Origin: Allokutzneria sp. NRRL B-24872
Lineage (GTDB): Bacteria > Actinomycetota > Actinomycetes > Mycobacteriales > Pseudonocardiaceae
Assembly: GCF_002155965.1 (NCBI RefSeq)
Contig: NZ_MUMH01000008.1
Location: forward strand, 1-33,071
Direction: 5' to 3'
DNA length: 33,071 nucleotides
Shown here: piece by piece, positions 1 through 33,071 of the stretch
How positions within the stretch are numbered: the first letter of the stretch is position 1
How the letters are laid out: each line of letters begins with the position of its first letter
The notes under the pieces: model-generated
What the model saw: only the letters and a program-made list of their open reading frames with translations
The model's database searches: none
What the model was told of the DNA's origin: nothing
Program-made: the position numbers and the translations under genes

Positions 1-190
1 TCGGGGCGGGCCGCTTCGCGCGCGGCTCGGGCTTCGTCGGCGAGTCGATCACCGGCGGTGCGACGGTCTCCTCTTCCTCCACCATGGGTTCCACGACGGG
101 CGCGGGGCTCGGCTCGGGGCGGTTCCTGCTGCCAGCGACGTGCCGCGTGCGCGGGGTCTGCGTGGGGCGGGAGCGGCGGGGCGGGGTCAC
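1..190 (-). CDS. Mce-associated membrane protein, N-terminal part only
   Basis: The coding sequence starts at a GTG (188-190) that overlaps the TGA of the preceding gene as GTGA, and it runs off the left edge after about 63 codons. The visible part is a basic N-terminus (TPPRRSRPT) followed by a Pro/Glu/Val-rich stretch with a run of four glutamates and no hydrophobic segment yet. A disordered charged N-terminus before a single membrane helix is usual for the second Mce-associated (Mas) protein at the end of actinobacterial mce operons. The position directly after another Mas gene supports this. Mas proteins are thought to stabilise or assist the Mce complex. Assignment rests mostly on context because the diagnostic C-terminal domain is outside the window. 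Confidence 0.55.
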   Translation of the reverse strand, partial: MTPPRRSRPTQTPRTRHVAGSRNRPEPSPAPVVEPMVEEEETVAPPVIDSPTKPEPRAKRPAP

Positions 191-717
191 GAGGCACCTC
201 CGGCCTGCACCTTGATCGGGGCGAGCGCGTTGAGCTTCCAGCCGGTGTCGGTCTTCGTCAGCTCGGCGAGGAAGCGGAACCGCAGCGGCACCGCGGGCTG
301 GTCGGCGAGGCTGACCATGCGCTCGACGACGCTCATCACGGTCGCCTTGCCCGCGCGGACGTCGAGCGAGGTCACGGCCGCGTCGAGCACCTTGGCGGTG
401 GTGACCTGCTTGAGCTGTTCCAGCTCCTTGCGGGCCTTGTCCTTGTCCGCGACGACGCCCTCCTGGAGCGAGCCGGTGGAGGCCTCCTGCCAGCGCGCGA
501 TCATCGCGTCGAAGTTGCGGTAGTCGAGGGTGTTGAAGTTGACGATCGCCTGCTGGCCGACGGTGGCGACCTGCTCGCGCTGCTCGGCGAACTCGACCGA
601 CTCGTCACCGGAGAGCCTCAGCCACCCCACGCCGAACCAGGCCGCTGCCAGCACCGCCGCGGCTGCGAGGCCCGCGGTGGTCCACAGCACCACGCGTCGC
701 GGCTGCTTGTCGTCCAT
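187..717 (-). CDS. Mce-associated membrane protein (Mas)
   Basis: A 176-aa protein with a short cytoplasmic N-terminus (MDDKQPRR), one membrane helix at about residues 9-31, and a periplasm-side domain of about 140 residues. This layout (helix, short charged linker, small alpha/beta domain ending in a WKLNAL-type strand) is that of Mce-associated proteins encoded after mceF in actinobacteria. It lies 30 nt after mceF on the same strand and overlaps the next Mas gene by 4 nt, so it belongs to the same operon. The likely role is as an accessory or stabilising subunit of the Mce lipid importer. No catalytic motif is seen. Confidence 0.75.
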   Translation of the reverse strand: MDDKQPRRVVLWTTAGLAAAAVLAAAWFGVGWLRLSGDESVEFAEQREQVATVGQQAIVNFNTLDYRNFDAMIARWQEASTGSLQEGVVADKDKARKELEQLKQVTTAKVLDAAVTSLDVRAGKATVMSVVERMVSLADQPAVPLRFRFLAELTKTDTGWKLNALAPIKVQAGGAS

Positions 718-747
718 GTCGCTCCAGGGTAGGCGGGTGATGCGTGC

Positions 748-2010
748 TCAGCCGGGCAGGCCGAACAGCTGGCCGAGGCTGGTGGGGCCGGTGAGCCCGG
801 TCGGTCTGAGCAGGTCGAGGAGGCTGCCGGGCTGCTGGAGGACCTGCGTAGACGGCACGCCTCCGGTGCCCGGGCCCGGTGCGGGCGGCGGCGACACGGG
901 TTTGCCGCCGTAGGGCGCGTTCTGCGCGCCGCGCACGGTGACGGGACTGCCGGGGCCCTCCGCGCAGTACGCCTGCGTGTTGAGCGGAGCGGCACCGGTG
1001 TCACCTCCCGTGCGACGCTTGGTCTTCTCGTAGCCCTTCACGCAGGCGGGCGGGTCGAAGAAGTTCAGCGCCAGCCCGAAGTGCGCGGTGCCGTCGTTGG
1101 GCACGACGGTGAACGTGCCGCCGACCACCATCGGGTAGGTCACCAGCAGCTGCTCGATGCCGTCCTTGCGCGGCAGCGCCACATTGGCCGTGGTGAGCAG
1201 GTTCGCGATCGTCTCCGACAGGCTCTGGCCGGACTCCCTGATCAGCCCGCTCGCCTGCTGCGCGGCCCCGGGGGCTGCGGTGATCAGGTTGCGCAGGTCG
1301 GGGTCGGAGGTCTTGAGCTGGTCGGCGATCAGGCGCAGGTCGCGGCTGAAGTCGGTGATCGCGGATCCCTTGGCGGCCTGCGTGTCCAGGACGGTGCGGC
1401 CGTCGCGGAGCAGCTGCAACGTCTGCGGCAGGTGGCGAACGGCGTCGCTGGTGAACGAGCGCGCGGTGTCGATGAGGCGCTGGAGGTCGGGGCCGCGCCC
1501 GTCGAAGGCGGTGCCGAGCTCGTCGACCACCGTGCGCAGGGACTCGGTCGGCACCGACGACGCGAGGCTGTCGAGGTTGCCCAGCAACGACTGCACGGGC
1601 AGCGGGGTCTTGGCCTGCTCGCGGCGGATCACCGCGCCCTCGGCGAGGAACGGGCCCTGGTCGGACTTCGGGCGCAGGTCCACGTACTGCTCGCCGACCG
1701 CCGAGCGGTTGGTGACCACGGCCTCGACGTCGGTGGGGATCGGCGCGGCGGAGGTGTCGATGTCCAGCTGCACCTCGACGCCGTCCGCGGTCAGGCGCAG
1801 CGGGCCGACACGGCCCACGGCGACACCACGGTAGGTGACCTCGGCGTTGGTGAAGATGCCGCCGGCGTCGGCCAGCTCCATCGTCACGACGTAGCCGCGC
1901 GGGCCGAAGAGGCGGTCCAGCCCGGCGTAGCGCGCGCCCGCGTAGCTCACGCCGACCAGCGCGATCAGCACGAAGCCGATGAGCTGGAGTCTTGCCCTGC
2001 GGGTCAACAT
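748..2010 (-). CDS. mceF: MceF, MCE-family lipid-transport protein
   Basis: A 420-aa protein with an N-terminal membrane anchor at about residues 9-27, then an MCE/MlaD domain at about 38-120 (features VTYRGVAVGRVGPL and AVGEQYVDL), then a long helical region and a Pro/Gly-rich tail. MCE proteins form a hexameric tube across the periplasm that carries lipids or sterols to the YrbE permeases. It is the sixth MCE gene in the cluster, and its ATG (2008-2010) directly abuts the TAG of mceE. Naming as F rests on being last in the A-F order; substrate cannot be told from sequence. Confidence 0.88.
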   Translation of the reverse strand: MLTRRARLQLIGFVLIALVGVSYAGARYAGLDRLFGPRGYVVTMELADAGGIFTNAEVTYRGVAVGRVGPLRLTADGVEVQLDIDTSAAPIPTDVEAVVTNRSAVGEQYVDLRPKSDQGPFLAEGAVIRREQAKTPLPVQSLLGNLDSLASSVPTESLRTVVDELGTAFDGRGPDLQRLIDTARSFTSDAVRHLPQTLQLLRDGRTVLDTQAAKGSAITDFSRDLRLIADQLKTSDPDLRNLITAAPGAAQQASGLIRESGQSLSETIANLLTTANVALPRKDGIEQLLVTYPMVVGGTFTVVPNDGTAHFGLALNFFDPPACVKGYEKTKRRTGGDTGAAPLNTQAYCAEGPGSPVTVRGAQNAPYGGKPVSPPPAPGPGTGGVPSTQVLQQPGSLLDLLRPTGLTGPTSLGQLFGLPG

Positions 2011-3180
2011 CTAGCGCCCACCCCCGAGGAGTCCACCGAGCAGGCCGCCGAGGATGCCGCCGTTTCCGGGCTGCGGCTGCTGCGACGGGATCGGCAGTTG
2101 CAGCGGGAGCCTGGGCAGCGGGTTGGGGTCGGCCGGGCGCCCGCCGTCGAGCCCCGGGATCGGCAGCTGGATCAGCGGCTGCCGCGACCGGCCGAGGTTG
2201 TCCAGGATGTTGCCCAGGTCGAGGTCGAGCTTGGCGTAGAGGTTGGTGTAGTCGCCCTTCACGCCCGCGACCGCCGCGTCCGGGAACGGGAAGGTCAGCA
2301 GCAGCTCGAAGGACTTCGGCAGGTTGGTGCCCGCCTCGGCCAGCTTCTTCAGCGTCGGGGTGAGCGCCTTGAGGTCGGCGACGAGGTCGTTCTTGCTGCG
2401 GTTGACCACGTCGGTGGCGACGCCGGAGAGCTTGTCGAGCCCCTTGAGCATCCCGACCAGCTGTTCGCGCTGCTCGGAGAGGACCTTCACGCCCGGCGCG
2501 AGGTCCTTGAGCGCGGTCTCGATGTTGCCGCGCTGACCGGCGAGCGTCGCGGACAACCGGTTCACGCCGTCGAGCGCCCTGGTGATCTCACCGCGGTGCC
2601 CGTCGAGGTCCTTCACGAGCGTGTTCACGTTGCCCAGCAAGGAACGCAGCTGCGGCTCGTTGCCGGTCATCGCGGCGTTGAGCTCCTTGGTGATGTCCTG
2701 GAGCTTGGCCACACCGCCGCCGTTGAGCAGCATCGACAGCGCGCCGAAGACCTCTTCGACCTCGGGGTTGCGGTTGGTGCGCTCGATCGGGATCTGCGCA
2801 CCGTTGGCGAGCCTGCCGGTCTCGCGGCCCTTCGGCGGCGCGGCCAGCTCGACGAACTTCTCCCCCAGCAGGCTCGACTGGCGCAGGCGAGCGTCGGCGT
2901 TGGCCGGGAGCACGACATCGCCGTTGACCGACACCGTGACCAGCGCGGTCCAGCCGTCCGGGGCCAGCTCCACGCCCTCGACCCGGCCGACCGGGACGTC
3001 GTTGACCTTCACCGACGCTTGCGGGACCAGGTCGAGCACGTCCCGGAACTGCACTTTGACCTGGTACGGACGGTCACCGAGGTCCGCCCCGCCGGGCAGC
3101 GGAACGTTGTAGAGCCCGCCGAAACCACAGCCGCTGAGGCACAGCAGCGCGACGGCGACGAGGGCGATCCTGCGCTTCAC
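2011..3180 (-). CDS. mceE: MceE, lipoprotein MCE-family protein
   Basis: A 389-aa protein starting at GTG 3178-3180, which overlaps the mceD stop as GTGA. The N-terminus (VKRRIALVAV, then ALLCLSGC) is a lipoprotein signal with lipobox LSGC at residues 15-18, so Cys18 should be lipidated. The fifth MCE protein of actinobacterial clusters is typically the lipoprotein (LprK type), which fits. The MCE domain follows at about residues 40-125 (ASVKVNDVPVGRVEGV, LLGEKFVEL), then a long coiled-coil-like region and a Gly/Pro/Gln-rich C-terminus. It is an extracytoplasmic subunit of the lipid-uptake tube. Confidence 0.9.
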   Translation of the reverse strand: MKRRIALVAVALLCLSGCGFGGLYNVPLPGGADLGDRPYQVKVQFRDVLDLVPQASVKVNDVPVGRVEGVELAPDGWTALVTVSVNGDVVLPANADARLRQSSLLGEKFVELAAPPKGRETGRLANGAQIPIERTNRNPEVEEVFGALSMLLNGGGVAKLQDITKELNAAMTGNEPQLRSLLGNVNTLVKDLDGHRGEITRALDGVNRLSATLAGQRGNIETALKDLAPGVKVLSEQREQLVGMLKGLDKLSGVATDVVNRSKNDLVADLKALTPTLKKLAEAGTNLPKSFELLLTFPFPDAAVAGVKGDYTNLYAKLDLDLGNILDNLGRSRQPLIQLPIPGLDGGRPADPNPLPRLPLQLPIPSQQPQPGNGGILGGLLGGLLGGGR

Positions 3181-4415
3181 CGGCCACCTCCCGCAGGCGG
3201 CTGGGCGGGCGTCGCCGGCGTGCCACCGCCGCTGCCGCCCGCGGACGGGGAGAGCAGCGGCACCGGCAGCGAGGGTGCGCGGCCCTGCTGGAGGGCTTGG
3301 ATGACCTCGGCGATGCTCGGCAGCTTCGCGACGCCGTTGACCACCGGGGCGAGCTTGTCGCAGGTGTCGGCGAGCAGCTGCGGGAGCTGCTTGGGCGTGG
3401 TCTGCCGGACCAGCTTGCAGATCATCACGATCGGCGGCTCGGTCAGCTCGTTGAGGTGTGCCCGCACGTCCAGCGTTCCGGACGAGCCGTTGTAGGAGTT
3501 CTGGAGGTTGCCGAGCGCGAGCGGCCCGACGTCGAGCACTTCGGCGAGCGCGGCGCGCTGGTCGACGAGGACCTTGGTGATACCGCTCAGTTTGTCCACA
3601 TTGGACTTGAGCTTGTCCCTGTTGTCCTTGATGAACCCGTCGACGGCGGTGAGCGCCGACGCCAGCTCGCGCAGCGACGCGCCCAGGTTCTGCCGTTCCT
3701 CCGCGAGGAGCTTGCTGACGTCGGCGAGCTGATCGGTGAACCGCCGCACCTGGCCGTCGTTCTCGGACAGCATCGAGGTGAACTTCTGCAGCCCGTCGAC
3801 GGTGCCGAACAGGTCCTCGCGCGAGCCGGAGAGCGTTTCCGTTGCGGCGCCGAGGTTTCTGATGGTGTCGCCGAGCTTCTTCCCGTTGCCGTCGAGGTTC
3901 TTGGCCGCGGTGTCCAGCAGGTCCGACAGCGCCCCGTTCGCGTTGGCGCCCTTGGGGCCCAGGGCCGTCGTGAGCTTGTCCAGGCTCGCGTAGACCTCGT
4001 CGAGTTCGACCGGCGTCGCGGTGCGCTCGCGCGGGATCACCGCGCCGTCGCCCAGCTTGTCGCCGCCGGTGTACGCGGGCGCGAGCTGGACGTAACGGTC
4101 GCTGACGACGGCCGGGTTGACCACGAGAGCCTGCGCGGCCGCCGGGACGTCCACGTCGTCGTCCACGAGGAAGTCGACCTTCACCACCCGGCCCTGCGGC
4201 TCGACCTTCACGATCTCGCCGACGCGGACACCGAGCACCCGGACGTCGCCGCCCGCGTAGATCCCGACGCCTGCCGAGAAGTACGCGGTGACGCGTTTCC
4301 CCGGCGCACGAAGGAAAACAAACCAGATGCCCGCAGTGACGACCAGCGCGACGACGCACAGGAACGCGATGAGGCGGGCGAGGTTGTCGCTCAACTTGGC
4401 GGCGGAAGTGCTCAT
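3177..4415 (-). CDS. mceD: MceD, MCE-family lipid-transport protein
   Basis: A 412-aa protein. ATG at 4413-4415 overlaps the mceC stop as ATGA; an in-frame ATG at 4424 is possible but breaks the overlap pattern. There is one membrane helix at about residues 13-34, an MCE domain at about 40-120 (DVRVLGVRVGEIVKV, VVSDRYVQLAP), a helical region to about 370, and a Ser/Gly/Pro-rich tail of about 35 residues. It is the fourth MCE subunit of the operon. Function follows from the family: substrate shuttling between the outer envelope and the inner-membrane permease. Confidence 0.88.
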   Translation of the reverse strand: MSTSAAKLSDNLARLIAFLCVVALVVTAGIWFVFLRAPGKRVTAYFSAGVGIYAGGDVRVLGVRVGEIVKVEPQGRVVKVDFLVDDDVDVPAAAQALVVNPAVVSDRYVQLAPAYTGGDKLGDGAVIPRERTATPVELDEVYASLDKLTTALGPKGANANGALSDLLDTAAKNLDGNGKKLGDTIRNLGAATETLSGSREDLFGTVDGLQKFTSMLSENDGQVRRFTDQLADVSKLLAEERQNLGASLRELASALTAVDGFIKDNRDKLKSNVDKLSGITKVLVDQRAALAEVLDVGPLALGNLQNSYNGSSGTLDVRAHLNELTEPPIVMICKLVRQTTPKQLPQLLADTCDKLAPVVNGVAKLPSIAEVIQALQQGRAPSLPVPLLSPSAGGSGGGTPATPAQPPAGGGR

Positions 4416-5395
4416 GGGCGGCACCCCTCCGGGTTGATCGGGCCGATCGACGGCGGGAGCAGGCCGCAGATGTAGGTGTCGAACCAGCGGCCGTTGCCGA
4501 GGGTGTTGGCGAAGACGCGGACGAACGGCGCCATCAGCTGGATGCTCTTGCCCAGGCTCTCCTGGTTGCGGTCGAGCATCGTCGTGACGCGCTCCAGCTG
4601 CTCCAGCGCGGGCCGCAACTGCGCCTTGTTGTCCGCCACCAGGCCCTTCAGCTCTGCCGCGAGCTTCTGCGTCCCGGTCAGCAGGTTCTTGATGGCGTCA
4701 CGCCGCTTGCGGATCTCCTCGAGCAGCTTGTTGCCGTCGCCGAGCAGCTTCTCGAACTCCGCGTTGCGGTCGGAGACGGTCTTGCTGATCTTGTTGGTGT
4801 TGCGCAGCAACGTGGCCAGCTGCTGGTCCCGCGTGGAGATCGTGCGCGACAGCGCGGACAGCCCGTCGAGCGCGCCCCTGACCTCACCGGGGGTGTCGCG
4901 GAAGGTGTCGGAGACGACGCGGAAGCTCTTCGCCAGCTGCTCGGTGTCGATCTCGGTGAGCGTGCTGGCCAGCCCGGTGAACGCCTCGGTGACGTCGTAG
5001 GGGGCGATGGTGCGCTCGCGCGGGATCGCCTGGCTCGGCCGCAGTTCCTGCTCGCCCTGCGGGTCCAGCGAGAGGAACTTCTGCCCCAGCAAGGTCTTGA
5101 TCTTGATCGCGGCGGAGGTGCGGTCGCCCACCCAGGTGTCGCTGACGCGGAAGGACACCAGCACGTGGTCGCCCTCCAGCTCGACACCGGTGACCTTGCC
5201 GACCTTCACCCCGGCCACGCGCACCTCGTCGCCGTCGCGCAGTCCCCCGGCCTCGGAGAAGTGCGCGCGGTAGGAGGTGCCGCCGCCGATGATCGGCAGG
5301 TCCTCGGCGAAGAACGCGGCCAGCAGGCCGAGCAGGATCACCAGCAGCCCGGAGGCGCCGACGGTGACGGGGTTGCGCTCGCGGAAGGGCTTCAC
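4412..5395 (-). CDS. mceC: MceC, MCE-family lipid-transport protein
   Basis: A 327-aa protein from GTG 5393-5395, which forms the GTGA overlap with mceB; an in-frame ATG at 5404 would add three residues. There is an N-terminal membrane helix at about residues 11-30, an MCE domain at about 40-115 (DEVRVAGVKVGKVTGV, LLGQKFLSLDP), then a long helical region and a short C-terminus with two cysteines (YICGLLPP, PEGCRP) that resembles the C-terminus of MceB. It is the third MCE subunit in the operon. Confidence 0.88.
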   Translation of the reverse strand: MKPFRERNPVTVGASGLLVILLGLLAAFFAEDLPIIGGGTSYRAHFSEAGGLRDGDEVRVAGVKVGKVTGVELEGDHVLVSFRVSDTWVGDRTSAAIKIKTLLGQKFLSLDPQGEQELRPSQAIPRERTIAPYDVTEAFTGLASTLTEIDTEQLAKSFRVVSDTFRDTPGEVRGALDGLSALSRTISTRDQQLATLLRNTNKISKTVSDRNAEFEKLLGDGNKLLEEIRKRRDAIKNLLTGTQKLAAELKGLVADNKAQLRPALEQLERVTTMLDRNQESLGKSIQLMAPFVRVFANTLGNGRWFDTYICGLLPPSIGPINPEGCRP

Positions 5396-6414
5396 GGGCG
5401 GCACCTCGGCTGCGTCGGCGGCAGGACCGGCACGGCGAGCTTGCCGACAACGGGCAACGCGACCTCACCGGAGGCCCCGCACAGGAAGAAGTTGAACCAC
5501 GAGCCGTAGGTCGCGGTGCGGGAGATCGTCTCCAGCTTGTTCGGCATGCGCTGGAGCACGCCCTCGACGACGTCGTTGCTGTCGGCCAGGTTCTTGGCCA
5601 CCTTGCCCAGCTCGGCGATGTCGGTGCGCAGCGGAGCACGCACGTCGGTCAGCAGCCCGGCCGTGGTGCCGGTGAGGTCGGCGAGCGCGCTCACCGCCGC
5701 GCCGATCGGTTCGCGGTCCTTCGCGAGCCCGGAAACCAACTGCTGCAAGGAGATCACGAGTCCGGAGAGCTGCGTGTCACGCTGGTTCACGGTGCCGAGC
5801 ACGGTGTTGAGGTTGCCGATGACATCGCCGATCACCTTGTCCTTGCTGGCGATCGTGGACGTCAGCGAGGCGGTGTGCGCCAGCAGGCTCTGCACCGTGC
5901 CACCTTCGCCCTGGAGCACTTGGACGATCTCGTAGGACAACTTGTTCACATCGGCCGGGTTGAGCGCCTGGAACAGCGGCTTGAAGCCGTTGAACAACGT
6001 GGTCAGGTCGAGCGCGGGACGCGTGCGCTCCACCGGGATCGTCGCCCCCTCGGCAAGCTCCCCCGTGCCGCCCACGCCGCGGTCCAACGCGATGTAGCGC
6101 TGGCCGACCAGGTTGCGGTACTTGATGGTCGCGGTGACCGACTCGGGCAGTTTCTTGCCCGTGGTGACGGTGAAGCGCACCTCGGCGAGCCTGCGGTCGA
6201 CGACGCTGACCTCGCGCACCTCGCCGACCCTGACCCCCGCGACGCGCACGTCATCGCCCTCGTTGACCGAGGTGACGTCGGTGAACCTGGCGCTGTACTC
6301 AGTGGCTCCGCGCAGGTCCACGTTGGCGATCGTGATGGCCAGCAACGCGGTCGCGAGCACGGTGACGGTGGCGAAGATGATCAGCTTCGTCAGCGGTCCG
6401 GCGAGTCCCCTCAC
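5392..6414 (-). CDS. mceB: MceB, MCE-family lipid-transport protein
   Basis: A 340-aa protein. The reading frame is open upstream, but GTG 6412-6414 overlaps the mceA TGA as GTGA and places the hydrophobic helix (residues 11-30) near the N-terminus, so it is the preferred start. The MCE domain lies at about 38-113 (DDVRVAGVRVGEVREV, LVGQRYIALD), followed by a helical region and a C-terminal segment with cysteines (FFLCGASGE, QPRCRP). It is the second MCE subunit and is translationally coupled to both neighbours. Confidence 0.88.
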   Translation of the reverse strand: MRGLAGPLTKLIIFATVTVLATALLAITIANVDLRGATEYSARFTDVTSVNEGDDVRVAGVRVGEVREVSVVDRRLAEVRFTVTTGKKLPESVTATIKYRNLVGQRYIALDRGVGGTGELAEGATIPVERTRPALDLTTLFNGFKPLFQALNPADVNKLSYEIVQVLQGEGGTVQSLLAHTASLTSTIASKDKVIGDVIGNLNTVLGTVNQRDTQLSGLVISLQQLVSGLAKDREPIGAAVSALADLTGTTAGLLTDVRAPLRTDIAELGKVAKNLADSNDVVEGVLQRMPNKLETISRTATYGSWFNFFLCGASGEVALPVVGKLAVPVLPPTQPRCRP

Positions 6415-7775
6415 TTCAGCGTCACCTCCGCCCCTCTGAACATCGGTCCGAGCAGGATGCTGCCCCACCCCGGCACCTGCTGCGGCGAGCGCCCCATGGA
6501 CGGGGCCAGCAGCGCGGAGATGTAGCGCTGCTCAGCCGGGGAGTTCGCCAGCCCCAGCTCCTGTCCGCGCGCCGCCGCGCTCGCGGAGGCCGGGATGACG
6601 TTGCCGTTCTCGTCGATCTCGCCGGTGGGCAGCAGCCCGTCACTGGCGTTGCGCGGCGGCGTGGGCGGCTTCGACCCGTCCTTCACCGGCCCCTCCGGCG
6701 GGTACTGCGGGAACGGCTCCGGCCTGGGTTGGATGTCGTAGCAACGCGGTCCGCGCTTGTCGGCGTACTCCGGCTCGTCCTGGTTCGGCACGTACTTCCC
6801 GCGGTTGGCGGTGATCTCCAGGGTGATGTGCAGGCCGGGCTCGTTGGTGCCCTGCCCGAAGGCCTTGCTCAGCCTCGGTTGCAGCTCGGCGAGGCTCTTG
6901 AGCAGGCAGGGGTATTCCGGCGCGTACTTGCCCAGCAGCTCCAACAGCGGCCTGCTCGACTTCGCGACGCCGATGATGTTGTTGCGGTTGGCGGAGAGGA
7001 AGCCGCCGAGGTCCGCCGTCGCCCCGTCGACCGTGCTGTACAGCGTCTGAAGGTTCTCGCGCTGCTCCACCACGGTCTTGCTCGTGACGGTGAGGTCCGC
7101 GAGCGTTTGGAGCAGGTCGGGCGCGGCCTTGTCGTAGACCGCGCTGACGTCGGCGAGCTTGCTGATGTCCGCCTTGAGATCCGGCAGTGCGGGGTTCAGC
7201 TGCCGCACGAGGTCGTTGAGCTCCACAAGGGATTCGCCGAGCGGCTTTCCCCTGCCCTGCAAGGCAGTCGCGAGCGATCCGAGCGTGCTCGCGAGCTTCT
7301 GCGGCTGCACGGCCTGGAGCACGGGCATGAGGTTGGACAGCACGCGCTCCAGCTCCATCGCCGAGCTCGACGTGTCCTGCGCGATCACGTCCCCGGCCGC
7401 GAGGTGCGCACCGCCGGCCCGATCCGGTGGCACCAGCGCGACGTAGCGCTCGCCGAAGAGCGTCTTGGGCAGCAGGCGCGCCGTGACCCCGCGCGGGATG
7501 ATGTCGATCTTGTCGCGGTGCAGGGCCAGCTCCAGCTCGGCGCCGTCGCCCCGGCTGCTGATCCGCCTGACCTCGCCGACGAGGACCCCGTGCACCTTCA
7601 CATCGGACTCGGTGAGCAGCTGGTTCCCCGCGCGGTCGGTGCGCAGCGACACGACCACGTCCGAGCTGAACGCGTTGCGGTAGATCGCGACGGTCAGCGT
7701 CAGGAACAGCGCGATGATCGCCAGCAGGGCCACTCCGAGCAGCCGCTGGCGGACCTTCGACAGTGAGCCCCTCAT
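6411..7775 (-). CDS. mceA: MceA, MCE-family lipid-transport protein
   Basis: A 454-aa protein from ATG 7773-7775, which overlaps the yrbEB stop as ATGA. There is a membrane helix at about residues 12-31, an MCE domain at about 38-117 (SDVKVHGVLVGEVRRI, LFGERYVAL), a helical middle region, and a long Pro-rich C-terminal part with cysteines (YPCLLKSL, GPRCYDI). First in the MCE series and next to the permeases, it takes the MceA position. The extended C-terminus is typical for MceA, which is usually longer than MceB and MceC. Confidence 0.88.
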   Translation of the reverse strand: MRGSLSKVRQRLLGVALLAIIALFLTLTVAIYRNAFSSDVVVSLRTDRAGNQLLTESDVKVHGVLVGEVRRISSRGDGAELELALHRDKIDIIPRGVTARLLPKTLFGERYVALVPPDRAGGAHLAAGDVIAQDTSSSAMELERVLSNLMPVLQAVQPQKLASTLGSLATALQGRGKPLGESLVELNDLVRQLNPALPDLKADISKLADVSAVYDKAAPDLLQTLADLTVTSKTVVEQRENLQTLYSTVDGATADLGGFLSANRNNIIGVAKSSRPLLELLGKYAPEYPCLLKSLAELQPRLSKAFGQGTNEPGLHITLEITANRGKYVPNQDEPEYADKRGPRCYDIQPRPEPFPQYPPEGPVKDGSKPPTPPRNASDGLLPTGEIDENGNVIPASASAAARGQELGLANSPAEQRYISALLAPSMGRSPQQVPGWGSILLGPMFRGAEVTLK

Positions 7776-8608
7776 CCGACGATCCTCACCGTCGTCGTGG
7801 TGCCCCAGATCGCCAGGCTGAGGAAGAAGTCCAGCAACGCCGTGGTGACGATCGCCGTGCGCACGGCCCTGCCGACCGCGACGCCCACGCCCGCCGGGCC
7901 GCCGGAGGCGCGGTAGCCGTAGTAGCAGTGGGTCATGATGATCACCACGCTGAAGACCAGGACCTTCAGGAACGACCACAGCACGTCTTCCGGTGGCAGG
8001 AAGAGGTTGAAGTAGTGGTCGTAGGTGCCCGCCGACTGCCCGTAGAAGTTCACCGTGACCGTGCGCGCGGCCACGTACGAGGTGAGCAGGCCGATCACGT
8101 ACAGCGGGATCACCGCGACGAAGCCGGAGATGATCCGCGTGGTGACCAGGTAGGGCAGGCTCGGGATGCCCATGACCTCCAGGGCGTCGATCTCCTCGGA
8201 GATCCGCATCGCGCCGAGCTGCGCGGTGAACCCGGAGCCGACCGTCGCCGACAGCGCCAGGCCCGCGACCAGCGGAGCGATCTCGCGGGTGTTGAAGTAC
8301 GCCGAGATGAACCCGGCGAAGGCCGAGGTGCCGATCTGGTTCAGCGCCGCGTAGCCCTGGAGCCCGACCACGGTGCCGGTGAACAGGGTCAGCCCGATCA
8401 TCACGCCGATGGTGCCGCCGATGACCGCGAGCGCCCCGCTGCCGAAGCTCACCTCGGCCAGCAGCCGCAACGTCTCCCTGGTGTAGCGGCGCAGCGCCCT
8501 CGGCACCCACGCCAGCGCTCGCAGGTAGAACCACATCTGGTCGCCGAGCTGGTCCAGCATGGCCAGTGGCCGGTTCGCCACCCTCTTCGCACGGTCGGAG
8601 ATGCTCAC
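7772..8608 (-). CDS. yrbEB: YrbEB/MlaE-family permease of the Mce transporter
   Basis: A 278-aa integral membrane protein with about five or six hydrophobic segments and the MlaE-family signature around residues 130-150 (QLGAMRISEEIDALEVMGI), the region that contacts the ATPase. GTG start at 8606-8608 is 1 nt downstream of the yrbEA stop. Two YrbE permeases paired with one Mkl-type ATPase form the inner-membrane ABC part of an Mce system. It overlaps mceA by 4 nt. Confidence 0.92.
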   Translation of the reverse strand: MSISDRAKRVANRPLAMLDQLGDQMWFYLRALAWVPRALRRYTRETLRLLAEVSFGSGALAVIGGTIGVMIGLTLFTGTVVGLQGYAALNQIGTSAFAGFISAYFNTREIAPLVAGLALSATVGSGFTAQLGAMRISEEIDALEVMGIPSLPYLVTTRIISGFVAVIPLYVIGLLTSYVAARTVTVNFYGQSAGTYDHYFNLFLPPEDVLWSFLKVLVFSVVIIMTHCYYGYRASGGPAGVGVAVGRAVRTAIVTTALLDFFLSLAIWGTTTTVRIVG

Positions 8609-8609
8609 G

Positions 8610-9398
8610 TCACATCCCCTTCGCCGGGACGAGCTGGAGGTACAGCGTCGTCAGCACGAAGTTCACGAAGAACAGCAGCAGGAACGTGATCACCACGGCC
8701 TGGTTCACCGCGTCGCCGACGCCCTTGGGACCGCCCTTCGGGTTCAGCCCGCGATAGGCCGCGACGATGCCCGCGATGAAGCCGAAGATCACCGCCTTGA
8801 TCTCGCTGATCCACAGGTCCGGCAGCTGCGCCAAGGCGGAGAAGCTGGCCAAGTACGCGCCCGGTGTCCCGTCTTGCAGGATCACGTTGAAGAAGTAGCC
8901 GCCGAGCACGCCCACCACGCTGACCATGCCGTTGAGCAGCAACGCGACCAGCATCGCGGCGAGCACTCTCGGCACGACCAGGCGCTGGATCGGCGAGACG
9001 CCCAGCACCTCCATGGCGTCGATCTCGTCGCGGATCTTGCGCGAGCCCAGGTCCGCGCAGATCGCCGAGCCGCCCGCGCCCGCGATGAGCAGCGCGGTGA
9101 CGATCGGGCTGGCCTGCTGGATCACCGCGAGCACGCTCGCCGCGCCGGTGAACGACTGCGCGCCGAGCTGCCTGGTCAGCGACCCGAGCTGGAGCGCGAT
9201 CACCGCGCCGAACGGGATGGCCACCAGCGCGGTCGGCAGGATCGTGACGCTGGCGATGAACCAGCACTGCTGGATGAACTCGCGCACCTGGAACGGCCGC
9301 TTGAACACGGCCCTGGTGGTGTCCAGGCCCAATGCGAACATCCGGCCGGTCTCCCGCAGCGCTCCGGCTCCGGGGAAGGACGGGCCCGCCTGGGTCAT
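8610..9398 (-). CDS. yrbEA: YrbEA/MlaE-family permease of the Mce transporter
   Basis: A 262-aa membrane protein with the MlaE-family motif (DLGSRKIRDEIDAMEVLGV) in its middle and several hydrophobic helices. ATG 9396-9398 overlaps the stop of the ATPase gene as ATGA. Length and motif match the first permease of actinobacterial mce operons. It should form a permease heterodimer with YrbEB and be driven by the upstream ATPase. Confidence 0.92.
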   Translation of the reverse strand: MTQAGPSFPGAGALRETGRMFALGLDTTRAVFKRPFQVREFIQQCWFIASVTILPTALVAIPFGAVIALQLGSLTRQLGAQSFTGAASVLAVIQQASPIVTALLIAGAGGSAICADLGSRKIRDEIDAMEVLGVSPIQRLVVPRVLAAMLVALLLNGMVSVVGVLGGYFFNVILQDGTPGAYLASFSALAQLPDLWISEIKAVIFGFIAGIVAAYRGLNPKGGPKGVGDAVNQAVVITFLLLFFVNFVLTTLYLQLVPAKGM

Positions 9399-10549
9399 GT
9401 CCGCTCACCCCGATCCCAGCCGATGTCCTGAGGAGCGTTGCGCGGGTACGGGGTCGGCCGCGAGTCGAACGAAGTCGGCAGCGGGATCGGCTGAGTCTGG
9501 TCCGGGTGCTGCTGTGCTGGCGCCGTCGCCGCGTAGAAGCCGTACCGCGCGCGCTCCTCGTCGGAGAGGCTGTCGATGATCGCCTCACGCGCGATGGGCG
9601 GCAGCGTGTGCAGGATGCTCATCACCCGCTGTTTCCTGCGCTCCGCCGCGAGCCGCACGGGCAGGCCCGGCGAGGGCTGGATCTGCGGCACGATGCCCGT
9701 TCCCCCACCGCCCTTCGGCCCGCCGAGCACGTCCATCCCGCCGTTGGCCCGCAGCTCCGCGAGCTCGGCGGCGGCCTGTGCCGCGTCCTTCTCCTCGCTC
9801 ATCCCGATCGGGCCCTGCCTGCGGCCGTTGAGGAACTGCTCCACGACGGGCTCGGTCGAGGTCAGCAGCACCTCGCGCGGGCCGAACATGACCAGTTCGC
9901 GGCGGAACAGCATGCCGATGTTGTCCGGGACCGTGCGCGCGGTGCCGATGTCGTGGGTGACGATCAGGAAGGTGGCGTCGATCTGCGCGTTCAGGTCGAC
10001 GATCAGCTGGTTGAGGTAGGCGACGCGGACCGGGTCCAGGCCGGAGTCCGGCTCGTCGAACAGGATGATCTCCGGGTCGAGCACCAGGGCGCGGGCCAGG
10101 CCGGCGCGCTTGCGCATGCCGCCGGAGATCTCGCCCGGCAGCTTCTTCTCGGCCCCGATGAGGCCGACCATCTCCATCTTCTCCAGCACGATCCGCCGGA
10201 CTTCGGCCTCGGTCTTGCGGGTGTGCTCGCGCAGCGGGAAGGCGATGTTGTCGAAGAGGCTCATCGACCCGAACAGCGCGCCGTCCTGGAACAGCACGCC
10301 GAAGAGCTTGCGGGTCTCGTAGAGCTTGTGCTCGGAGCAGCGGCAGATGTCGACGCCGTTGATCACGACCTTGCCGCGCTCCGGGCGCAGCAGGCCGACC
10401 AAGGACTTCAGGAACACCGACTTCCCGGTGCCCGACGGCCCCAGCAGAACGCTGATCTCCCCTGGCGGGAGGTTCAGCGTGACGTCCTGCCAGATGGTCT
10501 GTTTCCCGAAGGACTTGGACAAGCCCTCGACGACCACCTCGACGCCCAT
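9395..10549 (-). CDS. mkl: Mkl/MlaF-type ABC transporter ATPase of the Mce system
   Basis: A 384-aa ABC ATPase: Walker A GPSGTGKS at residues 37-44, signature ISGGMRKRAGLARAL, Walker B IILFDEPDSGLDP, and the switch histidine in VTHDIGTA. After the nucleotide-binding domain (about 1-245) comes an extension of about 140 residues ending in a Pro-rich tail, as in the Mkl ATPases of actinobacteria, which are longer than MlaF. It is first in the mce operon and 228 nt downstream of rplL. In Mycobacterium tuberculosis mkl also follows rplL, but unlinked from yrbE/mce genes; here the whole transporter is together. It energises lipid or sterol import. Confidence 0.93.
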   Translation of the reverse strand: MGVEVVVEGLSKSFGKQTIWQDVTLNLPPGEISVLLGPSGTGKSVFLKSLVGLLRPERGKVVINGVDICRCSEHKLYETRKLFGVLFQDGALFGSMSLFDNIAFPLREHTRKTEAEVRRIVLEKMEMVGLIGAEKKLPGEISGGMRKRAGLARALVLDPEIILFDEPDSGLDPVRVAYLNQLIVDLNAQIDATFLIVTHDIGTARTVPDNIGMLFRRELVMFGPREVLLTSTEPVVEQFLNGRRQGPIGMSEEKDAAQAAAELAELRANGGMDVLGGPKGGGGTGIVPQIQPSPGLPVRLAAERRKQRVMSILHTLPPIAREAIIDSLSDEERARYGFYAATAPAQQHPDQTQPIPLPTSFDSRPTPYPRNAPQDIGWDRGERT

Positions 10550-10704
10550 CGCACCTCCTGCTCGTCACCGCTTCCCCGGGGTGAGGGGAAACATGAAAGC
10601 AGACGCCGCGGCGATCGGCGTCACATCCGGTCAACGAGACTGTCCGCCGGAAGTTACTGCCGAGTTCGACTGGTGGTCACGGCTGGATAACGGGCCGGGA
10701 ACGA

Positions 10705-10742
10705 CAGTGGGGCAGGTCCTGCGAACAGGACCTGCCCCACTG
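10705..10742 (-). terminator. Strong hairpin terminator after rplL
   Basis: A perfect 17-bp inverted repeat (10705-10721 with 10726-10742) around a 4-nt loop lies 36 nt after the rplL stop. No U-run follows, as is common in high-GC actinobacteria. It separates ribosomal protein transcription from the mce operon. The 155 nt between it and mkl must hold the mce promoter if read-through is blocked; no clear -35/-10 pair was identified there. Confidence 0.85.
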
Positions 10743-10777
10743 CGGCAGTTCTCACCAGCGGCGCTAGGCCGCCATGA

Positions 10778-11164
10778 TCACTTGATGGAGACGGCGGCGC
10801 CGGCGGCGACCAGCTTCTCCTTGGCGGCCTCGGCGGCCTCCTTGTTGACGCCCTCGAGGATGGGCTTCGGCGCGCCCTCGACGAGCTCCTTGGCCTCCTT
10901 GAGGCCCAGGCCGGTGACGACCTCGCGGACGACCTTGATGACCTGGATCTTCTTGTCACCCGCGGAGTCGAGGATGACGTTGAACTCGGTCTGCTCCTCG
11001 GCGGCCTCGGCGCCGGCAGCGGCACCCGGGGCAGCGGCGATCGCGACCGGCGCGGCGGCGGTGACCTCGAACTTGTCCTCGAACGCCTTCACGAACTCGG
11101 AGAGCTCGAGCAGGGTCATCTCACCGAAAACGTCCAACAGCTCGTCGGTGCTGAGCTTCGCCAT
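10778..11164 (-). CDS. rplL: 50S ribosomal protein L7/L12
   Basis: A 128-aa acidic protein with the N-terminal dimerisation segment ([20 protein letters not shown]), an Ala/Gly-rich hinge at about residues 43-56, and the globular C-terminal domain ([20 protein letters not shown]). Length is standard. It forms the stalk that recruits translation GTPases, bound through L10. ATG at 11162-11164 is preceded by a purine-rich AAGGAAAGG site. It lies 69 nt downstream of rplJ in the same operon. Confidence 0.98.
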
Positions 11165-11233
11165 GGTGGCGGTTTCCTTTCCTTACGTGCGCCGTTGGTG
11201 TTGCTACGCGCGGGCGCGGAATGTGGGGGTTGG

Positions 11234-11779
11234 TCAGCTCTCGTCCGCAGGAGCGGCGTCGCCGGCGGCGGCGCGCTTGTCCTGCAGTGCGGCTGCCAGG
11301 CGGGCCACCTGCGAGGCCGGGGCGGCGAACAGCCCGGCGGCCTTGGTGAGGTTGCCCTTCATCGCGCCCGCCAGCTTGGCGAGCAGGACCTCACGGGAGT
11401 CGAGGTCCGCGATCTGGTTGACCTCGTCGACGGACAAGGGACGGCCATCCATGTAGCCGCCCTTGATGACAAGGGCCTTGTGCTCCTTCGCGAAGGTCCG
11501 GATCGCCTTCGCGGCGTCCACCGGCTCACCCTTGACAAAGGCGATCGCGGTGGGGCCGACGAGCAGGTCGTCCAGGCCCTCGAAGCCCGCCTCCGAGGCG
11601 GCGCGCTTGACGAGGGTGTTCTTCGCGACGGTGTACGCCACGCCGTCGCCGAGGGCGCGCCGCAGCTCGGTGAGCTGCGCCATGGAAAGCCCTCGGTACT
11701 CGGTGACGACCGCAGCCGAGCTGCCACGGAACCTGTCCGCGATCTCGGCGACGGCCTCAACCTTTCCAGGCTTTGCCAT
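11234..11779 (-). CDS. rplJ: 50S ribosomal protein L10
   Basis: A 181-aa protein starting at ATG 11777-11779 behind GAGGAGGCGACC; the frame is open further upstream through the leader, but this start matches the family ([18 protein letters not shown]). It has L10 features [19 protein letters not shown] and [10 protein letters not shown], with the C-terminal helices that bind L12 dimers. Together with rplL it forms the L10-L12 stalk operon. Expression is probably autoregulated through the L10 leader just upstream. Confidence 0.98.
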
Positions 11780-11859
11780 GGTCGCCTCCTCTCTGCTTCT
11801 TCGTCTCAATCCACAGCGAAGAGCGCGGACCGGGGGGTCCACGCCGGATTCAGGCTGGG

Positions 11860-12019
11860 AGAAACGAAAGAAGCCCCGGCGCAAGGGCACGGGGCTAGGA
11901 GATCCAGCACGCGCGAACGTGCCAAAAAGTCGCCTCGTCCTCCTGCGCGGGCGCCCTCCCGGGCCTTAGTCCTCACCCGCCCGGGAGCGGGGGAGATAAC
12001 CAGCGGTCTTCGGTGGAAC
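11860..12019 (-). promoter_or_regulatory. L10 leader (ribosomal protein autoregulatory RNA)
   Basis: The roughly 160-nt leader before rplJ carries the ACCGAAGACCGCTGG segment found at the start of actinobacterial L10 leaders. A 9-bp stem (11956-11964 with 11979-11987) follows, then a pyrimidine-rich CGACTTTTTGG segment, then a G+C hairpin (AGCCCCG/CGGGGCT, 11872-11896 region) with a TTCTTT run after it that looks like an attenuator. L10-L12 binds such leaders to repress its own operon. Boundaries are approximate, and a covariance-model search would fix them. Confidence 0.75.
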
Positions 12020-12026
12020 GACAGCC

Positions 12027-12056
12027 AGCCTACGTCAAGCCCCCGCACGCACCCAA
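12027..12056 (-). promoter_or_regulatory. Candidate promoter of rplJ-rplL
   Basis: On the minus strand a TTGGGT element (12051-12056) is followed after 18 nt by TAGGCT (12027-12032), resembling a housekeeping sigma promoter. A start site near 12019 would begin the transcript at the L10 leader. A TTGACG also overlaps this region (just before TAGGCT) but has no well-placed -10. Confidence 0.45.
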
Positions 12057-12131
12057 ATCGGGGTCTAGTGCCCCGTCGGCTACCGGCCCCGCACCCGCTA
12101 CCGGCACGATGGACGGCAACAGGAGGTGACC

Positions 12132-13025
12132 GTGTCGCAACCGAACCAGCTTCCCCCGTCACGGGAGAACCCGAGCCCGCCGAAGGGTCCCAGCGGCAAA
12201 CCAGTCCTCGCATGGTTCACCCAGCGCCGACTGATCGGGTTGAGCCTCGCGATCACGTCGCTGGTGCTCTGGCCGTTCACCGAGTGGTCGTGGTGGCCTC
12301 TTGCGGGCGCACTCGCATTCGGCTTCCTCGTCCGCATCCTGCGACTGGATCAACTGCTCCCGGGTTGGTCGGGCATCGCGACCCTGGCCGTCGCCGCCGT
12401 GTGGCTGGTGAACATCACGACCGGCTGGAGCTGGGCCATCCTTCTCGGCCTGCTCGTACTGGCCCTCGGGGTACCGAGGCTGCCGAGGTTCGAGCTGCTG
12501 ATCATCGGCGTGGTCCTCGTGGTCGTGGGAGCCGTCGGCGCGATCTGGTGGCGCATCGGCGACGAACAGGTGCGGGCGGAGCAGCGCGCCCAGGATTCGG
12601 CGTTCCTGCGGGTCAGTGGTTTGCCTCCGACACCGGTACGAGCGCTGCGGGCGCTGCTCGCCTACATCGGCAAGAACGACCCGGGCAACGGCCATCCCGA
12701 GGCACCAGGAGGCGCGTGCGGTCTGCTCTCCCCCGTTGCCCGTGCCGAGTTCGCATCGGCCAACAACGCTCCCGATTGCACGTCGGCGGTGCGCCTGCTC
12801 GCAGGGAAGGTCACCGATCCGTTGCGCTATCCGAAGGTCATCGAGAATCAAGTGAAGACCAAGGAGACCGGGATCTCCGCCAGCCTGGATGCGTGCCAAC
12901 TCTCCTGGGAACCCCCGATGAACAGCGCACCCGCAGGTGATCCGGGGCCACAGCTCGGCCGACTGGAACTCCAGAAGCAGATGAACGCCGGTTGGTTGAT
13001 CATGTCTTACAAGACGTCCTGCTAG
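12132..13025 (+). CDS. Membrane protein of unknown function with C-terminal extracytoplasmic domain
   Basis: A 297-aa protein. GTG 12132 is chosen because AGGAGG (12121-12126) lies 5 nt before it; the earlier GTG at 12126 overlaps that site. A Pro-rich cytoplasmic N-terminus of about 30 residues is followed by about five hydrophobic segments (roughly 35-48, 53-68, 80-96, 100-114, 120-140) rich in Trp. A domain of about 155 residues then follows with four cysteines (GGACGLL, PDCTSAV, LDACQL and the C-terminal KTSC), which could form two disulfides outside the cell. I do not recognise the family. It is divergent from rplJ and convergent with rplA, sharing a terminator with the latter. Confidence 0.8.
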   Translation: MSQPNQLPPSRENPSPPKGPSGKPVLAWFTQRRLIGLSLAITSLVLWPFTEWSWWPLAGALAFGFLVRILRLDQLLPGWSGIATLAVAAVWLVNITTGWSWAILLGLLVLALGVPRLPRFELLIIGVVLVVVGAVGAIWWRIGDEQVRAEQRAQDSAFLRVSGLPPTPVRALRALLAYIGKNDPGNGHPEAPGGACGLLSPVARAEFASANNAPDCTSAVRLLAGKVTDPLRYPKVIENQVKTKETGISASLDACQLSWEPPMNSAPAGDPGPQLGRLELQKQMNAGWLIMSYKTSC

Positions 13026-13048
13026 CGCTCTTCAGGGCCGAAACAGCG

Positions 13049-13083
13049 AAAAGGCGGTCGTCCCCGTGGGGCGACCGCCTTTT
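13049..13083. terminator. Bidirectional terminator between the unknown membrane protein gene and rplA
   Basis: A perfect 12-bp stem, AAAAGGCGGTCG (13049-13060) with CGACCGCCTTTT (13072-13083), surrounds an 11-nt loop. It gives a T-run on both strands and lies between two convergent genes, so it can end transcription from both sides. Confidence 0.92.
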
Positions 13084-13102
13084 CGGCGTCAGTGCGCGGG
13101 TG

Positions 13103-13819
13103 TCAGGCGGAGGCCTCGTCCGTCAGCAGCGCGCGGGTGCGGTTCGGGTCGACCGGGATGCCGGGGCCCGTGGTGGTGCTGAAGGTGACCTTCTTGATGT
13201 AGCGGCCCTTCGCGGCGGACGGCTTGGCCCGCAGGATCTCGTCGAGGGCGGCGGCGTAGTTCTCCACCAGCTTCTCGGTGTCGAAGGAGGACTTGCCGAT
13301 CACCAGGTGCAGGTTGGCCTGCTTGTCGACGCGGAAGTTGATCTTTCCGCCCTTGATCTCGTTGACGGCCTTGGTCACGTCGGGGGTGACGGTGCCGGTC
13401 TTGGGGTTCGGCATGAGGCCGCGCGGGCCGAGCACGCGGGCGATGCGACCGACCTTGGCCATCTGGTCCGGGGTGGCGATGGCAGCGTCGAAGTCCAGCC
13501 AGCCGCCCTGGATGCGGGCGATCAGCTCGTCCGAGCCCACGGCGTCGGCACCGGCGGCCTCGGCCTCGGCGGCCTTGTCACCGACGGCGAAGACGATGAC
13601 GCGGGCGGTCTTGCCGGTGCCGTGCGGCAGGTTCACGGTGCCGCGGACCATCTGGTCGGCCTTGCGCGGGTCGACACCCAGGCGCATGGCGACCTCGACG
13701 GTGGCGTCCATCTTGGTGGAGGCGGTGTCCTTGGCCAAGCCGACCGCCTGCAGCGGCGAGTACAGCTTGTCCTTGTCGATCTTGGTGGACGCCTCGCGGT
13801 AAGCCTTGCTGCGCTTCAT
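13103..13819 (-). CDS. rplA: 50S ribosomal protein L1
   Basis: A 238-aa protein of standard L1 length from ATG 13817-13819 with an AGGACAG site before it. It shows the L1 signature (RNLPHGTGK-type segment [15 protein letters not shown]) and the [17 protein letters not shown] motif in the second domain. L1 binds 23S rRNA at the E-site stalk and usually represses its own operon. Normally rplK precedes rplA; here rplA follows nusG directly with an 86-nt gap. Confidence 0.98.
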
Positions 13820-13845
13820 GTTCTGTCCTCGGTTCTGGATCAGTA

Positions 13846-13873
13846 GTGGTACGAGCCGCGCTGGCTCTCCCAC
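13846..13873 (-). promoter_or_regulatory. Candidate L1-binding translational operator upstream of rplA
   Basis: On the minus strand the mRNA can fold as an outer stem GTGG/CCAC (13870-13873 with 13846-13849), an asymmetric GA/GTA internal loop, an inner stem GAGCC/GGCTC and a 5-nt loop. An asymmetric internal loop between two short stems is the known form of L1-binding leaders that mimic the 23S rRNA site. It ends 26 nt before the rplA ATG. This is read from sequence only. Confidence 0.55.
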
Positions 13874-13905
13874 GCTTTCTTCTGTGGAACGACCGGCCGA
13901 GCCGG

Positions 13906-14712
13906 TCAGATCTTGGAGACCTGGGTGAAGGAGAGCTCGACCGGGGTCTCCCGGCCGAAGATCGACACCAGCACCTTGAGCTTCTGCGCGTCCGGGCTGA
14001 CCTCGCTGATGGTGGCGGGCAGCGTGGCGAACGGGCCGTCCATGACGGTGACGGACTCGCCGACCTCGAAGTCCACCTCGATGGTGGGCTTGGCGACGCT
14101 GGCGGCGGCCTTCTTGCCGGGCTCCGCGGCGGCCTTGTCCTTCTCCACCTGCGGGGCGAGGAACTTGAAGACCTCGTCCAGGGTCAGCGGCGAGGGCTTG
14201 GAGGTCGCGCCGACGAAGCCGGTGACGCCGGGGGTGTTGCGCACCGCGCTCCACGAGGCGTCGTTGAGCTCCATCCGGACCAGGATGTAGCCGGGCAGCA
14301 CCTTGCGCTGCACCTGCTTGCGCTGGCCGTTCTTGATCTCGGTGACCTCCTCGGTCGGCACCTCGACCTGGAAGATGAAGTCCTCCATGTCGAGGGTCCC
14401 GATCCGGGTCTCGAGGTTCGCCTTGACCTTGTTCTCGTAGCCGGCGTAGGAGTGCACGACGTACCAGTCACCGGGCGCGTGGCGCAGGGCCTCGCGCAGC
14501 TCGGCGACGGGGTCCTCGACGGGCTCGTCGACGTCCTCCGCCGACTCCTCAGACTCGTCGGTGTCCGCGGTGTCCACGTCGCCGACGGGGTCGCCTGCGG
14601 AGTCCTCGCCAACCGGTTCGACGTGCTCGGAGTCACCGTCGCTGGTCGCGGCGGCGTGCACCTGCTCGTCGGACAGGTCGGCCAGCTCCTGGCCGCCGTC
14701 GGTGGAGGTCAC
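13906..14712 (-). CDS. nusG: Transcription termination/antitermination factor NusG
   Basis: A 268-aa protein. The frame is open to an ATG at 14823, but GTG 14710-14712 gives the usual actinobacterial N-terminus (a long acidic extension of about 80 residues). The NGN domain begins near [18 protein letters not shown] and includes [13 protein letters not shown] and TPGVTGFVG. The KOW domain follows ([19 protein letters not shown] ... [17 protein letters not shown]). It couples RNA polymerase with Rho or the ribosome. It lies 195 nt downstream of secE in the classical secE-nusG order. What normally follows, rplK, is missing. Confidence 0.97.
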
Positions 14713-14907
14713 AGTCGGTCTCGCTTCCTCTCGTACGTCGCGGGTCCGACCGAAGGGGTCCGACCGGCCGGCCCGGAATCCGGGCCGGGGCGACGACATG
14801 GTCTGTACACGCCTCGCCCGCACTGGGTTCCCTGTGCAGGTTCCCCGCAGTCCCCGCGGTGCGCCACCCGAGCGCGCCGCGCGTCCGGCGACCGGTGAGA
14901 CCCGGTC

Positions 14908-15303
14908 CTAGCCGAACAGCCAGAGGACGCCCTGCGCGAAGGCGACGTCCAGGCCCGCGACCAGCCCCACCATGAAGGCGACGAAGACCAGCACCACGGC
15001 GGTGTAGGTCACCAGCTGCTTGCGCGTCGGCCAGATGACCTTGCGGAGTTCTGCGACGACCTCGCGGAGGAACCGGCCGAAGCGCTTGAAGGGGTTGCCC
15101 TTCTTCTGCTGCTCCTGGCGGTCGCGGGAGGGCGTCGGCTTGCCCTTGACGTCCCCGCTCGCGGAGGCACCCTCGGACCGCTTGGCCGCACGGCGCGAGG
15201 CCGGACGCGCGGAGCCGCGGCGCTCACGCCGCGCCGCAGCGGTAACCGGACGGGAGGTGTCGTCAGACCCTTCCGACCGTTCCTGCTCGCTGCGCTCACT
15301 CAC
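14908..15303 (-). CDS. secE: Preprotein translocase subunit SecE
   Basis: A 131-aa protein from GTG 15301-15303 behind GAGGAG. A charged, low-complexity N-terminal extension of about 75 residues is followed by the conserved SecE segment (FLREVVAELRKVIWPTRKQ) and a single membrane helix (about residues 98-120). SecE clamps SecY in the Sec channel. The single helix with a long N-terminal extension is the actinobacterial form. It lies 36 nt downstream of tRNA-Trp, as in mycobacteria, so the tRNA and secE may share a transcript. Confidence 0.97.
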   Translation of the reverse strand: MSERSEQERSEGSDDTSRPVTAAARRERRGSARPASRRAAKRSEGASASGDVKGKPTPSRDRQEQQKKGNPFKRFGRFLREVVAELRKVIWPTRKQLVTYTAVVLVFVAFMVGLVAGLDVAFAQGVLWLFG

Positions 15304-15339
15304 GCGAACTCCTCGCTTTGCTGACCGACTGCGTCGACG

Positions 15340-15412
<73 letters not shown>

Positions 15413-15509
15413 TCGTGATCGCCTTGGCACACCGCGATCACGTTCGGGAAGCGTACTGCACCGTGTCGCCTGACTCGCGAGCAGGTGCCAGCAACGCTTC
15501 CGAACGTCG

Positions 15510-15515
15510 AGTCTA
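15510..15515 (-). promoter_or_regulatory. Possible -10 element for trpT-secE-nusG
   Basis: TAGACT on the minus strand in the spacer between the aminotransferase gene and tRNA-Trp fits the TANNNT -10 pattern. A TTGGAG lies 19 nt upstream of it, a long spacer. A second candidate, TACGCT, lies nearer the tRNA. The choice between them is uncertain. Confidence 0.3.
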
Positions 15516-15605
15516 GGGCACACCCGCCCCCGGACTCCAACCGGTTGCCCGCCCACGGGGTGGGCGGCGTGAAAAGCGCTGACCGCCGCGTGCCACGATT
15601 CCCCC

Positions 15606-16859
15606 ATGGCTGCCTCCGACGCACCTACCGTCACCAGCGACTCCGTCTCCCCCGCCGCCCGACGCCGCGTGTCCGCCCGAGTGGGCGGGATCGCCGAGTC
15701 GGCCACCCTCGCCGTGGACGCCAAGGCCAAGGCGCTCAAGGCCGCAGGCCGCCCCGTGATCGGCTTCGGCGCCGGTGAGCCCGACTTCCCCACGCCCGCC
15801 CCGATCGTCGAGGCCGCGGCCGCCGCCTGCGCCGAGGCGCGCAACCACCGCTACACCCCGGCCGCCGGTCTTCCCGAACTGCGCGAGGCCGTCGCGGCCA
15901 AGACCGCACGCGACACCGGCTACCAGGTCAAGCCCGGCCAGGTGCTGATCACCAACGGTGGCAAGCAGGCCGTCTACCAGGCCTTCGCAACGATCGTCGA
16001 CCCGGGCGACGAGGTGCTGCTACCCGCTCCGTACTGGACCACCTACCCGGAGGCGATCGGCCTCGCCGGCGGTGTCCCGGTGGAGGTCCAGTCCGACGAG
16101 ACCACCGGCTACCTGGTGACCGTCGAGCAGCTGGAGGCGGCGCGCACGCCGAAGACGAAGGTGCTGCTGTTCTGCTCGCCGTCGAACCCGACCGGCGCGG
16201 TCTACCCGCGCGAGCAGGTCGAGGCGATCGGCCGCTGGGCGGTGGAGCACGGGATCTGGGTCATCACCGACGAGATCTACGAGCACCTGACCTACGACGG
16301 CGCCGAGGCCGTGTCCATGCCGGTCGTGGTGCCCGAGCTGGCCGACACCTGCATCGTGGTGAACGGCGTCGCCAAGACCTACGCGATGACCGGCTGGCGG
16401 GTCGGCTGGCTGATCGGGCCGAACGACGTGATCAAGGCCGCGTCGAACTACCAGTCGCACCTGACCTCCAACGTCTGCAACGTGGCGCAGCGCGCGGCGC
16501 TCGCGGCGGTCTCCGGTTCGCTGGAGGCGGTCGCGGACATGCGCTCGGCCTTCGACCGGCGCAGGCAGACCATCGTGAAGATGCTCTCGGAGATCCCGGG
16601 TGTGAACTGCCCCACCCCGGAGGGCGCGTTCTACGTGTACCCCTCGGTGAAGGGCTTGCTGGGCAAGGAGATCCGGGGTGTGCGCGCGAACACCAGCGTC
16701 GAGCTGGCCGCGCTCGTGCTGGAGCACGCCGAGGTCGCCGTGGTGCCCGGTGAGGCCTTCGGCACGCCCGGCTACTTCCGCCTGTCCTACGCCCTCGGCG
16801 ACGAGGACCTGGTGACCGGTGTGACGCGGATGGCGGAGCTGCTCCGCGAGGCCCGCTAG
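15606..16859 (+). CDS. aspC: Pyridoxal-phosphate aspartate aminotransferase, class I
   Basis: A 417-aa fold-type I aminotransferase: [10 protein letters not shown] near residue 56, [15 protein letters not shown] (PLP-binding Asp and Tyr), the PLP lysine Lys257 in [16 protein letters not shown], and the substrate-carboxylate arginine in [10 protein letters not shown]. The subgroup is the I-gamma/bacterial AspAT type that transfers amino groups between aspartate and 2-oxoglutarate; some relatives also use prephenate or aromatic substrates, so specificity is not certain. It is the only plus-strand gene in this stretch, divergent from trpT-secE. A strong terminator after it is shared with hadB. 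Confidence 0.92.
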
Positions 16860-16885
16860 CACCGCGGGAACCAGCGCAGAACGCA

Positions 16886-16928
16886 GAAAGGCCGTTCCGC
16901 TCCCCCTGTGGAGCCGGAACGGCCTTTC
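16886..16928. terminator. Bidirectional terminator between aspC and hadB
   Basis: A long inverted repeat with GAAAGGCCGTTCCG on the left and CGGAACGGCCTTTC on the right lies between the convergent aspC and hadB genes. It has a few unpaired bases near the loop and gives T-runs on both strands. Confidence 0.9.
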
Positions 16929-16945
16929 GCGTGTGTGCGGCCGGA

Positions 16946-17383
16946 TCAGGCCAGGCGCACGATGGCGTAGCAGCGGCCGAAGATCAGCTGCCCCTCGCAC
17001 TTGGCGTAGACGTCCACCCGCGCGGTGCCGTCGTCGTTGACCAGGCCGACCTTGGCGGTGACGTCGATGGTGGTGCCCGCCTCGTCGTCGGGGACGACGA
17101 CCGGGCGGCCGAAGCGGGCCTGGTAGTCGATGACCGCGGCCGGGTCGCCGACCCAGTCGGTGACGATCCTGGCGACCATGCCCATGGTGAGCAGGCCGTG
17201 CGCGATGACGCCGGGCAGCCCGGCCTCCTTGGCGCGCTTGTCGCTGTGGTGGATGAAGTTGCAGTCGCTGGAGATGCCCGAGTACCTGATCAGGTCCCTG
17301 CGGGTGACCTTCAGGGTCAGCGGGGGCAGCTGGTCGCCCTTGGTGACCCCCGACGCGGGGCGGAGTCCGGTCGTGGTGCTCAT
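16946..17383 (-). CDS. hadB: MaoC-like (R)-hydratase, HadB-type subunit
   Basis: A 145-aa hot-dog-fold protein with the hydratase-2 catalytic motif in SSDCNFIHHSDKRAKEAG (Asp then His five residues on) and the GVIAHGLLTMGM helix. In mycobacteria HadB is the catalytic partner of HadA in the (3R)-hydroxyacyl-ACP dehydratase. The same pair follows rpmG in many actinomycetes that lack mycolic acids, where the natural acyl substrate is less clear. ATG 17381-17383 overlaps the hadA stop as ATGA. No hadC follows; the next minus-strand gene is tRNA-Trp. Confidence 0.9.
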   Translation of the reverse strand: MSTTTGLRPASGVTKGDQLPPLTLKVTRRDLIRYSGISSDCNFIHHSDKRAKEAGLPGVIAHGLLTMGMVARIVTDWVGDPAAVIDYQARFGRPVVVPDDEAGTTIDVTAKVGLVNDDGTARVDVYAKCEGQLIFGRCYAIVRLA

Positions 17384-17853
17384 GCGTCCTTCCCTTCACC
17401 GAGGCCGATGCCGTCGCCGCGGACGATCAGGGTGGCGATGACGGTGCCCACCTTCTCGCCCTCCTCGGTCGCGAACTCCGACCGCAGGATCAGGTAGTCG
17501 TTGCCCGCGCGGCTGGTGAGGTCGTCGACGTGGGCGGTGGTGGTGAGCCGGTCCCCCGGTCGCACCGGCCGGTGCAGGGTGAAGCGCTGGGCGCCGTGCA
17601 CCATCCGGCTGTAGTCCAGTCCCAGGTCGGGGTCATCGGTCACGACGTGGTGCGACCGGGTCGCCAGCACGCTCAGGAACGTCGGCGAGGCGACGGAGTC
17701 GGGGTGCCCGATCGCCTTGGCGGCCTCGGGGTCCCGGTACACGGGGTTCACGTCGCTGACGGCGTAGGCGAACTCGATGATGTTCTGCCTGCCGACCTCG
17801 TAGATCCACGGCAGCCGGTACGAACGACCGACGAAAGACTTGTTTAGCGCCAC
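17380..17853 (-). CDS. hadA: MaoC-like dehydratase partner, HadA-type subunit
   Basis: A 157-aa protein, matching the usual HadA length of about 158, starting at GTG 17851-17853 (ALNKSFVGRSYRLPWIYEV). It is the N-terminal MaoC-dehydratase family: FAYAVSDVNPVYRDPEAA, SPTFLSVLA, and the QRFTLHRPVRPGDRLTTTA segment. HadA lacks its own full catalytic dyad and pairs with HadB. No Shine-Dalgarno is seen, and a TAATCT element ends 8 nt before the GTG, so a leaderless transcript is likely. The gene lies just past the rpmG terminator. Confidence 0.9.
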   Translation of the reverse strand: MALNKSFVGRSYRLPWIYEVGRQNIIEFAYAVSDVNPVYRDPEAAKAIGHPDSVASPTFLSVLATRSHHVVTDDPDLGLDYSRMVHGAQRFTLHRPVRPGDRLTTTAHVDDLTSRAGNDYLILRSEFATEEGEKVGTVIATLIVRGDGIGLGEGKDA

Positions 17854-17861
17854 GGAGGTGC

Positions 17862-17867
17862 AGATTA
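17862..17867 (-). promoter_or_regulatory. Candidate -10 for a leaderless hadA transcript
   Basis: TAATCT on the minus strand lies 8 nt before the hadA GTG, placing a likely start site at or next to the initiation codon. No convincing -35 is seen, since that position falls inside the rpmG terminator stem. Confidence 0.4.
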
Positions 17868-17879
17868 CCCGGTGAACGA

Positions 17880-17909
17880 CAACTGCCCCGCACTCCGGCG
17901 GGGCAGTTG
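17880..17909 (-). terminator. Hairpin terminator between rpmG and hadA
   Basis: A perfect 11-bp inverted repeat, CAACTGCCCCG (17880-17890) with CGGGGCAGTTG (17899-17909), surrounds an 8-nt loop, 41 nt after the rpmG stop. Confidence 0.8.
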
Positions 17910-17950
17910 GCCAAGGCTGTGAGGCAGACCGCAGTGACGCGGTCGACGGG

Positions 17951-18115
17951 TCAGCGGGTCTCCTTGTGAGCCCGGTGCGTCCCGCAGTTGGGGCAGAACT
18001 TCTTGACCTCGAGGCGGTCGGGGTCGTTCCGCCGGTTCTTGCGGGTGATGTAGTTGCGGTGCTTGCACTCCTCGCACGCCAACGTGATCTTGGGGCGAAC
18101 GTCAGTCGCGGCCAC
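17951..18115 (-). CDS. rpmG: 50S ribosomal protein L33
   Basis: A 54-aa protein from GTG 18113-18115. It has two CxxC pairs (Cys14/Cys17 in [17 protein letters not shown] and Cys41/Cys44 in KFCPNCGTH), so this is the zinc-binding (C+) form rather than the cysteine-free form used in zinc starvation. Order tRNA-Met, rpmG, hadA, hadB matches mycobacteria. A purine-rich GAGAGAGG site precedes the start. Confidence 0.96.
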
Positions 18116-18225
18116 GGCGCGCCTCTCTCTCCATCAGTACATCCCCACAAGCAGCAGGGTGGTCCTCAACAACTCAACCCGACAAACGTGACCGTCCGCA
18201 GTTGGCGACCACCCGAGCCGGGGGT

Positions 18226-18270
18226 CCAGGGGGCAGGCCCCCTGGCGGGGTCTGGGGGCTGGGCCCCCAG
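18226..18270. repeat. Two tandem G/C palindromes in the metT-rpmG spacer
   Basis: CCAGGGGG/CCCCCTGG (18226-18245) is followed after 6 nt by CTGGGGGC/GCCCCCAG-like arms (18252-18270). Tandem palindromes of this composition recur between genes in many high-GC actinomycete genomes. They lie downstream of the rpmG-proximal spacer and upstream of tRNA-Met on the plus strand. Role is unknown: they may act as terminators, processing sites or dispersed repeats. Confidence 0.6.
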
Positions 18271-18328
18271 TGTGATGGCGAATCAGGCCAGGTCCGCGAT
18301 TTCCGCGAACAAGGCTCAACCACCTGAG

Positions 18329-18401
18329 TAGCGGTGGCCGGACTTGAACCGGCGACACAGCGATTATGAGCCGCTTGCTCTACCACCTGAGCTACACCGC
18401 T
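18329..18401 (-). tRNA. metT: tRNA-Met, elongator (CAT anticodon)
   Basis: A 73-nt cloverleaf with fully paired acceptor AGCGGTG/CACCGCT, anticodon CAT in loop CTCATAA, and T-arm GGTTCAAGTCC. The paired A1-T72 and the lack of three G-C pairs in the anticodon stem argue for elongator rather than initiator tRNA. The 3' CCA is not encoded. Confidence 0.95.
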
Positions 18402-18479
18402 TCGCACGACTCGCGCCGTACTTATTACGTGAGTAAGCCGCGCTGCCAGCTGAACTGAGCATCGCGGCTATCCTCATCG

Positions 18480-18552
18480 AGCCCCAAAACGGAATCGAAC
18501 CGTTGACCTTCTCCTTACCATGGAGACACTCTACCGACTGAGCTATTGGGGC
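18480..18552 (-). tRNA. thrT: tRNA-Thr (GGT anticodon)
   Basis: A 73-nt cloverleaf: acceptor GCCCCAA/TTGGGGC, anticodon stem TCTCC/GGAGA around loop ATGGTAA with anticodon GGT, and T-arm GGTTCGATTCC. It is paired with tRNA-Met and rpmG, as in other actinobacteria. Confidence 0.96.
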
Positions 18553-18620
18553 GAGCTGTTCTCGGTGAAGCAAGATGAACCTTACACAACCCCGGCGCAG
18601 CAACAAAATCGGGGGGTCCC

Positions 18621-21257
18621 TCAGCGCACCAGAGTGAGCACCATCTCGTCGTGACGGCCCCTGGCGCGGATGGTGCGAGCCCGCAACCAGGCCTCGAAGC
18701 GGTCCTCGGCCAGCGGTCGGGAGATCAGGTAGCCCTGGGCGATGTCGCAGCCCATGCCCACGAGCTGCTCCCGCGCCGCGTCGTCCTCGACGCCCTCGGC
18801 GACCACGGTGAGGCCGAGCGAGTGCCCCAGTTCGACGATGGAGCGCACCACGGCCATGTCGCCGAGGTCGGTGCCCATGCCGAGCACGAAGCTCTTGTCG
18901 ATCTTCACCTCGTCCACCGGGAGCTGGCGGAGGTAGGCGAGCGAGGAGTAGCCGGTGCCGAAGTCGTCGACGGCGAGCACGACACCGAGCGCGTGCAGCC
19001 TGCGCAGCACCGGGAGCGAGCGCTCCGGGTCGGCCATCACGCCGGACTCGGTGAGCTCGAAGGTGAGCAGCCTCGGCGGCACGTCGTGGCGGCGCAGCGC
19101 GTCCGCGACGCGGTCGGGGAAGGTCTCGTCGGCGAGGTTGCGCACGGACAGGTTCACCGCGGCGGAGAGCCGCAGTCCCCTGTCCAGCCACTGCCGCACG
19201 CGGACCAGCGAGCACTCCATGACGAAGCCGGTGAGCGCGTCGACGAGGCCGGTGGCCTCGACCGCGGGCACGAACTCGTCGGGGTCCAGCGGGCCGTACT
19301 CCGGGTGCCGCCAGCGGACCAGGGCCTCGACGCCGACGACCTCGCGGCTCGGCAGCGCGACCTTGGGCTGGTAGTGCACGGAGACCTGGCCGCTGTCCAG
19401 CGCGTGCCGGAACTGGGTGACGAGTTCGAAGCGGCGCTTGAACATCTGGCCCATCGCGGGCGCGTACGCGCGGACCGAGTCGTCGCCCGCCTTGGCCAGG
19501 CGCACGGCGACATCCGCGCGCTGGATGAGGGTGTCGACGTCGAGTTCGGGCTCGCCGTCCTCCTCGGTGGTCAGCACGTAGCCGACCACGGCGCTGGCCT
19601 CAACGGTCAGCCGGTCCACCGGGTAGGGCGCGGCGACCTGGGCGCGGAGCTTGGCGGAGAGCCGGTGCGCCTCGTCGGCGTCGCAATCGATCAGCAGGGC
19701 CGCGAACGCCCCGCCTTCGAGCCGGGCGAGCGGGACGTCGGGCCCGAACGCCTCGCGCAGCCGCCTGCCCGCGGCGACGACCATGCGGTCGCCCCACGCG
19801 TGCCCGAGCGCGTCGCTGACCGTGGAGAGCACGTCGAGGTCGATGCGCAGCACCACGGAGTTCGGGTGGGTCCGCAGCCGTTCGGCGGCCGCCTCGCGGA
19901 AGCCGGGCCGGTTGAGCAGCCCGGTCAGCGGGTCGTGGTAGGCGTCGTGGCGGAGTCTGGCCAGCAGACGGCGGTTGTCCATCGCGGTGGCGAGGTGGCT
20001 CGCGAGCGTCCTGAGCAGTCGCACGTCCGCCCGGCCGAAGCCGCGCCAGCGGCTGAGCCGGTCGTGCGCCTCCACCGCGCCGAGGAGCTGGTTGGCGCCG
20101 CGCAGGGGGACGACGAGCGCTTCGTGCGCGCCGCGGCGGGCCAGCGCCTCGCGGACGTCCTCCGGGGCGTCGACCGTGCGGAAGTAGCGGACGTGCGCGC
20201 CGGGCAGCTGGAGCATCGGGTCGTCACGCAGGCCGAGGGAGTCGTCCTTCGGGGCGTCCTCCGGCAACGGCTCCCCCGCGACGAGCGAGCGGACTCCGGC
20301 GGGTGCGTCCGGTCGCAGGTGGAGCACCACGCGCGCGGCGTTGAGCTGCTCGCGGATGCGCTCGGCGATCTGCTGCCACTCCTCGTTGGCGCTGTCCGCG
20401 TGGATCTCGTCCGGCTCGCCGGTCGGTCTGCTCGCGGCCTGCTGGCCGGAGCGCGCGACGGTGAGGCTGACGTCGCTGAGGGCTTCGAGGTCGCGCTGCT
20501 CGCGCAGGAGGCCGGAGTAGGCGCGGTAGAGCAGGACGAGCGCGACCGAGACGAGCACCAGGAGCACCCAGCCCCAGGGACCGCGCGTGCTGACCTCGTA
20601 GCCGACGAGCCCGACGGAGGTGTTGAGCAGGCCGACGACCAGGGTGCGCAGGCCGAGCCGCACCGCGCCGCCGATGCGCAGCTCGCCGCCGAGGACGTGC
20701 ACCGCGGCGAGCGCGAAGGCCACGCTGACCATGGGCGAGGCCACGGTGCCCGCGACCGCGCCGAGCCAGTTCGGGCCGCTGGTCACGGCCGTGGAGACCA
20801 GGTGGGCGATGCTGAACGGGACCGCGATCTCCAGGCACATCACGCCGGCGTTGTAGACGACGTGGTCGCCGCCCCTGCGGCTGAGCTGGGCGCCGAGACC
20901 GGCGAGCAGGTGGGCTCCGAGCACGACCTCGAACGGCGCGGTGAGCAGGCCGAGCACGAGGGGGATCTCGGTGAAGGAGATGGTCCAGCCGACGGTGCGG
21001 ACGTCGACGTCGATGGTCAGCTGCTCGGCGAGCAGGAACCCGAGCACCAGCAGCGGGCCGATCCAGAGCAGCTCGGGGCCGAAGTCCGCGCGCAGCCAGC
21101 TGCCGACTCCCGCCGTCGCGAGGACGCCGACGAGCAGGACGAGCCAGGAGAAGCGGGCGAAGGTCCGCCCACGCGCCGCCGGATCGCCGGAGAGCCCCAG
21201 TGGTCGCGGCGCGTCCGGGGAGGACTCCGGGTCCAACGGGCGGCGACGATCGGACAT
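18621..21257 (-). CDS. Membrane GAF-GGDEF-EAL protein, probable c-di-GMP phosphodiesterase
   Basis: An 878-aa protein. Hydrophobic segments fill about residues 34-245 (a MASE-like sensory membrane region). A GAF-like domain follows at about 270-430, GGDEF at about 438-600, and EAL at about 620-865. The GGDEF signature is EGGAF (514-518), so diguanylate cyclase activity is unlikely, although such domains can still bind GTP and act as a switch. EAL residues are all present: Glu644-Ala-Leu, Asn702 (NLS), Glu734 (ELTES), Asp764-Asp765 (DDFG), Lys785 (KIDKSF), Glu821 (AEGVE), Gln841 (QGY). c-di-GMP hydrolysis is therefore expected. In actinomycetes c-di-GMP controls development and antibiotic production through BldD. 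The 5' side is a divergent spacer rich in palindromes. Confidence 0.92.
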   Translation of the reverse strand: MSDRRRPLDPESSPDAPRPLGLSGDPAARGRTFARFSWLVLLVGVLATAGVGSWLRADFGPELLWIGPLLVLGFLLAEQLTIDVDVRTVGWTISFTEIPLVLGLLTAPFEVVLGAHLLAGLGAQLSRRGGDHVVYNAGVMCLEIAVPFSIAHLVSTAVTSGPNWLGAVAGTVASPMVSVAFALAAVHVLGGELRIGGAVRLGLRTLVVGLLNTSVGLVGYEVSTRGPWGWVLLVLVSVALVLLYRAYSGLLREQRDLEALSDVSLTVARSGQQAASRPTGEPDEIHADSANEEWQQIAERIREQLNAARVVLHLRPDAPAGVRSLVAGEPLPEDAPKDDSLGLRDDPMLQLPGAHVRYFRTVDAPEDVREALARRGAHEALVVPLRGANQLLGAVEAHDRLSRWRGFGRADVRLLRTLASHLATAMDNRRLLARLRHDAYHDPLTGLLNRPGFREAAAERLRTHPNSVVLRIDLDVLSTVSDALGHAWGDRMVVAAGRRLREAFGPDVPLARLEGGAFAALLIDCDADEAHRLSAKLRAQVAAPYPVDRLTVEASAVVGYVLTTEEDGEPELDVDTLIQRADVAVRLAKAGDDSVRAYAPAMGQMFKRRFELVTQFRHALDSGQVSVHYQPKVALPSREVVGVEALVRWRHPEYGPLDPDEFVPAVEATGLVDALTGFVMECSLVRVRQWLDRGLRLSAAVNLSVRNLADETFPDRVADALRRHDVPPRLLTFELTESGVMADPERSLPVLRRLHALGVVLAVDDFGTGYSSLAYLRQLPVDEVKIDKSFVLGMGTDLGDMAVVRSIVELGHSLGLTVVAEGVEDDAAREQLVGMGCDIAQGYLISRPLAEDRFEAWLRARTIRARGRHDEMVLTLVR

Positions 21258-21396
21258 CCACCCTCCTCAACGCGTTGCCGCAAACGGGCAACCCACGGTG
21301 CCTGCCGATCGTGACCGACCGGGGGCGTCTTGACCAGAGCGTCCGGAGGTCGACTTCACCCCAACAGGGGAAAGCCGCCGGGTGAACATGGACGCG

Positions 21397-21431
21397 GAAA
21401 GGGACCCTCATCAACCATCAGGGCCCCTTTC
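21397..21431. terminator. Terminator-like hairpin inside a divergent promoter region
   Basis: GAAAGGG-A-CCCT (21397-21408) pairs with AGGG-C-CCCTTTC (21420-21431) with one mismatch around an 11-nt loop, giving T-runs on both strands. Flanking genes point away from it, so it does not end either of them. It may be an attenuator or may end a short untracked transcript. Confidence 0.5.
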
Positions 21432-21441
21432 ACCTGCAACT

Positions 21442-21468
21442 ATACCCCCGCAGGGGTAACGGTTACCC
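21442..21468. promoter_or_regulatory. Overlapping operator-like palindromes
   Basis: A TACCCC-N4-GGGGTA dyad (21443-21458) resembles the C/G-rich operators of CsoR/RcnR metal-sensing repressors. It shares bases with a perfect GGGTAAC-G-GTTACCC palindrome (21454-21468). No CsoR or metal-transport gene is in the window, so the regulator is unknown. Confidence 0.45.
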
Positions 21469-21638
21469 GGTCGAGTTGCCTACTCCCCCGACACAGAGTG
21501 ATCACGGGATGATCTCGGCCACAGCACGTGGCGGTCACCGGCGCGGGTGTTACCCACCGGTCCGCCCGGCCGGGCGCGCGCGGCGGAGGTACACCGGGAC
21601 CAACCGGACATCTCGCTCCGGAGGTCCCAGGAGGAGTC

Positions 21639-22028
21639 ATGAGAACCGCTCGCGCGTTGTTCACCGCCACCGTGGCGGCCGTCGCGGCGGCCACCGTTCT
21701 GTCGGCGCCCGCTTCGGCATCGGAGGGGCAGGACAGCACCCTGGAGCTGATGCTCGTGCACGGCGACCAGGTCCGCAGGACGACGCTGACCTGCCAGCCG
21801 CACGGCGGCACCCACCCCAACGGCCCGGCCGCCTGCGCGGACCTGCAGCAGGCACAGGGCAATTTCGCCAACCTGCCCGGCGCGAAGGACAAGAGCTGCA
21901 CCATGGAGTACAACCCGGTGGACGCGAAGGCCATGGGCACCTGGCGGGGCGCCCCGGTGGAGTTCAACCGGCACTTCGGCAACCCGTGCACCGTCAACGC
22001 GGCAATGGGCCCCGTCTTCCGCTTCTAG
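21639..22028 (+). CDS. Secreted subtilisin inhibitor-like protein (SSI family)
   Basis: A 129-aa protein from ATG 21639 behind GGAGGAG. There is a signal peptide at residues 1 to about 27 (cleavage after APASA), then the SSI fold: LTCQPHGGTHPNGPAAC, a reactive-site loop around KSCTMEYNPVDAKAMGTW, and the C-terminal FNRHFGNPCTVN and PVFRF. Four cysteines (52, 66, 87, 117) match the two disulfides of the family. By alignment with the family CPMVYDPV loop, the P1 residue is Met89, which suits subtilisin-like proteases; P1' is Glu90, where Val is common. SSI proteins are exported inhibitors of extracellular serine proteases and transglutaminase-processing enzymes in streptomycetes. Confidence 0.93.
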   Translation: MRTARALFTATVAAVAAATVLSAPASASEGQDSTLELMLVHGDQVRRTTLTCQPHGGTHPNGPAACADLQQAQGNFANLPGAKDKSCTMEYNPVDAKAMGTWRGAPVEFNRHFGNPCTVNAAMGPVFRF

Positions 22029-22040
22029 TCCGCGCACGAC

Positions 22041-22078
22041 AAGCCCCCGTGACCGCGACAGTCGGTGACGGGGGTTTC
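22041..22078 (+). terminator. Terminator of the subtilisin-inhibitor gene
   Basis: AAGCCCCCGT on the left pairs with ACGGGGGTTT on the right, with inner CCG/CGG pairs around a short loop. It starts 13 nt after the stop codon. Confidence 0.85.
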
Positions 22079-22168
22079 CTTTGTTGAATACGCTTGACCT
22101 GGGCCTTCACCTGGTCGAACTTCTGCTTGTTATTCGCCCGAGAATTCCATCGGCAAACAAGGAGATTC

Positions 22169-22492
22169 ATGTCCAGGCTAACGCGAGCGATTGTTTCATT
22201 GGGGGCGATGTCCGTTCTCGTCGGCGGTTTCGTCGGCGTCGGCAGCGCGACGGCCGTCGGTGCGCAGCGGTCCGTGCTGGACTGCGGCGGAAACCCGAAA
22301 TCGCCGAACGGCGCGGCAGGGTCCTGCACGGGTGTCCCCAGGACGTGGCAGTACCGGATCTACGTCAGGTGCGGCAACGAGAACTACAAGAACGCGGGCG
22401 CGTGGAAGAACAACCGTGAGTACAGCACCGCGTGGTGCAACTGGGACGACGAGCGCCGCACCTGGGGTTTTGAGGAGAGGTACATCGGCTGA
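22169..22492 (+). CDS. Small secreted cysteine-containing protein of unknown function
   Basis: A 107-aa protein from ATG 22169 behind AAGGAGATTC; the frame is open further upstream to 22094, but that part lacks a signal-like start. A signal peptide covers about residues 1-32 (MSRLTRAIVS then a Gly/Val-rich core, possible cleavage at VGA-Q). The mature part of about 75 residues carries four cysteines (39, 53, 68, 90), many Trp and Tyr (WQYRIYVRCG, TAWCNW), and ends EERYIG. Two disulfides and a compact exported domain are likely. I do not recognise the family. It follows the protease inhibitor but has its own terminators on both sides, so it is a separate transcript. Bases before it are more AT-rich, which may hold its promoter. 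Confidence 0.85.
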   Translation: MSRLTRAIVSLGAMSVLVGGFVGVGSATAVGAQRSVLDCGGNPKSPNGAAGSCTGVPRTWQYRIYVRCGNENYKNAGAWKNNREYSTAWCNWDDERRTWGFEERYIG

Positions 22493-22524
22493 CCGACCGG
22501 GCAGCGCGACTTCCTGGCAGCACG

Positions 22525-22568
22525 ACAGAGCCCCCGCGACCGGTCTTGGCTGGTCACGGGGGCTCTGT
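22525..22568 (+). terminator. Terminator after the small secreted protein gene
   Basis: ACAGAGCCCCCG on the left pairs with the GGGGGCTCTGT arm on the right, with an inner GACC/GGTC stem, between the small secreted protein and the convergent tRNA-Tyr. Confidence 0.85.
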
Positions 22569-22576
22569 GCTGCGAG

Positions 22577-22657
22577 TGGCGGGTAGAGGATTCGAACCTC
22601 TGAAGCTTTCGCGACGGATTTACAGTCCGCTCCCATTGGCCGCTCGGGCAACCCGCC
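22577..22657 (-). tRNA. tyrT: tRNA-Tyr (GTA anticodon)
   Basis: An 81-nt class II tRNA with long variable arm: acceptor GGCGGGT/ACCCGCC, anticodon GTA in CTGTAAA, T-arm GGTTCGAATCC, and discriminator A. The 3' CCA is not encoded. Confidence 0.96.
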
Positions 22658-22786
22658 CCGCTCGCAGGAGAGAGCTTACATAGTGGGCGCCGGGCGATCG
22701 GGAGGGGGGCCACCCGGTAGCGTCTTGGGGCGCGGGTGCGTGTTCGGACGGGCGCGCACAACCCTCTGAGCTGGAAGGACTTCGAC

Positions 22787-23278
22787 GTGGCAGACCCCTC
22801 GTTCGACGTGGTGAGCAAGGTCGAGCACCAGGAGGTGGACAACGCGCTGAACCAGGCGGCCAAGGAGCTGTCCACCCGGTTCGACTTCCGGGGCACCGGC
22901 TCGGAGATCACCTGGGCCGGCGAGGAGGCCATCGCCATCCAGTCCGAGACCGAGGAGCGCTGCCTCGCCGCGATCGACGTGTTCAAGGAGAAGCTGATCA
23001 AGCGCGGCATCTCGCTGAAGGCGTTCGAGGTCGGTGAGCCCGCGATCTCCGGGAAGATCTTCAAGGTCACCGGAAAGATCATCCAGGGCATCGAGGCGGA
23101 CAAGGCGAAGAAGATCGCCAAGACCATCCGCGACGAGGGCCCCAAGGGCGTTCAGGCGCAGATCCAGGGCGAGCAGCTGCGGGTCAGCGGCAAGAAGCGG
23201 GACCACCTGCAGGAGGTCATCGCCCTGCTCAAGGACAAGGACTTCGGCATCGCCCTTCAGTTCACCAACTACCGGTGA
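22787..23278 (+). CDS. YajQ-family nucleotide-binding protein
   Basis: A 163-aa protein from GTG 22787 (GGAAGGAC before it), exactly the usual YajQ length. Family features are [20 protein letters not shown] near the start, [13 protein letters not shown], the [14 protein letters not shown] segment, and [13 protein letters not shown] at the C-terminus. It has two ferredoxin-like alpha/beta domains. YajQ proteins bind nucleotides or tRNA, and in Xanthomonas a member is a c-di-GMP effector controlling transcription. The stop overlaps the rmlA start (TGATG), so the two genes are translationally coupled. Confidence 0.94.
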
Positions 23279-24159
23279 TGAAGGGGATCGTCCTGGCCGG
23301 GGGCAGCGGCACCCGCCTGCACCCGATCACGCAGGCGGTGTCCAAGCAGCTGCTCCCGGTCTACGACAAGCCGATGATCTACTACCCGCTGTCCACGCTG
23401 ATGCTGGCGGGCATCCGGGAGATCCTGATCATCTCCACCCCGACCGATCTGCCGATGTTCCAGCGGCTGCTCGGGGACGGCTCGCAGTTCGGGCTGGACC
23501 TGCGCTACGCGGAGCAGGCGGCGCCGAACGGGCTGGCCGAGGCGTTCGTGATCGGCGCGGACTTCGTTGGCGAGGACCCGGTCGCGCTGGTGCTCGGCGA
23601 CAACATCTTCTACGGCCAGGGCTTCTCCTCCCAGCTCCAGCAGCTGGTCGCCGACCTGGACGGCTGCGTGCTGTTCGGCTACCGGGTCAAGGACCCGCAG
23701 CGCTACGGCGTCGGCGAGGTGGACGCCGAGGGCAGGCTCGTCTCGATCGAGGAGAAGCCGGAGGTCCCGAAGTCCAACAAGGCGATCACCGGGCTGTACT
23801 TCTACGACAACCAGGTCGTGGAGATCGCCAAGGGGCTCAAGCCGTCCAAGCGCGGCGAGCTGGAGATCACCGACGTCAACCAGACCTACGTCCGGCAGGG
23901 CAACGCGCGCCTGGTCGATCTGAGCCGCGGTTTCGCGTGGCTGGACACGGGCACGCACGACTCGCTGCTGCAGGCGGGGCAGTTCGTCCAGGTCCTGGAG
24001 ACGCGGCAGGGCGTGCGCATCGCGTGTCTTGAGGAGATCGCGCTGCGGATGGGCTTCATCGACGCCCAGCAGTGCTTCGCGCTCGGCGAGAAGCTGGCGA
24101 AGTCCGGCTACGGCGAGTACGTGATGGAGGTCGCGCGGGCGGCGGGCGCTTCCGGCTGA
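23278..24159 (+). CDS. rmlA: Glucose-1-phosphate thymidylyltransferase
   Basis: A 293-aa protein from ATG 23278 (a GTG one codon earlier is also possible). The nucleotidyltransferase signature [20 protein letters not shown] with [10 protein letters not shown] lies at residues 8-38. VLGDNIFYG (metal and dTTP site), [12 protein letters not shown] and [13 protein letters not shown] are typical of RmlA. It makes dTDP-glucose, the first step to dTDP-L-rhamnose and other deoxysugars. No rmlB, C or D is nearby, so the pathway is completed elsewhere. It is coupled to the YajQ gene and convergent with htpX, only 15 nt apart. Confidence 0.96.
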
Positions 24160-24174
24160 ACCACAACGCCTGGG

Positions 24175-25053
24175 TCACCAGCCGGGGGGCTGCTGCCTGC
24201 CCGCCATCTCCTCCAGCCTGCGCACCCGGTCGGCGATCGGCGGGTGGGTGGAGAACAGCCTGGACATGCCGTCGCCCGGCCGGAACGGGTTGGCGATCAT
24301 CAGGTGCGACTGGGAGACCAGCCGCGGCTCCGGCGCGAGCGGGGCGAGCTGCGTGCCGATCTCCAGCTTGCGCAGCGCCGAGGCGAGCGCGAGCGGGTCG
24401 CCGGTGAGGTGCGCGCCGGTCTCGTCGGCCTGGTACTCCCTGGACCGGCTGACCGCGAGCTGCACGATGCTCGCCGCGATCGGCCCGAGCACCGCGATCA
24501 GCAGCAGCGCGATCGGGTTGGGCCGGTCCTCCTCGTCCCCGCCGCCGAAGAGGCCGGCGAACAGCGCGATGTTGGCGAGGAAGGTCACGACGCTGGCCAG
24601 CGCTCCCGCGACGCAGGAGATCAGGATGTCGCGGTTGTAGACGTGGGCCAGTTCGTGGCCCAGCACCGCGCGCAGCTCGCGCTCGTCCAGCAGCTCCAGG
24701 ATTCCAGTGGTGCAGCACACCGCGGCGTGCCTGGGGTTGCGGCCGGTGGCGAAGGCGTTGGGCGCCTCGGTCGGGCTGAGGTAGAGCCGGGGCATGGGCT
24801 GGCGCGCGGACGTGGCCAGCTCGCGGACGATGCGGTACATCGCGGGCTGCTCGGCCTGGGACACCGGGCGGGCGTGCATGGCGCGCAGCGCGAGCTTGTC
24901 GGAGCTGAAGTAGGCGTAGGCGTTCACGCCGAGCGCCACGACGAGCGCGAGCACCAGCCATCCGCCGCCGAAGAGCGCGCCGACCAGCAGGATCAGCGCG
25001 CTGAGCCCGCCGAGCAGCAGCGCGGTCCTCAGCCCGTTGTAGTGCCTGTGCAC
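24175..25053 (-). CDS. htpX: HtpX-type membrane zinc metalloprotease (M48)
   Basis: A 292-aa protein. GTG 25051-25053 is preferred over TTG 25062, which touches the GGAGG site; the GTG has proper spacing and gives the usual MH-type start ([15 protein letters not shown]). Two N-terminal helices are followed by the protease domain with zinc motif HELAH (133-137, catalytic Glu134) and the third ligand in REYQADE (Glu206). There are further membrane helices at about 145-168 and 180-200. It degrades misfolded membrane proteins with FtsH. No heat-shock element was recognised upstream. Confidence 0.94.
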
Positions 25054-25146
25054 GTCGCTCAACCTCCGGATGGTGCGCGGCTCCGAGGGTCTGCCCGGTT
25101 GGTCGCTTTCCAGTAGAACAACGCCCGCTCCCGGAAGGAAGTTCCG

Positions 25147-25581
25147 TCAGCGACCTGGACGACCACCGCGCTGGGTCGCTTCCGGAGCCGGTTCGGCGGC
25201 GGGGTCCAGCGGAGGTGGCGGGGGCACGGCGGCCACCCACTCGCCCAGCGCGGGGCGCTCGTACACGAGTTCGGCGACCGCGCCCGAGCCGTCCAGCGTG
25301 CCGGTGCCGGGGTAGTCGAAGTCCGGAGCCCAGTGCAGCGCGTCGAAGGGGCAGACCTCGACGCAGATGCCGCAGTACAGGCATTGCCCGTAGTCGATGG
25401 CGAAGCGGTCGAGCACGTTGCGCTGCCTGGGCCTCATCGAGCCCGGCTCCTGCACCGTCTCCGTGTGCGAAGTGATGTGCAGGCACCAGTCGGGGCACTC
25501 GCGCGCGCAGATCATGCAGACCGTGCAGTTCTGCTCCAGGAGCGCGATCACGCCGCGCGTGCGGGGTGGCAGGTCGGTCAC
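25147..25581 (-). CDS. NuoI-like protein with two [4Fe-4S] clusters
   Basis: A 144-aa protein from GTG 25579-25581, overlapping the preceding NuoC-like gene as GTGA. It has two ferredoxin motifs: Cys19, 22, 25, 29 ([12 protein letters not shown]) and Cys67, 70, 73, 77 ([12 protein letters not shown]). All eight ligands are intact and spaced as in NuoI/HycF. A Pro-rich tail of about 30 residues follows. It is the last of three co-directional genes resembling the peripheral-arm electron path of complex I or an energy-converting hydrogenase. Partners NuoD and NuoH are not in the window. Confidence 0.85.
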
Positions 25582-26150
25582 TGCTGTGGCTCCTCTCGGC
25601 GCGGTCCCCACTCGGGGCCGGGCACTCCGGGCGGGGCGAGTCGGCGTCGGCTGGGCGCGCTGGTGTCGGCTTCCCCCGGCTCCAGGCCGCCCGGCCACGG
25701 CCGCACCACCCTGGCCGCGAGCACGAAGTCCTTGCGCAGCGGGTGTCCGGAGAAGGAGTCCGGCAGCAGCAGGCGCCTCGGGTCGGGGTGGCCCGCCAGC
25801 GCGATGCCGAACATCTCGGCGGCCTCGCGCTCGTGCCACGCGGCGCCGGCCCACACGGACGCGATGCTGGGCAGCTCCGCGCCGGAGGGCAGTTCGGTCC
25901 GCATGAGCAGCCCAGCGCGCTCGCCGGGGTGGACGACGTGCAGCGTGACCGCGTGCCGTTCCCCCACCGCTCCGGGCCTGCCCGCGTCCTCGACGCCGAG
26001 CCAGTCGAACATGCGGCAGCCCAGCGCGTCCTTGGCCGCGAGCGCCGCGCTGTGCCAGCTCTCCAACGGCACGAGCGCGCGCTGCCGCCCGAACTCGACC
26101 TTCGTGGTCACGCCCGCCACGGCGGAGGCGAGCACTTCCGGCAGGCTCAC
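25578..26150 (-). CDS. NuoC-like (30-kDa) subunit
   Basis: A 190-aa protein from GTG 26148-26150, overlapping the NuoB-like stop as GTGA. The family signature is clear: [20 protein letters not shown] (about residues 106-125) followed by [12 protein letters not shown] (135-146). Upstream lies the alpha/beta region typical of NuoC. A Pro/Arg-rich tail of about 40 residues ends the protein. NuoC normally packs against NuoD beside the N2 cluster. A stand-alone NuoC between B and I without D is unusual. Confidence 0.85.
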
Positions 26151-26608
26151 GCGGGCACCTGCTCGGTGATCAGGCGGTGCAGCGCTGCCAGTCCTTCGAG
26201 CAGGGCCTCCGGCCGAGGCGGGCAGCCGGGCACCGCGACGTGCACGGGCAGGAGCTGGTCGATGCCCTTGGTGACCGCGTAGGAGTCCCAGTACGGCCCG
26301 CCGGTGTTGGAGCAGGCGCCGACGGAGAGCACGTACTTCGGCTCCGGCATGGCGCGGTAGGTCTCCAGCACGGCGGGCAGCATCACGTCGGTGACCGTGC
26401 CGGAGACGACGAGCACGTGGGCGCTCTCGTCGCTGTCCACCGGGGTGACGCCGAGCCGCTCCAGCGCCGCGTCGTCCAGGCCGCGCAGCGCGGCCATCAC
26501 CTCGACGCCGCAGCAGGCGAGCCCGAGGTCGAGCACGGTCAGCTCGTAGCTGACGCCCCAGTCGAGGCTCAGGGGAGTTCTCACAGCGACCGAGGGTAGG
26601 ACGAGCAC
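26147..26608 (-). CDS. NuoB-like iron-sulfur subunit
   Basis: A 153-aa protein (GTG 26606-26608; GTG 26584 would give 145 aa, and no ribosome-binding site clearly decides). The four N2-cluster cysteines are present: adjacent Cys32-Cys33 (LACCGVEV), Cys99 ([10 protein letters not shown]) and Cys129 ([14 protein letters not shown]). It belongs to the NuoB/HycG/hydrogenase small-subunit family. It is first of the B-C-I cluster and divergent from a GntR/HutC regulator, with paired palindromes between them. The large-subunit partner must be elsewhere if the complex is functional. Confidence 0.87.
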
Positions 26609-26651
26609 CTTTTAGGCACCTGCTCAGGGCGGGCCTGCCGGAACCTCGGAC

Positions 26652-26685
26652 AGTAGTCGATTGACTACTGATAGAGAGTACTCTC
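26652..26685. promoter_or_regulatory. Two adjacent palindromes between the Nuo-like operon and the GntR gene
   Basis: AGTAGTC-GATT-GACTACT (26652-26669) is a perfect 7-bp inverted repeat, and GAGAGTACTCTC (26674-26685) a perfect 12-bp palindrome, 4 nt apart. Their position in the divergent spacer suggests operators for the HutC-type regulator, whose relatives bind GT/AC-flanked dyads. Confidence 0.55.
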
Positions 26686-26743
26686 GGCCGGTGGGGCAAT
26701 GGGTTCATTACTGAGCGGGCAATTCGACAGGAAGGCAGTCCCA

Positions 26744-27508
26744 GTGGCCGATCCGGGCTCTGCGTACCGGGTGAAGTTCCGAGGAATAGCAGACGAGCTG
26801 CGCGCAGCCATCCTGGCTGGCAAGTACCCCCCTGGCTCCAGGTTGCCGGGGGAGAACGACCTGATGGAGCGCTACGGCGCGGCGCGGATGACCGTGCGCG
26901 CGGCGTTGGACGTGCTCAAGAACGAGGGCTTGGCGTGGTCCCGGCGGGGTTCCGGGGTCTACGTGCGGGACGACCGGCTGATCCGCAGGCTGCCGCCGCA
27001 GCGGGTTCGCAGCGACGCGCAGGACGTGTGCGCGCCGAGGTGGAAGACCGACCCGAGTTCGCTGAGCCTGACCATCGACAGCGTGGACGTGACCGAGCAG
27101 GAGACCCCCGAGCACGTCGCCAGGGTGCTCGGCGTCCCCTCGCAGAGCCGGGTGTGGGTGCGCAAGCGCCGCAACCTGGTCGACGGGCGCCCGGTGATGC
27201 TGTGCGTGTCCTACTTCCCGGCCCGGCTCGCGGTGGGCACCCCGCTCACCAAGATCAACCCGGGGCCGGGCGGCGTGTACGCACGGCTGCGGGAGCTCGG
27301 CAAGCCCGCGATGGTCTTCCGCGAGGAGATCAGGGCGCGCATGCCGCAGGGCGACGAGGTCACCGCGTTGCAGCTGGAGCCGGGCACTCCGCTGATGGTG
27401 GTGGCGAGGACCGCGCTGACCGGCAACGGAGAGCCGGTCGAGCTCACCGAGATGACCATGGACGCGGGCAGCTACGTCCTGGAGTACGAGTTCCCCGCGC
27501 AGCCCTGA
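26744..27508 (+). CDS. GntR/HutC-family transcriptional regulator
   Basis: A 254-aa protein from GTG 26744 with AGGAAGG before it; an in-frame ATG at 26699 would add 15 residues. A winged helix-turn-helix lies at about residues 8-75 (FRGIADELRAAILAGKYPPG, LPGENDLMERYGAARMTVR). A UTRA ligand domain follows at about 105-250 (ARVLGVPSQSRVWVRKRRNL, ... EPVELTEMTMDAGSYVLEYE). HutC members respond to small metabolites such as sugars, histidine derivatives or fatty acids; the ligand here is unknown. Likely target: its own promoter and the divergent NuoB-C-I genes. Confidence 0.93.
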   Translation: MADPGSAYRVKFRGIADELRAAILAGKYPPGSRLPGENDLMERYGAARMTVRAALDVLKNEGLAWSRRGSGVYVRDDRLIRRLPPQRVRSDAQDVCAPRWKTDPSSLSLTIDSVDVTEQETPEHVARVLGVPSQSRVWVRKRRNLVDGRPVMLCVSYFPARLAVGTPLTKINPGPGGVYARLRELGKPAMVFREEIRARMPQGDEVTALQLEPGTPLMVVARTALTGNGEPVELTEMTMDAGSYVLEYEFPAQP

Positions 27509-27637
27509 GCTCCCGCGCGACCGGCGGGCGGCCGGGTGGAGCGCACGACTGCTGGTGAAACGATATCCGCCCTGATCATGGATTGGGGCTTCGGCGGCTC
27601 GCGTTGGGGCGGGCCGGGTTGGGATAATGAGGTCTTA

Positions 27638-27665
27638 GGGGGTCCCCGGTAGCTGGGGGACCCCC
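27638..27665 (+). terminator. G/C hairpin downstream of the GntR gene
   Basis: A perfect 10-bp inverted repeat (27638-27647 with 27656-27665) surrounds an 8-nt loop, 130 nt after the gntR stop. It has no T-run. Confidence 0.5.
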
Positions 27666-27719
27666 GTTCGACGTTTCGGGCTCACCGAAGATCGGCATTG
27701 CCGCGGGCGAATGGGGAAA

Positions 27720-27747
27720 GAACGGCCCCGACAAATCGAGGCCGTTC
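27720..27747. terminator. Terminator between gntR and the convergent membrane protein gene
   Basis: GAACGGCC (27720-27727) pairs with GGCCGTTC (27740-27747), and inner CGA/TCG pairs surround a CAAA loop. It is followed by a C/T-rich stretch on the plus strand and placed between convergent genes. Confidence 0.75.
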
Positions 27748-27797
27748 CCCTCTCCCCCAGCGCGCGGCGCGAGTTCCCCCCTGCACCGCGCACCCCG

Positions 27798-28277
27798 TCA
27801 GCGCAGCCGCAGCGCGTACACCCCGATCGGGGGCACCGCGCGCACGGCGCGTGCTCGCTGGAAGAAGTCGTTGCTGGTCGGCAGCCACAGCGAGACCACG
27901 ACGCCGACCTGCAGGACCTGCGCGGCCATCACCGCGAAGGTGATCATCGACGGGTAGCGCGCGTCGCCGGCGGCGAAGGCCGCGAGCACGGTGAACACCG
28001 CGACGGCGGTGAGCAGCAGCCGCGCCCAGTTCACGCCCTTCGTGGCGAGCGCGCCGAGCAGCATCAGCGCCGCGCAGCAGATCCCGTGGAACATCCACGA
28101 GGAGCGCAGACCGCCGTCGACGTCGGCCGCGGTGGAGCTGATGAGGCGGACCAGTTCGTCCCGGTGCGCGAAGGTGAGCACCAGCCCGACGACGGTGGCC
28201 ACCACCGACGCCGCGACCAGCACGAACGACACCCGTGTCGCGGTGGGCGCCGACAGCTCCGGCACGTGCGAGAACAC
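27798..28277 (-). CDS. Small four-helix membrane protein of unknown function
   Basis: A 159-aa protein from GTG 28275-28277 with GGGAG six nt before it; longer frames upstream pass through AT-rich spacer and are not protein-like. There are four hydrophobic segments at about residues 15-35, 62-80, 85-105 and 115-140 with a short C-terminal tail (RAVPPIGVYALRLR). I do not recognise a family. It is divergent from a LysR regulator, sharing a 217-nt spacer with palindromes, so it is the natural candidate target of that regulator. Confidence 0.7.
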   Translation of the reverse strand: MFSHVPELSAPTATRVSFVLVAASVVATVVGLVLTFAHRDELVRLISSTAADVDGGLRSSWMFHGICCAALMLLGALATKGVNWARLLLTAVAVFTVLAAFAAGDARYPSMITFAVMAAQVLQVGVVVSLWLPTSNDFFQRARAVRAVPPIGVYALRLR

Positions 28278-28440
28278 AGAAATCTCCCAACAGGTATATG
28301 GCTTTTCGCGAGCCGGGCGAGTACTAAGGAATGGCATTTGCCCGGCAACCGCGCGACGAGCAGTATTCAAACCATCAAGGGCCACCATTGTCCAGTCGGA
28401 TAGAATAGACTTAGCGATCAGTTCGGAACGAAATGGAATC

Positions 28441-28472
28441 AAGTTCAGTTCAACTGGACTTCCCGCCAGTTG
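28441..28472. promoter_or_regulatory. Overlapping inverted repeats before the LysR gene
   Basis: AAGTTCAGTT-C-AACTGGACTT (28441-28461) is a 10-bp dyad with one mismatch. Its right arm also forms CAACTGG (28451-28457) with CCAGTTG (28466-28472). Three related half-sites in a LysR-type divergent spacer suggest regulator binding sites. The ribosome-binding site follows about 10 nt later. Confidence 0.45.
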
Positions 28473-28494
28473 GCCTTACGGAAAAGGACTCGAC

Positions 28495-29559
28495 TTGACC
28501 GCCGCACCCGGCCCGGCTCCGTTGGAGGACCGGGCACTGGACCGGCTGCTGGACTGCCCAGTGGCTCTGCTGGACGTCACCTTCGACCAGCTGCGCACCC
28601 TGCTGGTGGTGCACGAGAAGGGCTCGGCGCTGCGTGCGGCCCGCGCGCTGGGACGCGACCAGTCGAGCGTGCAGAAGCAGCTCGACACGCTCAACCGCAA
28701 CTTCCAGGCGCTGTGCGGGACGGCGCTGGCGGAGAAGCGCGGGCGCGGGCAGGACTTCCTGTTCACCCCCGTCGGCAGGAGCGCGGTCGAGCTGAGCAGG
28801 AAGGCGTTGGAGGGCGGGCTGGACGCGTTCCAGCAGTGGCGGCACCAGCTCGGCAGGACGCTGACGGTCGGGACGACCCGGTTCACGCTGGAGTACCTGG
28901 GGCAGGCGTGGCGGCACGTCGCCGAGGAGTTCCGGGCGAGGGAGATCGAGCTGCGCATCGTGCACGTCCGCTCGAAGGACCTGTGGGGCAAGCTCGACAC
29001 CGGCGAGCTGGACCTGGTGTGCGGCACCACGATCGTCGACCCGGCGGACAGCGGGGAGCTGGACCGGTTCGAGGTGCTGCCGTGGTGGCGGCAGAGCAGG
29101 CCGGTGGTGCTGACCAACCTCTCCGAGGAGGAGCTGCCGGGCCAGGTCGTCGACGCGAACCGGCTGCGGCGGGTGCCGATGATCCTGCCGTCCGCGGGCA
29201 TGGTGAACGACTTCCTGCGCCGGTGGTACGGGCCGGAGTACCGCGCCCAGCTGACCGTGGCCGCCGAGATCGAGGAGATCCACTACGGCACGACGCTGCT
29301 GCGCTCGCGGCTGGCCCGGGGCTGCATGGTGGTCACCCAGGGCGTCGGCCAGGCCGCGGTGGAGGGCCAGTTCGGCGAGTCGGTGCCGCTGCGCGTGCTC
29401 GAACTCGACGACGAGGCGCGGCCGAGGTTGCAGCAGTTCACCGGCGTGTTCGCGCGCAAGGGCGAGCGGGCGAGGCACACCGCGGACCACCCGCTGAACC
29501 TGCTGTGGGCGGCGTTCGAGAAGGAGTCGCCGTCGGCGCTCGCCGATGACCCGCTCTGA
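28495..29559 (+). CDS. LysR-family transcriptional regulator
   Basis: A 354-aa protein from TTG 28495 (AAAAGGA seven nt before it); the frame is open upstream, but earlier codons run through the palindromic spacer. A 27-residue N-terminal extension precedes the helix-turn-helix (about residues 28-90: FDQLRTLLVVHEKGSALRAA, GRDQSSVQKQLDTLNRNF). A LysR substrate-binding domain follows from about 120 (TLTVGTTRFTLEYLGQAW, KLDTGELDLVCGTTI). The recognition helix has QSSVQKQL where most LysR proteins have QPAVSxxI. Ligand unknown. It is divergent from the four-helix membrane protein, its probable target. Confidence 0.88.
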   Translation: MTAAPGPAPLEDRALDRLLDCPVALLDVTFDQLRTLLVVHEKGSALRAARALGRDQSSVQKQLDTLNRNFQALCGTALAEKRGRGQDFLFTPVGRSAVELSRKALEGGLDAFQQWRHQLGRTLTVGTTRFTLEYLGQAWRHVAEEFRAREIELRIVHVRSKDLWGKLDTGELDLVCGTTIVDPADSGELDRFEVLPWWRQSRPVVLTNLSEEELPGQVVDANRLRRVPMILPSAGMVNDFLRRWYGPEYRAQLTVAAEIEEIHYGTTLLRSRLARGCMVVTQGVGQAAVEGQFGESVPLRVLELDDEARPRLQQFTGVFARKGERARHTADHPLNLLWAAFEKESPSALADDPL

Positions 29560-29562
29560 GCT

Positions 29563-30078
29563 GGCGGTCATCCTGGCCAACAGGCCGTCCACCACGATCT
29601 CGATGCCCAGCAACGCGTGTTCTCCCGGCTCGGTGCGCTCGAACTCGCGGCGCAGCTCCACGCGCGACATCCGCGACGCGAAGCTGTCGGGCTCCTCGTT
29701 CGCCGCGGTGAGGATCGCCCCGAAGACGTGCGACCACAGGGTTCTGGTCGCCTTGGCGGTGCGCTCGGCCGGAACGCCGGCGCGGGCGAAGGCGTCGAGC
29801 ACGCGGCTGATCAACGGCAGGATGAGCGGGCCCGCGAGGCCGTCGACGGCGAGCGCGGTCAACGCCCAGTCGTCTCCGCTGATCGCCACGTGCAGGGCGG
29901 TGCTGATCGCGATCAGTTCGGCGCGCGGGTCCTCGTGCGCCGGCGGGTGCTCGATCTCCGAGGCCAGCTCGTCGAGCATCGCCACGACCAGGCCGTCGCG
30001 ATCACCGACCACGGAGTGCAGTTCGGCGGTCGTCCCCACCTCGGCCGCGACGGCGCGGAGCGTGACCGAGGCGATGCC
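29563..30078 (-). pseudogene. TetR-family regulator remnant lacking the N-terminal DNA-binding helices
   Basis: Reading on the minus strand from about 30078, GIASVTLRAVAAEVGTTAEL then HSVVGDRDGLVVAMLDELAS matches the second half of a TetR helix-turn-helix and the start of the ligand domain. The rest of the ligand domain continues to GIEIVVDGLLARMT near 29560. The first helices and start codon are missing: the frame has a TGA at 30097-30099, and sequence upstream belongs to another gene fragment on the other strand. No in-frame stop follows before the antisense of the LysR gene, so the 3' end is abnormal too. It is judged non-functional. The break point lies within 28 nt of the broken siderophore-interacting protein gene. 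Confidence 0.75.
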
Positions 30079-30105
30079 TCGTACTGCCCGCCGATCTCAT
30101 CGCCC

Positions 30106-30324
30106 GTGGAGATCACCTGGCTGCACCGCGGCTCCGGCGCTCCCGGCAGCTTCCTGCTCCCGACCCTCACCCGCGCCGAGTTGCCCGCAGTGGACTACGC
30201 GTGGGTGTGCGGCGAGTCTTCGCTGGTCACCGGCGTGCGGCGGCACCTCGTGAAGGAGCGCGGCATCGACCGCCGCAAGGTCATGTTCTCCGGCTACTGG
30301 AAGCTCGGCCAAACTCGCGGATAA
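30106..30324 (+). pseudogene. Siderophore-interacting protein, C-terminal fragment
   Basis: About 72 codons to TAA 30322-30324 encode VEITWLHRGSGAPGS, then YAWVCGESSLVTGVRRHLVK and ERGIDRRKVMFSGYWKLG. These are the last third of SIP/ViuB-type flavin siderophore reductases, with the AGES-like NADPH-binding segment as CGES. The FAD-binding N-terminal part (about 170 residues) and any start codon context are gone; upstream sequence is the antisense of the TetR remnant. The intact ancestor would have taken part in reductive iron release from siderophores. Confidence 0.78.
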
Positions 30325-30406
30325 TTTTTCGGCGAACGTGTCGATTCCGGTCGACGCCGATCGACGCAGGGGTGACCAGCACGTCAGAGCAATCGAGGAG
30401 CACACC

Positions 30407-30979
30407 ATGCGCACGCTGATCTCTTCCGCCTTCGTCTCCCTCGACGGCGTCATGGAAGGCCCCGGCGGCGAGCCGGGCTACCGCAACACCGGCTGGACCT
30501 TCAAGGACATCGCGTTCGACCCGGCCGCCTACGAGATCAAGGGACGCGAGCAGGACGAGGCCTCCGCCGTGCTGCTCGGTCGCGCCAGCTACGAGGCGTT
30601 CTCGCCCGTGTGGCCCGACATGGCCGACTTCCCCCGCTACAAGGTCCTGCCCAAGTACGTCGTGTCGAACACCCTGCGCGAGGAGGACCTCGTCTCCAAC
30701 TGGGGCGAGATCACCATCCTGCGCTCGCTCGAGGACGTCGCCGCGCTCAAGGAGACCGAGGGCGGGCCGATCATCGTCCACGGCAGCGCTGGGCTGAACC
30801 GCAACCTCTCCGACGCTGGCCTCATCGACCGCTACCACCTGCTCGTCTTCCCCGTCCTGCTCGGCGCGGGCAAGCGGCTCTTCAGCGGCACCGACAAGGA
30901 CAAGCAGAACCTCGCGCTCGTCGAGAGCGAGTCCTACGGCAACGGCATCCAGAAGCTCGTCTACGACGTCACCCGCTGA
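30407..30979 (+). CDS. RibD C-terminal/dihydrofolate reductase-like protein
   Basis: A 190-aa protein from ATG 30407 behind GAGGAG. The family pattern is clear: MRTLISSAFVSLDGVMEGPG at the start, AVLLGRASYEAF, KYVVSNTL, GPIIVHGSAGLNRNL and YHLLVFPVLLGAGKRLF. These are stand-alone NADPH-dependent reductase-fold proteins common in actinomycetes, usually without a known substrate. It is monocistronic: the spacer before it carries only the end of the SIP fragment, and a strong terminator follows. Start and length agree with the family (about 185-195 aa). Confidence 0.92.
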   Translation: MRTLISSAFVSLDGVMEGPGGEPGYRNTGWTFKDIAFDPAAYEIKGREQDEASAVLLGRASYEAFSPVWPDMADFPRYKVLPKYVVSNTLREEDLVSNWGEITILRSLEDVAALKETEGGPIIVHGSAGLNRNLSDAGLIDRYHLLVFPVLLGAGKRLFSGTDKDKQNLALVESESYGNGIQKLVYDVTR

Positions 30980-30990
30980 CCACCGCTCCG

Positions 30991-31025
30991 CGAAGGCCCT
31001 GCCGCTAACTCAGGCAGGGCCTTCG
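30991..31025 (+). terminator. Terminator after the RibD/DHFR-like gene
   Basis: CGAAGGCCCTGCC (30991-31003) pairs perfectly with GGCAGGGCCTTCG (31013-31025) around a 9-nt loop, 11 nt after the stop codon. Confidence 0.92.
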
Positions 31026-31159
31026 TGTGGCACCACGTGCTCGCTTTATCACGCTGTTGCGGTCGGCAATGGCAGTGGACCGGGCAGCGTGCCAGCTCGG
31101 ATTGGAGCCGGTTGCCTCGTTATCATGTTCCCAGTCTTCGTCCGCGATCGAAACGAAAT

Positions 31160-31366
31160 GTGAACGCGCACAGGTTGATCGAATCGGTATCTGGACTTCC
31201 ACTGAGCGAGAAAGCCAGAGCTCTCTGGGATGCAAACCGAGTCGAGAACGGCGGAGTCAACTTCTTTGTTCGCAACTCCACTGACCTGACCGTTAACTTG
31301 ATCAGGCACATGGCTCCCAAGTCGGCGACTCAACCTGATTGTCCCACGGCCTCGACTGCAGGGTGA
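31160..31366 (+). CDS. Doubtful short ORF, possible gene remnant
   Basis: A 68-codon frame from GTG 31160 with protein-like character in its first 50 residues (amphipathic ESVSGLPLSEKARALWDA, then NFFVRNSTDLTVNLIRHM), after which it becomes low-complexity. There is no good ribosome-binding site. It could be a fragment of a lost gene; no family is recognised. Confidence 0.25.
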   Translation: MNAHRLIESVSGLPLSEKARALWDANRVENGGVNFFVRNSTDLTVNLIRHMAPKSATQPDCPTASTAG

Positions 31367-31512
31367 AGAGAGCGTTCTTGATCGACAACGCGGGCCGACG
31401 CTGGAAGATCGGGTTCAGCGGTCATGTCCGCGCGGTAGCTGGCATCGCATGGCTCGGTAAGACATCGATCGAACGGCCTGGCCATGATTCACCAGAAACT
31501 GATCGCCAGACG

Positions 31513-31665
31513 TCACCGATAGATCTGAATCCTGGCGACGGTGACAGGCACGTCGAAGTTCTTGGGGTGGAGGTCTCCTGGTCTTCCCTGCATGGTCGTG
31601 TAGCTGACCCTCGCCATGTTGTCACCGGAGCTGACGGCGTACACACCGCAGATCTTCACGTCCAT
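31513..31665 (-). CDS. Hypothetical 50-aa protein
   Basis: A small ORF from ATG 31663-31665 with GGGAG close before it, ending at TGA 31513-31515; an in-frame TGA lies upstream, so this start is forced. The sequence (MDVKICGVYAVSSGDNMARV, then SYTTMQGRPGDLHPKNFDV and VTVARIQIYR) alternates hydrophobic and polar residues like a small beta-rich domain. No family is recognised. It sits alone in a low-GC stretch, and may be a true small gene or the end of a decayed one. Confidence 0.45.
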   Translation of the reverse strand: MDVKICGVYAVSSGDNMARVSYTTMQGRPGDLHPKNFDVPVTVARIQIYR

Positions 31666-31744
31666 AGCTCCCGCATAAGCGAATCACGGAGCAGCTCACG
31701 AGCAAATGCTTCACGCGACGACGGAACCGTTTCCCTGAATTAAG

Positions 31745-31778
31745 AGGCCCCCGGCGAGAATCTCGCCAGGGGCCTTTC
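31745..31778 (-). terminator. Terminator of the dimethylargininase gene
   Basis: AGGCCCC (31745-31751) pairs with GGGGCCT (31769-31775), and an inner GGCGAG/CTCGCC stem continues it. On the minus strand it lies just past the stop codon of the dimethylargininase gene. Confidence 0.8.
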
Positions 31779-31786
31779 GCAGTGGG

Positions 31787-32659
31787 TCAGGCGCGGATTT
31801 CCATGGTGCAGCACTTGGGGCCGCCGCCGGACTTGCGGAGCTCGGAGATGTCGACGTAGTGGACGCGGAATCCCCGGGTTTCGAGTGCGGCGCCGAGCGC
31901 GGTGGCCTCGACGGGCAGGACGACGTTGTAGCCGTCGGAGACGCCGTTGAGGCCGAGGCACGCGGCGTCGGCCTCGGTGGCGAGGACGGCGTCGGGGAAC
32001 AGCAGCTCGAGGACGCGCTGCGAGCCGGGCGAGAAAGCGCCCGGGTAGTACGTCACGAGCGGGGTCTCGCGCGAGTCGTCGAGGACGGTGAGCGCGGTGT
32101 CGAGGTGGTAGTAGCGCGGGTCGACGAGCTTCAGCGAGACGACGGGGACGCCGAGGATCTCCTGCGCCTCGGCGTGGGCGCCGGGGTCGGTGCGGAAGCC
32201 AGTTCCGGCGAGCAGGACGCGGCCGCTCCAGGTGAAGTCGCCCTCGGCCTCGTTGATGTTGGTGGGCATGACGACGTCGCGGAAGCCGTGCTCGAGGAAC
32301 CAGCGGCGGTAGAACTCGGCCTCGCCGGCGCGCTCGGGGGCGCGGAAGCGGGCGCCGAGGACGCGGCCGTTCACGACGGTGCCGGAGTTGGCGGCGAAGA
32401 CCATGTCGGGCAGGCCGGGCTGCGGCTCGATCTCCTCGACGACGTGACCGAGGCTCTCGTAGGTCCGCTTCAGCTCGCCCCACTGCTCCAGCGCACGCTC
32501 GGTGCTCACCGGTTCGCTGGGGTCCATCCACGGGTTGATCGCGTACTCGACGGTGAAGAACTTGGGGGCGCACATGAGGTAGCGCCGGGTGGTGGGGGTG
32601 CGGGCGGCGGCGAGCGCGCTGGCCCCGGAGACGGGGCGGACCTCAACGGCGGACGACAT
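31787..32659 (-). CDS. ddaH: Dimethylargininase (arginine deiminase superfamily)
   Basis: A 290-aa protein from ATG 32657-32659. Guanidine-group-modifying fold: MCAPKFFTVEYAINPWM near residue 29, PDMVFAANSGTV, NINEAEGDFTW (Glu137, Glu139, Asp141), YYHLDTAL with catalytic His185, and the C-terminal SGGGPKCCTMEIR with Cys283 as the likely nucleophile (Cys284 adjacent). It hydrolyses methylated arginine to citrulline and methylamines; close relatives act on arginine, so exact substrate is not certain. It is divergent from an Lrp/AsnC regulator, a pairing often seen with arginine/ornithine catabolism genes. No ornithine aminotransferase gene is in the window. Confidence 0.87.
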   Translation of the reverse strand: MSSAVEVRPVSGASALAAARTPTTRRYLMCAPKFFTVEYAINPWMDPSEPVSTERALEQWGELKRTYESLGHVVEEIEPQPGLPDMVFAANSGTVVNGRVLGARFRAPERAGEAEFYRRWFLEHGFRDVVMPTNINEAEGDFTWSGRVLLAGTGFRTDPGAHAEAQEILGVPVVSLKLVDPRYYHLDTALTVLDDSRETPLVTYYPGAFSPGSQRVLELLFPDAVLATEADAACLGLNGVSDGYNVVLPVEATALGAALETRGFRVHYVDISELRKSGGGPKCCTMEIRA

Positions 32660-32701
32660 GATTCGAAATCTAAGTGTCCGACAGACCATCGATCAACGCC
32701 G

Positions 32702-32727
32702 CATCATGCCGCGTAAACGGCAGAATG
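32702..32727. promoter_or_regulatory. Dyad in the ddaH/lrp divergent spacer
   Basis: TGCCG (32707-32711) and CGGCA (32718-32722) form a perfect arm around a 6-nt centre. Extending to CATCA and GAATG gives 8 of 10 matches. Size and place fit an Lrp/AsnC binding site. Confidence 0.45.
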
Positions 32728-32733
32728 TTGCGT

Positions 32734-33071
32734 ATGGACTCGATTGACCATCGAATCATTTCGTGCCTCGTGGCGGACGCTCGATCGAGCTACGCGGAGA
32801 TCGGCTCGATCGTCGGTTTGTCGGCGCCCGCGGTGAAGCGGCGGGTGGACAAACTGCTGGACGCGGGGGTGCTCCGGGGCTTCACGGCGGTGGTGGACCC
32901 GGAAGCCCTCGGCTGGGGAACGGAGGCCTTCGTGGAGGTGCACTGCCACGGCAACATCAGGCCGGGCAGGCTCCGCGCGGGCCTGGAGCCGCTGGCGGAG
33001 GTGAAGGCCGCGTACACGGTCTCGGGCTCGGCGGACGCGATCGTGCACCTGCGGGCCGCGAGCATCCACCA
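32734..33071 (+). CDS. Lrp/AsnC-family transcriptional regulator, 5' part
   Basis: Starts at ATG 32734 (in-frame ATG at 32725 is an alternative) and runs off the right edge after 112 codons. The N-terminal helix-turn-helix is typical (MDSIDHRIISCLVADARSSY, AEIGSIVGLSAPAVKRRVDK), followed by LLDAGVLRGFTAVVDPEALG and the first strands of the RAM ligand-binding domain. Members sense amino acids and assemble into octamers. Divergent placement from the dimethylargininase gene suggests control of arginine or dimethylarginine use. The Shine-Dalgarno site is weak. Confidence 0.9.
   Translation, partial: MDSIDHRIISCLVADARSSYAEIGSIVGLSAPAVKRRVDKLLDAGVLRGFTAVVDPEALGWGTEAFVEVHCHGNIRPGRLRAGLEPLAEVKAAYTVSGSADAIVHLRAASIH

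Follow-up and report, generated by a model that had tools for sequence, protein, structure and literature searches.

What becomes of ribosomal protein L11 in an actinomycete whose rplK gene is missing from its place between nusG and rplA is the question raised by the window considered here, a stretch of 33,071 nucleotides of Allokutzneria sp. NRRL B-24872. L11 is the target of a class of antibiotics and mediates the activation of RelA. According to an earlier note made from the window itself, L11 could be encoded elsewhere, for example with a thiopeptide cluster, the strain could live without it, or the assembly could have lost about 430 nt.

The gap between nusG and rplA and the remaining L11 gene

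On the minus strand, the genes of the window are arranged in the order secE, nusG, an 86-nt gap, rplA, rplJ and rplL, with secE, nusG and rplJ named by eye from their translations and rplL by its place and size only. The rplA gene for ribosomal protein L1 (13103..13819, minus strand) shares 94 and 95% identity with rplA of two congeners, the Pfam and NCBIfam naming of its family having been done for the protein of a relative only, and nusG (13906..14712, minus strand) has an inferred start codon, the listed open reading frame extending to 14823. Delimited from the coordinates of the reading frames and a whole-genome search for L11, the gap (13820..13905, minus strand) separates the start of rplA at 13819 from the stop codon of nusG, which begins at 13906. 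Searched in full with the Pfam L11 profile, the draft of 8.19 Mb yielded one match, located on contig C8, and zero matches on contig C454, which carries the window, so that the absence of rplK from this place, as claimed by the earlier note, is confirmed. The comparison with sister strains asked for in that note gives the same picture, since two other Allokutzneria genomes also lack rplK there, with nusG-rplA gaps of 86 and 88 nt; one of them, G001, consists of a single contig of 8.6 Mb rated 100% complete. Between rplJ and rplA, the opposite strand of the window carries a 299-aa reading frame of unassigned function (12126-13025, plus strand).

The sole remaining L11, hereafter L11-B, is a divergent paralogue of 144 amino acids encoded on contig C8 (C8:2427-2861). 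The existence of this gene contradicts the idea of a strain living without L11, whereas the proposal of an L11 encoded elsewhere holds in part: the gene does lie elsewhere, as a divergent paralogue and not as a moved canonical gene, and its neighbours are not those of a thiopeptide cluster but a chitinase, ClpP, an LLM-type oxidoreductase and a GNAT protein (ClpP alone confirmed by Pfam, the others named by eye). Each of the two congeners possesses one L11, 94% identical to L11-B of contig C8 and adjoining the same LLM-type gene. L11-B is under purifying selection, with dN/dS values among the three Allokutzneria of 0.24-0.27, compared to 0.17-0.24 for rplA. The ClpP gene located between the chitinase and L11-B (L004:1608-2171, minus strand) was found at this position in neither of the two congeners.

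The C-terminal, rRNA-binding half of L11-B is well conserved, and the protein is recognized by the Pfam profile of the C-terminal RNA-binding domain, PF00298, with 90.5 bits for a cut-off of 21.4. It remains under the NCBIfam equivalog cut-off of TIGR01632, with 125.7 versus 141.85 bits, while two L11-B from genomes with two copies score 122.7, below, and 142.2, just above the same cut-off; naming by standard cut-off can make genomes that possess L11-B only look L11-less. The N-terminal helix, NPAPPVGPALGQ in canonical L11, reads AAMVDLGKMLGP in L11-B, with one residue fewer. Compared to the canonical L11 of the family, which mostly display ANPAPPVGPALGQHGVN, the L11-B helix, A-AMVDLGKMLGPTGVN, is likewise one residue shorter. 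Two features characteristic of bacterial uL11 are absent, namely the proline-rich N-terminal helix PxPPVGPALG, from which P22, P23 and P26 (E. coli numbering, by our own count) are among the prolines gone, and the location of the gene between nusG and rplA. The two-domain L11 fold is nevertheless found in the AlphaFold2 model of a congener L11-B (pLDDT 81, pTM 0.58), whose top PDB match is ribosomal L11 with a TM of 0.84.

Distribution and phylogeny of L11-B

Genomes occur in three states, with canonical L11 only, with both proteins or with L11-B only. Distinct L11-B-only genomes amount to 31, of which 12 are distributed in six genus groups of Pseudonocardiaceae and 19 belong to the Actinoplanes clade, where all 19 genomes tested are of this kind. 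The 58 family genomes tested comprise 12 with L11-B only, 35 with two matches (the second one in G180 being a fragment), 7 whose sole L11 gene is rplK and 4 in which no match was found. These 58 genomes consist of G010, equal to Herbihabitans at both stretches compared, and of 57 chosen out of 297 family genomes, comprising most of those with two PF00298 matches, the genomes whose single match had a low score, two further single-match genomes and the four devoid of any match. Since G010, a single-match genome outside the chosen 57, proved to have L11-B only, further such genomes may exist among the rest of the 297. The 29 genomes reached via named loci comprise 24 with L11-B only, four of which repeat the 57-genome sample, and 5 with both; the former belong to Herbihabitans, the Actinoplanes clade, Allokutzneria, Actinokineospora fastidiosa, Actinoalloteichus and Sciscionella. 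Four other genomes from the genus group of A. fastidiosa retain rplK. When 246 genomes were sampled across the class, the Allokutzneria genome studied here was the only L11-B-only one among the matches listed, and 3 genomes had two matches and 3 none. The second match of G391 ranks below those listed, for which canonical status was read from the score only in the case of all lower matches.

At the locus itself, no rplK intervenes between nusG and rplA in any of the 24 L11-B-only genomes examined, nor in G013, a genome 74% complete in which no L11 was found, and none of the 31 distinct L11-B-only genomes contains a second L11. The control was provided by 14 other rplK-bearing genomes with rplA retrieved (9 + 5), all of which have rplK immediately before rplA; nusG was matched at the opposite flank of rplK in 13 (G319 being the exception). 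In the seven genomes of the family sample with a single-copy rplK, the gene follows nusG in every case, with rplA matched beyond in six. The reading that rplK is really present and was lost in assembly, in spite of a draft fragmented in 475 contigs, has practically no probability left, because the same gap in both congeners, one of them a single contig, contradicts a loss of about 430 nt from the assembly, and because the gap recurs throughout these L11-B-only genomes, all devoid of a second L11. The operon secE-nusG-rplK-rplA has lost its canonical rplK by deletion.

A tree was built from 76 L11 sequences and 143 columns (31 from L11-B-only genomes, 24 L11-B from two-copy genomes and 21 canonical). 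It unites the first 31 in a single clade with a support of 97/91, and a smaller tree recovers the same L11-B-only clade with 95/90. On a host tree built from the L1 and NusG sequences of 39 genomes, 7 changes are required to explain the rplK-less state, and starred branches force no fewer than 3 of these. As these L11-B form one clade while their hosts are distributed in two families, the trees suggest that a replacement-competent L11 spread between genera, the loss of rplK following.

The main rival to this transfer is the differential loss of old paralogues, according to which the duplication occurred in ancestors of both families and rplK was later lost several times without any horizontal transfer. 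It agrees with the two-copy genomes, common in Pseudonocardiaceae and also occurring in Micromonosporaceae and Streptosporangiaceae, and with the L11-B neighbourhood, which gene clustering shows to be conserved both in the Actinoplanes clade and in Amycolatopsis. However, the L11-B-only clade spans the two families and excludes the L11-B of two-copy genomes, and a forced grouping of the Micromonosporaceae L11-B, named after the first tree was known, is rejected with a p-AU of 0.013, so that we regard the old duplication as rather unlikely, though deserving serious attention. With respect to the genes around L11-B, a ClpP-like gene (~30-36% identity) lies beside it in 41/43 loci of the Actinoplanes clade, and one of these genes, read by eye, looks catalytically degenerate. 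In several two-copy genomes, L11-B is followed by a small reading frame of ~92-141 amino acids (gene cluster 19, 14 loci, including L139, L140, L146, L147 and Amycolatopsis loci).

The deletion left another element of the operon in place. In rplK-bearing genomes, a small hairpin sits between rplK and rplA, and this conserved hairpin (GTGG..GAGCC..GGCTC..CCAC), recognized by comparison among genomes, is retained in the window in spite of the absence of rplK (13846..13873, minus strand). It is kept directly before rplA in 15 L11-B-only genomes and in G013, those compared at the gap. A search of positions 13846-13873 of the window in Rfam gave no family at gathering score; RNAalifold on 24 hairpin pieces gave 8 pairs, of which 3 show one or more compensatory changes. 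The hairpin, which could be a leader or an L1 site, is probably a control element of rplA that the losses of rplK, given its position, would have spared.

The proline helix, thiopeptides and stringent control

The PxPPxG motif occurs in all 39 distinct canonical L11 and in none of the 89 distinct L11-B of the same set, even if some L11-B of two-copy genomes retain a proline at the first place of the motif. All 22 canonical rows of the family alignment, from which 10 further loci were left out, contain the proline motif. In the parts of the literature available to us, the thiazole rings of thiostrepton are described as stacking on P22 and P26 (PMC8183687), and proline mutations in the N-terminal domain of uL11 as lowering the binding and conferring resistance (PMC5960728); conversely, part of a review mentions one study in which L11 mutations left thiostrepton binding intact whereas rRNA mutations reduced it (PMC3917276). 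Since the segment changed in L11-B corresponds to the drug-contact helix, both thiopeptide resistance and a relC-like physiology are plausible.

Two further genus groups of the family show a similar alteration in rplK itself. G004, G038 and G071 possess a single L11, encoded at the normal place between nusG and rplA, with the helix NPASVGQALG (loci L297, L299 and L300), which has one residue fewer and is devoid of the drug-contact prolines. Because these three proteins group with the canonical L11 in the tree (100/100), the loss of their prolines is independent of L11-B; to judge from the sequences, the thiopeptide-contact residues were lost independently at least twice. With 137 bits, rplK of G004 comes near the weakest L11-B of the 57-genome family sample (140 bits), and the score alone therefore does not separate the two kinds, which are distinguished by operon place and tree.

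As to the producers of thiopeptides, A. fastidiosa has L11-B only, as seen in the genome of strain JCM 3276. The species is reported in part of one source as a producer of nocathiacins and thiazomycins (PMC8037709), and a part of another mentions a thiopeptide glycosyltransferase in strain JCM 3276 (PMC11406533). A thiazolyl peptide is also reported from Actinoplanes philippinensis, a species outside the genomes tested, in the title of a reference of PMC3917276, itself available in part. L11-B was seen inside no thiopeptide cluster, by eye on the Allokutzneria contig, by Pfam among nine reading frames of A. fastidiosa and by gene clustering at the other loci (80 clustered loci, in 3 of which the simple gene finder called no L11). 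Among the nine reading frames near L11-B of A. fastidiosa, Pfam recognizes MurJ, a subtilase, a MOSC protein, a methyltransferase, a flavin monooxygenase, a NUDIX protein, regulators and an EryCIII-like glycosyltransferase located about 5 kb from L11-B; one frame has no match, and neither YcaO nor dehydratase is present among the nine. The TsnR-type methylase was considered as another route of resistance and dropped, none being found in the 29 genomes searched.

The same helix also bears on stringent control. The changed segment covers the PALG tetrapeptide, reportedly lost in a Streptomyces relC mutant, and L11-B lies outside thiopeptide clusters wherever inspected. L11 is moreover identified as the relC product in part of PMC6784132. 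These observations would suit a specialized or regulatory form of L11 through which the stringent response is altered, thiopeptides having played no part in its fixation, a reading that we hold to be improbable. A full-length Rel occurs in 18/18 genomes, and none of the gap-free columns among 1224 separates the 13 L11-B-only from the 5 other sequences, which gives no support to a co-adaptation of Rel; in addition, the lost residues include those contacted by the stacking thiazoles (PMC8183687, in part), and in the two genus groups mentioned above rplK itself underwent an independent loss of these prolines. A co-adaptation of 23S rRNA at position 1078 (E. coli numbering, own count) was also considered: the first sample (18/23 genomes matched) displayed U in 12/12 L11-B-only genomes and C in 5/6 others, but the link vanished in the second, larger sample (54/80 genomes matched), with C in G314 and G315, two of the eight newly matched L11-B-only genomes, and U in many rplK-bearing genomes, and the idea was dropped. 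In Herbihabitans, an L11-B-only genome, the one copy of the 23S GTPase centre found (G297:C23:2158-2202) displays G1067 and A1097 (E. coli numbering, own count).

Taken as a whole, the explanation that we consider fairly probable is that of an rplK deleted from its operon, whose ribosomal place was taken by an L11-B with poor thiopeptide binding that spread between genera; the paralogue probably took over the essential ribosomal role under thiopeptide selection. L11-B would sit in the GTPase-associated centre and support growth alone, and its lack of the prolines located under the thiazole rings would leave the ribosome with little sensitivity to L11-directed thiopeptides. It would have spread between genera and displaced the resident rplK where thiopeptide exposure or production favoured it, while Rel would still work, perhaps with a changed trigger. 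Both the resistance and any change of the stringent response are predictions from sequence. Another role for L11-B is possible, as it is not seen in thiopeptide clusters and often occurs beside rplK. A broader picture, which we put forward tentatively as conceivable rather than probable, is that a thiopeptide-proof L11 moved between actinomycete families and displaced a near-universal rplK at least three times, leaving the Actinoplanes clade, Allokutzneria and Actinoalloteichus with ribosomes rebuilt at the factor-binding centre and a re-tuned stringent trigger, while other genera arrived at the same drug-contact change through a remodelled rplK. L11 has apparently been replaced outright, more than once, in nature, which predicts that the Actinoplanes clade, among other groups, is intrinsically resistant to thiopeptides, and makes the need of the proline helix for stringent control testable in living species.

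Relation to known L11 variants

Paralogues that stand in for a universal ribosomal protein also exist in the form of Zn-free L31 and L33, which switch with the zinc supply. In contrast, the case of L11-B involves an operon gene deleted for good and a change located at the drug- and factor-contact helix. Cluster-borne L11 paralogues beside rplK are already known, since part of PMC10704990 describes TclQ and TclT, from thiocillin/micrococcin clusters, as extra L11 of altered sequence, believed to shield the ribosome in thiopeptide producers, in likeness to L11-B. However, TclQ and TclT reside in the cluster beside a kept rplK, whereas L11-B was seen in no cluster and is the sole L11 of 31 genomes. 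The altered thiopeptide-contact prolines that define the TclQ type are found in L11-B, and even more strongly altered than in the TclQ-type copy compared, from a plasmid of S. hominis, which keeps PAPPVG with a threonine for the last proline, while L11-B lacks the whole PxPPxGP motif and one residue; the location within a thiopeptide cluster is not shared.

L11 is similarly altered in the proline mutants, whose changes fall in the N-terminal segment that is also modified in L11-B, and in the relC mutants described in parts of PMC5960728 and PMC6784132, but these are mutants of rplK and L11-B is a fixed, remodelled paralogue common to many species. Psi-footprinting uses rplK as a "resistance indicator" gene, whose duplication or phylogenetic incongruence marks inhibitor producers; the available part of that source (PMC9290621) does not describe a loss of rplK, and its table gives the Actinoplanes strain a minus for rplK. 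Full-text searches of the open-licence literature revealed no account of a paralogue of this kind entirely taking the place of rplK. Finally, a canonical-clade L11 of Nonomuraea gerenzanensis (L246:1501-1926) shares with the plasmid TclQ-type L11 the replacement of the motif's last proline by threonine.
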